Shown here piece by piece: positions 1-53,278 of a stretch of 53,278 nucleotides of DNA. The notes under the pieces were generated by a model. It was not told the origin of the DNA. It searched no databases and saw only the letters and a program-made list of their open reading frames with translations. Where the stretch lies: the NCBI GenBank assembly GCA_019510195.1, contig JAEKKW010000062.1:1-53278 (forward strand), in the 5' to 3' direction. This DNA is from Lysobacterales bacterium. GTDB taxonomy: Bacteria; Pseudomonadota; Gammaproteobacteria; Xanthomonadales; Xanthomonadaceae. The position numbers and the translations under genes are program-made. Within the stretch, counting starts at the first letter, position 1. The number at the start of each line of letters is the position of its first letter.

Positions 1-3000
1 GATCACGAAGGCTTCATCTGGGCGGGAACGCCGGATGGACTCGTCCGATACGACGGCAATGGCATCCGCATCTGGCGTCCCGGGGGAGATGCCGGCAAAG
101 GCTTGCCGAGCGGTGACATCACGCACCTCCATGTGGATGGGCGCGATCGCCTGTGGGTGGCGATGAACGACGCCGGCGTGGCGATGCTGGACGCAGAGCG
201 CAAGATCATCAAGCGTTTCGACGAATCCACGCCGAACTTCAGGAGCAAGAATTTCCTGTTCATCACCGATGCCGGCGACGATGTCTGGCTGGGCACCCTG
301 GGCGATGGCCTGTACCGCATCGATGCCGCGAATCACGTGCATGCCTGGCGCAACGACGAACACGATCCCGCCAGCCTGCCGGCCGATATCGTGCCTGCGC
401 TGGCGCCCTCGTCCGACGGCAGCCTGTGGGTGGGCACCACTGCCGGCCTGGTCCGCATGCGCGGCGGGCGTTTCGAACGCGTTCCGCTGCCGGGCCCGGC
501 GCCGGATCCGATCATCTACCACCTGCGCGCGACTGGTCGCGGCGTCTGGGTCGGTGCGGCCAGCGGGGTGTTCTACCTGGATGGCGATGGTCATTGGCAT
601 ACGCCATTCTGGAGCGACACGTTCAAGCGCCCCAATTCCGCGCTGCGCATCGTCCCGGATCGCGACGGTGAGTTGTGGATCGGCAGCCAGAAACGCCTGT
701 GGCATGTGGTGCCGGGACAGGCGCCGGCGACCATCGATCCCGAGGGTCGTCCGCTCGAACTCGTGGTCAACGGCGTGGTGGTCGGGCCGAACGGCGAAGT
801 GTGGGCGGGGGCGCCGCAGACCGGACTGGGCTACTTGCGTCCGGATTGGCGCAGCATCACCGAATTGCGTTACGGCAGTGGCGCACTCGATCTGGCGGGA
901 ATGATGTATCGCGCCATCGGCCTCGCAGGCGATGGCTCGGCATGGCTGGCGGGTGACGATGGCCACATCGAACGCGTGACTCGTGACGGCCGCCTCGAAC
1001 GCCTGCCGCCGCGGATCAGCCGGCAGCTGGCAGGCACCCATCCCTTCTCGATCCTGCCCGCGCGCGATGGCAGCCTGTGGATCGGGGAACGCAAGGGCCT
1101 GTATCGCATCGATCGCGCCGGCCGGATGCAAACGTGGTCCACGGATGCAAGCGCGGATGCACTGCTCGGCGAAATCGTGCACCGCCTGCACGAAGCGCCG
1201 GATGGCAGTGTCTGGTTGCTGACGAATGGCGGGGTGCAACACCGCGATGCACAAGGACATGTCCTGGGCACGATCGCAGTCGGCAACAACGAGCGTATAT
1301 CCGAACTGGTATTCGATGACGCCGGGATGCCGTGGGTGATCATCGGAAAGCAGGTGATGCGCGTTGATATCCATGCCAGCCGCTTCGATCCCGTCCCCGA
1401 ACTGCGCGGCGATGACGTCTATTCGCTGGGCTTCGATCGCAATGGACCGTGGCTGCATCGCCGCGGCGGCCTGGCGCATTACCATGCACAGGGAGATCGC
1501 TGGCAGCGCGATGCCTTCGTCGCCACTGCCCCTTCCGGATTGCCGCAGGTCGACAGTTCGGCCTTGATGGTCGATCCGCGCGGGCGCATCTGGCTGGCCA
1601 GCCGGCGTGGCCTGCTGCGCTGGGATCCGCAGACGCGCCAGTTGCACCACGCCGGCAGCGAGCACGGACTGCAGAACCAGGATTTCTTCTTCACCGGCAG
1701 CAGTGCGGCCATGGGCAAGGACGGCCGTCTCGTTGCATCGACACAGGGCGGCACCGTGGTGCTGGTCGATACCCTTGCCGACGATCCGCCACTGCACATG
1801 CCATTGCTGGCAGGCGCGACCATCGAGGCCCGTCGCAATGGCCAATGGACGGCGCTGGATTCCGCGGACGCGCGACTGGCGCCGGAAGATCGCGAAGTAC
1901 GCATCGCGATGCACCTGTTGGCCTACGAAAACCCCGAGGGCAATCATTACTGGACGCGACTCGACGGCATGGATCGTGACTGGGTCGACCAGGGCGCGAG
2001 CCCGGAGCGCATCTTCACCGGGCTGGCCGCGGGCGCACACCGGTTGCGCGTGCGGGCGCAGGACGCATTTGGCAACCCGGCGCGGGAACGCCAGTTGCGC
2101 TTCACGGTACTGGCGCCGTGGTGGTGGACGCCGTGGGCGAAACTGGCGTGGCTGGTATGCGCGCTCGTCCTGTTGGCGCTCGGCATGCGGGCGTGGCGCA
2201 AACGGCGGCTGCAGCAACGCCAGTTCCACGACGCCGAACAACGGCGTGCCATCGCCGAAGAAGCATCTTTGGCGAAGACCCGCTTCCTCGCCACGCTGGG
2301 ACACGAAATCCGCACGCCGATGACCGGCGTCCTCGGCATGTCGGAATTGCTGGAATCGACGTCGCTGGACGACCAGCAACGCGGCCAGGTGCGCACCATC
2401 CGTCGCGCCGGCGAACATCTGCTGAAACTGGTGGACGACGCACTCGACCTGGCGCGGATCGAGGCCGGGCGCATGGAACTCGTGAGCGCGCCTTTCGATG
2501 TCGGGGCGCTGGTGTCCGATGTCCGCGATTGGGCCGCGCCGAATGCCTTGCGCAAGGGACTGCTGTTCTCCGCCAGCGTGGATGACGAGGTTGCGCCGGC
2601 CTTGCGGGGTGACGTGGTTCGGGTGCGCCAGATCCTGCTCAACCTGATTGGCAACGCCATCAAGTTCACCGAACACGGCCGCATCGACATGCATGTCTCG
2701 CGCGGCGATGCGCAAGGCATCGTCGTCGAGGTGCGCGATACCGGTCCCGGCATGAACGCCGAACAGCAGGCACGGCTGTTCCGCCGTTTCGAGCAGGCGG
2801 AAGGCGCGCGTACCGCGGAACGCTACGGCGGCAGCGGGCTCGGCCTGGCGATCAGCCAGGAACTGGCCAGCGCGATGGGCGGCAGGATCACTGTCGACAG
2901 CACGCCGGGTGAAGGCACGTGTTTCCGCGTGGCCTTGCCGTTGCCGCAGGCCGATTCCGCGGGAGTCCCGCCGGAAACATCGATGTCCGCGCAACCCGCG

Positions 3001-3366
3001 ATCCACGGCAAGTTGCGCCTGCTGATGGTCGAGGACGATCTCACGATTGCCGAAGTGCTGGCCGGAATGTTGCTGGCGCAGGGGCATGATGTGGTGCACG
3101 CGCCGCACGGCCTGGCCGCACTGACCGAGGCCGCGAGCGACAGTTTCGACGCTGCCCTGCTCGACCTCGACCTGCCCGGCATGGACGGTTTCGATCTCGC
3201 CCGGACGCTGCGCGCGAACGGATTCGACGGCCGCCTGCTGGCGGTGACCGCGCGCGCCGATGCCGAGGCTGAAACGCTGGCGCGCGCCGCCGGCTTCGAC
3301 GGCTTCCTGCGCAAGCCGGTCACCCGCGACCTGCTGGCGCGGGCGCTGGATGCACTAATGCGTTGA
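1..3366 (+). CDS. Hybrid sensor histidine kinase with two-component propeller sensor (5' end outside window)
   Basis: The reading frame is open from base 1, so the N-terminus is missing. About a dozen propeller-type blades of the form (L/V)W(I/V)G...G(L/V)xR(I/M)D occupy the first ~600 residues (for example LWVGTTAGLVRM and LWIGERKGLYRID). A Y_Y_Y-like domain (YWTRLDGMDRDW) and one membrane segment near bases 2119-2190 follow. The kinase part has the phospho-acceptor His in HEIRTP at bases 2302-2304, then an HATPase (GSGLGLAIS). The protein ends in a receiver domain with acceptor Asp at 3163-3165 (LLDLDLPGMDG). By family knowledge the propeller lies outside the cytoplasmic membrane and senses a ligand, often a saccharide, and the signal passes by His-Asp phosphorelay. 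There is no DNA-binding domain, so a separate partner is expected. It converges with the next gene, overlapping 12 bp. The ligand is unknown. Confidence 0.93.
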   Translation, partial: DHEGFIWAGTPDGLVRYDGNGIRIWRPGGDAGKGLPSGDITHLHVDGRDRLWVAMNDAGVAMLDAERKIIKRFDESTPNFRSKNFLFITDAGDDVWLGTLGDGLYRIDAANHVHAWRNDEHDPASLPADIVPALAPSSDGSLWVGTTAGLVRMRGGRFERVPLPGPAPDPIIYHLRATGRGVWVGAASGVFYLDGDGHWHTPFWSDTFKRPNSALRIVPDRDGELWIGSQKRLWHVVPGQAPATIDPEGRPLELVVNGVVVGPNGEVWAGAPQTGLGYLRPDWRSITELRYGSGALDLAGMMYRAIGLAGDGSAWLAGDDGHIERVTRDGRLERLPPRISRQLAGTHPFSILPARDGSLWIGERKGLYRIDRAGRMQTWSTDASADALLGEIVHRLHEAPDGSVWLLTNGGVQHRDAQGHVLGTIAVGNNERISELVFDDAGMPWVIIGKQVMRVDIHASRFDPVPELRGDDVYSLGFDRNGPWLHRRGGLAHYHAQGDRWQRDAFVATAPSGLPQVDSSALMVDPRGRIWLASRRGLLRWDPQTRQLHHAGSEHGLQNQDFFFTGSSAAMGKDGRLVASTQGGTVVLVDTLADDPPLHMPLLAGATIEARRNGQWTALDSADARLAPEDREVRIAMHLLAYENPEGNHYWTRLDGMDRDWVDQGASPERIFTGLAAGAHRLRVRAQDAFGNPARERQLRFTVLAPWWWTPWAKLAWLVCALVLLALGMRAWRKRRLQQRQFHDAEQRRAIAEEASLAKTRFLATLGHEIRTPMTGVLGMSELLESTSLDDQQRGQVRTIRRAGEHLLKLVDDALDLARIEAGRMELVSAPFDVGALVSDVRDWAAPNALRKGLLFSASVDDEVAPALRGDVVRVRQILLNLIGNAIKFTEHGRIDMHVSRGDAQGIVVEVRDTGPGMNAEQQARLFRRFEQAEGARTAERYGGSGLGLAISQELASAMGGRITVDSTPGEGTCFRVALPLPQADSAGVPPETSMSAQPAIHGKLRLLMVEDDLTIAEVLAGMLLAQGHDVVHAPHGLAALTEAASDSFDAALLDLDLPGMDGFDLARTLRANGFDGRLLAVTARADAEAETLARAAGFDGFLRKPVTRDLLARALDALMR

Positions 3367-4407
3367 TCGTGCGCGATCGACGTCCTTGAGGAATTTGATC
3401 AACCCGGTCATGTAGATCGGCTGGTCGTCGTACATCGCCATGTGGCCGCTGTTCGGGCCTTCCAGATAGTGGCCGTGCGGCAGCTTCCGCGACATCATCT
3501 TCATGAAGGCGGGATCCATGGTGTCGTAACGGCCGGCGATCACCAGCGTGGGCACCGTGATCTTCGCGAGATCCCCTGTGCGGTCCCATTGTTCGAGGAT
3601 GCCACTGGCGCCCATTTCACTTGGGCCCTGCATCGGCACGTAGACCTTCCTGTTGAGGTGCGCGAACGAGCGCAGCACCGGTTCCGGCCATTCCGCCATC
3701 GGCTTGCGCAGCAGGTGCTGCTCGTAGTACGGCTGCAGCAGGGCTTCATAGCGTGGATCGTCGTACTTCTTCGCCGCTTCCAGCGCGAGGATTTCCTTCA
3801 GCGCCTTCTGGTCCATCCGCGGCATCAGCACGTCGTGTGCGTAACGGTTGTAGGCGGGGATGCTCGACATCATGTTGGAGATGACCAGGCCCTTGAGATT
3901 CTTCTGGTATTTCAGCGCGTATTCCATTGCCAGCAGACCGCCCCAGGAATGGCCGAGGAGGTAGAAATTGCTGGAATCGAGGCCAAGCGCCTTGCGCACC
4001 TGTTCCACTTCATCGACGTAATGACCGATGCTCAGGAACGGTGCCATGTTCTCTGGCTGGTCGCTGTAGGCGGAGCCGAGCTGGTCGTAGTAGTAGTACT
4101 CGATGCCGGCGCCGGGCAGCCAGGCATCCATGGCCTCGAAATATTCGTGGGTTGCGCCGGGGCCGCCGTGCAGCAGCAACAGCTTGATGCGCGGATTGTT
4201 GCCGACGCGCTTGGTCCAGACCCGGAAATCGCCGCTGGGCGTGTGGATCGGGATCATCCGCACGCCACCCGTCCAGGTGTCGCCGTGGCCAGCTGCATCG
4301 AAATAGTCCTGCGCGGCGTGTTTCGCGGAAGGTGGCGCGTCCTTCGCCAGTGCCATGCCCGGCACGGCCAGCAGCAGTGCCATCATCATCGACAGGAAAC
4401 GTGCCAT
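3355..4407 (-). CDS. Secreted proline iminopeptidase-family alpha/beta hydrolase (peptidase S33)
   Basis: This is a 350-residue protein. An N-terminal signal peptide ends near AMALAKDAP-type sequence (residues 1-22, hydrophobic MMMALLLAVPGMALA). The S33 hallmarks are the oxyanion-hole motif HGGPG at 80-84 and the nucleophile elbow GHSWGG at 152-157, with Ser154 as nucleophile. The remaining triad members are likely the Asp in GRYDTMDP and the His in NSGHMAM near the C-terminus. The family releases N-terminal proline or other residues from small peptides; some members act on amino-acid amides or lactones. The ATG at 4407 was chosen because the signal peptide begins there. It is the last gene of the aroK-aroB-hemE run, 58 bp after hemE. 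Exact substrate not determinable. Confidence 0.88.
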   Translation of the reverse strand: MARFLSMMMALLLAVPGMALAKDAPPSAKHAAQDYFDAAGHGDTWTGGVRMIPIHTPSGDFRVWTKRVGNNPRIKLLLLHGGPGATHEYFEAMDAWLPGAGIEYYYYDQLGSAYSDQPENMAPFLSIGHYVDEVEQVRKALGLDSSNFYLLGHSWGGLLAMEYALKYQKNLKGLVISNMMSSIPAYNRYAHDVLMPRMDQKALKEILALEAAKKYDDPRYEALLQPYYEQHLLRKPMAEWPEPVLRSFAHLNRKVYVPMQGPSEMGASGILEQWDRTGDLAKITVPTLVIAGRYDTMDPAFMKMMSRKLPHGHYLEGPNSGHMAMYDDQPIYMTGLIKFLKDVDRARSTH

Positions 4408-4465
4408 CGCCGGATCCTCGCAGTGGAATCCCGCGAGTCTCGCGCGCCGGCGCGGTCGCCGCAAC

Positions 4466-5548
4466 TCAGAGGTGGCGGTTGTGGCTGGCGGCGTGCACTT
4501 CGTCCACCAGCACGCGCACGTGTTCCGGATCCATGTCCGGCGCCATGCCGTGACCGAGGTTGAAGACGTGGCCTTCGCGCGAGCCGTTGTTGCCGCGGGC
4601 ATAGCTGTCGAGCGCGGCGCGCACTTCGCGACGGATGGTGTCGGGTGATGCGTACAGCGTCGCCGGGTCGAGGTTGCCCTGCAGCGCGACCTTGCCCTGG
4701 ATGCGCAGGCCGGCGCCGTGCAGCGTCGTCGTCCAGTCGACGCCGAGCGCTTCCGCGCCGCTGTCGGCGAGTTCCGACAGGTAGGGACCATTGCCCTTGC
4801 CGAACAGGATGAGGGGCGTGCGATCGGTGCCTTCGCCACGCTGCAGTTCGCCGGCGATGCGCTTGAGGTAACGCAGCGAGAATTCGCGATACATCGCCGG
4901 TGACAGCACGCCACCCCAGGTGTCGAATACCTGCAACACCTGTGCGCCGGCCGCGCGCTGTGCCGAGAGATAGGCGATCACCGCGTCGGTGACCACGCCG
5001 AGCAGGCGATGCAGCGATGCCGGATCGTTCAGCGCCATCGCCTTGATGCGACCGAAATCGCTGCCGCCGCGGCCTTCGATCATGTAGCAGGCGATGGTCC
5101 ACGGACTGCCGGAAAAACCGATCAGCGGAACCTTGTCCTGCAGTTCGCGGCGGATCAGGCGAACCGCGTCCATGACATAGCGCAGCTCGGTTTCCATGTC
5201 GGGCACGGCAAGACGGGCGATGTCTGCCTCGCTGCGAACCGGGCGTTCGAACTTCGGGCCTTCGCCTTCGACGAAATACAGGCCGAGACCCATCGCGTCG
5301 GGAATGGTGAGGATGTCGCTGAACAGGATCGCGGCGTCGATGTCGAACCGCTGCAGCGGTTGCAGCGTCACCTCGCAGGCGATCTCGGGATTCTTGGCCA
5401 TCGCCAGGAAGCTGCCGGCGCGCTGGCGGGTGGCGCGGTATTCCGGCAGGTAGCGACCGGCCTGGCGCATCAGCCACACCGGCGTGCAGTCCACCGGCTC
5501 GCGGCGCAGGGCACGCAGGAAACGATCGTTCTTGGGGGGTGCGTTCAT
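4466..5548 (-). CDS. hemE: Uroporphyrinogen decarboxylase
   Basis: HemE decarboxylates the four acetate side chains of uroporphyrinogen III to give coproporphyrinogen III, in the cytosolic branch of haem synthesis. The 360-residue length is normal. The family signature [14 protein letters not shown] is at residues 24-37, the conserved catalytic Asp region FSDILT at 76-81, and the second signature region IGFSGSPWT is in mid-protein. It sits 15 bp downstream of a small WGR-like gene and in the same direction as aroK and aroB. This gives the aroK-aroB-x-hemE order seen in related genomes. No unusual residues seen. Confidence 0.97.
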
Positions 5549-5563
5549 TTCAATACCAAAGGT

Positions 5564-5818
5564 TTAGCGCGGACCATCGAAGCCGGAAGCGAACATCAAT
5601 TGGAAGCCCTTTTTCAGCTGGGCATCGCGTGCCTTTTCGATCGCGGCGAGGGCGGCGGCCTGGTCGGGGAATTGTTCGCGCCGCAGGGAACTGCGCAAGC
5701 CCTGCTGGCCGGTCTCGCGCACCAGCTCCCAGCCGCCGAAGAGATCGGGCTGGAGCATGAGCTGGACGAAGCGCGGTGCTTCGCGGCCGTCGGGCCGTTG
5801 TTGCAGCAGGAGACGCAT
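5564..5818 (-). CDS. Small WGR-domain-like protein
   Basis: An 84-residue protein lies between aroB (24 bp gap) and hemE (15 bp gap), co-directional with both. The pattern resembles a stand-alone WGR domain: a beta-rich start (APRFVQLMLQPDLFGGWELV), then a Gly-rich turn, then a helix with charged residues ending KKGFQLMF. That ending matches the K.KGY-type end of WGR domains. The literal Trp-Gly-Arg motif is not conserved, since the turn reads RETGQQG. WGR domains in larger proteins bind nucleic acid ends; whether this minimal version does so is not known. The reading frame, spacing and codon use all look real. The function is unassigned. Confidence 0.7.
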   Translation of the reverse strand: MRLLLQQRPDGREAPRFVQLMLQPDLFGGWELVRETGQQGLRSSLRREQFPDQAAALAAIEKARDAQLKKGFQLMFASGFDGPR

Positions 5819-5842
5819 GGGCGAATTGTACGGTGTCGCCGC

Positions 5843-6934
5843 TCAGCCTTCGCGCAACAGTTGCGTGACCGCGGCTTCGTCGACGCCGGCAACGATCCGG
5901 GCGCGACCAATGCCGTCCCAGAGGATGAAGCGCAAACCGTCGGCGGCGGCCTTCTTGTCCAGGCGCATGCGCGCGAGCAGGGCATCGGCATCGAGGCCGG
6001 CGGGAATGCGCACCGGCAGGCCAAGGCGTTCGAGCAGGGCGGCCAGGCGCGTGGCGTCTTCCGGCGTCGCCATCCCGAGTCGTGCGGAGAGCCGTGCCGC
6101 CAGCACCATGCCGACCGCCACCGCTTCGCCGTGGTTGAGGCCGGTACCGTAACCCTGTTCCGCCTCGATGGCATGGGCGAAGGTGTGGCCGAAGTTGAGC
6201 AGGGCGCGCTCGCCGTGTTCCAGCGGATCACGCTCGGTGATCGCCGCCTTGTGCGCGCACGAACGCGCGATGGCCGCGGACAGTGCCGTCGCATCCATCG
6301 CCAGCAGGGCATCGGCGTGCACGTCCAGCCAATCGATGAAATCGCCATCGACGATCGCGCCGTACTTCACCACTTCGGCCAGGCCGGCGCGCAGTTCGCG
6401 CGGTGGCAACGTGCGCAATGTCGTGGTGTCGATGACGACCGCGCGCGGTGGATGGAAGGCGCCGACGAGGTTCTTGCCCTGCGGGATGTCGATGGCGGTC
6501 TTGCCGCCGACCGAGGAATCGACCATCGCCAGCAGCGAGGTCGGCAGCTGCACGCAATCGATGCCGCGCATCCAGCAGGCCGCGGCGAATCCGGCCATGT
6601 CGCCGATCACGCCACCGCCGAGCGCATACATGCAGGCATCCCGGGTGGCGCCCATCTCCGCAAGTGCCGAGATGACGCGGGTGAAGTTGTCGAAGGTTTT
6701 CGCGCTTTCGCCAGCAGGCAATACCAATGTCGCAAGTTGCGCGTCCGGACGCGATGCACGCAATGCGGCCATGACCGCCTCGCCATATGGCGGCGAGACA
6801 TGTTCGTCGCTGACGACCAGGGCATGGCGTCCACGCAGGTGTTCCGCCAGCAGGACGCCATCGTGCAGCAGGGCATCGCCGATGTGGATGGCATAGGGCG
6901 CAGGACCGCCGACCTCGACTTTGATGGCGCTCAT
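5843..6934 (-). CDS. aroB: 3-dehydroquinate synthase
   Basis: AroB converts DAHP to 3-dehydroquinate, step two of the shikimate pathway, using NAD and a divalent metal. The protein has 363 residues. It shows the NAD-binding motif [11 protein letters not shown], the phosphate/substrate motif [11 protein letters not shown], and the metal ligands in AEVVKYG (Glu), NFGHTFAHA (His) and [10 protein letters not shown] (His). Its start overlaps the stop of aroK by four bases (ATGA), so translation is probably coupled to aroK. The product feeds chorismate to the trp operon located about 9 kb away in this window. Confidence 0.97.
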
Positions 6935-7461
6935 GCCGCGGCCTCGCGTTGCTGCAATATCGCCATCAGCCGATCCACCACGTCATCGACGCCCATGCCG
7001 CTCGTGTCCACTTCGATGGCGGCCAGTTCCTTGTAAAGCGGCGTGCGGATCGCATCGAGTTCGACCAGTGTCGCCGCCGGATCGCCGCCATGCAGCAGCG
7101 GGCGTTGCGCGCGCTCGTCGCGCATGCGTTCCAGCCGCGTGGCCACATCGGCGCGCAGCCAGACCACGATCGCGTGGTCGCGCAGCAGCTCGCGGTTCGC
7201 CGGGGCCAGCACCACGCCGCCGCCGGTGGCGATCACGGCTGAATTGTTCGCGAGTACGTCGCGCAGGGTCGCGCTTTCGAGTTCGCGGAAACGCGCTTCT
7301 CCGCCGCCGGCAAAGATTGCCGCGATGGTCTGTCCGGCGCGCAGCTCCACCTCGGCATCGAGATCGAGGCAGGGTCGGCCCAGCTGTCGCGCCAGGGACG
7401 CGGAAACGCGGCTCTTGCCACTGCCCATGGGGCCGATGAGTGCGATCGGACGATGCTGCAT
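6931..7461 (-). CDS. aroK: Shikimate kinase
   Basis: AroK phosphorylates shikimate with ATP to shikimate 3-phosphate, in the cytosol. This is a 176-residue P-loop kinase with Walker A GPMGSGKS at residues 10-17, the shikimate-binding DLDAEVE region, and the ATGGGVV motif typical of the family. The lid region contains RPLL. It is the first gene of the minus-strand run aroK-aroB-WGR-hemE-peptidase and overlaps aroB by 4 bp. It diverges from the dodecin gene across a 106-bp gap that contains two tandem inverted repeats. Confidence 0.96.
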
Positions 7462-7477
7462 GGCGACATGCTATCAG

Positions 7478-7510
7478 CCGGGGCGGCGGCCCCGGACGGC
7501 GACGCCGTCC
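7478..7510. repeat. Two back-to-back inverted repeats in the aroK-dodecin divergent gap
   Basis: The first repeat has arms CCGGGGC (7478-7484) and GCCCCGG (7489-7495), a perfect 7-bp stem with a 4-nt loop. The second has arms GGACGGC (7494-7500) and GCCGTCC (7504-7510), a perfect 7-bp stem with a 3-nt loop. The two share two bases, so they would be alternative or stacked structures. No T-run follows on either strand, so they do not look like simple intrinsic terminators. Possible roles are a regulatory site between the two start codons or a REP-like element. Confidence 0.5.
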
Positions 7511-7567
7511 TAACAATCCATGCACTACGTTCGGGTGCCGTTTCCTTCCATCCACCCGGAGTTCCGC

Positions 7568-7771
7568 ATGAGCATCGCCAAAGTCATCGAAATCAATTCC
7601 TCCTCCAAGAAAGGCATCGAGGATGCCGTCCAGTCCGGCCTGACCAAGACCGGCAAGACCGTCAAGAACATCCAGGGCGCGTGGGTGAACGAGATCAAGG
7701 TGGTGACCAAGCCGAACGGCGCAGTCACCGAATGGCGGGTCAACATGAAGGTGAGTTTCATCGTCGACTGA
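7568..7771 (+). CDS. Dodecin family flavin-binding protein
   Basis: A 67-residue protein with the dodecin pattern: an N-terminal strand ([13 protein letters not shown]), one helix ([13 protein letters not shown]), then two strands containing the Trp that stacks on flavin ([10 protein letters not shown]) and the terminal MKVSFIVD. Dodecins assemble as dodecamers that store or buffer flavin or CoA and protect against free flavin. The ATG at 7568 is preferred over an upstream ATG at 7520. GGAG at 7558-7561 lies six bases before it, and homologous proteins begin with this strand. It stands alone, followed 37 bp later by pdxH, another flavin (FMN) protein. Confidence 0.93.
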
Positions 7772-7808
7772 ACGGGTTCCGGATGCGCGCGTGCGGCACA
7801 ATGGGGCC

Positions 7809-8405
7809 ATGAATGACCTCCACGCCGAAGCGCTCGCCACCTTCGATCGCCTGTTCGCCGAAGCCGGCGCGGCAGGCGAGCCGGATCCCACCGCGATGGC
7901 TGTCGCCACCACCGCACTCGACGGTCGTCCGTCGTTGCGGATGGTGTTGCTGAAGGCGCACGACGAGCGCGGGTTCGTCTTCTACACCCATCTCGACGGG
8001 CGCAAGGGCCTGGAACTGCAGGCCAATCCGCATGCGGCGCTGCTGTTCTTCTGGCCGCGGGTGCGCAATGCCGTGCAGGTGCGCATCGAGGGCACGGTCG
8101 AACTGGTGAGCGATGCCCAGGCCGATGCCTATTTCGCCAGCCGTCCGCGCGACAGCCAGATCGGCGCATGGGCGTCGCGACAGTCGCAACCGCTGACCGA
8201 TCGCGGCGAGTTCGAGCAACGCTTCGACCAGGCCCAGGCCGAATTCGAGGGGCGCGACGTGCCGCGCCCGCCGCGCTGGACCGGTTTCCGCGTGCGTCCC
8301 GAGCGTTTCGAATTCTGGTACGGCGCCGAATACCGCCTGCATCGCCGCGACGTCTACCTGGTCGATCGCAGCGGCGAGTGGCTTCGCGAGCAGCTGTATC
8401 CGTGA
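7809..8405 (+). CDS. pdxH: Pyridoxamine 5'-phosphate oxidase
   Basis: PdxH oxidises pyridoxine or pyridoxamine 5'-phosphate to pyridoxal 5'-phosphate with FMN and O2. The 198 residues carry the FMN-binding segment [19 protein letters not shown]. They also carry the conserved [15 protein letters not shown] region and the C-terminal RLHRRDVY...W...LYP substrate segment. The start was set at ATG 7809 rather than the in-frame GTG 7791, because the family begins close to this point. The ribosome-binding site is weak (GGGG just upstream). PLP made here is needed by several neighbours (TrpB, BioA, YggS). The next gene starts 18 bp downstream. Confidence 0.95.
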
Positions 8406-8423
8406 GTCGTCGCGCGTGACGTC

Positions 8424-9221
8424 ATGATGATCGGGCCGCGTCGCATCGTCTGCCTCACCGAAGAACCGACCGAAGTGCTGTACGCGCTCGGCGCGGAGGA
8501 TCGCATCGTCGGCATCAGCGGCTTCACCGTGCGGCCGCCGCGGGCGCGCAAGGAGAAACCCAAGGTCAGCGCCTTCACCAGCGCGAAGATCGGCGAGATC
8601 ATGAAGTTGCAGCCGGAGCTGGCGATCGGGTTTTCCGACATCCAGGCCGACATCGCCGCCGAACTGGTGCGGCGTGGCGTCGAGGTGTGGATCTCCAACC
8701 ACCGCAGCGTCGCCGGCATCCTCGACTACATCCGTCGCCTCGGCGCGCTGGTCGGCATGGCGACGCAGGCCAATGCATATGCGGATGGATTGCAGCGCGG
8801 CCTGGAGGTCATCGCCGGACAATCGGCAACGTTGCCGCAACGTCCGCGCGTGTATTTCGAGGAATGGGACGAACCGCCGATCAGCGGCATCCGCTGGGTG
8901 AGCGAGTTGATCGCGATCGCGGGTGGCGACGACATCTTCCCGGAACGCGCGGCGGAACCGTTGGCGAAGCAGCGCATCCTCGAGGATCCGCTGGAGGTGG
9001 CGCGGCGTGCGCCCGACATCATCCTCGGCAGCTGGTGCGGCAAACGCTTCCGGCCGGAGAAAGTGGCGGCGCGTCCTGGCTGGCAGGACATTCCCGCGGT
9101 GCGCGACGGCGAATTGCACGAGGTGAAGTCGCCGCGCATCCTGCAGCCGGGGCCGGCCGCACTCACCGATGGCGTGGCGGATATCGCCGCGATTATTCAG
9201 CGCTGGGCAGCGGCGCGCTGA
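8424..9221 (+). CDS. Cobalamin-binding-like (BtuF family) substrate-binding domain protein without signal peptide
   Basis: A 265-residue protein with the class III periplasmic-binding fold of BtuF/FhuD-type proteins: an N-terminal RIVCLTEEPTEVLYALG segment, a ligand-gate region with GISGFTVRPP, a long linker helix, and a C-terminal lobe ending GPAALTDGVADIAAI. BtuF proteins normally deliver vitamin B12 to BtuCD in the periplasm. Here the chain begins directly with the first strand: there is no signal peptide or lipobox, and no permease or ATPase gene is nearby. The start is ATG 8424 or 8427. It is either a cytosolic variant or a family member with a different ligand. The family is clear, the function is not. 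It abuts the convergent DUF4426 gene. Confidence 0.8.
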   Translation: MMIGPRRIVCLTEEPTEVLYALGAEDRIVGISGFTVRPPRARKEKPKVSAFTSAKIGEIMKLQPELAIGFSDIQADIAAELVRRGVEVWISNHRSVAGILDYIRRLGALVGMATQANAYADGLQRGLEVIAGQSATLPQRPRVYFEEWDEPPISGIRWVSELIAIAGGDDIFPERAAEPLAKQRILEDPLEVARRAPDIILGSWCGKRFRPEKVAARPGWQDIPAVRDGELHEVKSPRILQPGPAALTDGVADIAAIIQRWAAAR

Positions 9222-9710
9222 TCAGCGTGGCAGCAAGTCCCGCGTGAACGCCATCGTCGCGTTCGAACCATCCTTGCGCACATCGATCCTGAACTGCACG
9301 CTCGCAGGCGGCTTGGCTCCAACGGTCGCGATGTAATCCGTCATCCCGTCGGTGGTGATCGCGCGCAACGGCAACGGAGCAAGTGCATCCGGCAACACCG
9401 CCGATTGCACGGTCAGCTGCACTGCATCGGTGGCCACGCCATTGCCATGGCTGTCGCGCACCGTCACCAGCAGGAACAACGCGTCGCTTTCGCGCGCGAT
9501 GCCATAGCGGCGCGCGCTGATCTCGTTGAGATCGCTGCTGAGGATCGTCGATGCGTGGATGACCACGCCATCGACTGTCGCTTCCGCCGACGCGTTGGTG
9601 GCGGCACTGGCCGCAGTTGCCGCCGGTGCCTGCGCATCATGCGGGGTGGTGGTGTTGCTGCACGATGCGAGCACCAGTGCTGCGGCAACGATGAAATGAC
9701 GTGCGTTCAT
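9222..9710 (-). CDS. DUF4426-family lipoprotein
   Basis: A 162-residue protein. It begins with a lipoprotein signal: hydrophobic residues 5-14, then the lipobox LASC with Cys17 as the lipidated residue, followed by an Ala/Thr-rich tether. The rest matches the DUF4426 pattern (VVIHASTILSSDLNEISARRYG, then a short beta-rich body with DALFLLVTV). The function of the family is unknown. Members often follow proC in pseudomonads and xanthomonads, as here, where the start overlaps proC by 4 bp. Envelope location is predicted. Confidence 0.85.
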   Translation of the reverse strand: MNARHFIVAAALVLASCSNTTTPHDAQAPAATAASAATNASAEATVDGVVIHASTILSSDLNEISARRYGIARESDALFLLVTVRDSHGNGVATDAVQLTVQSAVLPDALAPLPLRAITTDGMTDYIATVGAKPPASVQFRIDVRKDGSNATMAFTRDLLPR

Positions 9711-10555
9711 GCCGGTTCCCCATCATTGGCGGCGGAGAGTTCGGCACCGCGAATGCGCGCGGCGTGGATGGCGTCCCGGACCAGCGGCCGGAATCCGCCT
9801 GCCTCGAACGTGTGGATCGCGGCTTCGGTGGTGCCCTTCGGCGATGTCACCCGGTGGCGCAATTCCGCGGCGGTTTCGCGGCTCTCGTTGAGCATGCGCG
9901 CGGCGCCGAACATGGTCTGCGCGACCGGCACGCGTGCCTGTCCGGGCGCGAGGCCTTCGGCTTCGGCGGCGGACTGCATCGCCTCGGCGAGCAGGAACAG
10001 ATAGGCCGGACCGCTGCCGGAGACGGCGGTGACCGCATCCATCAGCGATTCGTCTTCCAGCCAGATCGTCGGGCCGGCGGCGTGCATCAAGGCATCGGCC
10101 TGCGCGTGCTGCTCCCTGGTGACTTCGCGATTGGCGAACAATCCGGTGATGCCGGCGCGCAGCAATGCCGGCGTGTTGGGCATGGTGCGCACGATCGGCA
10201 ATGTCGCGCCGAACCAGCGCGCGAGCTGTGCGGTGGTGATGCCGGCGGCGATCGACACCACCAGTGGATGCTGCATCGCTGCGACCGCCGCGAGACCGGC
10301 GCAGACCTCGTGCATCACCTGCGGCTTGGTCGCCAGCACCCAGACGGATGCATCCGTCGCCGCTGCGATGGCATCACCGTGGACATGGACGCCGAAGTCG
10401 CGATGCAGCGCTTCGCGCAGTTCCGCCACGGGCTCGGCGACGTGGATGCAGGCGGGATCGCTGCCGTGCGCGATCAACCCGCCGATCAGGCTGCGCGCCA
10501 TGTTGCCGCCCCCAATGAAGGCGATGACGGTGTGGGTGGATGAGGTGTTGGGCAT
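9707..10555 (-). CDS. proC: Pyrroline-5-carboxylate reductase
   Basis: ProC reduces 1-pyrroline-5-carboxylate to L-proline with NAD(P)H, the last step of proline synthesis. The 282-residue protein has the Rossmann motif FIGGGNMA at residues 13-20, the KPQ motif (ATKPQVM), the TMPNTPALL segment, and the family signature region around VSGSGPAY. It lies 71 bp downstream of yggS, in the same direction, and overlaps the following DUF4426 lipoprotein gene by 4 bp. The yggS-proC pairing is conserved across many proteobacteria. Confidence 0.97.
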   Translation of the reverse strand: MPNTSSTHTVIAFIGGGNMARSLIGGLIAHGSDPACIHVAEPVAELREALHRDFGVHVHGDAIAAATDASVWVLATKPQVMHEVCAGLAAVAAMQHPLVVSIAAGITTAQLARWFGATLPIVRTMPNTPALLRAGITGLFANREVTREQHAQADALMHAAGPTIWLEDESLMDAVTAVSGSGPAYLFLLAEAMQSAAEAEGLAPGQARVPVAQTMFGAARMLNESRETAAELRHRVTSPKGTTEAAIHTFEAGGFRPLVRDAIHAARIRGAELSAANDGEPA

Positions 10556-10626
10556 GGCGGTTTCCGAATGGCCCCGTGGCGTGCGAGTGTGAACGATTTG
10601 CGGTGAACGCGGCGCGGCGATGCCCG

Positions 10627-11307
10627 CTAATCGCGCTTGCCGAACAGTGCGGTGCCGATCCGCACCATGGTCGAACCTTCCGCGATCGCCAGTCCCGCGT
10701 CCTCGCTCATGCCCAATGACAATGTGTCCATGCCGGGATGGTCGGCTTGCAGGCGATCGAACAGTTCGCGCGTGCGCCGGAACGCCTGTCGCCGCAATTC
10801 GAAATCGGGGTGTGGCGCCGGGATCGCCATCAGTCCGCGCAGGGCCAGGTTGGGATGGCGGGCGATGGCGACACAGAGATCGCCGGCCTCATCGACGCTG
10901 CATCCCGACTTGCTGTTCTCGTCATCGACATTGACCTGGACCAGCAGGTTCAGCGGCGGCAGCCCGGTCGCACGTTCGCGGGCGAGGGCTTCGACCAGCC
11001 GCAGCCGGTCCACCGACTGCACCCAGTCGAAATGACGGGCGGCTTCGCGCGCCTTGTTGGTCTGGAGATGGCCGATCAGATGCCACTCGATGTCGTCCAG
11101 CCGGGCCAGCTCGGCCTGCTTGACCATCGCCTCCTGTACATAGTTCTCGCCGAAGGCCCGCTGCCCGGCGGCGTGGACGGCGGCGATCGCGGCTGCAGGC
11201 TGGCGCTTGCTGACCGCCAGCAGGCGTGGCGCCGAGCGTCCGAGGCGTGACGCCGTGGCCTGCAAGTCTGCGAGGAGATCGTGGTGGCGCTGTTCGATCG
11301 ATGACAT
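10627..11307 (-). CDS. yggS: YggS/PLPBP family pyridoxal 5'-phosphate homeostasis protein
   Basis: A 226-residue protein with a single TIM-barrel domain of the alanine-racemase fold. The PLP-lysine is Lys34 in LLAVSKRQP. Other family motifs are FGENYVQEA, EWHLIGHLQTNK, LMAIPAP (usually GLMxIxP), LSLGMSEDA and the phosphate-binding MVRIGTALFG. The family has no proven catalysis; it binds PLP and buffers PLP and amino/keto-acid balance. It diverges from pilT across 84 bp and precedes proC, which is its usual setting. Confidence 0.96.
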   Translation of the reverse strand: MSSIEQRHHDLLADLQATASRLGRSAPRLLAVSKRQPAAAIAAVHAAGQRAFGENYVQEAMVKQAELARLDDIEWHLIGHLQTNKAREAARHFDWVQSVDRLRLVEALARERATGLPPLNLLVQVNVDDENSKSGCSVDEAGDLCVAIARHPNLALRGLMAIPAPHPDFELRRQAFRRTRELFDRLQADHPGMDTLSLGMSEDAGLAIAEGSTMVRIGTALFGKRD

Positions 11308-11336
11308 GTGAAGTTTTCGTCAAGACGGGGTAGCAT
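11308..11336 (+). promoter_or_regulatory. Possible sigma70-like promoter of pilT
   Basis: GTGAAG (11308-11313) and TAGCAT (11331-11336) are separated by 17 bp in the yggS-pilT gap. Each box matches the consensus only partly (-10: four of six). The position, about 55 bp before the pilT ATG, is reasonable. It is weak on sequence alone. Confidence 0.25.
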
Positions 11337-11391
11337 GCCGGAAAGCCGGGGCCCGTCATGGTGCCCCCATTCGCAACTAGTGGGGAATGGG

Positions 11392-12429
11392 ATGGATATT
11401 GCCGAGCTGCTGGCGTTTTCGGTCAAGAACAAGGCGTCCGACCTGCATCTGTCGGCCGGCCTGCCGCCGATGATCCGCGTCGACGGTGACGTCCGCCGCA
11501 TCAATATCCCGCCGCTGGAACACAAGCAGGTCCATGCGCTGATGTACGACATCATGTCGGACAAGCAGCGTCGCGATTACGAAGAGTTCCTGGAAACCGA
11601 CTTCTCGTTCGAGATCCCCGGCCTGGCGCGCTTCCGCGTCAACGCCTTCACCCAGAACCGCGGCGCGGCCGGCGTGTTCCGTACCATTCCCTCGGAAGTG
11701 CTGAGCCTGGACCAGCTCGGCTGCCCCCCGATCTTCCGCGAGCTGATCGAACAGCCGCAGGGCCTGATCCTGGTGACCGGCCCGACCGGTTCCGGCAAGT
11801 CGACGACGCTGGCGGCGATGGTCGACCACATCAACAAGAACGAATACGGCCACATCCTCTCGGTCGAGGATCCGATCGAATTCGTGCACCAGTCGCAGAA
11901 GTGCCTGATCAACCAGCGCGAGGTGCATCGCGATACACACGGCTTCAACGAGGCGCTGCGTTCGGCGCTGCGCGAGGATCCCGACTACATCCTGGTCGGC
12001 GAGTTGCGCGACCTCGAAACCATCCGCCTGGCGCTGACCGCGGCGGAAACCGGCCACCTGGTATTCGCGACCCTGCACACCTCGAGCGCGGCCAAGACCA
12101 TCGACCGCGTGATCGACGTGTTCCCCGCCGGCGAGAAGCCGATGGTGCGTTCGATGCTGTCGGAATCGCTGCGCGCGGTGATCTCGCAGTCGCTGCTGAA
12201 GAAGGTCGGCGGCGGCCGCGTTGCCGCGCACGAAATCATGGTCGGCGTGCCGGCCATCCGCAACCTGATCCGCGAGGACAAGGTGGCGCAGATGTATTCG
12301 GCGATCCAGACCGGCCAGGCGCAGGGCATGCAGACGCTCGACCAGTGCCTGCAGGACTTGGTGAAGCGCAACATCGTGCCGCGCGCGCAAGCACGCGAGT
12401 ACGCCAAGGACAAGAAGATTTTCGATTGA
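11392..12429 (+). CDS. pilT: Type IV pilus retraction ATPase PilT
   Basis: PilT is the hexameric ATPase that depolymerises type IV pili and powers twitching. Its 345 residues are the standard length. It has an N-terminal PAS-like domain (KASDLHLSAG), Walker A GPTGSGKS at 130-137, the Asp box (SVEDPIEF), Walker B (DPDYILVGELRD), the His box (TGHLVFATLHTSSA) and the retraction-specific motif AIRNLIRE near the C-terminus. ATG 11392 matches the family N-terminus MDIAELL and follows a GGGGAA ribosome-binding sequence; an upstream in-frame ATG at 11308 would add non-conserved residues. pilU follows 22 bp later. Confidence 0.98.
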   Translation: MDIAELLAFSVKNKASDLHLSAGLPPMIRVDGDVRRINIPPLEHKQVHALMYDIMSDKQRRDYEEFLETDFSFEIPGLARFRVNAFTQNRGAAGVFRTIPSEVLSLDQLGCPPIFRELIEQPQGLILVTGPTGSGKSTTLAAMVDHINKNEYGHILSVEDPIEFVHQSQKCLINQREVHRDTHGFNEALRSALREDPDYILVGELRDLETIRLALTAAETGHLVFATLHTSSAAKTIDRVIDVFPAGEKPMVRSMLSESLRAVISQSLLKKVGGGRVAAHEIMVGVPAIRNLIREDKVAQMYSAIQTGQAQGMQTLDQCLQDLVKRNIVPRAQAREYAKDKKIFD

Positions 12430-12451
12430 TGTTCCCTCCGGAGCTCCCCCG

Positions 12452-13588
12452 ATGCCCACTACTCCGACCGACCTGACCAATTTCCTCCGCCTGATGGCGC
12501 AGCAGCGCGCGTCCGACCTCTTCGTCACCGCCGGCATGATCCCGTCGATGAAGGTGGCCGGCAAACTGCAGCCGGTCGGTGGCGATCCGCTGACCCCGCA
12601 GGAAAGCCGCGACCTGGTGCTGTCGGTGATGAACCCGATGCAGCGCGAGGAGTTCGAGAAGACCCACGAATGCAACTTCGCCATCGGCCTTGCCGGCGTG
12701 GGGCGGTTCCGCGTCTCGGCGTTCTACCAGCGCAACCAGGTCGGCATGGTGTTGCGCCGGATCGAGATGAAGATCCCGACCATCGAGGAGCTGATGCTGC
12801 CGCCGGTGATGAAGACGCTGGCGATGACCAAGCGCGGCATCGTGCTGTTCGTCGGCGCGACCGGTTCGGGCAAGTCGACCTCGCTGGCGGCGCTGATCGG
12901 CTATCGCAACAAGAATTCCTCGGGCCACATCATCACCATCGAGGACCCGATCGAATTCGTGCATCGCCACGAAGGCTGCATCATCACCCAGCGCGAAGTC
13001 GGCGTGGATACCGACAGCTGGGACAATGCCCTCAAGAACACCCTGCGCCAGGCGCCGGACGTCATCATGATCGGTGAAATCCGCACCCGCGAGGGCATGG
13101 ACCACGCCATCGCGTTCGCCGAAACCGGCCACCTGGTGCTGGCGACACTGCATGCCAACAACGCCAACCAGGCGATGGACCGCATCATCAACTTCTTCCC
13201 GGAAGAACGCCGCAACCAGTTGCTGATGGACCTGTCGCTGAACCTCAAGGGCGTGGTTGCCCAGCAGCTGGTCCCGACCGTCGACGGCAAGGGCCGCCGT
13301 GCCGCGCTGGAAATCCTCCTCGGCACGCCGCTGGTGCAGGACTACCTGCGCGACGGCGAGATCCACAAGCTGAAGGAAGTGATGAAGGATTCGACCCAGC
13401 AGGGCATGAAGACCTTCGACCAGGCGCTGTTCGAGCTCTACCAGGGCGGCAACATCAGCTACGAGGACGCACTGCGCTTCGCCGACTCGCAGAACGAGGT
13501 GCGCCTGAAGATCAAGCTGGCCCAGGGTGGCGACGCGCGCACGCTGGCGCAGGGGTTGGACGGGGTCGAAATCTCCGAAGTCCGATAG
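12452..13588 (+). CDS. pilU: PilT-like accessory retraction ATPase PilU
   Basis: PilU is a PilT paralogue that works with PilT in pilus retraction, especially under load. The 378-residue protein begins with a SDLFVTAG N-domain and has Walker A GATGSGKS at 135-142, the Asp box ITIEDPIEF, Walker B DVIMIGEIRT and the His box TGHLVLATLHANNA. It carries the longer C-terminal tail typical of PilU, ending after KLAQGGDARTLAQG. A GGAG sequence precedes the ATG. It is co-directional with pilT (22 bp gap), and yqgE follows after 9 bp. Confidence 0.97.
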   Translation: MPTTPTDLTNFLRLMAQQRASDLFVTAGMIPSMKVAGKLQPVGGDPLTPQESRDLVLSVMNPMQREEFEKTHECNFAIGLAGVGRFRVSAFYQRNQVGMVLRRIEMKIPTIEELMLPPVMKTLAMTKRGIVLFVGATGSGKSTSLAALIGYRNKNSSGHIITIEDPIEFVHRHEGCIITQREVGVDTDSWDNALKNTLRQAPDVIMIGEIRTREGMDHAIAFAETGHLVLATLHANNANQAMDRIINFFPEERRNQLLMDLSLNLKGVVAQQLVPTVDGKGRRAALEILLGTPLVQDYLRDGEIHKLKEVMKDSTQQGMKTFDQALFELYQGGNISYEDALRFADSQNEVRLKIKLAQGGDARTLAQGLDGVEISEVR

Positions 13589-13597
13589 AATGGGGCC

Positions 13598-14176
13598 ATG
13601 CCCCGTGATATCCCGACCGGACCGAACTCGCTGGCCAATCAGCTGCTGGTGGCGGTCCCGGCCCTCGAAGACCCCACTTTCTCGCGCACGGTCGCGCTGA
13701 TCTGCCAGCACGACCAGAACGGGGCGATGGGCATCGTGGTCAATCGCCCGTCCGACATGCTCCTCGGTGAGTTGCTGCAGCAGATCCAGGTCACCACCGG
13801 TGACGAGATCCTGCGCATGCACCACGTGCTGGCCGGTGGCCCGGTGCATCCCGAACGCGGCTTCGTGCTCCATGATGGCGAGCAGGACTGGGATTCGAGC
13901 TTCGCGCTCGGCAACGGCCTGGCACTGACCACCTCGCGCGACGTGCTGGAATCGCTGGCCTCGGGCGCCGGTCCGGAACGCGCGCTGGTCGCGCTCGGTT
14001 GCGCCAGTTGGGGGCCGGGCCAGCTTGAACAGGAAATCACCGAAAACAGCTGGATCACCGTGCCCGCGGACAACGATCTGCTGTTCACCACGCCACTGGA
14101 ATCGCGCTGGCAGGCCGCAGCCGGTCGCCTCGGCGTCGATCTGATGCAGATGACCGGTTATTCCGGTCGCGCCTGA
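13598..14176 (+). CDS. yqgE: YqgE/AlgH family protein
   Basis: A 192-residue protein with the UPF0301/DUF179 pattern: [39 protein letters not shown], the segment [16 protein letters not shown], and [16 protein letters not shown] followed by NSW. The function is not settled; AlgH was linked to alginate regulation in Pseudomonas. It is normally followed by ruvX, and it is here too, one base downstream, but that ruvX is incomplete. Confidence 0.95.
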
Positions 14177-14177
14177 C

Positions 14178-14510
14178 GTGATCAGGACCGACGGCACAGT
14201 GCTCGGCTTCGATGTCGGCAAGCGCCGTATCGGCGTCGCGGTCGGCAGTGCGGTCAGTGGCGGTGCACGCCCGATCGCGGTGGTCGACGTCCACGACGGC
14301 GTGATCGACTGGAAGGCGATCGACAAGTTGATCCGCGAATGGCTGCCCGCGGGCCTGGTGGTGGGCGATCCGCTCACGCTGGCCGGCGACGACCAGCCGA
14401 TCCGCAAGTTCGCCCAGCAATTCGCACGCGATATCGCGGCGCGCAGCAAGCGTGAATTGGTGATGATGGAGGAGCGTTCGAGCTCGAGTCCCGGTTCCCG
14501 GAGTAACGAC
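14178..14510 (+). pseudogene. ruvX: RuvX/YqgF remnant fused in frame to pyrB
   Basis: The first ~103 residues of the open frame match RuvX (YqgF), the RNase H-like protein implicated in 16S rRNA 5'-end maturation and Holliday-junction resolution. They show GFDVGKRRIGVAVG with catalytic Asp12, DWKAIDKLIREW, VVGDPLTLAGDDQP, and EERSSS in place of the usual DER(L/S)(S/T)(T/S). The match stops there. The last ~35-50 residues of the domain, including the third catalytic Asp (KVDSASAV in E. coli YqgF), are absent. The frame runs straight into aspartate carbamoyltransferase with no stop. The GTG start at 14178 follows the yqgE stop by one base. A 10-bp direct repeat GTGATGATGG (14460-14469 and 14511-14520) brackets the truncation point. 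A functional RuvX here seems unlikely. Confidence 0.75.
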
Positions 14511-15428
14511 GTGATGATGGGTGGACAACACTTGCTGACGCTGGAAGGCATGCCGCGCGGGGATCTCGAAACACTGCTCGGGCGTGCGCAACAATTCGTG
14601 CAGGGAATGGATGCGCGCGAACGCCTGGCCGGAGTCGCGGTATGCACGCTGTTCTTCGAGGCGTCGACACGCACGCGCCTGAGTTTCCAGCGCGCGGCGC
14701 AGCGATTGGGCGCCGACGTGCTGAATTTCGATGCGGCGACGTCATCCGCCACCAAGGGTGAAACCGACGCCGATACCCTGCGCACCATCGAGGCGATGGG
14801 CGTGCGCGGTTTCATCATCCGCCATCGCGAAGACGGCGCGGTGGCGCGCCTGTCCGGGGTGGTGCGGCCGGAGACGAAGCTGATCAATGCCGGCGACGGC
14901 CGCAGCCAGCATCCGACGCAGGGCCTGCTCGACATGCTGACCATCCGCCAGGCCCGGGGCGACGACTTTTCGAAATTGAAGATCGCGATCGTCGGCGACA
15001 TGGCGCACTCGCGGGTGGCACGCAGCGATCTCTGCGCATTGCGTGCGCTCGGCGCGGGAGATATCCGCGTGTGCGCGCCGCCGTCGCTGCTGCCGGATGC
15101 GCAGACCCTGCAAGGGTGCACGGTGGAGGCCGATGTCGACAAGGCGGTCGCCGGCGCCGATGTGGTGATGACGTTGCGCCTGCAGCGTGAACGCATGCAG
15201 GAAGGGCTGGTGGCCTCGCTCGAGGACTACCATCGCGATTACGGCATCACCACCGGGCGCATGAAGCTGGCGCGGCCGGATGCGGTGGTGATGCATCCGG
15301 GCCCGATGAATCGCGGCGTCGAGATCAGCGATGAGGTCGCCGATGGCGCGCAGTCGCTGATCCTGCGCCAGGTCGCGAATGGTGTTGCGGTGCGGATGGC
15401 GGTGCTGGAAGCGGCGTTGGCCGTGTAA
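14178..15428 (+). CDS. pyrB: Aspartate carbamoyltransferase, open frame fused to a truncated RuvX N-terminus
   Basis: The ATCase part catalyses carbamoyl phosphate plus aspartate to carbamoyl aspartate, the committed step of pyrimidine synthesis. It starts at about residue 117 of the 416-residue frame (HLLTLEGMPRGDL). It carries the carbamoyl-phosphate loop EASTRTRLSF, KGETDADT, the DGRSQHPTQGLLD motif and the C-terminal HPGPMNRGVEI. From the in-frame GTG 14511 or ATG 14514/14517 it would be about 302-304 residues, close to a normal PyrB. CCGGAG at 14498-14503 lies seven to ten bases before these codons, so independent initiation is plausible. It is unclear whether the cell makes the 416-residue fusion, separate PyrB, or both. 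The gene ends one base before the convergent trpA stop. Confidence 0.9.
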   Translation: MIRTDGTVLGFDVGKRRIGVAVGSAVSGGARPIAVVDVHDGVIDWKAIDKLIREWLPAGLVVGDPLTLAGDDQPIRKFAQQFARDIAARSKRELVMMEERSSSSPGSRSNDVMMGGQHLLTLEGMPRGDLETLLGRAQQFVQGMDARERLAGVAVCTLFFEASTRTRLSFQRAAQRLGADVLNFDAATSSATKGETDADTLRTIEAMGVRGFIIRHREDGAVARLSGVVRPETKLINAGDGRSQHPTQGLLDMLTIRQARGDDFSKLKIAIVGDMAHSRVARSDLCALRALGAGDIRVCAPPSLLPDAQTLQGCTVEADVDKAVAGADVVMTLRLQRERMQEGLVASLEDYHRDYGITTGRMKLARPDAVVMHPGPMNRGVEISDEVADGAQSLILRQVANGVAVRMAVLEAALAV

Positions 15429-16169
15429 TCAGGCAAGCGCCGCAAACACCTCGCCGGCGGACTTCCCATCCGCCAATGCCTGCACCAGCGCGGTGCCGAC
15501 CACCGGGGTCGCGCCCATCGCGCGGATGCTCGCCAGCGCCCGGGGTTCCGACAATCCGAACCCGACTGCGAGTGGGCGATCAGTGATCGTGTTCAGTGCG
15601 GCCACGCGTTCGGCGATCGGCGCGAAATCGCGGGTGCCTTCGCCGGTGATGCCGAGGCGCGCGACGACGTAGGCGAACCGTTGCGCGAAGGGCGATGACG
15701 GGCCGGGATCGGCGCGTTCGGCGAGCAATTGCCTTGCCCGTTCGATGGATGTCGTCGGCGACAGCAGTGGCACGATCGGATAGCCGGCATCGCGCAAGGA
15801 GGCCTCGAATTCCGGTTCCTCGCCGAAGGGAAGATCGACGATCAAGAGTGAACGCACCGGCGTCTTGCGCAGAAGTTCGATCAGGCGAGTGCTGCCGATC
15901 TGCAGCAACGGATTGAGGTAGGTGAACAGCACGACATCGGGGCTGTCGCTGATCGTCGCCAGTTCTCGCAATACGCATGCGGCGGTGACGCCGCGTTCGA
16001 TCGCGCGTTGCGCGGCGGCTTGCAGTGCCGGGCCATCGGCGATCGGATCGGAATGCGGCACACCGACTTCTATGGTGGAAATGCCGGCGGCTTTGGCCGC
16101 ACGCAACAGTCCGGCGAGCGAATCGACGGAAGGATCGCCGGCCATGACGAAGGGAAGCAGGCGATCCAT
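15429..16169 (-). CDS. trpA: Tryptophan synthase alpha subunit, short N-terminus
   Basis: TrpA cleaves indole-3-glycerol phosphate to indole and glyceraldehyde 3-phosphate, and indole is channelled to TrpB. The 246 residues include the catalytic Glu34 (equivalent to E. coli Glu49, in IEVGVPHSDP) and Asp45 (equivalent to Asp60, in ADGP). The phosphate-binding end is GFGLSEPRAL...VVGTALVQAL. About 15 residues of the usual N-terminal helix are missing: the chain starts at MDRLLPFVMAGDPS, which normally begins near residue 16-20. TYLNPLLQ replaces the more usual MGY.NP. The start abuts the trpB stop. It is the last gene of the trp operon and ends against pyrB with no gap. Confidence 0.93.
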   Translation of the reverse strand: MDRLLPFVMAGDPSVDSLAGLLRAAKAAGISTIEVGVPHSDPIADGPALQAAAQRAIERGVTAACVLRELATISDSPDVVLFTYLNPLLQIGSTRLIELLRKTPVRSLLIVDLPFGEEPEFEASLRDAGYPIVPLLSPTTSIERARQLLAERADPGPSSPFAQRFAYVVARLGITGEGTRDFAPIAERVAALNTITDRPLAVGFGLSEPRALASIRAMGATPVVGTALVQALADGKSAGEVFAALA

Positions 16170-17354
16170 TCAGAGCTCCAGACGTGAACGGTAGGTGGAA
16201 AGATCCTTGTCGCCGCGACCGGACAGGCCGAGCAACACGCTGCGGGCGCCATCGCGGGCGAGATCGCGCAAGCGCGCAAGGGCATGGCTGGATTCGAGTG
16301 CGGGGAGAATGCCTTCGAGCGCGCACAGCTCACGCGCGGCGGCGAGCGCCTCGTCGTCGCTGGCGCGCCAGACATCGATGCGACCTTCGTCGGCCCAGGC
16401 CGCGAGTTCCGGGCCGAGTGCGGGGTAGTCGAGGCCCGCGCTGACCGACGAGGTTTCGGCGGTATGGCCGGCATCGTCCTGCAACAGCAGCGTGCGGCAA
16501 CCGTGCAGCACGCCGACGCGCCCGCCACCGACGCGCGCGGCATGTTCGCCCAATGCGCTGCCATGCCCTCCCGCTTCGACCACGACACGACGCAGCGTGT
16601 CATCGAGGAAGGGCCTGATCAGACCGGAGCTGTTGCTGCCACCGCCGACGCAGGCGATCACGGCATCGGGCAGCGATCCATGGCGTTCGAGGATCTGCGC
16701 GCGTGCTTCGTCGCCGATCACGGTCTGGAAACTGCGGACGATGGTCGGGAACGGATGTGGGCCGAGTGCGGAACCGAGCACGTAGTGCGCGCGATCGCAG
16801 CGTGCGGCCCAGGCGCGCAATGCGGCGTTCACCGCTTCCTTCAGCGTGCCCTGGCCACTGTCGACGGCTTCGACGGTGGCGCCGAACATGCGCATGCGGA
16901 ACACATTCGGCGCCTGGCGTTCCATGTCGGTGCGGCCCATGTAGACCGTGCAGGGCAGGCCGAGTCGCGCGCACGCGGCGGCGGTGGCGACGCCATGCTG
17001 GCCGGCGCCGGTCTCGGCGATGATCTCGTGCTTGTCCATGCGCTTCGCCAGCAGCACCTGCGCGATCGCGTTGTTGATCTTGTGCGCGCCGGTATGGCAC
17101 TGGTCTTCGCGCTTGAGGTAGAGATGTTCGAGACCGACCACTTTGGCGAGCCGCGGCGCCGATGTCAGCGCCGTCGGGCGGCCGACGAAATCGCGCAACT
17201 GTTCGGCGAGTTCGCGCACGAATTCAGGATCGTTGATCGCGGCGACGAACGCGTTTTCCAGTTCCAGCAGCGGCGTCATCAATGTTTCCGGCGCATAGCA
17301 GCCACCGAAACCGGCGCGGCCAAAGCGGGTGGGAAGTTCAAAGCGTGCAGGCAT
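16170..17354 (-). CDS. trpB: Tryptophan synthase beta subunit
   Basis: TrpB condenses indole with serine to tryptophan using PLP. The 394-residue protein has the PLP-lysine Lys92 in HTGAHKINNA, and AETGAGQHGVA, the phosphate-binding GGGSNSSGL (usually GGGSNA.G), SAGLDYP and SGRGDKDLSTY. Phrases such as RQAPNVFRMRMFGATV and GSALGPHPFP resemble, from memory, TrpB proteins of Bacteroidetes more than the usual xanthomonad type (which reads RQ..NV.RM with GT..GP.P). That is an impression to be tested by phylogeny. Its ATG at 17354 lies inside the end of trpF (17-bp overlap), pointing to translational coupling. Confidence 0.95.
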   Translation of the reverse strand: MPARFELPTRFGRAGFGGCYAPETLMTPLLELENAFVAAINDPEFVRELAEQLRDFVGRPTALTSAPRLAKVVGLEHLYLKREDQCHTGAHKINNAIAQVLLAKRMDKHEIIAETGAGQHGVATAAACARLGLPCTVYMGRTDMERQAPNVFRMRMFGATVEAVDSGQGTLKEAVNAALRAWAARCDRAHYVLGSALGPHPFPTIVRSFQTVIGDEARAQILERHGSLPDAVIACVGGGSNSSGLIRPFLDDTLRRVVVEAGGHGSALGEHAARVGGGRVGVLHGCRTLLLQDDAGHTAETSSVSAGLDYPALGPELAAWADEGRIDVWRASDDEALAAARELCALEGILPALESSHALARLRDLARDGARSVLLGLSGRGDKDLSTYRSRLEL

Positions 17355-17952
17355 GGACGGTACTCGTGAATTGCTGGACTTTGCTGGCGGATTTGTGGCC
17401 GGGCGATGTTTCCAGGCGCGAGGCGGCGTCGGCGCCACGGCATTGGCTGCGCTGATCTTGCGTCAACGCGTTGATGCGATCACGCACGTTGCCGCCGTCA
17501 AGACCGCCGGCGAGCAGGAACGGCCCCGGTGGCGGGAACTTTGCGGCGTGCGATTGGCCGGAACCACCGTGCAGGCCGGTTTGTGCTGGCGCGGTTTCCC
17601 ACACGTAGAGATCGGCTTCGGCCATCGGTTGATCGGCACTGTCCGGCCACGGCAACAACAGTTTCAATCCGGCGGCATGGGCGTGCGTTAACGCGTTAAT
17701 GCGCTCATGGGTTGGGAGATACGGCTGGATCCAGCCGAGAGCGTGGCATTTCGCTTCCTGGATCATCGACTCGATCCTGTCACCGACAGTGACCAGCACC
17801 CCGCGCGCACCGATGCCGGCACTCGCGGATGCGAGGTCCACGCAATGACGCGGACTTGCTGGATAGCACACGAAGCCGATCAGATCGGCGTCGGCATCCA
17901 GCGCCATCCGCGCATCCTCGTTATTGGTGATGCCGCAGACCTTGGCGATCAT
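17338..17952 (-). CDS. trpF: Phosphoribosylanthranilate isomerase
   Basis: TrpF isomerises N-(5'-phosphoribosyl)anthranilate to CdRP. This 204-residue (beta/alpha)8 protein starts with AKVCGITNNEDA, where the catalytic general base is Cys6. It has IGFVCYPASPRH (usually LGFxFxxxSPR), PFLLAGGLDGGNV near the phosphate-binding end, and an end segment ADAASRLETSPGHKS, where the usual SSGVE is SRLE. The region between is rather divergent. It overlaps trpC by 4 bp upstream and trpB by 17 bp downstream. The family is certain. Activity is likely, but the altered substrate-loop residues deserve note. Confidence 0.92.
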   Translation of the reverse strand: MIAKVCGITNNEDARMALDADADLIGFVCYPASPRHCVDLASASAGIGARGVLVTVGDRIESMIQEAKCHALGWIQPYLPTHERINALTHAHAAGLKLLLPWPDSADQPMAEADLYVWETAPAQTGLHGGSGQSHAAKFPPPGPFLLAGGLDGGNVRDRINALTQDQRSQCRGADAASRLETSPGHKSASKVQQFTSTVHACTL

Positions 17953-18764
17953 CCGCGCACCTTGCACGCCTGCAGGAAAGCGGTCGGATCGTTGCTGCGC
18001 ATCAGCGCTTCGCCGATCAGCACCGCATCGAAACCCTGTGCGAATGCGGCATGTGCGTCTTCAGGCGTAGCCAGCCCCGACTCGCGGATCAGCACGGCGT
18101 CGAGGAAGGCATCGCGCAGAGGCGCGGCAGTTGGGCTGCTGATGGCGAAACTGGCGAGATCGCGCGCGTTGATGCCGACCAGCGCGGCGCGACTGTCGCG
18201 CGCGAACGGGATCTCGCCGAGTTCGTGGAGTTCCACCAGCGGTTCGAGCCCGCGTTCGCGTGCTGCGTCGGCGAAGGCGGCGGTGTGATGGCCGAGCACG
18301 CGGGCGATCAGCAGCACGGCGTCGGCTTGCGCGACGGTTGCCGCTTCGTCGAGATGGCGTGCATCCAGCACGAAGCCCTTGTACAGGCGCGGCATGCCGT
18401 AGCGCTCGGCAGCAAGGACTTCATCGGCGCTACCACGGAACAATGCCGGTTCGGCGAGGATCGAGACCGCTGCGGCGCCGCCATCGCGATAGGCCTGTAA
18501 CTGCGTATCGAAATCGCGATCCGCGGCAAATGCGCCCAGCGAGGGCGAGGCGCGCTTGAATTCGGCGATCATCGCGCCACCGTTCGCGGCCTTGGCGGTG
18601 CGCAAGGATTGTTCAAAGCGACTGCTTCTAGCGGGTTGCGACGCTGGCACGATCTTCATGTCGGCGATGCGCGCGGCCTCGCTCTCGACCACGCGTGACA
18701 GGTGTGAATCCGCCGGCAGCCGCGCATCGCGCAGGACGTCGTGCAATGACGGCAACGTGCTCAT
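17949..18764 (-). CDS. trpC: Indole-3-glycerol phosphate synthase
   Basis: TrpC closes the indole ring, converting CdRP to indole-3-glycerol phosphate. The 271 residues include the active-site strand MIAEFKRASPSLGAF (with the catalytic Lys), VSILAEPALFRGS, a second conserved Lys in LYKGFVLD, LIARVL, LVELHELGE, LVGINARDL, IRESGLATPEDA and VLIGEALMRSNDP. The ATG at 18764 was chosen because it overlaps the trpD stop by 4 bp. It is fused to neither trpF nor trpD, as in other members of this operon type. Confidence 0.95.
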   Translation of the reverse strand: MSTLPSLHDVLRDARLPADSHLSRVVESEAARIADMKIVPASQPARSSRFEQSLRTAKAANGGAMIAEFKRASPSLGAFAADRDFDTQLQAYRDGGAAAVSILAEPALFRGSADEVLAAERYGMPRLYKGFVLDARHLDEAATVAQADAVLLIARVLGHHTAAFADAARERGLEPLVELHELGEIPFARDSRAALVGINARDLASFAISSPTAAPLRDAFLDAVLIRESGLATPEDAHAAFAQGFDAVLIGEALMRSNDPTAFLQACKVRG

Positions 18765-19792
18765 GCCAGCGACTCCTGTGCCGGCAGCGGCGCGTCGAAG
18801 CCGTTTTCCAGTACGTCGCGGCATTCGCGCATCGCCGCTGGCAATGCCGACAACGACGCATTCCGGTGCAGCAGCAATCCGAGTCCCGCCTGCAGCGCGA
18901 CCGCATCGGCGACGGCGGGACGGAAATCGGAGGAGCGCGAACCATGCAGGCAGCCGCGTGCGACCGCCAGCGCCTGGGCGCGATCGTTCACCCGCAACGC
19001 ATCGCGTTGTGGTGCAGCGATGCCGAGATCGCGCGGCACCAGCACTTCGGGCGCCAACACCTTGCCATCGCGCAGTTCCAGCACGCGCGTCGGACCTTCG
19101 ATCGAAGCTTCGTCCATGCCATCGCCCTGCGCGCTCTTGCCATGGATGACGAAGCCGCGTTGCAAGCCACCCTGGGCCAGTGCGCCGGCCATCGGTTCCA
19201 GCAAGGTGTCGCGGGCGACGCCGAGAACCTGATAGGTCGGGCGCGCCGGATTCAGCAGCGGACCGAGCAGGTTGAAGATGGTTGGGATGCCGAGGCGGCG
19301 ACGGATTTCGCGCAGTCGCCCGAGTAGCGGGTGATAGGCGGGCGCGAACAGGAAGGCGAAGTTGTGATCGGAAAGATCCTGCTTCAGTTGCGCAGGCGCA
19401 CGTGCGAGATCGTAGCCGAGCGCTTCCAGCAGATCGGCGCTGCCGCAGGTCGATGTCGAGGCGCGATTGCCGTGCTTGGCGACCGGCACGCCCAGATGCG
19501 CCAGCAGCAATCCCGACAGCGTGCTGAGGTTGGCGGTGGATGCGCCGTCGCCGCCGGTGCCGCAGGTGTCGAGCACGGCGAGATCGCCGCGATCGAACGG
19601 TTGCGCTTCAGCGAGCAGGGTCGATGCGAACGCGTGCAGTTCTTCCGCACTCGGGTCGCGTTGCGCGAGCAGCGCGAGGCAGGCGCCGACCAGCAATGCG
19701 TCGGTGTCCTGGTCGACGAAGATCCGCATCAGTTCGGCGGCGGTGTCGGCCGGCAACGGGCGGATCGGGTTGTGCGAAGTGAGCAGGGTCAT
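18761..19792 (-). CDS. trpD: Anthranilate phosphoribosyltransferase
   Basis: TrpD transfers phosphoribose from PRPP to anthranilate. The 343-residue protein has the PRPP-binding motif DTCGTGGDGAST, the KHGNRASTSTCGSADLLEALG segment (usually KHGNR.vSS..GSADvLEAlG), FAPAYHPLLGRL (usually FAP.yHpa.k.v), IFNLLGPLLNPARP and the metal/PRPP DEAS motif (GMDEASIEGPT). The start at 19792 overlaps trpG by 4 bp and the stop overlaps trpC by 4 bp. No truncation seen. Confidence 0.96.
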   Translation of the reverse strand: MTLLTSHNPIRPLPADTAAELMRIFVDQDTDALLVGACLALLAQRDPSAEELHAFASTLLAEAQPFDRGDLAVLDTCGTGGDGASTANLSTLSGLLLAHLGVPVAKHGNRASTSTCGSADLLEALGYDLARAPAQLKQDLSDHNFAFLFAPAYHPLLGRLREIRRRLGIPTIFNLLGPLLNPARPTYQVLGVARDTLLEPMAGALAQGGLQRGFVIHGKSAQGDGMDEASIEGPTRVLELRDGKVLAPEVLVPRDLGIAAPQRDALRVNDRAQALAVARGCLHGSRSSDFRPAVADAVALQAGLGLLLHRNASLSALPAAMRECRDVLENGFDAPLPAQESLA

Positions 19793-20364
19793 GCGCGGAG
19801 TCCGGACAGTCGCAACACGTTGGCCAGCAGCGCCGGGCCATCGGGGGTGAGGATGCTTTCGGGATGGAATTGCACGCCCCAGCGCGGCAGCGTGCGATGT
19901 GCCATCGCCATCGGTTCTCCTGACGTACTGCATGCAGTGATCTGCCATTCCTCCGGCAGACTGGCGTCGTCGACGATCAGGCTGTGATAACGACCGACCA
20001 TCAACGGCTGCGGCAAACCGGCGAAGACGCCGGTGCCGTCGTGTTCCACCGGCGTCGCTTCGCCATGCAAGGGTTCGCGCGCATGCGTCACGCGACCGCC
20101 GCTGCCGGCAGCCAGCGCCTGCTGGCCGAGACAAACGCCGAACACCGGGATTCCGAGATCGCTGGCGGCGATGTCCATATGGATCTTGCATTCGGTGGGA
20201 TGGCCCGGTCCCGGCGACAGCACGATCAATTGCGGATTGCGCGCACGCACGCCGTCGAGGTCGATCTGGTCGAAACGCGCGACCTCGACTTCTTCACCCA
20301 GCGCCTGGAAGGCCTGCACGAGGTTGTAGGTGAAACTGTCCAGTGCATCGATCAGCAAAATCAT
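19789..20364 (-). CDS. trpG: Anthranilate synthase component II (glutamine amidotransferase)
   Basis: TrpG hydrolyses glutamine and passes ammonia to TrpE for anthranilate synthesis; in some bacteria the same protein (PabA) also serves folate synthesis. The 191-residue class I amidotransferase has the oxyanion/PGPGHP motif LSPGPGHP near residue 50, nucleophile Cys78 in GVCLGQQAL (the His usually following LG is Gln here), and the His-Glu pair in FHPESILT. It starts four bases inside the trpE stop and overlaps trpD by 4 bp. No separate pabB is seen in the window. Confidence 0.95.
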   Translation of the reverse strand: MILLIDALDSFTYNLVQAFQALGEEVEVARFDQIDLDGVRARNPQLIVLSPGPGHPTECKIHMDIAASDLGIPVFGVCLGQQALAAGSGGRVTHAREPLHGEATPVEHDGTGVFAGLPQPLMVGRYHSLIVDDASLPEEWQITACSTSGEPMAMAHRTLPRWGVQFHPESILTPDGPALLANVLRLSGLRA

Positions 20365-21749
20365 TCCGCGCCCTCCAGGGCATTCAGCGAGACACCCATC
20401 GCCGCGGCCGGGGCAGCGAGTTTGTGCAAGGTTTCGAGATATTCCTTGTGCGCGTCCGAGGCGCGGACGATGCCGGCGCCGGCCTGCAACCAGGCATGTC
20501 CGTTGGCGTACACCGCGGTGCGCAGGATCAACGCGCTGTCGAAGGTGCCGTCGGCGCCGAGCTTGATCAGCGCACCCGCATACGGACCGCGCGCGTCGCC
20601 TTCCAGTTCGGCGATGCGCTTGGCCGCACGCAATTTCGGCGCACCGCTGACGGTGCCGGCGGGAAAGCACGAGGCGAGCACATCGAGCGCATCGATGCCT
20701 TCGCGCAATTTCGCTTTCACCGTGGTGGTGAGATGCAGGACGTGACTGGTGCGTTGCAAGGCCAGCGGTTTCTCCACGTGCACGCCACCGGGCGCGGCAC
20801 AACGGCCGAGATCGTTGCGGGCGAGATCGACCAGCATCTGGTGTTCGGCGAGTTCCTTGGGATCGTTGCGCAATGCCTCGAAGCGCGTCGCGTCTTCGGC
20901 GTCGTCGTCACCGCGTGGCACGGTGCCGGCGATCGGCAAGGTTTCGGCTTCGTCACCGTTCACGCGCACCAACATTTCCGGCGACGCGCCGGCCAGCGCG
21001 AATCCGTTCCATTCCAGCAGGAAACCGTAGGGACTGGGATTGAGGCGGCGCATGCGGCGATACGCGGTGAGTGGCGACGGCGGCTGTTCGATGCGCAGGC
21101 GCTGGCTCGGCACGAGTTGGTAGACGTCGCCATCGTGGATCAGGGTTTGCGCGTTGTGGACATGCGCTTCGTAATCGGCGCGGCGCATGGTGGCGAAAAC
21201 GCGCGGCGATCCGGCATCCTCACGTGCCAGCACGGGCTGGGTGAGGGCAAGCCGCAAGGTGAGCAGGCGTTGCCGCAACGAAGCTTCATCGTCCCCCATC
21301 ACCTGCAGTTCGGCGACCTGATGGAGATGATCGAAGACGAGTGCGGCGTCGAAGCGGCGCGCCCACACCGTCGGCAGGCCGAGCGAATCGCGCTTGGGCA
21401 GTTGCAGCGTCGGCTCGTCGGCGATCACCGCCTCGAAACCGACATAGCCGGCGATGCCGACACCGACCGGCATGCGATCGCGACCCGGCGGCAGTTCCGA
21501 GGCGGCATCGAATACGCCGTCATCCGCCAGCACCGGGCCGGCGAGATCGCGCAGCGACTGCACCCAGCCGTGCGCGGGCGGAGTCATCTTCACCTCGCCA
21601 TCGCCCTGGATCAGCACGAAGCTGTGGCGACCGACGCGCTCGCCCTGGTCGGCGGATTCCAGCAGCAGGCTGGCGCCGTGGGAGCGCAGCGCCAGATAGG
21701 CGGAGAGCGGGGTGATGAGATCGGCGGGGAGTCGGTGGCGAAGCAGCAT
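20361..21749 (-). CDS. trpE: Anthranilate synthase component I
   Basis: TrpE converts chorismate plus ammonia to anthranilate and pyruvate, the first committed step to tryptophan. The 462-residue protein carries the feedback-inhibition motif LLESA at residues 29-33. The chorismate-utilising core has LNPSPYGFLLEW, SPEMLVRV, LPIAGTVPRG, DLARNDLGR, the catalytic-His region RTSHVLHL and CFPAGTVSGAPK, ending in GAGIVRASD. The ATG at 21749 lies 15 bp beyond the attenuator T-run, and the ribosome-binding site is weak (GGA). It is the first structural gene of the seven-gene operon. Expression is expected to depend on read-through of the attenuator. Confidence 0.96.
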   Translation of the reverse strand: MLLRHRLPADLITPLSAYLALRSHGASLLLESADQGERVGRHSFVLIQGDGEVKMTPPAHGWVQSLRDLAGPVLADDGVFDAASELPPGRDRMPVGVGIAGYVGFEAVIADEPTLQLPKRDSLGLPTVWARRFDAALVFDHLHQVAELQVMGDDEASLRQRLLTLRLALTQPVLAREDAGSPRVFATMRRADYEAHVHNAQTLIHDGDVYQLVPSQRLRIEQPPSPLTAYRRMRRLNPSPYGFLLEWNGFALAGASPEMLVRVNGDEAETLPIAGTVPRGDDDAEDATRFEALRNDPKELAEHQMLVDLARNDLGRCAAPGGVHVEKPLALQRTSHVLHLTTTVKAKLREGIDALDVLASCFPAGTVSGAPKLRAAKRIAELEGDARGPYAGALIKLGADGTFDSALILRTAVYANGHAWLQAGAGIVRASDAHKEYLETLHKLAAPAAAMGVSLNALEGAE

Positions 21750-21764
21750 GGGTGGGGTCCGGAT

Positions 21765-21797
21765 AAAAAAAGAGCCCGGTCGTTGCGGACCGGGCTC
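21765..21797 (-). terminator. trp attenuator: intrinsic terminator between trpL and trpE
   Basis: A perfect 10-bp inverted repeat, GAGCCCGGTC (21772-21781) and GACCGGGCTC (21788-21797), encloses a 6-nt loop. On the minus strand it is followed at once by seven T residues (21765-21771). An alternative partner exists upstream: GGCTCGGG (complement of 21840-21847) can pair over 8 bp with CCCGAGCC (complement of 21793-21800), which includes part of the terminator's first arm. The two structures exclude each other, as terminator and antiterminator do in classical trp attenuation. Confidence 0.88.
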
Positions 21798-21820
21798 GGG
21801 GATTCGGCAGGCAGGCGCGC

Positions 21821-21910
21821 TCAGGCGCCGGGCGAGTCTCCCGAGCCACGACGCCACCACCACGCGCGCTGCGTGGTCTGGAAAGCGGAGGGGGCGGGGA
21901 GATGGTGCAT
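21821..21910 (-). CDS. trpL: trp operon leader peptide with three consecutive Trp codons
   Basis: A 29-codon frame starts at ATG 21910, begins MHHLPAPSAF, contains three adjacent TGG codons (21862 down to 21854) followed by Arg-Arg, and stops with TGA at 21823-21821, 23 bases before the terminator stem. Starvation for charged tRNA-Trp should stall the ribosome at the first TGG and leave the antiterminator segment 21847-21840 free. Full translation to the stop should mask it and permit the terminator. A longer start at ATG 21928 is possible, but it lies inside the predicted promoter. No Shine-Dalgarno sequence is seen before 21910, consistent with a leaderless message. Confidence 0.85.
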   Translation of the reverse strand: MHHLPAPSAFQTTQRAWWWRRGSGDSPGA

Positions 21911-21916
21911 CGCCAC

Positions 21917-21946
21917 ATGAAACAGCATGGATGGCCGTGGTGTCAA
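21917..21946 (-). promoter_or_regulatory. Predicted trp operon promoter giving a leaderless trpL transcript
   Basis: A perfect -35 box TTGACA (minus strand, 21946-21941) is followed after 18 bp by TTTCAT (21922-21917; four of six -10 matches). Six bases then separate the -10 box from the A of the trpL ATG at 21910, which is where transcription would be expected to begin. No other convincing promoter is seen closer to trpE. Confidence 0.6.
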
Positions 21947-21983
21947 CCGGGGCGGGGACGGGCTTGAGCCGAAACCGCTGCAT

Positions 21984-21995
21984 CCCGATATCGGG
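21984..21995. repeat. 12-bp perfect palindrome in the trpL-hrpA divergent gap
   Basis: CCCGATATCGGG is a perfect palindrome, centred about 80 bp upstream of the predicted trp start and 70 bp before the hrpA start codon. It may be an operator for either gene or chance in GC-rich DNA. It does not resemble the E. coli TrpR operator. Confidence 0.3.
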
Positions 21996-22060
21996 GTGTA
22001 CGCGAGACAATGGGAGGCCGCCCGTAGTGTCCGTGCGTCTGAATTTGTTGGAATCGACCG

Positions 22061-25000
22061 TTGTCCCCCGCTGAAGCCACCCCACGACCCGAGCTGACCC
22101 AGGCCCGGCGCGCCCTCGAAGGCGCGTCGACCCGCGACCGTGGCCGTTTGCTGGGACTGCTGGCGAAGTGGCAGGCGAAGCCGAACGATGCCGCCTTGCG
22201 TGATGCCTTCACCGCGAAGTTGCAGGCCTCGATCGCAGCGCGCGAAGCCCGTGCCGTGCAATTGCCAATCGCGACGATCAATCCCGACCTGCCGATCGCC
22301 GCGCACGCCGCCGACATCGTCGAGCTGATCCGCAAGCATCAGGTCGTGGTGCTCGCCGGCGAGACCGGTTCCGGCAAGACCACGCAATTGCCGAAGCTGT
22401 GCCTGCTGGCCGGGCGCGGGCAGGCGGGGATGATCGGTTGCACCCAGCCGCGACGGATCGCCGCGCGTTCGGTGGCGCGTCGCGTCGCCGAGGAGTTGCA
22501 GGTGCCGATGGGCGGCGCGGTCGGCTATCAGGTGCGCTTCAACGACCAGGTCGGCGACGGCACCGCGATCAAGTTCATGACCGACGGCATCCTGCTGGCG
22601 GAGATCCATTCGGATCGCTGGCTGTCGCGCTACGACACCATCATCATCGACGAGGCGCACGAACGCAGCCTCAACATCGATTTCCTGCTCGGTTATCTCA
22701 GGCAGTTGCTGCCGAGGCGTCCCGACCTGAAGCTGATCGTCACGTCCGCGACCATCGACACCGCGCGTTTCGCCGAACATTTCGGCGGTGCGCCGGTGGT
22801 GGAGGTGGAAGGGCGCACCTATCCAGTGGAGATCCGTCATCGCCCGTTGGAAGGTGAAGGCGAAGAGGGCGGTGAACGCACGGTGCTGGATGGCATCGTC
22901 GCCGCCTGCGACGAGATCACCCGCGAGAATCCGCTGGGCGACACCCTGATCTTCCTGCCGGGCGAACGCGAGATCCGCGACGCCCACCAGGCGCTGGAAC
23001 GACGCAAGTACCGCAGCACCGAAGTGGTGCCGCTGTACGCGCGGCTGTCGGCCAAGGATCAGGACAAGGTGTTCCAGCCGGGCGTCAAGCGACGCATCGT
23101 GCTCGCCACCAACGTCGCCGAGACTTCGCTGACGGTGCCGCGCATCCGCTACGTGGTCGATCCCGGCTTCGCGCGTGTGAAACGCTATAGCCCGCGCCAG
23201 AAACTCGATCGCCTGCATATCGAAGCGATCTCGCAGGCCAGCGCCAACCAGCGCGCCGGTCGTTGTGGTCGCGTCGCCGATGGCGTGTGCATCCGCCTGT
23301 ACTCCGAGGCCGATTCCGCTTCGCGCGCCGAGTTCACCGATCCGGAAATCCGTCGTTCCGCGCTGGCCGGCGTGATCCTGCGCATGCTGAGCATCGGACT
23401 CGGCGAGATCGAAAATTTCCCGTTCCTGGAGCCGCCCGATCCGCGCGCGATCGCCGATGGCTGGCAGCAGTTGACGGAACTCGGCGCGATCGATGTGCAT
23501 CGCAAGCTGACCGCGATCGGCAAGCAGATGGCGAGGTTGCCGGTTGACGTCAAGCTGTCGCGCATGCTGATCGCCGCGCACGCGCACGGCTGCCTGCACG
23601 AGATGCTGGCGATCGCGAGTTTCCTCGGCATCGCGGATCCGCGCGAACGCCCTGCCGATGCGCGCGCCGCCGCCGATAACGCACATGCGCAATTCGCCGA
23701 TCCCAAGTCGGAATTCGCCGGCATCTGCAACCTGTGGGAGGCCTATCGCGTCGCCCACGAGGAGATGAGCCAGTCGCAGTTGCGTCGCTGGGCCGAGAAG
23801 AATTTCCTCGGATTCCTGCGCCTGCGCGAATGGCGCGAACTGCATCGCCAGTTGAAGTTGCAGTGCGCTGATCTTGGCTGGCCGGACGAGCCGAACGAGA
23901 AGGGCGTCGATTACGCCAATCTTCATCGCGCATTGATCGCCGGATTGCCGACCCAGATCGGCCATCTGGCCGAGCGCGGAATATACGAAGGCCCGCGCGG
24001 CCGTCGCTTCCAGCTGTTCCCCGGTTCGGTACTGGCCAGGAAACCACCATCGTGGCTGCTGTCGGCCACCCTGCTCGATACCGAAAGAGTGTGGGCGATC
24101 ACCAATGCCGCGATCGAACCCGACTGGGTGATCGCCGAACTGCCGCACCTGCTGGCGCGTCGCCATCACGATCCGCATTGGTCGCGCGCGCAGGGGCGCG
24201 TACTCGGCAGCGAGCAGATCAGCCTGTTCGGACTGGTGCTGGCGCCGAAGAAGCCGGTGCACTACGGCGCGTTGTATCCGGAAGAATCGCGGGCGATCTT
24301 CGTGCGCGATGGATTGGTGACTGGCGAAATCAATACCCGCAGTGGTTTCCTCGCCCGCAATCTGCGCACGCTGGAACTGGCGAAGGAAGAGGAAGCCAAG
24401 CAGCGCCGCGCCGGGCTGGTGGTGGACGAAGACTGGCAGGCGCGCTGGTATCTCGACCGCCTGCCGCCGCATGTCCACAACGCGCAGGCGCTGGATGCGT
24501 GGTGGAAGTCGCTGTCGAAGGAGGCGCAGGCCGCGCTGGAATGGTCGCGCGATGACCTGCTGGTCGTCGATGAAACCGATGCCGCGCGCTTTCCGCCGTA
24601 CCTGGCGATCGGCGACGTGCGGTTGGCGGTGCGTTACCGCTTCGAACCCGGCGCGATCGACGATGGCATGACGCTGGCGGTACCGCTGCACCTGCTCAAC
24701 GCGCTGGACGAGGCGAAGCTGTCGTGGCTGGCGCCGGGTTTCGTGCAGGACAAGGCGACCGCGCTGATCAAGTCGCTGCCGAAGATCCTGCGGCGCAATT
24801 TCGTGCCGGCGCCGGATTTCGGCCGCGCTTTCGCCGAAGCGCATAGCGAACCGGAGGCGGACGCGCTGGTATCGACATTGGCGCGCTTCCTCGGGCGATT
24901 GTCGGGCGTCGAGGTGTCGGCCATCGATTTCGACGAGGCCGCCATCGAGCCGCATCTGCGCATGAACCTGAAATTGCAGGACGTCGATCCTGATGGAAAG

Positions 25001-25330
25001 CCGGGAAAGAACGTGATTGCCAGTTCGCGTGATCTTGTCGATTTGCGGGCGAAGTTCGGCGCGCGGGCGCAACGTGCGTTCGCCGGGCGTGCCGCGAAGG
25101 ACCTTGCGCGTTCGGGACTGACATCATGTCGAAGGCGCGCGCCGATTGTTGCGACTGGCATTGGCGGACAAGCTGAAGCAGGCGCGCCGCCAGTTGCCGG
25201 TGCAGGCGAAAACGGCGCTGCTCTACGCTGCGATCGAATCGTCGGCGCCACGCATTGGCGTGAAGACCACCGAGGGCGATCGCCTGCGCGAGGATCTGGT
25301 CGAGGGCGCGTTCGCCGCGTTGTCGAATGA
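22061..25330 (+). CDS. hrpA: ATP-dependent RNA helicase HrpA, truncated by internal loss and frameshift
   Basis: HrpA is a DEAH-box RNA helicase. The start is TTG 22061. Helicase motifs are intact: Walker A AGETGSGKT (residues 99-107), GCTQPRR, DEAHERS, SATIDT, LIFLPGEREI, ATNVAETSLTVP and QRAGRCGR. The HA2, OB-fold and start of the DUF3418 region follow normally to about base 25120 (ARSGLTS). Homologous sequence then jumps. About 50 residues present in E. coli HrpA (from the HIWSFGELPE region to about NGLRRLL) are missing, and the remainder continues in another frame. The frame as written goes on with ~70 unrelated residues to the stop at 25330. The helicase core is complete, so residual activity is possible. 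It diverges from trpL. Confidence 0.85.
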   Translation: MSPAEATPRPELTQARRALEGASTRDRGRLLGLLAKWQAKPNDAALRDAFTAKLQASIAAREARAVQLPIATINPDLPIAAHAADIVELIRKHQVVVLAGETGSGKTTQLPKLCLLAGRGQAGMIGCTQPRRIAARSVARRVAEELQVPMGGAVGYQVRFNDQVGDGTAIKFMTDGILLAEIHSDRWLSRYDTIIIDEAHERSLNIDFLLGYLRQLLPRRPDLKLIVTSATIDTARFAEHFGGAPVVEVEGRTYPVEIRHRPLEGEGEEGGERTVLDGIVAACDEITRENPLGDTLIFLPGEREIRDAHQALERRKYRSTEVVPLYARLSAKDQDKVFQPGVKRRIVLATNVAETSLTVPRIRYVVDPGFARVKRYSPRQKLDRLHIEAISQASANQRAGRCGRVADGVCIRLYSEADSASRAEFTDPEIRRSALAGVILRMLSIGLGEIENFPFLEPPDPRAIADGWQQLTELGAIDVHRKLTAIGKQMARLPVDVKLSRMLIAAHAHGCLHEMLAIASFLGIADPRERPADARAAADNAHAQFADPKSEFAGICNLWEAYRVAHEEMSQSQLRRWAEKNFLGFLRLREWRELHRQLKLQCADLGWPDEPNEKGVDYANLHRALIAGLPTQIGHLAERGIYEGPRGRRFQLFPGSVLARKPPSWLLSATLLDTERVWAITNAAIEPDWVIAELPHLLARRHHDPHWSRAQGRVLGSEQISLFGLVLAPKKPVHYGALYPEESRAIFVRDGLVTGEINTRSGFLARNLRTLELAKEEEAKQRRAGLVVDEDWQARWYLDRLPPHVHNAQALDAWWKSLSKEAQAALEWSRDDLLVVDETDAARFPPYLAIGDVRLAVRYRFEPGAIDDGMTLAVPLHLLNALDEAKLSWLAPGFVQDKATALIKSLPKILRRNFVPAPDFGRAFAEAHSEPEADALVSTLARFLGRLSGVEVSAIDFDEAAIEPHLRMNLKLQDVDPDGKPGKNVIASSRDLVDLRAKFGARAQRAFAGRAAKDLARSGLTSCRRRAPIVATGIGGQAEAGAPPVAGAGENGAALRCDRIVGATHWREDHRGRSPARGSGRGRVRRVVE

Positions 25331-25841
25331 CGATCTCGCCACGATTCGTGATGCCGAAGCGTTTGCAGTGTGTCGCGATGCCATCGGCAGGACGCTGTTC
25401 GCGGAAGCGATGCGCCGGCTCCAGCAGGCCGAAACCATCCTGTCGCTGATCGCCGAGATCCGCGCTCGCCTGGAATCGAAGCTGATGGGTTGGGCCAGTG
25501 GCAATCTCGACGACATGCGCGCGCATCTCGCAGCACTGGCGCGTCCAGGCTTCCTGCGCGAAGTGCCGGCCGAGGCCTTGTCGGAATACCCGCGCTGGCT
25601 GAAGGCGTTGTCGTTGCGCGCCGAACGCGCGCAGCGCGATCCCGCCAGGGACCAGGCGCGCATGCTCGAACTCAAGCCATTCGCCGATGCACTGGCCGCC
25701 GCCGATCCGGCCGATCCTGCCGCCCGGGCATTGCGCTGGGATCTGGAGGAATTGCGCGTTGCCACCTTCGCGCAGGAACTGGGCGTGAAGGGCGGGGTAT
25801 CCGCCAAGAAACTCGCGGGCCGCATCGCCGGCCTGAGGTAA
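25122..25841 (+). pseudogene. hrpA: HrpA C-terminal DUF3418 fragment, out of frame with the rest
   Basis: This frame encodes the missing tail of HrpA: EGARRLLRLALADKLKQ, then a helical DUF3418 domain with DLVEGAFAALS, HLAALARPGFLREVPAE, YPRWLKALSLRAERAQRD, and the family-typical end ALRWDLEELRVATFAQELG...SAKKLAGRI. The frame is shifted by one base relative to the upstream helicase part. Possible internal starts are TTG 25146 or 25149, without a clear ribosome-binding site, so independent expression is doubtful. relA starts 12 bases after its stop. Most simply it is the detached 3' part of a broken hrpA. Confidence 0.8.
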
Positions 25842-25853
25842 CGTAACGGAACG

Positions 25854-27953
25854 ATGCCTTCTTCTGCCGTCACTGCTGCCGTGCTCAACCATGTCCTGCT
25901 GGGGGGCTTGCCGACGGCACGCGCGCAGGCGTTGCACGCGGCGTTGATCGATGCTGCGGTTCCGCCATGGCTGCCGCAGGCCATGGATGCGCTGGCCGCC
26001 CTTGGTGCCGATGCCGATACCGCGATCGCCGCGATCCTAGGTGCCAGTGGCGTGGCGTTGCCCGAAAGCGAACGCGCGGCACTGGCGGAACTGATCGAAG
26101 GCCAGGCCGCGGAGCGCCAGGTGCTGGCGCTGCACGGACAGTCCGTTGGCGGCAGCAATCCCGAAGGCCTGCGCCGGCTGCTGCTGGCGATGACGCGCGA
26201 CCTGCGCGTGGTGCCGATCCTGCTGGCGACGCGCCTCGCCGAACTGCGCTCCCTTGCCGATCGCCGCGACGACGCCACACTGGCGCTGGCGCGCGCGGTG
26301 CGCGACATCCATGCACCGCTGGCCAATCGCCTCGGCGTGTGGCAGTTGAAGTGGGAACTGGAAGACCTCGCGTTCCGCGTGCTGTCGCCCGACGATTACC
26401 GTCGCGTCGCCGGCCTGGTCGACGAGCGCCGGCGCGAGCGCGAGCACGACATCAATACCGCGAAGAAGATGCTGGAAACCGCGTTGCAGTCGCACGGGAT
26501 CGTGGCGACGATCAGCGGGCGGCCCAAGCACATCTACAGCATCTGGCGGAAGATGGAGCGCAAATCGCTGCCGTTCGAAGGCCTGAACGACTTGCGCGCG
26601 CTGCGGGTGATGGTCGACAGCGTGGCCGACTGCTATGCCGCGCTGGGTGTCGCCCACGCGCTGTGGCCGCCGGTGCCGGGCGAGTTCGACGACTACATCG
26701 CGCGCCCGAAGCACAATGACTATCGCTCGCTGCATACCGCGGTGGTCGGTCCCGCCGGCAAGGTTTTCGAAATCCAGTTCCGCACCCACGAAATGCATCG
26801 CAGCGCCGAGCTCGGTGTCGCCGCGCACTGGCGCTACAAGGAAGGCGGTCCGTCCGACAGCGCGTTGGAGCGACGCGTGGTGTGGATGCGCCAGCTGCTC
26901 GACGTGCAGGCGCAGGGTGGTGACGCCGCGCTGGCCGAGGAATTCGACAGCGAACTGGTCGAGGACCGCATCTACGCGCTGACACCGCGCGGCGAGGTGG
27001 TCGATCTGCCGACCGGTTCGACGCCGCTGGATTTCGCCTATCGCCTGCACACCGAACTCGGCCATCGTTGCCGCGGTGCGCGCGTCGATGGCCGCATCGT
27101 CCCGCTCGATACGCCGCTGGCGACCGGGCAGCGCGTCGAGATCATCGCCGGCAAGGAAGCAGCGCCGCGGCGCGACTGGTTGCTGCCGGGGAACCGCTAT
27201 CTTGCCAATGCGCGTTCACGCGACAAGGTGCGTGCGTGGTTCCGCAAGCTCGATCGCGCCCGCAACGTGCAGGTCGGCCGTGAAATGCTGGAACGCGAAC
27301 TCAAGCGCTACGGGCGCGCGCGCAGTCCGCTCGAACCGGTGCTGGATCGATTCCAGCAGGTCAACAGCATCGACGAGTTGTACATGCGCGTGGCGCTCGG
27401 TGAAATCGGCCCGACCCAGGTGCTGCGGGCGATCACCGACAGCGAGCGCGGCGAACCGGAAGAGGCCGAACCGACCACCATTCGCAACGCTCGCGACACT
27501 ACGCCCGTGCCGTCGAATCGCCTGCGCATCGGCGGCCTGGAAAATCTCGTCTCGCAGATCGCGCGCTGCTGCCAGCCGGTACCGGGCGAGCCGGCGATCG
27601 GCTACCTCACCCGCGGCCACCAGGTCAGCGTGCATCGCGCCGATTGCCCGACGTTGTTGCGCATGGCCGAACGCGCGCCGGATCGCGTTGTCGATGTCGA
27701 GTGGGGACACCACGAGACGCAACGCGTGGCGCTGCTGGTGGAGGGCGAGGATCGTCCACTGCTGGCGCGCGACATCGTCAACGTGGTGGCGCAGGCCGGC
27801 TGCGCGATGGACGCCTTGGAAATGCATGCATCGAAACAGGGCGTGCAGGCACGGATGCAGGTGCGCGTGCGCGACGTCGACCAGCTGGCGCAACTCACCG
27901 ATGCCTTGCTGGCACTGCGTGGCGTGCGTGCGGCACGGAGGCCGCGTTCCTGA
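25854..27953 (+). CDS. relA: RelA-type (p)ppGpp synthetase
   Basis: RelA transfers pyrophosphate from ATP to GTP/GDP to make the stringent-response alarmones when ribosomes meet uncharged tRNA. The 699 residues hold a degenerate HD-type domain (residues ~20-170, with no HD metal motif seen). The synthetase domain has GRPKHIYSIWRKM at 222-234 and the acidic EFDDY motif at 277-281, which is characteristic of synthetase-only RelA. A TGS domain (RIYALTPRGEVVDLPTGSTPLDFAY), a conserved-Cys zinc-finger-like segment (RCCQPVPGE) and a C-terminal ACT domain follow. It should therefore synthesise but not hydrolyse (p)ppGpp. The stop overlaps the next start as TGATG. Confidence 0.96.
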   Translation: MPSSAVTAAVLNHVLLGGLPTARAQALHAALIDAAVPPWLPQAMDALAALGADADTAIAAILGASGVALPESERAALAELIEGQAAERQVLALHGQSVGGSNPEGLRRLLLAMTRDLRVVPILLATRLAELRSLADRRDDATLALARAVRDIHAPLANRLGVWQLKWELEDLAFRVLSPDDYRRVAGLVDERRREREHDINTAKKMLETALQSHGIVATISGRPKHIYSIWRKMERKSLPFEGLNDLRALRVMVDSVADCYAALGVAHALWPPVPGEFDDYIARPKHNDYRSLHTAVVGPAGKVFEIQFRTHEMHRSAELGVAAHWRYKEGGPSDSALERRVVWMRQLLDVQAQGGDAALAEEFDSELVEDRIYALTPRGEVVDLPTGSTPLDFAYRLHTELGHRCRGARVDGRIVPLDTPLATGQRVEIIAGKEAAPRRDWLLPGNRYLANARSRDKVRAWFRKLDRARNVQVGREMLERELKRYGRARSPLEPVLDRFQQVNSIDELYMRVALGEIGPTQVLRAITDSERGEPEEAEPTTIRNARDTTPVPSNRLRIGGLENLVSQIARCCQPVPGEPAIGYLTRGHQVSVHRADCPTLLRMAERAPDRVVDVEWGHHETQRVALLVEGEDRPLLARDIVNVVAQAGCAMDALEMHASKQGVQARMQVRVRDVDQLAQLTDALLALRGVRAARRPRS

Positions 27954-28795
27954 TGCGCATCCTCCTGACCGGCGCGACCAGCCAGCTCGGGCATGCGGCA
28001 TTGCCGCTGCTGGCGGACGCAGGCGACGGGGTGATCGCGTTGTCGCGCGCCCCCGGGCCCGGCCATTCCGCGGCAGCAGAATGGTTGCCGGGCGCGTTGC
28101 CCGATGCCATGCCGGCCATGCCCCCGCACGACGCCATCATCAGCTTCGGGCCGCTTGACGGACTGGCGGAGTGGTTGTCGAAACAGGCGGCCACGTCTGC
28201 ACGAATCATCGTCGCGACCAGTTCGATGAGCGCGGTGAGCAAGCGCGATTCGAATGTGCCCGGGGATCGGGCCGTGGCCGAACGCCTGCAGCGTGGCGAA
28301 CAGGCGTTGCAGCGCGAGTGCGAACGGCTCGGCGTGCGCTGGACCATCCTGCGTCCGACGATGATCTACGGCGTCGGGCTTGATCGCTACCTGACGCCGA
28401 TCGCACGGCGTGCATTGCGGTGGCGGATGTTCCCGCTGCCGCCGGGGCGTGGCCTGCGCCAGCCGGTGCATGCCCAGGATGTCGCCCAGGCTGCAGTGTC
28501 GGCAGTGCGAAACGAAGCCGCTGGATCGCGAGTCATCGAGCTTGGCGGCGGTGAACGCCTGCGCGTGGACGAGATGTTCCGGCGCGTGCGTGACAGCCTC
28601 GATCGCGCGACATTGCCTTTGGCCGTGCCGTCTGCCGCGCTGCCGCTGGCATCGCGCCTGCTGCCGCGCCTGCGAGGTGCATTGTCGCGTCTCGACCAGG
28701 ATCTCGTCGCCGACAACACCGTCGTGGCGGAAGTGCTGGGCGTGCATCCGCGCCCGTTCCGTCCGGAAATGGTGACGTGGGGGGCTGCGTCATGA
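27953..28795 (+). CDS. NAD(P)-dependent epimerase/dehydratase-like (extended SDR) protein
   Basis: A 280-residue Rossmann protein with the dinucleotide motif TGATSQLGHAALP near the N-terminus, VATSSMSAV (equivalent to the SS.S strand), a WTILRPTMIYG segment and RQPVHAQDVAQA, as in NAD-dependent epimerases and NmrA-like proteins. The canonical YxxxK catalytic motif is not evident, so an enzymatic role is uncertain. Its ATG shares bases with the relA stop (TGATG), and its own stop overlaps the following glycosyltransferase (ATGA). A role in making or modifying a sugar nucleotide is suggested only by that neighbourhood. Confidence 0.8.
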   Translation: MRILLTGATSQLGHAALPLLADAGDGVIALSRAPGPGHSAAAEWLPGALPDAMPAMPPHDAIISFGPLDGLAEWLSKQAATSARIIVATSSMSAVSKRDSNVPGDRAVAERLQRGEQALQRECERLGVRWTILRPTMIYGVGLDRYLTPIARRALRWRMFPLPPGRGLRQPVHAQDVAQAAVSAVRNEAAGSRVIELGGGERLRVDEMFRRVRDSLDRATLPLAVPSAALPLASRLLPRLRGALSRLDQDLVADNTVVAEVLGVHPRPFRPEMVTWGAAS

Positions 28796-29766
28796 ATGCA
28801 CCGGACGACCTGCGTTGCGCGGTGGTGCTGTGCAGCTGGAACGGCCAGCATTACCTGCCACAACAACTGGACAGCCTGCGCACGCAAACGCATCGCATCG
28901 ATCAATGCGTGCTGTCGGATGATGGTTCGACCGATGGAAGCTGGGGCCTGCTGCAGTCCTTCGCCGAGGAACAACGCGCCCGCGGCAGCGATGTGGTCCT
29001 CCATCGCAATGCGCAAGCCTCCGGCTATATCCACCATTTCGAGCAGGCGCTGGCGCGTGCCGACGCCGATGTGCTGTTTCCCTGCGACCAGGACGATGTC
29101 TGGGATCCCGGAAAGATCGCCACGATGATGGCCATGTTCTCTGTCGATCCATCCTTGCTGGTGCTGCATTCCGATGCACGACTGGTGGATGCGGCCGGTG
29201 CACCGACCGGACGCGGCCTGTTCGACGTGCTGGAAGTGACATCGCGCGAGCTGGCGGCGATCCATCGCGGCGATGCCTTTGAGGTATTGCTGCGCCGGAA
29301 CATCGTCACCGGCGCGACGATGGCGCTGCGTCGCGAGGTGCTGGCGCTGGCGACACCCTTTGCGGCGCATTGGGCGCACGACGAGTGGATGGCGATGATC
29401 GCGTCGATGCATGGCCGTGTCGATACGCTGGAACAACCGTTGATCGACTACCGCCAGCACGCTGGCAACCAGATCGGTGCGAAGGGAAAGTCGCCGTTGC
29501 AGCAGATCGGCATCGGGGTGTCGCGGCGTGCTTACCAGGAACGACAGGTGTTGCGGCTGCGCGAGTTGGAACAGCGCGCCGCGTCATGGCCCATGACCCG
29601 CGCAGCCGTCGCCGATCGCTCGCGCCATGCGGTGGCGCGCGCCGATCTTCCGGCATCGCCGTTTGCCCGCATCGCCCATGTCGGCCGCGAACTGCTGCGT
29701 GGCGGTTATCACCGTTTCGGTTCGGGCCTGCGTTCCGCGCTCGCCGACCTGTCGGGGCTGGATTGA
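28792..29766 (+). CDS. Family 2 glycosyltransferase
   Basis: A 324-residue GT-A glycosyltransferase. The N-terminal nucleotide-sugar domain has VVLCSWNGQHYLPQQLDSL, the DDGSTDGS motif and the metal-binding DQDD (FPCDQDDVWDPGKI). Further on are TGATMALRREVL and HDEWMAMIAS with a probable catalytic Asp, then DYRQHAGNQIGA. This pattern is that of the rhamnosyltransferase-like branch used for O-antigen or rhamnan. No membrane segment is evident, so it would act at the cytosolic face. ATG 28792 overlaps the previous stop, and the stop overlaps the next start (TGATG). Confidence 0.9.
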   Translation: MNAPDDLRCAVVLCSWNGQHYLPQQLDSLRTQTHRIDQCVLSDDGSTDGSWGLLQSFAEEQRARGSDVVLHRNAQASGYIHHFEQALARADADVLFPCDQDDVWDPGKIATMMAMFSVDPSLLVLHSDARLVDAAGAPTGRGLFDVLEVTSRELAAIHRGDAFEVLLRRNIVTGATMALRREVLALATPFAAHWAHDEWMAMIASMHGRVDTLEQPLIDYRQHAGNQIGAKGKSPLQQIGIGVSRRAYQERQVLRLRELEQRAASWPMTRAAVADRSRHAVARADLPASPFARIAHVGRELLRGGYHRFGSGLRSALADLSGLD

Positions 29767-30665
29767 TGCCGCAGTCGCCTTCCATCGCCGCCATCGTGGT
29801 GACGTATCGTCCCGACATCGCCGCCTTGCGGATGCTGGTCGATGCACTGCATCCGCAAGTCGATCGCCTGTGGCTGGTCGACAACGCATCCGCGAACGTC
29901 GAATCGATCCGTGCACTGGCTGCGGCGCGTGGCATCGATGTCATGGCCAATGATCGCAACCGCGGCATCGGAGCCGCGCTCAATCAGGGCATCGCGCTGG
30001 CACGTGCGGCCGGTTTTCACCATGTCCTGCTGATGGACCAGGACAGCCTGCCCGCTGGCGACATGGTGGCGCGCCTGCATGAAGCACTGATGTCGGCCGG
30101 CGAGAAAATCGCCGCGGTCGGCCCGGTCCATGTCGATGCGCGCAGCGGCAATGCCGCGCCATTCGTGCGCATCGGTTTCCCGTTCAACCGCAAATCGCAT
30201 TCTGCACCGGGCGAGGCTGTCGATTGCGATTTCCTGATCACGTCCGGCTGCCTGATCCCGATGCGTGCCATCGACGCGATCGGCGACATGGACGCCGGAT
30301 TGTTCATCGACAACGTCGACCTCGAATGGTGCTTCCGCGCCAAGGCACATGGATATCGCCTGGCCGGGGTGGCCGACGCGCGGATGACCCATCGCATCGG
30401 CGATCGCCTGCACTGGCGACCGGGCGGGGCGGCGATCGTGCACGGACCATCGCGCCTCTACACCATCATGCGCAACCGCGTTCTGCTGTATCGCCGGCCC
30501 GGCACGCCCGGGCGCTGGATCGCCCAGGACATCCCGCGCGCGGTGCTGAAATTCCTCGGCTTTTCGTTGGTCGTGGCGCCGCGCGGCGCCAACATCAGGG
30601 CCATGTTGCGCGGGTTGCGCGACGGACTTGCGGGCCGGGAAGGCCCTGACCCGGATGTGGGCTGA
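29766..30665 (+). CDS. Family 2 glycosyltransferase, rhamnosyltransferase-like
   Basis: A 299-residue GT-A protein with IAAIVVTYRPDIAALRML, LWLVDNAS, NRGIGAALNQGI, the DxD-type LLMDQDS, an SGCLIPMRAI acceptor region and FIDNVDLEWCFRAKAHGY, typical of dTDP-rhamnosyltransferases (WbbL/RfbN-like). The C-terminal part has an amphipathic region (LKFLGFSLVVAPRG) that could associate with the membrane. Start and stop overlap the preceding glycosyltransferase as TGATG. With the SDR gene and the first glycosyltransferase it forms a small surface-polysaccharide set coupled to relA. The actual donor and acceptor are not known. Confidence 0.9.
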   Translation: MPQSPSIAAIVVTYRPDIAALRMLVDALHPQVDRLWLVDNASANVESIRALAAARGIDVMANDRNRGIGAALNQGIALARAAGFHHVLLMDQDSLPAGDMVARLHEALMSAGEKIAAVGPVHVDARSGNAAPFVRIGFPFNRKSHSAPGEAVDCDFLITSGCLIPMRAIDAIGDMDAGLFIDNVDLEWCFRAKAHGYRLAGVADARMTHRIGDRLHWRPGGAAIVHGPSRLYTIMRNRVLLYRRPGTPGRWIAQDIPRAVLKFLGFSLVVAPRGANIRAMLRGLRDGLAGREGPDPDVG

Positions 30666-30729
30666 ATGCCGACGGCGCCTTGATCCCGTTCTGCTCTAGA
30701 CTGGCCTCTTTCCCCTTGCGGTTGCTTGC

Positions 30730-33144
30730 GTGGCGCGCATCGACGACGAAGACGACGATTTCGAGTACGAGGACGATGGCGACGTCCAGCCCTGGAAACG
30801 ACGGCTGCTGAAGATCGCACTGGTCTGCCTGGGGGTCGGGCTGGGATTCCTGATCCCGTACATGCTTTACCTCAACCACCAGGTCACGCTGCGCTTCGAC
30901 CAGTTGCGCTGGCAGTTGCCGACGCGCGTCTATGCACGGCCGTTGCAACTGCAGCCGGGACTGGCGCTCGACACCGCGACGCTCAAGACTGAACTCGACG
31001 CCGCCGCCTATTACAACGACGGCATCGGCGAGCGTCCCGGCACCTATGCGGTGAAGGGCAATCACGCATTGATTTCCAGCCGCGGTTTCGATGACGTCGG
31101 CGGCCATGTCGCTCCGCACCGCATCGACGTGACCCTGGGCGACAGCCGCGTCGTCGCCGTCGGTGACCGCGACAGCCACAAGTCGGTGGCGGCGACCCGC
31201 CTTGATCCCGCGCGCATCGCCACGCTGTACGGGCGCGCCCAGGAAGAACGCCGCCTGGTCAGCCTCGACGAAGTGCCGGAGAAGCTGGTCACCGGCCTGC
31301 AGGCGGTCGAGGACAAGAATTTCGCGCGCCACCACGGCGTCGATCCGGTCGGCATGATGCGCGCGCTGTGGGTCGCGCTGCGCTCCGGTGGCGAGAGCCG
31401 CCAGGGCGCCAGCACGCTGACGCAGCAGCTCGCGCGCAGCGGCCTGCTCGGCATCGGCAAGGAAGTGACGCCCAGCCGCAAGCTCAACGAAATCCTCTAC
31501 GCCATCATCCTCGAGATGCGCTACGACAAGCGCACCATTCTCGAGACCTATCTCAACCAGGTCTATCTCGGCCAGCAGGGCTCGCAGGCCATCCACGGCA
31601 TCGAGTCGGCATCGGAATTCTGGTTCGGGCGCGACGTGCAATCGCTCAACAACGAACAGATCGCGTTGCTGATCGCCATCGTCCGCGGGCCGTCGTTCTA
31701 CGACCCGCGCCGCCATCCCGATCGCGCGCTGGCGCGCCGCGGCTTCGTGCTCGACAAGATGCGCGAAAGCAACATCCTCACCCAGCCGGAATACGACGCC
31801 GCGATGAAGGCGCCGCTGGGCGTGACGCCGACGCCCGGCAACGGGCCGCCCAATCGCTTCCCGGCCTATGTCGACCTGGTGCGGCGCCAGCTCGCCAGCG
31901 ATTATTCAAGTGATGCGCTGCAGGGCGCCGGTCTTTCGGTGATGACGGCGATGTCGCCGTCGGCGCAGGCCTATGCCGAAGGTTCGGTGACCGCGACGCT
32001 GGCCAAGATCGGTTCGCGTGGGCGTCCGCCGCTGCAGGCCGGTCTTGTCGTCACCGATGTCCACACCGGCGAAGTCGTCGCCGTGGTCGGCAGCCGCGAT
32101 TTCCGCGAACCCGGCTTCAATCGCGCGCTCGATGCGCAGCGACCGATCGGTTCGCTGGTCAAGCCGTTCACCTACATGCTGGCGCTGGCGCAGCCGACGA
32201 AGTGGTCGCTGGCCACGTATGTCGAGGACACGCCGGTGACCGTGCTGCTCGGCAACGGCAAGACCTGGAGTCCCGACAACTCCGACGGCACCAGCCACGG
32301 CACGGTGCGGGTGATCGATGCGCTGGCGCGGTCGCTCAACCAGGCGACGGTGCGCATCGGCATGCAGGTCCAGCCGGAGCGCGTCAGCGATCTGCTCAAG
32401 GTGCTGGCCGGCCTCGATGTCAGCACGCAACCATCGGTCTTGCTCGGCGCCACCGACCAGAGTCCCTATGGCATGTCGCAGGCTTACCAGTTCCTTGCCA
32501 GTGATGGCGAGATCCAGCCGTTGCGCGCGGTGCGTGGCGTGCTCGATCCGCAAGGCAAGGCGGTGAATCGCTACGACAAGAAGACGGCACCGGCGCAGTC
32601 GGGCGATGCGGTCGCGGCGCACCTGATCACGGTGGCGTTGCAGCGCGCGGTGAGTTCGGGCACCGGCCACCAGTTGATGGCCGACGGTTTCGGCCGGCTG
32701 ACGCCCGCGGGCAAGACCGGCACCAGCAACGACAGCCGCGACAGCTGGTTCGCCGGCTGGACCGGCGATCATCTCGCGGTGATCTGGGTCGGCAACGACC
32801 AGAACCAGCCGACCGGCTTGTATGGCGCGACCGGCGCGATGCGGGTGTGGTCGGGCATCTTCCGCAAGTTGCCGACGTCGGCGCTGACGGTGAAGAACAA
32901 GGGCCTCGACTGGCAGTGGATCTCGGGATCGAACAGCACCGATGCCAGTTGTCCCGGCGCGCAGCGCCTGCCGTTCGTGCAGGGCTATGCGCCGGCGTAC
33001 CAGCCGTGCAGTGCGGCCCTGCCGAATCCCGAGGAGACGACAATCGACGGCCAGCCGGTCGATCCCAATGCGTCCGATGCCAACGGGACAACGCAGTCGC
33101 CCGACCAGGACACGCAACCATCGGATACGCCGCAGCACAACTGA
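30730..33144 (+). CDS. mrcB: Penicillin-binding protein 1B (bifunctional transglycosylase/transpeptidase)
   Basis: PBP1b polymerises and crosslinks peptidoglycan in the periplasm. The 804-residue protein has an acidic cytoplasmic start, one membrane anchor (about residues 26-48) and a UvrB-domain-2-like region. The GT51 domain carries the catalytic Glu194 in VEDKNFARHHG and GASTLTQQLAR. The transpeptidase domain has Ser475 and Lys478 in IGSLVKPF, SLN, and KTGTSN with Lys662. The tail is low-complexity Asn/Asp/Gln/Thr-rich. The GTG start at 30730 fits the family N-terminus. It leads the mrcB-yoaA-tsaB-unknown run. No clear promoter was found in the 64-bp gap before it. Confidence 0.95.
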   Translation: MARIDDEDDDFEYEDDGDVQPWKRRLLKIALVCLGVGLGFLIPYMLYLNHQVTLRFDQLRWQLPTRVYARPLQLQPGLALDTATLKTELDAAAYYNDGIGERPGTYAVKGNHALISSRGFDDVGGHVAPHRIDVTLGDSRVVAVGDRDSHKSVAATRLDPARIATLYGRAQEERRLVSLDEVPEKLVTGLQAVEDKNFARHHGVDPVGMMRALWVALRSGGESRQGASTLTQQLARSGLLGIGKEVTPSRKLNEILYAIILEMRYDKRTILETYLNQVYLGQQGSQAIHGIESASEFWFGRDVQSLNNEQIALLIAIVRGPSFYDPRRHPDRALARRGFVLDKMRESNILTQPEYDAAMKAPLGVTPTPGNGPPNRFPAYVDLVRRQLASDYSSDALQGAGLSVMTAMSPSAQAYAEGSVTATLAKIGSRGRPPLQAGLVVTDVHTGEVVAVVGSRDFREPGFNRALDAQRPIGSLVKPFTYMLALAQPTKWSLATYVEDTPVTVLLGNGKTWSPDNSDGTSHGTVRVIDALARSLNQATVRIGMQVQPERVSDLLKVLAGLDVSTQPSVLLGATDQSPYGMSQAYQFLASDGEIQPLRAVRGVLDPQGKAVNRYDKKTAPAQSGDAVAAHLITVALQRAVSSGTGHQLMADGFGRLTPAGKTGTSNDSRDSWFAGWTGDHLAVIWVGNDQNQPTGLYGATGAMRVWSGIFRKLPTSALTVKNKGLDWQWISGSNSTDASCPGAQRLPFVQGYAPAYQPCSAALPNPEETTIDGQPVDPNASDANGTTQSPDQDTQPSDTPQHN

Positions 33145-33170
33145 TCATGGATGGGCGATACGGAATGGAG

Positions 33171-35096
33171 ATGAGCGCGCTCGCGCAGGCGGTCGATGCG
33201 GCGCTGGGCGAGGGCGGGGCACTGGCGGGCGCCTTGCCGGCGTTCACCACGCGTCCGGCGCAGCAACGGCTGGCGGTGGCGATCGCGCGCGCGATCGAGG
33301 ATCGCGGCGAACTGCTGGCCGAAGCCGGCACCGGCACCGGCAAGACCTATGCCTACCTGGTGCCGCTGATCGTTTCGAAACGCAAGGCGATCGTCTCGAC
33401 CGGCACCCGCGCGCTGCAGGACCAGCTCTACCACCGCGATCTGCCGCGCGTGCGCGACGCGCTCGGCATCGGCGTCAAGACCGCATTGCTGAAGGGACGC
33501 GCCAACTATCTGTGCCGCTATCGGCTCGAACAAGCCAAGGGCGAGCCACGCTTCACTTCGCGTGAACAGGTCGCGCAGTTCCAGCGCATCATCACCTGGG
33601 GTGGCCGCACCAGGATGGGCGACATCGCCGAACTCGACGGTCTCGCCGACGACAGCCCGCTGCTGCCGCTGGTCACCAGCACCACCGACAACTGTCTCGG
33701 CAACGTATGCCCGTTCTGGTCGGAATGCTTCGTGGTGCAGGCGCGCCAGCGCGCGCAATCCGCCGACATCGTGGTGGTGAACCACCACCTGCTGCTGGCC
33801 GATCTCGCCCTCAAGCAGGAAGGCTTCGGCGAAATCCTGCCCGGCGCCGAAACCTTCGTGGTCGACGAGGCGCACCAACTCTCCGAGCTCGCGGCGTTGT
33901 TTTTCGGCGAAGGCCTCGGCGCGCGCCAGATCGTCGAACTCGCGCGCGATTGCATCACCGAAGCAAAGGATGTTTCCGCGGCGATGCCGGTGGTCGATCC
34001 GCCGGCGCAACAGCTGGAACGCCAGGCGCGTGACCTGCGCGCCGCATTCGAGAACGCGCCGGTGCGCGGGACCCGCCAACGCGCGCTGGCGATCGCCGCG
34101 GTGGAAGACGGTTTCGTCGATCTGCTCGCTGCAATGCAGTCGCTGCGCAAGGCGCTGGAAGGGGTGCGCGAATCCTCGCCCGGGCTCGATGCCTGCCATG
34201 CCCGCGCCGGCGAAATCGTCACCAGGCTCGAGCGCTGGCTTGATGTCGCCGTTGACGACAGCGACGACGTCTGCTGGTACGAACTGACGCCACGCGGCTT
34301 CCGCATCCAGCGCACGCCGCTCGATGTCTCCGGGCCGCTGCGCCAGCATCGCGAGCAATCGAAGGCGGCGTGGATCTTCACCTCCGCCACGCTCGCGGTC
34401 GGCGGTGAATTCCTCCACGCCGGCAAGCGCCTCGGCCTGTGGGAACCGGAAACCGTGCTGGAACCGAGTCCGTTCGACTGGCAGGCGAATTCGCTGCTGT
34501 ACCTGCCGAAGGGATTGCCGGAACCGTCCGATCGCGGATTCACCGCCGCCGTGGTCGATGCGGTGCGTCCGGTGCTGGAAGCATCGAAGGGTCGCGCCTT
34601 CCTGCTGTTCGCCTCGCATCGCGCGCTCAAGGAGGCCGCCGAATTGCTGCGCGATGCGCCGTGGCCACTGTTCGTGCAGGGACAGGCGCCGCGCGGACAA
34701 TTGCTGGAACGTTTCCGCGCATCCGGCAATGGCGTGCTGCTCGGCACCGCCAGTTTCCGCGAGGGTGTCGACGTGGTCGGCGATGCGCTGAGCGTGGTGG
34801 TGATGGACAAGCTGCCGTTCGCCGCGCCCGACGATCCGGTGTTCGAGGCGCGGCTGGATGCGATTCGCCGTGCCGGTGGCGTGCCGTTCCGCGACGAGCA
34901 ATTGCCGCAGGCGGTGATCGCGCTCAAGCAGGGTGTCGGCCGCCTGATCCGCAGCGAGAGCGATCGCGGCGTGCTGGTGTTGTGCGACCCGCGCCTGACC
35001 AACAAGAGTTACGGCAAGATCTTCCTCGATTCGCTGCCACCGATCCCGCGCAGTCGCGATGTCGACGACGTGCGGGCCTTCTTTGCGGATAATTGA
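33171..35096 (+). CDS. yoaA: DinG-family ATP-dependent DNA helicase YoaA
   Basis: A 641-residue XPD/DinG-type superfamily 2 helicase, close in length and sequence pattern to E. coli YoaA, which repairs replication blocks with HolC. Walker A is EAGTGTGKT (residues 51-59) and the DEAH box is at 231-234 (VVDEAHQ). Four cysteines suit a 4Fe-4S cluster: Cys114, Cys174, Cys179 and Cys185. Downstream are SATLAVGGEF, LLGTASFREGVD and QGVGRLIRS. In-frame ATGs at 33147 and 33165 are alternative starts; 33171 was chosen on the position of CGGA six bases upstream and the family N-terminus. tsaB begins three bases after its stop. Confidence 0.93.
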   Translation: MSALAQAVDAALGEGGALAGALPAFTTRPAQQRLAVAIARAIEDRGELLAEAGTGTGKTYAYLVPLIVSKRKAIVSTGTRALQDQLYHRDLPRVRDALGIGVKTALLKGRANYLCRYRLEQAKGEPRFTSREQVAQFQRIITWGGRTRMGDIAELDGLADDSPLLPLVTSTTDNCLGNVCPFWSECFVVQARQRAQSADIVVVNHHLLLADLALKQEGFGEILPGAETFVVDEAHQLSELAALFFGEGLGARQIVELARDCITEAKDVSAAMPVVDPPAQQLERQARDLRAAFENAPVRGTRQRALAIAAVEDGFVDLLAAMQSLRKALEGVRESSPGLDACHARAGEIVTRLERWLDVAVDDSDDVCWYELTPRGFRIQRTPLDVSGPLRQHREQSKAAWIFTSATLAVGGEFLHAGKRLGLWEPETVLEPSPFDWQANSLLYLPKGLPEPSDRGFTAAVVDAVRPVLEASKGRAFLLFASHRALKEAAELLRDAPWPLFVQGQAPRGQLLERFRASGNGVLLGTASFREGVDVVGDALSVVVMDKLPFAAPDDPVFEARLDAIRRAGGVPFRDEQLPQAVIALKQGVGRLIRSESDRGVLVLCDPRLTNKSYGKIFLDSLPPIPRSRDVDDVRAFFADN

Positions 35097-35099
35097 GCG

Positions 35100-35810
35100 A
35101 TGAAACTGCTCGCCATCGAAACTGCCACGGAAGCCTGCTCGGTCGCGCTGTGGGGCGACGGCGAAGTGCGCGAGCGCTTCGAGGTCGCGCCGCGTCGCCA
35201 CGCCGAATTGGTGCTGCCATGGTGCGATGCACTGCTCGCCGAAGCGGGCGTGGCGCGTTCCCAACTCGATGCGATCGCGGTCGGGCGCGGGCCAGGTGCG
35301 TTCACCGGCGTGCGCCTCGCCATCGCCATCGCCCAGGGCATCGCGTTGGGGCTGGATCGCCCGCTGGTGCCGCTGTCGACCTTGCAGGTGCTGGCGGCAG
35401 GCGCGAACGCAGAGGATGGCGAGCGCGTGCTCGCTGCCATCGATGCACGCATGCACGAGGTCTATTGGGCGAGTTATCGCCTGCACGATGGCGTGCCGGA
35501 AGAAATCTCCCCGGAACGCGTCGTTGCCGCTGCGCAGGTGACGATCGAAGGCGATGGCTGGCACGGCATCGGGACCGGTTTTTCCGCCGGCAATTCGGAA
35601 CTGGCGACGCGCCTGGCACCACAGCTGGTGACGGTCGATGCCGCGGCATTGCCGCGCGCCGCCGATCTCGCGCGCCTGGCTGCCGACGCATTCGCGCGTG
35701 GCGTCGCGGTGTCGCCCGACCTGGTCGAACCCGCCTATCTGCGCAACAACGTCGCGCTCACCCTCGCCGAACAGCAGGCCGCGCGCGCGCTCAAGGATGC
35801 TTCGCGATGA
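35100..35810 (+). CDS. tsaB: tRNA threonylcarbamoyladenosine biosynthesis protein TsaB
   Basis: TsaB is the partner of TsaD in forming t6A37 on ANN-decoding tRNAs. The 236-residue ASKHA-fold protein opens with LLAIETATEACSVAL. It has the RRHAELVLPW motif and the family signature AVGRGPGAFTGVRLAIAIAQG, followed by the more variable C-terminal lobe (AAIDARMHEVYWASY). It starts three bases after the yoaA stop, and its stop overlaps the next gene by 4 bp. Xanthomonad genomes often carry tsaB beside this helicase. Confidence 0.95.
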   Translation: MKLLAIETATEACSVALWGDGEVRERFEVAPRRHAELVLPWCDALLAEAGVARSQLDAIAVGRGPGAFTGVRLAIAIAQGIALGLDRPLVPLSTLQVLAAGANAEDGERVLAAIDARMHEVYWASYRLHDGVPEEISPERVVAAAQVTIEGDGWHGIGTGFSAGNSELATRLAPQLVTVDAAALPRAADLARLAADAFARGVAVSPDLVEPAYLRNNVALTLAEQQAARALKDASR

Positions 35811-36946
35811 CGCGCTGGAAACTGCTGTGCCTGGGACTTGCCGTGATCGCATGCAACGCCGCGCAGGCCGATGGGCCCGGCAAGGCCTGGCAGGGCACGT
35901 TGGGCCCGAACGAAGTCGTGGTCAAGATCAACGCGCCTGACAAGGGCAGCGCCGATCTCGAAGGCCGTTATTTCTATCGCCGCCATCGCATGGACATCCA
36001 GCTGCAAGGCAAGGCCTCCGGCAACGGACGCATCAACCTGCAGGAAGGACTGCGCGATGACGAGCCGCACGCCGCTTGGCAGATGCAGGCGCCGACACGT
36101 GATCATTGGGATGGCGAATGGATCGGGCCGGAGGGCAAGCGGCTGCCGATCCATCTCCACGACATCACCGCCGGCGTGTCCGCGCGCGAACCCGGCCTGC
36201 AGGCCTTGCGTGGCGACATCGACGACTACGAATGGCTGCGGCTCTCCGGCCTGATCCTGCAGAAAAAGAAACTGCAGCAGGTCGATGGCTACACCTTGCA
36301 ATGGCTGCACCAGCCGGAAAGCGGCATCGACCTGTTCGAAGTCGTTTCCGGTTATCCCGAGGCGCAGCTTCAACGCGTCAACGGGGTCCTGCGCAAGAGT
36401 TTGTGGAACGCGATTTCCAGCTATTACGACTGCATGTCCGGCGCGCGCGATGGCCAAGGCGAATTCGAGACCACCACCACCCTGCGCCATATCAGTCCGA
36501 AAATCCTCAGTGCCAGCCTGTTCACCAGCTTCTACTGCGGCGGCGCCCATCCCGACTTCGCCGATGCCCCGCTCAATATCGATCCGCGCGATGGCCGCGA
36601 AGTCGATCTCGACGACGTGCTCTGGATCGGCCCGGGCAAGGCCCTGCATGAGGCGAAGGGCAACGACTGGAACCAGGCGTGGTCCGACTATCGCGGCAAG
36701 CGTTTGGCGCCTTGGGTAGTGGCGCAATTCAAATCGATCTACCCGAAGGAATTTCGCGCGGGCGACGACGAATGCAACTATGCCGATCCCGAAGTCTGGC
36801 AATTCCCGCAGTGGTATGCGACACGGAGGGGCATCCATCTTGGCGCCTCGTTCGCCCGCGTGGCCCGCAACTGCGACGACCCCGACTGGGCCATCCTGCC
36901 GTGGAAGGTGATCGACGCGCATCCCGGCGCCGTTCGCATTCATTGA
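35807..36946 (+). CDS. Secreted or lipid-anchored protein of unknown function
   Basis: A 379-residue protein. The hydrophobic start (KLLCLGLAVIACNAAQA) is a signal peptide. It could be cut by signal peptidase I after AQA, or processed as a lipoprotein at Cys16 (VIAC). The mature part has two beta-rich halves. The second, with FTSFYCGGAHPDFADAPLNID and GREVDLDDVLWIG, resembles DUF3298/RsiV-type C-terminal domains. Cysteines in YDCMSG, FYCGG, DECNY and RNCDD suggest disulphides. Its ATG overlaps the tsaB stop by 4 bp, and a signal peptidase gene follows 69 bp later. I do not recognise a specific function. Confidence 0.8.
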   Translation: MTRWKLLCLGLAVIACNAAQADGPGKAWQGTLGPNEVVVKINAPDKGSADLEGRYFYRRHRMDIQLQGKASGNGRINLQEGLRDDEPHAAWQMQAPTRDHWDGEWIGPEGKRLPIHLHDITAGVSAREPGLQALRGDIDDYEWLRLSGLILQKKKLQQVDGYTLQWLHQPESGIDLFEVVSGYPEAQLQRVNGVLRKSLWNAISSYYDCMSGARDGQGEFETTTTLRHISPKILSASLFTSFYCGGAHPDFADAPLNIDPRDGREVDLDDVLWIGPGKALHEAKGNDWNQAWSDYRGKRLAPWVVAQFKSIYPKEFRAGDDECNYADPEVWQFPQWYATRRGIHLGASFARVARNCDDPDWAILPWKVIDAHPGAVRIH

Positions 36947-37015
36947 CTTCCGGCACATGACGGCGCGCTGGGTTTACGCGAGGCTTGCTCCGGAAAAATG
37001 CTGGAGGAGCCGCGA

Positions 37016-37639
37016 ATGGGACGCATGCAGGACACCCGGCCACCGAAACACCCGTGGTGGCATTGGCGCGGGGAATGGGCGCGCACGGTCGCGGTATTGC
37101 TTTTGCTCGGCGTGTTCCGCGCATCGTTCGCCAATCACTACGTGGTGCCGAGCGGGTCGATGGAGCCGACGCTGGAGCCCGGGGATCGCGTGCTGGTGGA
37201 CATGCGCGCGCATGGTTGGCGCATACCGCTGACGACCTGGCACCTCACCCGCGGCCAGCCGGCACAGCGCGGCGAGGTGGTGATCTTCGATTCACCCAGC
37301 GATGGCGTGCGGTTGATCAAGCGCGTGGTCGCGGTCGGTGGCGACATGGTGGAAGTGCGCGATGGCCATTTGCGCATCAATGGCCGCTGGTTGTCGGACG
37401 GGCATGGCAGCGCGGAGCAATTCGGTGCGCACGCGGCAACACTCGATCTCGATGATGGCGGTGGTCCCGATGTGGCGCCGATGCGGATTCCGCAGGGACA
37501 GTTGCTGATGATGGGCGACCATCGCGGCAACAGCCTCGATGGGCGCTTCTTCGGGCTGGTGCCGGAGGGCAAGGTCTACGGGCGCGCGACCGCGGTATTC
37601 TGGCGCAGCGGCCAGGCGTTTACCTGGAAGCCGTTGTAG
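37016..37639 (+). CDS. lepB: Signal peptidase I (short S26 family member)
   Basis: This inner-membrane serine/lysine protease cleaves signal peptides from exported proteins. The 207-residue protein has one membrane segment (about 23-42) just before the catalytic Ser48 in VPSGSMEPTL. The general-base Lys102 is in RLIKRVVAVGGD, and the third box is GDHRGNSLDGRFFG. The usual long LepB of this family is encoded beside rnc and era, which are not here, so this may be a second, shorter enzyme. ATG 37016 was chosen over 36998 because GGAGGA at 37003-37008 lies seven bases before it. It converges on tonB with no gap. Confidence 0.92.
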   Translation: MGRMQDTRPPKHPWWHWRGEWARTVAVLLLLGVFRASFANHYVVPSGSMEPTLEPGDRVLVDMRAHGWRIPLTTWHLTRGQPAQRGEVVIFDSPSDGVRLIKRVVAVGGDMVEVRDGHLRINGRWLSDGHGSAEQFGAHAATLDLDDGGGPDVAPMRIPQGQLLMMGDHRGNSLDGRFFGLVPEGKVYGRATAVFWRSGQAFTWKPL

Positions 37640-38530
37640 TCAGCGGTCGACGATCTCGCCGCCCGGCAGGAACTGCCACGTCCGCACCACGTTCAGCACG
37701 TCGAGGTTGTCGCCGGTCTTCGGCAGCGGCGGATAGGGTTCGGCGAGGCGGGCGATCCGCAGCGCGGCATCGTCGAGGATGCGGTTGCCGCTGGAGCGCA
37801 CCAGTTGCAGCGATTCGATGCTGCCGTCGCGACGGATGCCGATGCCGATCATCACCGAGCCCTGCAACTGGCGCCGGCGCGCTTCTTCCGGGTAGTTGAG
37901 GTTGCCGACGCGCTGCACGCGATCGACCCACTGCCGCAGATACCCGGCATAGGCGTATTCGCGGGTGCTGGCCGAGACGTACTTGGTCTTCGGGCGCTTG
38001 GCGTATTGCATGGTCTGTTCGGCGATTTCGGCAGCGAGGCGCGCTTCGCTCATGTCGACATCGACGCGGCGCTCGCCCGGCGGCAACGGACGATCGCCGC
38101 GCGGCGAGGTATCGCTGGCGGTCGCGGTGGCCTGCGGACTGTCGTGGGTGGTGACGACTCGGGTTTCCGGCGGCGGCTGCAGGGTCGGCGCCTGCGCCTG
38201 CAGTTCGCGCGCTGCAACGCCTTCCTGCGGCGATGGCGTGTCGCCAACCTGGGGATCGGTGGGGCGGGTCGACTTGTCGTGCTCGCCGCCGCCCTGGTTG
38301 GCGGCCTGGGCGAGGAAATCCGCCTGCTTCGGCGTCAACGGCGTCTGCACCTGGGTCAGGATCACATCGAGCGTGGGCACCACCGGCGCGGCCTTGCCGA
38401 TGGCGAAGCCGACGCCGAGCAGCAGCACCGCGTGCACTGCCAGCGACAACAGGAAGGTCGCGCTCAGGCGCTGGCCTTCGCCGATGCGCGGCGGATCGAC
38501 CGCGGGCAGGGCCTCGCTCGGGGTGCTCAC
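37640..38530 (-). CDS. tonB: TonB-family energy transducer
   Basis: A 296-residue protein with a short cytoplasmic start, one membrane helix (SATFLLSLAVHAVLLLGVGF) and a long Pro/Gln/Thr-rich periplasmic linker. The C-terminal TonB domain reads NYPEEARRRQLQGSVMIGIGI, then IESLQLVRSSGNRILDDAALRI. TonB passes proton-motive energy to outer-membrane receptors through the TonB box. The GTG start at 38530 overlaps the gshB stop by four bases (GTGA). No exbB or exbD lies nearby, so it would need ExbBD made elsewhere. It could also be a TonB-domain protein with another role. Confidence 0.88.
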   Translation of the reverse strand: MSTPSEALPAVDPPRIGEGQRLSATFLLSLAVHAVLLLGVGFAIGKAAPVVPTLDVILTQVQTPLTPKQADFLAQAANQGGGEHDKSTRPTDPQVGDTPSPQEGVAARELQAQAPTLQPPPETRVVTTHDSPQATATASDTSPRGDRPLPPGERRVDVDMSEARLAAEIAEQTMQYAKRPKTKYVSASTREYAYAGYLRQWVDRVQRVGNLNYPEEARRRQLQGSVMIGIGIRRDGSIESLQLVRSSGNRILDDAALRIARLAEPYPPLPKTGDNLDVLNVVRTWQFLPGGEIVDR

Positions 38531-39477
38531 GCCGCCAGTCGCGCTTCGATGGCGTCGAACAGCATCCCTGCGATATTGATCCCGAATTGCGCATCCAGTT
38601 CGCGGATGCAGGTCGGGCTGGTCACGTTCACTTCGGTCAGGTAATCGCCGATCACATCCAGCCCGACGAACAGCATGCCGCGGCGCTTCAGCTCGGGTGC
38701 GACCCGGGCGGCGATCCAGCGATCGCGCTCGCTCAGCGGGCGGCCTTCGCCGCGCCCGCCGGCGGCGAGATTGCCGCGGAACTCGTCGCCTTGCGGAATG
38801 CGGGCCAGGCACCAGTCGACCGGCACGCCATCGACCAGCAGCACGCGCTTGTCGCCATCGACGATCTCGGGGACATAGCGCTGGGCGAGGGCCAGGTGCT
38901 GGCCGCCTTCGGTCAGCGTCTCCAGCATCACATTCAGGTTGGGATCGCCGCGGCTGGCGCGGAAGATCGAGCGCCCGCCCATGCCGTCCAGCGGCTTCAG
39001 CACCGCTTCGCCCTGTTCCTGCACGAAGGCCTTGAGCGCCCTGGCATCGCGACTCACCAGCGTCGGCGCGCAGCAGTCCGGGAACCACAGCGCGGCCAAT
39101 TTCTCGTTCATGTCGCGCAGGCCCTGCGGATCGTTCACCACCAGCGCGCCCTGGCGCTGCGCCAGGGTCAGGATCTGGGTGTCGTGGACGAAATCGGGAT
39201 CGACCGGCGGATCCTTGCGCATCAGCACGATGTGACGCGCGTCAAATTGCAACGGTCCGAATTCGCCCAGTTCGAACCAGTCGGCCTTGTCGTCGCGCAC
39301 CTGCAGCAGGGCGGCTTCGGCACCGGCGATGCCGTCGCTGATCGACAGGCCGCCGGGCTTCACGTAGCGGATGGGGTAGCCGCGCCTTTGCGCCTCGAGC
39401 AGCATGGCGAGGGTGGAATCCTTGGCCGGCCTGATCGCGGCGATCGGATCCATCACCACCACCACTTCGTGACGCAT
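38527..39477 (-). CDS. gshB: Glutathione synthetase
   Basis: GshB joins gamma-glutamylcysteine and glycine with ATP to give glutathione. The 316-residue ATP-grasp protein shows VVVVMDPIAAIRPAKDST, MRKDPPVDPDF, the ATP-grasp loop KPLDGMGGRSIFR, LDVIGDYLTEVNVTSPT and CIRELD near the end, all as in E. coli GshB. ATG 39477 was preferred to the upstream 39519 because GGAG lies six bases before it and the conserved start MRHEVVVVMD follows. It is followed by the overlapping tonB. It diverges from pilG across a 180-bp gap. Confidence 0.97.
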   Translation of the reverse strand: MRHEVVVVMDPIAAIRPAKDSTLAMLLEAQRRGYPIRYVKPGGLSISDGIAGAEAALLQVRDDKADWFELGEFGPLQFDARHIVLMRKDPPVDPDFVHDTQILTLAQRQGALVVNDPQGLRDMNEKLAALWFPDCCAPTLVSRDARALKAFVQEQGEAVLKPLDGMGGRSIFRASRGDPNLNVMLETLTEGGQHLALAQRYVPEIVDGDKRVLLVDGVPVDWCLARIPQGDEFRGNLAAGGRGEGRPLSERDRWIAARVAPELKRRGMLFVGLDVIGDYLTEVNVTSPTCIRELDAQFGINIAGMLFDAIEARLAA

Positions 39478-39578
39478 GCCGTTCTCCGCCGCCCTCGTTA
39501 GATGTGCAGATGGTAGCAATATCGATCCGCAGAGATTGGCGGAATCCAGGCAAAGTGCACCGTTTTCTTAACATCCGC

Positions 39579-39607
39579 TTGACAGGCCATTCGCCGGATG
39601 GAACATT
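39579..39607 (+). promoter_or_regulatory. Possible promoter of the Pil-Chp operon
   Basis: TTGACA (39579-39584) is a perfect -35 match in the gshB-pilG gap. The best -10 at 17 bp is AACATT (39602-39607), only three of six. Position, about 50 bp before the pilG ATG, is sensible. An activator-dependent promoter would fit the poor -10. Confidence 0.3.
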
Positions 39608-39657
39608 CGCACGGATGGCCGCTTCCCCCGGCGCGCCCCCGTTTTCAGGACAGGTGG

Positions 39658-40059
39658 ATGGAAGGCAACAACAGCCACGAACGCTTCAGCGGTCTCAAGG
39701 TGATGGTCATCGATGATTCGAAGACCATCCGGCGCACTGCGGAATCGCTGCTCAAGCGTGAAGGTTGCGACGTGGTCACGGCGAGCGACGGCTTCGAGGC
39801 GCTGGCCAAGATCGTCGAACAGCATCCGCACATCATCTTCGTCGACGTGATGATGCCGCGCCTCGATGGCTACCAGACCTGTGCCCTGATCAAGAACAAC
39901 CATGTCTTCCGTTCGACGCCGGTGATCATGCTGTCGTCCAAGGACGGCCTGTTCGACAAGGCCAGGGGCCGGATCGTGGGGTCGGAGCAGTACCTGACCA
40001 AACCCTTCACCCGTGAAGAACTGCTGGGGGCCATCCAGGCCCATGTCCAGGGGGGCTGA
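39658..40059 (+). CDS. pilG: Twitching motility response regulator PilG
   Basis: PilG is a single-domain CheY-like regulator that promotes pilus extension and cAMP signalling in the Chp system. The 133 residues have the acidic pair at 19-20 (VIDDSKTIRR), phospho-acceptor Asp63 (IIFVDVMMPRLDG), the Ser/Thr switch in VIMLSSKDG and the conserved Lys in LTKPFTREE. ATG 39658 was chosen; an upstream ATG at 39598 adds an unconserved extension. The next gene (pilI) starts one base after the stop. No pilH follows, unlike the Pseudomonas cluster. Confidence 0.95.
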   Translation: MEGNNSHERFSGLKVMVIDDSKTIRRTAESLLKREGCDVVTASDGFEALAKIVEQHPHIIFVDVMMPRLDGYQTCALIKNNHVFRSTPVIMLSSKDGLFDKARGRIVGSEQYLTKPFTREELLGAIQAHVQGG

Positions 40060-40060
40060 G

Positions 40061-40597
40061 ATGGAATCGGGGCTGAGCGCCTACCGCTACCTGTGCGACC
40101 TCGACCAGCGCTGCCAGGCGCGCCACGTCGGCTTGCCGCAGATGTCCGCCAGCGAGGGCTGGCGCGGACTGGGGTATCGCGTCGGCGTCCACCAGTTGCT
40201 GTCCAGCTACGACGATATCGCCGAAATCCTGACCCTGCCGGAAACCACCCCCGTCCCGGGCGGCCAGGCATGGATGCTCGGCCTTGCCAACATCCGCGGC
40301 AACCTGTTGCCGGTGGTCGATCTCAAGCTGTTCCTGGAAGGCGAACGCACCGTGCTCCGCGAGGACCAGCGCATGCTGATCGTGCGCCAGCCGGGCGGCG
40401 ATGTCGCCGTGCTGATCGACGGCCTGTTCGGCCAGCGCATCTTCGGCGAGCAGCAGGCCACCGATCCCACGGAAGTGGGCGAGGGCCGCTACGGGCATTT
40501 CATCCAGCGCGCATTCCACGCCGACGGCGAGACCTGGGGCGTCTTCGATTTGGCGCGGCTGGTACGCACACCGGAATTCAGGCAAGCCGCGGCCTGA
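40061..40597 (+). CDS. pilI: CheW-like adaptor PilI
   Basis: PilI couples the PilJ receptor to the ChpA kinase. This 178-residue CheW-domain protein has [20 protein letters not shown] (usually F.lg......i.EIl), [23 protein letters not shown] (the typical VRGxxxPVxDL core), [15 protein letters not shown], and an end [11 protein letters not shown]. It follows pilG by one base, and pilJ follows after 76 bp. Context and fold agree. Confidence 0.94.
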
Positions 40598-40673
40598 CGC
40601 GCGGCATCCATCCACACACATCCACAACAGCGCGGCACGGCAGCGCAACACGCGTCACCAAAGGGGCAAAACC

Positions 40674-42689
40674 ATGAGCACCACAGCGGACAACATCCTC
40701 GGCAGGGCACGTGCCGCCGGCAGCAACTTCTGGGCGATCATCCTCGCCGTGGCGTTGCTGGTGTTCCTGGTCAACGCGGGCTATTCGCTGTTCAAGTCGT
40801 CGCGCTACAGCAGCGCGAGCGGTGCCGTGGCCGACCTCCAGGTGCTGTCGCAGCAGTACGCCAACCTGAGCCGCGCGGCGGTGGATGGCAAGCCGGACGC
40901 CTTCAAGAACCTCAAGACGGTGCGCGAGGACATCCAGAAGGCGATCAACGAGGTGGACTCGCGTTATGGCAGCGAAGGCCCGGTGTCCGCCGACATCGCG
41001 CGAGTGAAGGCGACCTGGGCGCCGCTGGCCAAGGGCGGCGACGCCATCATCAATTCCGAATCGGTGCTGACCGGCCTGTCCGGCAATGCCGAGAAGTTCA
41101 GTAACCGCATCCCCGATCTCCAGGCCCAGCTCAACGAAGTGGTGGCGGGCCTCAGCAACGGCGGCGCCCCCGCCGCGCAGCAGCAGATCGCCATGCGCCA
41201 GATCGTGCTGGCATCCGGTATGGGCCGCCGCATCGCGGAAATCCGCGCCGGTGGCGCCGGCGCCCCGGTGGCGGGCAACGGCCTGCGCCAGGACTCGGGC
41301 CTGTTCGACCAGATCATGACTTCGCTGCGCGAGGGCGGCGTCATGGCTGCCAAGGTCACCACCGGTGCCGCAGTCGCACCGTTGAACAAGGCGACCCTGA
41401 TGTGGAGCGAGATGAAGAAGGATCTCGACGCCATCCTCGGCAACTCCAGGCAGCTGTTCGATGCGCAGTCGGCGTCCGACAAGATCGGGACCGGCGCCGA
41501 CAAGCTGCTGGCCGACAGCCGCAAGCTGTTCAGCAGCTTCACCGCGAGCGGATCGCTGAAGGACACCAACATCCTCGGTAACGTCTGGATCACCTTGCTG
41601 GCCGGTGCCCTGGCGGTGCTCTCGCTGGTCTTCCTGCTGGTCAACCAGTACCGCGCCCAGGCCCAGCGCCGCGCGGCGGTGGAAGAGCTGAACGCCCGCA
41701 ACCAGCAGGCGATCATGCGTTTGCTCGACGAAATGGGTTCGCTCGCGGAAGGCGATTTGACCGTGAAGGCGACCGTGACCGAGGACGTGACCGGCGCGAT
41801 CGCGGACTCGATCAACTTCGCCATCGAGCAGCTGCGCAGCCTGGTGGGCACGATCAACGACACCTCGGTGCAGGTCGCGGCCGGCGCCCAGGAAACGCAG
41901 AACACCGCGCTCAACCTTGCCGAAGCGGCGGAACACCAGTCGCAGGAAATCACCCACGCCTCCGACCGCATCAGCGAAATCGCCACGAACATCAACCAGG
42001 TGTCGCGCAACTCGGCGCAGTCCGCGGAAGTGGCGCGCAAGTCGGTGGAAATCGCCACCAATGGTGCCGGCGTGGTGCGCCAGACGATCGTCGGCATGGA
42101 CAACATCCGCGACCAGATCCAGGAAACCTCGAAGCGCATCAAGCGACTGGGCGAAAGCTCGCAGGAAATCGGCTCGATCGTGGAACTGATCAACGACATT
42201 TCCGAGCAGACCAACATCCTGGCGTTGAACGCGTCGATCCAGGCGGCGTCGGCCGGCGAGGCCGGCCGCGGGTTCGCGGTGGTGGCCGACGAAGTGCAAC
42301 GACTCGCGGAACGCGCATCGCGCGCGACCAAGCGAATCGAAGGCCTGGTGCACACGATTCAGTCCGATACCAACGAAGCGGTCAGCTCGATGGAACAGAC
42401 GACCACGGAAGTGGTGCGCGGTGCGCGACTGGCCGAGGACGCCGGTACCGCGCTGGGCGAGATCGAACGCGTGTCGAGCGATCTGGCCAACCTGATTCAG
42501 AACATCTCGCACTCCGCCGAGCAGCAGTCGAGCGCGGCATCGAACATCACCCAGACGATGGACACGATTCGTTCGATTACCGCCCAGACCTCGCAAGGCG
42601 CGAGCCAGACGGCACAGTCGATCGGAACGCTGGCGCAGCTGGCGACCGACCTGCGTCGTTCGGTGGCCGACTTCAAGCTGCCGGCCTGA
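40674..42689 (+). CDS. pilJ: Methyl-accepting chemotaxis protein PilJ
   Basis: PilJ is the inner-membrane receptor of the Chp twitching system. The 671-residue protein has a first membrane helix (about residues 19-39) and a helical periplasmic PilJ-type domain. The second membrane helix is at about 302-326, a HAMP-like segment follows, and then comes a long coiled-coil signalling domain. The conserved hairpin tip [21 protein letters not shown] is near residues 510-530. Gln/Glu pairs typical of methylation helices occur ([11 protein letters not shown]). The ATG is at 40674. chpA follows after 50 bp. Proposed ligands of this receptor type include pilin itself, by family knowledge only. Confidence 0.96.
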
Positions 42690-42739
42690 GCGACGGACGA
42701 CCTCGTGACTGCACAGCAACACCTGGAAGGAACAGCTGA

Positions 42740-45700
42740 ATGAGCGCGCTTCGCGAAGCGATCGAACACGCCACCTTGGGCTGGATCAAGCCCGAGCTGG
42801 ATGCCGCGCTCAAGCAGGTCCAGACCGATGTCGAGGCCTACGCCGAGACGCCGTCGGACGTCGGGGCGATGCGCTCCGCCGCGGACCAGCTGCGCCAGAT
42901 CGAAGGCACGCTGCGCATGCTGGAGCTGTACGCGCCGGCGATGGTCAGCGAGGAGATGCAGCATCTCGCCGCATCAGTCGCCGATGGCCAACTCCCGGGT
43001 CGCGAGCACGAAGCCTGCGATGCGTTGTTGCGCGCGACGGTGCAGTTGCCCGATTACCTCGAACGCCTGCAGGGCGGTCATCGCGACATCCCGATCGTCC
43101 TGTTGCCACTGCTCAACGACCTGCGTGCGCTGCGCAGCGAGCAGCCGCTGGGCGAGGCGGTGCTGTTCGCCCCCGATTTCAATCGTCCGTTGCCCGATGA
43201 CGTGCCCCGCGCCGATGCCCTGGTCGCCGCGACCACATTGTCCGGTGCGCCATCGATGCTGGCCGCGCTCGATCGCGCGATCGACAGCCTGAATTCAGGC
43301 CGTGGCCCGGTCGATGCTGCCGGTCTGCACGATGCTTTGTCCGGATTGCTGGGACTGGCGCAGGACGAAGACACCCGACGCATGCTGTGGGTCGCCAGTG
43401 AATCCGCGGAAGCGCTGGGCCAGGGCGCGCTGCAGGCATCCACGTCGCTGCGCAACGCCTTCGCGCTGGTCGCGCGGGAAGCGCGCCAGGCGCTGCATGC
43501 CGATGGCCTGCGTGCCGGTTCCGCCTCCGCGCTGTACGAACCCGTGCGCCAGTTGTTGCAGCAGGTTGCCAACAGCCAGGCATCGTCGCCTGCGCTGGAG
43601 CGCCTGCGCTCGGCGTTTGCCATCGGCAACGAATCTTCCGTTTCCGAAAGCGAAATCGAACACGCGCGCAGCAGTGTCACCGGCGTCAATCGGGCATTGC
43701 TCGACACCGTCGCATCCGCGTTGAAGGAAGACGTGTTCCGGGTCAAGGATGCACTCGACCTGCATCTGCGCAGCGGTACCACCGACATGTCGGAACTGTC
43801 GCCGCAGGTCGAAGCACTCGGCCGCATCGGCGATACCCTTGGCATGCTCGGATTGGGCGGTGCCCGCGAGAACATGCATCGCCAGCGCGATACCCTCGCG
43901 CACGTCGTCGATGGCAGCAATGCGAACAACGAACAGGCCCTCCTCGATGTCGCCGGCGCGCTGCTGTTCGTCGATGCCTCGCTGGAAGACCAGGTGGCGC
44001 GACTGGGCCAGGACCAGGCGCTGGCACCGTCGGAAGGCGGCGCGATGGGCGCGTCCGACGCCGCGCAGCTGGTGACGGTGCTGATCCGTGAGGCGATCGC
44101 CAATTTCGGCGACGCCCGCCAGGGCTTCGTCGCCTTCGTCGAAACCGGCTGGGACCATGCGCAACTTGCGGAAATCCCGCGCCTGCTCAATGAAGTCGGC
44201 GGTGCGCTGGGCATGCTGGAATTGCCGCAGGCGGCCGACTACCTGAAGGGCATCCGTCTCTATACCGAGCACGAACTGATCCGCAAGAAGCGCGTGCCGG
44301 GCAGCCAGCAACTCGACACCCTCGCCGATGCGCTCGCCAGTACCGAGTACTACCTCGAAGCACTGCGCGACAAGCGCGCCGACCGTGACGACATCCTCGC
44401 CATCACCCGCCAGAGCCTGGAAGCGCTGCACTACTGGCCGCTGCCGTCGGCGCCGGAAGTGGATGAATCAACCCCGATCGATTCCGAGCTCGAAACCGCC
44501 TACGAAGGCCTGATGACGCAGCTCACCGGCGAGCCTGCGTCTGCCGTGCACGATGCAGTGCCGCCGCCGTTGCCGGCGATGGTCGAGCTGGAAGAAGCCG
44601 CGCCTGTCGTCGAAGAACCGGCAGCCACGGAGCCGGTCTTCGTGGCGGCTGAACCTGTCGCGGCACCTGCCGCTGCTGTCGCGCCCGCGGCAGTTGCCGG
44701 TGGTGCGCTGAGCGTGCGCGACGAGCTCGGCTTCGATTACGGCAAGGACGAGATCGACGACGAAATCCGTTCGATCTTCGTTGAGGAATTCGGCGAGGAA
44801 ATCGCCAATCTCGATCAGCTGATGCCGGCATGGCTGGAACAGCCGCACGATGGCGAGCGCCTGCGTCCGATCCGCCGGATCTTCCACACGCTGAAGGGCA
44901 GTGGTCGCCTGGTCGGCGCGAGCCGCCTCGGCGAGTTCAGCTGGAAGATCGAGAACATGCTCAACCGCGTGCTCGACGGCACGCGGCCGGCATCGCCTGC
45001 GGTGATCGGCCTGGTCCAGACCACCGGCGCCAACCTGCCTCACCTGCTCGCCGCGCTGGAAAAGCATCCGGTGCCGGAGCTCGACCTCGACGGCATTGCC
45101 GCCGTCGCCGATCGCGTTGCGGCGGGCGAGGACGTGGAATACATCGCGCCGGTTGCGGCGTCGATCGCTCCCGTTGCCGAACCGGAAGCCATCGAGCACG
45201 TCGAAACACCCGTCGCTGCCGAAGCCGCGGCCACGCCCGTCATTCCCGCCGGCCATGTCCCGGTGCAGGTCGACGCGGTGCTGCTGGAAATTCTCGCCGC
45301 CGAAGTTGGTGGCCACGTCGCCACGGTCGAGATGTGGCTGGATGGCGCCCGCCAGTCGCCGCAGGTGCCGGATGATCTGCTGATCCGCGCCGTGCACACG
45401 ATGAATGGTGCCTTCGCGATGGCGGAAGTGCCGGAAATCACCGATGCAACCGGACCGGCCGAGGGCTATCTCAAGCGCCTCGGGGCAGTCGGGCAAGCGG
45501 TCGATGCGAACGGTCTTTCCGCATTGGACGAACTGGTCGCGCAGATCCACGCCACGGTCTCGGGCCTGCAGCAGGCCGCGCAACATGTGCCAGCGCAAAC
45601 CGGTCTCGCCGCTGGCCTGGTGGCATTGCGCGATGCCCTGCCAGAAGTGCATACGCCGATTCACGATGTCGAAGCCGAACGCGTCGAGGCCGAACGCGTC

Positions 45701-48556
45701 GAGGCCGAACGCGTCGAGGCCGAACGTGTCGAGGCCGAACGCGTCGAGGCCGAACGTGTCGAGGCCGAACGTGTCGAGGCCGAACGTGTCGAAGCCGAAC
45801 GTGCCGAAGCCGAACGTGCCGAAGCCGAACGTGCCGAAGCCGAACGTGTCGAAGCCGAACGTGTCGAAGCCGAACGTGTCGAAGCCGAACGTGTCGAAGC
45901 CGAACGTGTCGAAGCCGAACGTGCCGAGGCCGAACGTGCCGAAGCCGAACGTGCCCGTGTCCAGGCCGAAGAGGAAGCCGAGTACGCGCGCCTCGAAGCC
46001 GAATACGCCGAGCAGGCGCGGCGCGACAAGGAACAGGCGCAGGCTCCGATCCCGGCAGACGCGCACGCAGGTGAAGCGGCTGAAGTCGTTGCGGCGCTGA
46101 CCGCAGCCGCGATCGCCGGTGCTGCCGATGTCGCCGACGAGGAGCATGCCGAGCCGGCGAAGCTGGCACCGGTCGCCGCAACGCATACCCATGGCGTCGA
46201 CCTCGGGCCGGAACATGCCCTGGATACCACCAGCCTCGACCACGAATTGCTCGACATCTTCGTCGAGGAAAGCAACGACCTGCTCGACAATTCCGATGGC
46301 CTCCTCGCGCGCCTGCGCGGCAACCCGAAAGACCTCGAGACGGTCACGGCGCTGCAGCGCGACCTGCACACCCTGAAGGGTGGCGCGCGCATGGCGGGCG
46401 TGATGTCGATCGGCGATCTCGGCCACTCGATGGAAACGCTGCTGGAGTCGGTCGCGGAACATCGCACCCAGCTTGGTAGCGACGGCGTGCCATTGCTGGA
46501 ACGCGGCCTCGACACCTTGCGTGCGATGACCGAACGCGTGGCCGCCCGCAAATCGTCGCAAACGCCGGGCGAGCTGGTCGCCCAGATGACGGCGCGCGCG
46601 CGCGGCATCGTCGCGGCACCGGTGGATACCGCTCTCACCGTCGAACCGGCGAAGACCGTATTGCCGGAATTGTCGGCGCCGATCATGGAAACCGCGCTCG
46701 ACCGCGAAACCGCGGAAGGCGGCCAGGTGCGTGCGCAGGAACAGGTGCGCATCCGCGCGGACCTGCTGGAACGCCTGGTGAACTACGCCGGCGAAGTGGC
46801 GATCTACCGTTCGCGACTGGAGCAGCAGCTGGGTGCATTCCGCGCGGCGATGGGCGAAATGGAGCAGACCAACCTGCGCCTGCGCGACCAGTTGCGCCGC
46901 CTCGACCTGGAAACGGAAGCCCAGATCGTCGCGCGTCACCATCGCGAACACGAGTCGCACAACCCTGCGTTCGATCCGCTGGAACTCGATCGCTACTCGA
47001 CGCTGCAACAGCTGACACGCGGCCTCAACGAATCGGCATCCGACATGTCGACGCTGCAGGGTTCGCTGGAAGACCTGACCCGCCAGTACGAAGCATTGCT
47101 GCGCCAGCAATCGCGCGTGTCGACCGATCTCCAGGAAGGCTTGATGCGCACGCGCATGATGCCGTTCGAGACCGTGCTGCCGCGCCTGCGCCGCGTCGTT
47201 CGCCAGGCTGCCGGCGAGACCGGCAAACAGGCGCAACTGGTGGTCAGCGGCGCCGAGAACGAACTCGACCGCAACGTGCTCGAGCGCATGACCGCACCGC
47301 TGGAACACGTGCTGCGCAACGCGCTCGCCCACGGCATCGAATCACCCAAGGCGCGTCGCGTCGCCGGCAAGCCGGAAGAGGGGCGCATCGAAATCAATGT
47401 GCGCCACGAAGGTTCGGAAGTGGTGCTCGCCATCCATGACGATGGCGCCGGCATCAACCGCAAGGCGATTCGCGCACGCGCCGAAGAACGCGGCCTGCTG
47501 CAGCCGGGGACGGACATCGCCGGCGAGGAGATCGACCGCTTCATCCTCCAGTCCGGCTTCTCGACTGCCAGTGAAGTCAGCCAGCTGGCCGGTCGTGGCG
47601 TCGGCATGGACGTGGTCCACAATGAAATCCGCCAGCTCGGCGGTTCGCTCGACATCGCTTCGGAAACCGGCAAGAACACCCGCTTCTCGCTGCGCCTGCC
47701 GCAGACGATGGCGGTGACGCAGGCGGTGTTCGTGCGGATCGGCGAAACGACCTACGCAGTGCCGATCGCCTCGGTGCGCGGCGTCAGCCGCATCTCGCGC
47801 GGCGAATACGCCAGCGGCGCGCAGCATCATTATGGCAGCGAGGAATTCACCGTCTTCGATCTCGGCCTGTTGCTCGGCCAGCCGATGCTCAGGGCCGAGG
47901 AACACCTGCAGGTGCCGTTGCTGCTGATCGGTTCCGGTGAACTGAAGGCGGCGGTCGGCGTCGACCAGATCCTCGGCAACCGCGAAATCGTGGTGAAGCC
48001 GCTGGGTCCACAGCTGGCATCGATCCCCGGCATCTTCGGTGCGACGGTGATGGGCGACGGCTCTGTCGTGGTCATCCTCGACGTTGCGCCACTGGCGCGT
48101 CGTTACGCCATGCGTCCGCAACACGAAGTGGCAGCCGGCGAGCCGGTGCAGGTGCATGAGGCTGCCGATGTCCATGTGGTCCCGGTGGTGATGGTGGTGG
48201 ACGATTCCGTCACCATGCGCAAGGTCACCGGTCGCGTGCTGGAACGCAACGGTTACGAAGTGATGACCGCGAAGGACGGCATCGATGCGCTGGAACGGAT
48301 GGCCGAACGCGTGCCCGACCTGATGCTGCTCGACATCGAAATGCCGCGCATGGACGGCTACGAACTGGCGACGCAGATGCGCCGCGACGCCCGCCTGCGC
48401 GACGTGCCGATCATCATGATCACTTCGCGTACCGGCGAGAAGCATCGCGAGCGCGCATTCGAAATCGGCGTCAACCGCTACCTCGGAAAGCCGTACCAGG
48501 AACCGGAGCTGATGCGCAACGTGTCCGAGCTGCTCGAGCTGTCCGGTGAGCACTGA
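42740..48556 (+). CDS. chpA: Hybrid chemosensory histidine kinase ChpA/PilL with multiple Hpt domains
   Basis: A 1938-residue CheA-type hybrid kinase controlling type IV pili. The N-terminal ~690 residues contain degenerate Hpt-like repeats. Clear Hpt sites follow at His716 (HTLKGSGR), His886 (HTMNGAF, atypical) and His1210 (HTLKGGAR). Between the second and third lies a low-complexity segment of 19 five-residue repeats (residues 977-1071). The kinase core has a CheA dimerisation/P3 region ([21 protein letters not shown]), the N-box around Asn1527 ([10 protein letters not shown]) and the G-boxes ([17 protein letters not shown]). A CheW-like domain and a terminal receiver with acceptor Asp1865 ([11 protein letters not shown]) complete it. 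The stop overlaps chpB by 11 bp. By analogy with other Chp systems it phosphorylates PilG. Confidence 0.95.
45668..45952 (+). repeat. 19 tandem copies of a 15-bp unit inside chpA
   Basis: The unit is GTCGAAGCCGAACGT with variants (GTC/GCC, GAG/GAA, CGC/CGT). It encodes Val/Ala-Glu-Ala-Glu-Arg nineteen times, in frame and uninterrupted. Third-base variants cluster: GAGGCC with CGC occurs in early copies, and GAAGCC with CGT in later copies. That points to growth by local duplication. A less regular Glu/Ala/Arg-rich stretch continues for another ~30 codons. There are no spacers, so this is a coding minisatellite, not CRISPR. Confidence 0.97.
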
Positions 48557-50144
48557 CCGTCGCGCCACCGTCCTGCTGGGCCGTCCGGGCGAACTGCGCG
48601 ATCGCCTGGAAGCGGCGTTGCGCGAGGCCGGCGCCGACATCGCCCTGGTTGTCGATCCCGCCAACGGCAGTGCCGCACAGGTCCAGGCACAGTCGCCGCG
48701 CAATGTCGTGGTGCTGATGGAGCCCGGTGTGGAAGAGGCGCTCGATGCGCATTTCGACACACTGTTCGACGACCCGGGCATCGAACTGCTGTTTGAGGAA
48801 GCGAGCGTACTGGCGTCGCGCCAGGGCTGGGATCTCGCGCGCTGGGGCCGTCACCTGTCGGCGAAGCTGCGTGGAAGCCAGGACGTGTTGCCGGAAGGAC
48901 ATGGCGACGACGCCGGATTCGTCGCGCCATTGCCGCGTGACGCGCTGAAGCCGAAGGCGGAAGAACCTGCGCCGGAGGAAGAAGCATCGACAGCAGTCGA
49001 GCACGAGACAGCCCCGCCGCTATCCGGGATTGCCGCGCAACCGCCGCAGGCCCCGGGCCTGGAAGACCAGCACTGGATGCCGGCGCAATCCGACGACAGG
49101 GCGCAGGCGCAACCGATCGATTGGAACAGCCATCCGACTGTTGAAAGCGACGCCAATGACGACCTCGACTACCTCGAACCGGTAAAACGCGTGCCGCATG
49201 GCGGTGGCGATCATCATGTCGGCGCGTTCGATCCCAATGCGTTCCTCGACAGCGCGCATCACCTGCCCGATGCCGAACCGATTCCGTTGGAAGCACTCGA
49301 ACCGATTGACGATATCGCGCACCCGCACGTGGACGTGATCGCACTGGAGCCGGCATCATCATCCAGCGATGCGCAGCCGCTCAAGCTGGCTTCGGCCGCG
49401 ACCATGGATGCGCCCGACATGAAGGCGGCGCCGCTGCACGAAACCTGGTCGCTGGTCGATCACGACAATACGCCCGCACCGACATCGCAATCGCCGTCAG
49501 TGGCAAGTCCCGCATCGCGCCTGGATGGCATGTCGATGATCGACGACGGCACCATCGGGCTCGAAGTCGCCGACAGCGGGGGCACGACCCCCGGTCTGGA
49601 CATCGCCGGGACGCGTGGCGCCGTGCTGGTCGTCGCTGGTGTCGGCGGCCCCGATCCGCTGCGTGCATTGCTCGGCCAGTTGCAGGACGACTTCCCGCGC
49701 CCGATCCTGATCCAGCAGCATCTCGATGCCGGCAATTACGATCGCCTGGCGCGCCAGATGGAACGCGCGACGCGCCTGAAGGTGAAACTCGCCGCCGCCG
49801 GCATGACGATGGAAGACAACACCGTCTATGTGTTGCCGATCTCGGTTGGACTCGAAGAAAGCGCTGACGGCCTGGCGTTCGTCGACATGCCGCAGGTGCG
49901 CGGATTCACCGATGTCACGTCCAAGCTCGATCCCGCCGACAGCGCGCTGCTGGTGCTGAGCGGCGCGCCCACCGATTTCATCGAAGAGGCATTGCGCTTC
50001 AAGGTCGCCGGTGCCTGGGTCGCGGCCCAGGCCGAGCATGGTTGTTTCGACCACGCGGTGCCGGCGCTGGTCGCCGCGCGCGGCGCCGAGATCGCCGAGC
50101 CGCTGGCGCTGGCGCAGAAACTCAATGCACGTTGGCACGCATGA
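48546..50144 (+). CDS. chpB: CheB-like protein ChpB, catalytic serine replaced
   Basis: A 532-residue protein. Residues 1-~110 form a receiver-like domain without a clear phospho-Asp ([20 protein letters not shown]). A ~230-residue acidic, Pro/Ala-rich linker follows, and then a C-terminal CheB methylesterase-like domain. In that domain the nucleophile motif GASTGG reads AGVGG, with Gly365 where Ser is expected. His392 (IQQHLD) and an Asp in SGAPTDF are kept. Classical CheB removes methyl groups from receptor glutamates; this protein probably cannot by the normal mechanism. The GTG start at 48546 overlaps chpA by 11 bp. Assignment as ChpB comes from position between chpA and chpC and the domain layout. 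Confidence 0.85.
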
Positions 50145-50151
50145 GGCAGTC

Positions 50152-50631
50152 ATGAACGAACTCCCGAGCAGCCTGCGCGGCGTGCTGATCCAGGCAGCCG
50201 GCAACCAGTTGCTGTTGCCCAACGCCGCGGTGGCCGAGGTGCTGTCCTATTCCGATCCCGAGCCGATCGCCAACGCGCCGGCATGGTTGCTGGGGCGCGT
50301 GCGCTGGCGCGGCTGGCAAGTGCCGCTGGTCGATTTCTCGCTGCTCGATGGCGGTGCGGCTGCAACGCAAGTCAATGCCGGCGGCCGTCGACGCGTGCTG
50401 GTGGTGAAGGCGCCCGGCGGCCATGCGCGCTTGCCGTACTTCGCCTTCCTGGCCGATGGCTTCCCGCGCCTGATGAGTCTGTCGGAAGCGACGCTGGAAA
50501 CGCTGGCGGAATCGTCGGTGCCCGAAAGCTGCATCTTCGCGCGCGTCGCCATCAACGACGAGAGTGCCGTGGTGCCGGACATGGATGCGGTCGAGTCGCG
50601 CCTGCGCAGCGAGTTGCCCGAAGCGGCCTGA
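50152..50631 (+). CDS. chpC: CheW-like adaptor ChpC
   Basis: A 159-residue protein with a CheW-like fold: LIQAAGNQLLLPNAAVAEVLSY, then AWLLGRVRWRGWQVPLVDFSLLDG (the GxxxWRGxxxPLVxF core) and YFAFLADGFPRLMSL. ChpC is thought to link further receptors or partners to ChpA. GAGG ends about six bases before ATG 50152, which lies eight bases after the chpB stop. It is the last gene of the operon. A hairpin spans its stop codon. Confidence 0.92.
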   Translation: MNELPSSLRGVLIQAAGNQLLLPNAAVAEVLSYSDPEPIANAPAWLLGRVRWRGWQVPLVDFSLLDGGAAATQVNAGGRRRVLVVKAPGGHARLPYFAFLADGFPRLMSLSEATLETLAESSVPESCIFARVAINDESAVVPDMDAVESRLRSELPEAA

Positions 50632-50639
50632 GCCGCTTC
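50620..50639. terminator. Hairpin over the chpC stop, candidate shared terminator with rsmE
   Basis: GAAGCGGC (50620-50627) and GCCGCTTC (50632-50639) form a perfect 8-bp stem with loop CTGA, which contains part of the chpC stop codon. It sits between converging chpC and rsmE (15-bp gap), so it could serve both. Neither side has a T-run, so termination strength is doubtful. Confidence 0.4.
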
Positions 50640-50646
50640 GTCGCAA

Positions 50647-51381
50647 TCAATCGAAATCGCCGTGCAGGGCCTGCAGTGCGGCGATCGCCGCCAGGCCTGC
50701 GGTTTCCGTGCGCAGCACGCGTGGACCGAGGCGAACACCGATGAATCCCCGTGCTTCCAGCAGTGAGTGGTCCAGCGGCGACCAGCCGCCCTCGGGGCCG
50801 ACCGCCAGCACGATCTCGGGTTGACCGGCCGTGACCGCCGTCCGGCAATTCATCGCCGCCACGGGATCGAGCAGCAGGCGCGTGGCCGGCACCAATGCTG
50901 GCAATGCATTCGCCAGTGCAACTGGTGCTTGCACATCCGGTACCAAGGCGCGCCCACTCTGTTCGCAGGCGGATGCCACCACGCCACGCCAGTGTTCCAG
51001 GCGCTTGGCGGCACGCGCCGCATCCAGTTTCACTTCGCTGCGATCGCTGAACACCGGAACGAACGCGTTGACACCGAGTTCCGTGCCCTTCTGCAGGATC
51101 AGGTCCATCTTCTCGCCGCGCGCCACGCCCTGCAGCAAGGTGATGCGCAACGGTGATTCGTTGGCGGGCGTGCAAACCGCGCCGATCCGTACGCGCGCGC
51201 CACGCTTGTCGATCGCCACGAGCTGCGCATCGGCTTCATGGCCGCGGCCATCGAACACCACGCAACTGTCGCCGACTTGCAGGCGCAGCACGCGGGCCAG
51301 GTGCGCTGCCGAAGTTTCCGGCAATTCGAGTTCGCTGCCGGCGCGCAAGTCGGCATCGACATGCACGCGTGTCAGGCGCAT
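50647..51381 (-). CDS. rsmE: 16S rRNA (uracil(1498)-N(3))-methyltransferase
   Basis: RsmE methylates U1498 of 16S rRNA in the assembled 30S subunit using S-adenosylmethionine. This 244-residue SPOUT protein has an N-terminal PUA-like domain (LARVLRLQVGDSCVVFDGRG). The knotted SAM site is VLAVGPEGGWSPLD and LGPRVLRTETA. In between are QGVARGEKMDLILQKGTELGV and the SERSE-like FSDRSEVKL. ATG 51381 (MRLTRVHVD) was chosen from the family N-terminus; it overlaps the end of bioA by 10 bp, so the two are probably co-transcribed. Confidence 0.96.
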   Translation of the reverse strand: MRLTRVHVDADLRAGSELELPETSAAHLARVLRLQVGDSCVVFDGRGHEADAQLVAIDKRGARVRIGAVCTPANESPLRITLLQGVARGEKMDLILQKGTELGVNAFVPVFSDRSEVKLDAARAAKRLEHWRGVVASACEQSGRALVPDVQAPVALANALPALVPATRLLLDPVAAMNCRTAVTAGQPEIVLAVGPEGGWSPLDHSLLEARGFIGVRLGPRVLRTETAGLAAIAALQALHGDFD

Positions 51382-52802
51382 GCGGTGGCCTCGCGGATGG
51401 TGGCGGCGGTGATGTCGGCGAGCTGCGCAAGCGCGGCATCGTCGATGCAATACGGGGGCATCCAGTAGAGGATGTCGCCGAGCGGGCGCAGCACCACGCC
51501 GCGCGCCAGTGCCGCGCGATAGGCCTGCAGGCCGACACGCAGCGATGGATCGAACGGCGTCGCCCTGTCGCCGTCACGGCCGAGTTCGAATGCGACCACC
51601 ATTCCGCACTGGCGGGCATCGGCGACATGGGGCAGCGTCGCGATGTCTTTCGCCAGCTTGCCCATGCGCTCCGCCGTCGTGCGATTGCGCTCGAGCACAT
51701 CGTCCTGGTCGAAGATCGCCAGCGATGCCAGCCCGGCGGCGCAGCCCAGCGGATTGCCGGTGTAGCTGTGCGAATGCAGGAAGGCGCGTTCGCGCGAATC
51801 GTCGAGGAAACCGTCATAGATCGCCTGCGTCGCCAGTGTCGCCGCCAATGGCATGAAGCCGCCGGTCAGGCCCTTCGACACGCACATCAGGTCGGGCTGG
51901 ATGCCCGCCTGCTCGCAGGCGAACAGCGTGCCGGTGCGACCGAAGCCGGTGGCGATCTCGTCGGCGATCAGGAAGATGCCGTGGGCATCGCAGAGTTCGC
52001 GCACGCGCCCGAGATAGGCCGGATGGTGCATGCGCATGCCACCGGCGCATTGCAACAGTGGCTCGACGATCAGGGCGCAGACCTCCTGCCCATGTGCATC
52101 AAGCAGGCTGGCCAGCACGTCGGCGGCTTCCAGCGCGCACGCTTCGGCGGTCTGCCCCGGACGCGCGGCATAGGCATCGGGCGAGGGCGCGAAGATCGCT
52201 TCCGCCAGCAATGGCGCGTAGATGCGCCGGTACAGCGGAATGTCGCCGACCGCGAGCGCGCCAAGCGTCTCTCCGTGATAGCCGTTATGCAGTGCGACGA
52301 ACTTGCGGCGTTCTGGTTCACCGCGATTGCGGAACCAGTGGAAGGCCATCTTCAATGCGACTTCCACCGCCGCCGAACCGTTGTCGGCGTAGAACACTTT
52401 CGCCAACGGATCGCGTCCGGCCTGTCGTGGCGCGCGTGCCAGCAGTTGCTCTGCCAGCGCGATCGCGGACGGGTGGGTGAAGCCGGCCAGCAGGACATGT
52501 TCCAGCGTGCGCGCCTGTTCGGCGATCGCCGCGGCGATGCGCGGTTCGCCATGGCCGTGGATATTGGTCCACCAGCTCGATACCGCGTCGAGATAGCGGT
52601 GGCCATCGGCGTCGACCAGCCATGCGCCTTCGCCGCGCACCACCGGTACCAGCGGCAGCAGGGCGTCGCGGCTGCCGTCCCCTGCCGCGCCATCGGAAAA
52701 GTGCTCGCGCATCTGCGTGCACGGGTGCCAGACCGCGGCCAGATCGCGGGCGACGAGGTCTCGCTCGGCTATCATCACATCCACATGGACAACGTTCGAC
52801 AT
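51372..52802 (-). CDS. bioA: Adenosylmethionine-8-amino-7-oxononanoate aminotransferase
   Basis: BioA transfers the amino group of S-adenosylmethionine to KAPA, giving DAPA in biotin synthesis. This 476-residue class III PLP aminotransferase starts ATG 52802 (an in-frame ATG at 52775 is nine codons later). It has HPCTQM, the substrate-side WWTNIHGHG, FYADNGSAAVEVALKM, HNGYHGETLGALA, ADEIATGFGRTG and the PLP-lysine in VSKGLTGGFMPL, ending in LYWMPPYCI. No other bio gene or BirA-type operator is seen nearby. It diverges from nudE across 38 bp. Confidence 0.96.
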   Translation of the reverse strand: MSNVVHVDVMIAERDLVARDLAAVWHPCTQMREHFSDGAAGDGSRDALLPLVPVVRGEGAWLVDADGHRYLDAVSSWWTNIHGHGEPRIAAAIAEQARTLEHVLLAGFTHPSAIALAEQLLARAPRQAGRDPLAKVFYADNGSAAVEVALKMAFHWFRNRGEPERRKFVALHNGYHGETLGALAVGDIPLYRRIYAPLLAEAIFAPSPDAYAARPGQTAEACALEAADVLASLLDAHGQEVCALIVEPLLQCAGGMRMHHPAYLGRVRELCDAHGIFLIADEIATGFGRTGTLFACEQAGIQPDLMCVSKGLTGGFMPLAATLATQAIYDGFLDDSRERAFLHSHSYTGNPLGCAAGLASLAIFDQDDVLERNRTTAERMGKLAKDIATLPHVADARQCGMVVAFELGRDGDRATPFDPSLRVGLQAYRAALARGVVLRPLGDILYWMPPYCIDDAALAQLADITAATIREATACA

Positions 52803-52840
52803 CCGCCGATTATCGCTCGCTCCGGCCGGCAGGTCTCGCC

Positions 52841-53278
52841 GTGAGCCAGCGCCTTCCGATCGTCCACGCCCGCCACCAGCGCGATGATGGCCGCGGCCGC
52901 ATCGTCGAGGACGTCGATCTCGAATTCGGCAATGGCGAGCGCCGCATCTTCCATCGCGTGCTGGCGCCAGGCCCGGGTGCGGTCGCCGTGGTGCCGATGC
53001 TCGACGACGAGACCGTGCTGTTGGTGCGCGAATACGCCGCCGGCGTGCACCGTTACGAACTCGGGTTGGTGAAGGGGCGTATCGACGACGGCGAAAGCGC
53101 CGAAGATGCCGCCAATCGCGAACTGATGGAAGAAGCCGGCTACGGCGCACGCCGCATCGAAGTGATCAGGATGCTGAGCCTGGCGCCGACCTACATGGAA
53201 CACCAGACCGCGCTGGTACTGGCGCGCGACCTCTACCCGGCGAAATTGCAGGGCGACGAGCCGGAGGAACTCGAGGTG
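52841..53278 (+). CDS. nudE: NudE-type ADP-compounds Nudix hydrolase (3' end outside window)
   Basis: The first 146 codons of a Nudix protein run off the window end. The Nudix box GRIDDGESAEDAANRELMEEAG fits the GX5EX7REUXEEXG pattern. The upstream strands (VPMLDDETVLLVREYAAGVHRYELGLVKG) and the following LSLAPTYMEHQTALVLARDLYP match NudE, which hydrolyses ADP-ribose, NADH and Ap3A. The GTG at 52841 is the likely start. It is transcribed away from bioA. Confidence 0.92.
   Translation, partial: MSQRLPIVHARHQRDDGRGRIVEDVDLEFGNGERRIFHRVLAPGPGAVAVVPMLDDETVLLVREYAAGVHRYELGLVKGRIDDGESAEDAANRELMEEAGYGARRIEVIRMLSLAPTYMEHQTALVLARDLYPAKLQGDEPEELEV

Follow-up and report, generated by a model that had tools for sequence, protein, structure and literature searches.

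A predicted leaderless trp attenuator and its trpEGDCFBA operon common to Lysobacteraceae and Acidobacteriota

The trp operon and its leader in the window

The window, that is, the whole stretch of 53,278 nucleotides that was analysed, belongs to a Lysobacteraceae assembly closely related to Lysobacter silvestris (G000; 2.19 Mb in 149 contigs) and carries on its minus strand a complete trp operon in the order trpEGDCFBA, preceded by a short leader (Table 1). In the NCBIfam searches, trpD, trpB and trpA passed the curated cut-offs, and trpG passed the one set for the trpG/pabA subfamily; the best models for trpE, trpC and trpF gave scores under their curated cut-offs. The leader ORF (21910-21821, minus strand) translates into MHHLPAPSAFQTTQRAWWWRRGSGDSPGA (29 aa, followed by a stop codon), and trpE starts at 21749, downstream of the T-run of the leader.

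Table 1. Features of the leader and the trp operon, with coordinates in the window
Feature	Position	Strand	Evidence
-35 element TTGACA	21941..21946	-	sequence read directly; recurs in 61/61 leaders
-10-like TTTCAT, 18-bp spacer	21917..21922	-	sequence; not listed by promoter scan
predicted +1 (A of the trpL ATG)	21910	-	promoter geometry
trpL leader ORF (29 codons and a stop codon), putatively leaderless	21821..21910	-	translation, conservation, promoter geometry
three Trp codons (17-19), predicted sensors of charged tRNA-Trp	21854..21862	-	ORF translation
segment 2, antiterminator 5' arm, within the trpL ORF	21840..21847	-	alignment, covariation, folding
segment 3, antiterminator 3' arm, overlapping the terminator 5' arm	21793..21800	-	alignment, covariation
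intrinsic terminator hairpin, 10 bp	21772..21797	-	terminator-site listing, covariation
terminator T-run, seven T	21765..21771	-	sequence, terminator-site listing
trpE, divergent TrpE clade also found in Holophagaceae	20361..21749	-	NCBIfam profile, homologue search, tree
trpG	19789..20364	-	NCBIfam profile, gene order
trpD	18761..19792	-	NCBIfam profile, gene order
trpC	17949..18764	-	NCBIfam profile, gene order
trpF	17338..17952	-	NCBIfam profile, gene order
trpB	16170..17363	-	NCBIfam profile, trpB search
trpA	15429..16169	-	NCBIfam profile

The earlier note on this DNA had read at the leader TTGACA, an 18-nt spacer, TTTCAT, six bases and an ATG, and all of these are confirmed: TTGACA lies at 21946-21941, TTTCAT at 21922-21917 and the ATG at 21910-21908. 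The translation agrees with its 29-residue peptide bearing three adjacent Trp codons (21862-21854). Its 8-bp antiterminator (21840-21847 with 21793-21800) is fully complementary, with segment 2 reading GGCTCGGG (21847-21840) and segment 3 reading CCCGAGCC (21800-21793). The 10-bp terminator, in which 21797-21788 pairs with 21781-21772, was found with its seven T (21771-21765) and is listed as a terminator-like site of 10 pairs.

A promoter scan of the leader region reported zero sites, since its rule demands A at the second position of the -10 hexamer, where TTTCAT has T. In the folding check proposed in the earlier note, the folding energy of the whole leader alone is unremarkable, being only modestly low (z = -1.72, with 11 of 200 shuffled sequences folding equally well); we treat this single-sequence fold as weak evidence on which our conclusions do not lean. 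The layout is nevertheless beyond chance, as every one of the 61 distinct related leaders shows it.

Distribution and transfer of the operon

The window TrpE and its counterpart in Lysobacter silvestris AM20-91 share 97% identity, and the same type was found in 8 of the 17 genomes of the genus examined (G000-G016), namely G000, G002, G003, G005, G007, G008, G012 and G015. Another eight possess a TrpE only 37-41% identical to the window type. The TrpE match in G001 (same genus, 99% complete) was only weak and PabB-like, and this genome possibly represents a tryptophan auxotroph. Beyond the genus, the window type was detected in 2 of 299 genomes sampled across the order (E < 1e-90) and in 30 of 396 sampled across Acidobacteriota, the phylum of Geothrix. 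The nearest relatives found outside the family in a pattern-based scan of named genome contigs were those of Holophagaceae/Geothrix with 66-70% identity, the isolates including G. fermentans, G. paludis and G. rubra. The TrpE of the Acidobacteria-labelled MAG SZAS-17 is 71% identical to that of the window, the Acidobacteriota copies overall 66-72%, and that of an Opitutaceae-labelled MAG (Verrucomicrobiota; L077) 61%. The gene order trpE-G-D-C(-F) is common to the relatives where the fetched stretch shows it. The earlier note was aware of no described case in this family; the attenuator is present here but is not the family's own, as Acidobacteriota have it too.

We analyzed a TrpE alignment of 95 rows, from which duplicates (L002-L005, L098), the partial L008, identical proteins and proteins shorter than 400 aa had been dropped. 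The 60 rows of the window type were united on one branch (4.2, full support) apart from the native Lysobacterales TrpE; the support for the Lysobacteraceae group from TrpE alone was 17%. In a three-gene tree of 32 rows picked by hand, with L077 as the root of our choice, the Lysobacteraceae copies formed one clade (100/98) placed among the Acidobacteriota copies, and SZAS-17 neighboured this clade with a support of 91/91, which is short of conclusive. As the operon tree was rooted arbitrarily, the predicted direction of the transfer rests on the distribution and the insertion site.

With respect to the site, the first match met upstream of hrpA was pyrB, at a distance of 60-740 nt, in all nine operon-less genomes of the genus (G001, G004, G006, G009, G010, G011, G013, G014 and G016); the distance was 61-271 nt in six of them and 700-739 nt in three, in which another gene may intervene. 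In the holders G000, G002, G008 and G015, trpE instead lies at hrpA, divergently oriented and 358-383 nt from the hrpA match. The distance between trpE and hrpA is 1163 nt in G007 and about 6.8 kb in G005, whereas G003 and G012 retain pyrB beside hrpA and carry the operon elsewhere. Neither pyrB nor trpE was found within 1.5 kb of hrpA in the Lysobacteraceae genome CU05-9 (G328). In the window alone, pyrB was observed at the far end of the operon (15428/15429).

The trpB searches covered seven holders of the genus, and the window type was the sole trpB found in all of them; a copy of 54-56% identity was found in 5/5 operon-less genomes searched. Thus, with the native trpB missing from 7/7 holders searched, the operon appears to have replaced the native genes in most holders. 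CU05-9 possesses two trpB, one of the acquired type (86%) and one native-like (48% identical).

Instead of an acquisition by Lysobacteraceae, the operon might have been ancestral in this family and passed to Acidobacteriota, or both might have received it from a third, unsampled lineage. We regard this history as rather unlikely. In its favour, these data do not fix the root of the operon tree, the whole clade hanging on the 4.2 branch, and the Opitutaceae-labelled MAG carries the operon too. However, L077 and L036 are MAGs and could be mis-binned, and an ancestral operon sits poorly with its presence in only two of 299 genomes of the order, with the other TrpE in eight genus-mates and the other trpB in the five non-holders searched (the latter missing in the seven holders), and with the operon-free pyrB-hrpA neighbourhood in all nine non-holders; a third donor may still have been involved.

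One minor observation concerns pyrB itself. On the plus strand of the window, positions 14178-15428 form one open frame in which 14 residues separate a RuvX/YqgF-type domain from aspartate carbamoyltransferase. In eight relatives (L135-L142), the two parts match separately, about 180-340 nt apart, and a fusion or deletion in the genome of the window is possible.

Conservation of the leader and the predicted transcription start

The leader set comprises 61 distinct leaders upstream of trpE in the TrpE clade of the window, and the records they come from carry the labels of three phyla. Left out were 27 upstream stretches that duplicated others over their final 200 nt, as well as L008 and L082, for which there is no upstream DNA. 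The picks required at least two near Trp codons, and every clade member with upstream DNA yielded a leader containing them. Note that, once the layout had been seen, new start codons were assigned by hand to L041 and L048 and L106 was likewise added by hand; without these changes, TTGACA lies at 35-38 nt in 58 of the 60 automatic picks.

A perfect TTGACA begins 35-39 nt before the trpL ATG in 61/61 leaders, the distance being 37 nt in 45, 36 nt in 11, 35 nt in three, and 38 and 39 nt in one each. The trpL frame is open throughout the set, with a length of 28-31 codons and two (26 leaders), three (34) or four (1) Trp codons. The terminator hairpin was found in all 61, followed by a run of at least four T in 60 (L069 has three). 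On the other hand, the distance from the ATG to the trpE match varies between 151 and 275 nt (one pick at 315 was excluded and later corrected to 183). The conservation check suggested in the earlier note thus came out in its favour, as the cluster of at least two Trp codons and both hairpins are kept in 61/61 leaders, and the case set beforehand as a test against it, hairpins kept with the Trp frame lost, occurs in 0/61.

A gap of 6-7 nt separates the best -10 hexamer from the ATG in 60/61 leaders; this hexamer is TTTCAT in 40/61 and lies 18 bp from TTGACA in 53/61. A pyrimidine directly precedes the ATG in 54/61, and a search for Shine-Dalgarno-like motifs ahead of the trpL ATG found them in none of the 61, leaving neither a ribosome-binding motif of the kind sought nor room between promoter and ATG. 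The usual spacing of sigma-70 promoters underlies the prediction of the transcription start; combined with the fixed promoter geometry, it would place the start on or beside the trpL ATG. We regard the near-fixed spacing from promoter to ATG across phyla as the best sequence evidence for a leaderless start, and the suggestion of the earlier note that trpL appears leaderless gains indirect support from the TTGACA spacing, the -10 gap and the lack of Shine-Dalgarno-like motifs.

We consider it very unlikely that the attenuator is real but not leaderless, with transcription starting further upstream and a longer 5' UTR, perhaps with translation from ATG 21928 or GTG 21916. A second in-frame ATG does occur 9-18 nt upstream of the chosen one in all eight Lysobacteraceae leaders and L041, and TTTCAT is a weak -10 that the promoter scan does not list, but these upstream ATGs sit in or before the -10 and are missing from the other 52 leaders; across the 61 leaders, from records of three labelled phyla, the spacing from TTGACA to ATG is nearly fixed and the Shine-Dalgarno-like motifs searched for are absent before the ATG. 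A leadered design, moreover, looks different, as in two Acidobacteriota leaders, L174 (G348:C72) and L176 (G362:C34). These consist of a WWW leader peptide and a terminator before a TrpB-like gene, with a GGAG motif about 10 nt before the leader ATG and, in L176, TTGACA 54 nt before the ATG; both look leadered in their sequence.

L174 and L176 came from searches with a model (R1) built from the leader alignment (A1), in which many matches were short, low-scoring, terminator-like hairpins. Matches were found in 76 of 396 Acidobacteriota genomes (only 31 scoring at least 60 bits), in 63 of 288 genomes of the phylum of the Opitutaceae MAG (at least 60 bits only in the MAG itself) and in 48 of 274 genomes of the class (at least 60 bits only in the window itself). 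No such leader was detected at the 22 native Lysobacterales trpE loci searched. Six weak matches were inspected (L165, L166, L172, L174, L176 and L177); L174 and L176 were kept for their WWW leader before the TrpB-like gene, and L165, L166, L172 and L177 were treated as chance.

Hairpins, ribosome positions and known trp attenuators

The statistics on structure were taken from alignment A1, counting the antiterminator as 10 pairs and noting that related rows inflate all covariation figures. In the antiterminator, 86.6% of the cells are paired and 14 are changed on both sides (shuffled mean 4.2; reached in 0 of 500 shuffles). The true register beats all slides in cells paired, both-side-changed cells and covariation score; the number of pairs with both-side change (2) and of further pair types (8) is not above the shuffles, and one slid register has three pairs with both-side change. 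Where the segment 2 codon TCG (Ser) has become TTG (Leu), the opposing G of segment 3 is replaced by A in 6/12 leaders and retained as G-U in 6/12. In the terminator, 99.7% of the cells are paired and 31 are changed on both sides, a value reached in 0/500 shuffles. The antiterminator and the terminator share a segment and are mutually exclusive, and the short ORF with its cluster of two to four Trp codons precedes the biosynthetic operon in 61/61. The ribosome-mediated attenuation proposed in the earlier note is borne out by conservation of the Trp cluster, of the exclusive helices and of the distances between them. Immediately ahead of the Trp codons, 61/61 leaders can form a stem of 5 or more pairs, with a mean z of only -1.2, which suggests a hairpin at this position; we do not claim a pause hairpin.

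The front edge of a ribosome was set at 15 nt from the first base of the P site, and the ribosome positions were modelled by RNA folding with such a footprint. The first Trp codon of the cluster begins 15 nt ahead of segment 2 in most leaders (43), whereas 16 have 12 nt and two have 21 nt. A modelled ribosome at the first Trp codon leaves segment 2 free, its first base being overlapped in 16 leaders, and the claim of the earlier note that such a ribosome ends just before segment 2 agrees with the modelled front edge about 2 nt before it. When the RNA ends at segment 3, folding with the stalled ribosome gives the antiterminator in 61/61; once the ribosome has reached the stop codon, which lies 24-30 nt beyond the first base of segment 2, the terminator is predicted in 61/61. 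In the model, a stalled ribosome thus frees the antiterminator arm and a ribosome at the stop codon blocks it. With the full-length RNA and a stalled ribosome, folding prefers the terminator in 41/61, so antitermination must be kinetic and set by the order of transcription. The ribosome-free RNA folds into the antiterminator in 60/61 when it extends to segment 3 (the full-length form prefers the terminator in 56/61), implying that this leader has no strong 1:2 fallback of the kind known in the trp leader of E. coli. In this model, shutting the operon seems to need a translating ribosome, and loading on a bare 5' end would supply one early.

We propose that RNA polymerase would start on the first base of the trpL start codon, give or take one or two bases, and that a ribosome would load straight onto the bare 5' end of the transcript. 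When charged tRNA-Trp is scarce, the ribosome would stall at Trp codons 17-19; at the first of them, its front edge would stop about 2 nt short of segment 2, which could then pair with segment 3, prevent the terminator and let the operon be read. When tryptophan is plentiful, the ribosome would cover segment 2 on its way to the stop codon, which falls in the 2:3 loop, and would keep segments 2 and 3 apart, so that segment 3:4 pairing would end transcription in the T-run before trpE.

That the Trp-rich ORF and hairpins are a chance arrangement or a plain terminator, with trp under the TrpR repressor, is hardly credible. A TrpR homologue does occur in the genome of the window (74 bits) and in 7 others of 14 genomes searched, and the leader folding energy by itself is unremarkable, but no TrpR was found in Geothrix fermentans (G325), CU05-9 and G002, all with the same leader, and the Trp frame, antiterminator and spacing are kept in 61/61 with compensatory changes; TrpR could act in addition to the attenuator.

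The E. coli trp leader (RF00513) is similar in combining a Trp-codon leader peptide, an antiterminator competing with an intrinsic terminator and a full trp operon. In E. coli, trpL has a 5' UTR with a Shine-Dalgarno sequence and encodes 14 residues, and segment 2 follows the stop codon; in the present leader, segment 2 is part of the ORF and the stop codon falls in the 2:3 loop. RF00513 scored 13.6 bits on the window, below its cut-off of 41, and had zero matches across the genome of the window; no Rfam family exceeded its cut-off in the leader. Vitreschak 2004 and Lopatovskaya 2010 may include some of these leaders. The papers found on leader-peptide attenuation of Xanthomonas trpE look general by title, and a search mostly outside subscription journals found no published account of an Acidobacteriota trpL. 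As far as the excerpts of PMC7298713 go, the trpL transcript of S. meliloti (rnTrpL/peTrpL) begins at the ATG, and its RNA and 14-residue peptide have known trans-acting roles; the present leader resembles it in the consecutive Trp codons, the attenuation before trpE(G) and the (here predicted) leaderless start, and differs in a peptide of 28-31 residues and in trpEGDCFBA versus trpLE(G) of that alphaproteobacterium. The earlier note had named Sinorhizobium as the source of leaderless trpL, which holds, but its list was incomplete: trpL1 of Streptomyces lividans TK24, MFAHSTRNWWWTAHPAAH, is reported in the excerpted text of PMC8079986 as leaderless and shares with ours WWW, hairpins and a U-rich stretch before trpE, differing in a shorter peptide (18 residues), a monocistronic trpE and its host, a member of Actinobacteria. 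Neither this leader family nor its movement between phyla with promoter and operon was found in print among the matches listed. The reading as a ribosome-mediated trp attenuator is well supported. A leaderless-type trp attenuator is ordinary in kind; the present one was not found described in these lineages among the matches listed, and the phyla have it in common as a unit with the operon.

Altogether, we hold it very probable (roughly 0.87) that the window carries a ribosome-mediated attenuator with a leaderless peptide for a complete trp operon, which a Lysobacteraceae lineage acquired as one Holophagaceae-related block of promoter, trpL, terminator and trpEGDCFBA. A further step is offered only tentatively, and we lean against it: promoter, leaderless ORF and terminator may make up a control cassette independent of the host, needing no Shine-Dalgarno match because translation begins at the bare 5' end, and repressing through prompt 70S loading because ribosome-free RNA folds first into the antiterminator. 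Such self-sufficiency would have kept the switch intact when the operon crossed from Acidobacteriota to Lysobacteraceae, where the operon would have displaced the native split trp genes, among them a trpE with a putatively leaderless W-R-W-W leader of its own.

If the main reading is true, Acidobacteriota and Lysobacteraceae join Alphaproteobacteria and Actinobacteria as lineages with leaderless trp leaders, and this would be a clear case of an amino-acid attenuator crossing phyla together with its promoter and whole operon. Such a transfer raises the question of whether the coupling still functions in the same way after a change of host, and the 61 aligned leaders offer a test bed for the spacing of ribosome position, leaderless initiation and RNA folding.

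Separately, the native trpE of Lysobacteraceae is preceded by a short leader ORF of its own kind in 14 of 24 loci under a strict rule (an ORF with W.W or WW close enough to trpE, and a best hexamer matching TATAAT in at least 4/6 positions), which selected 0/18 trpE loci in other families. Four more Lysobacteraceae loci carry an ORF of this kind behind a hexamer that matches in 3 of 6 positions, giving 18/24 (L012, L014, L015, L017, L019, L021, L024, L026, L189 and L192-L200), and four of the 18 other-family loci have unlike W-containing ORFs. The motif in the 18 Lysobacteraceae loci is W-R-W-W(-P) or W-R-W(*), and the start codon (ATG or GTG) follows hexamers such as TAAAGT and TACAGT by 6-7 nt. 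No run of five T was found upstream of native trpE in the 8 loci checked, and in L024 the ORF apparently overruns the trpE start. Judged from these motifs, the W-R-W-W ORF looks like a second, unrelated, leaderless Trp-sensing leader.
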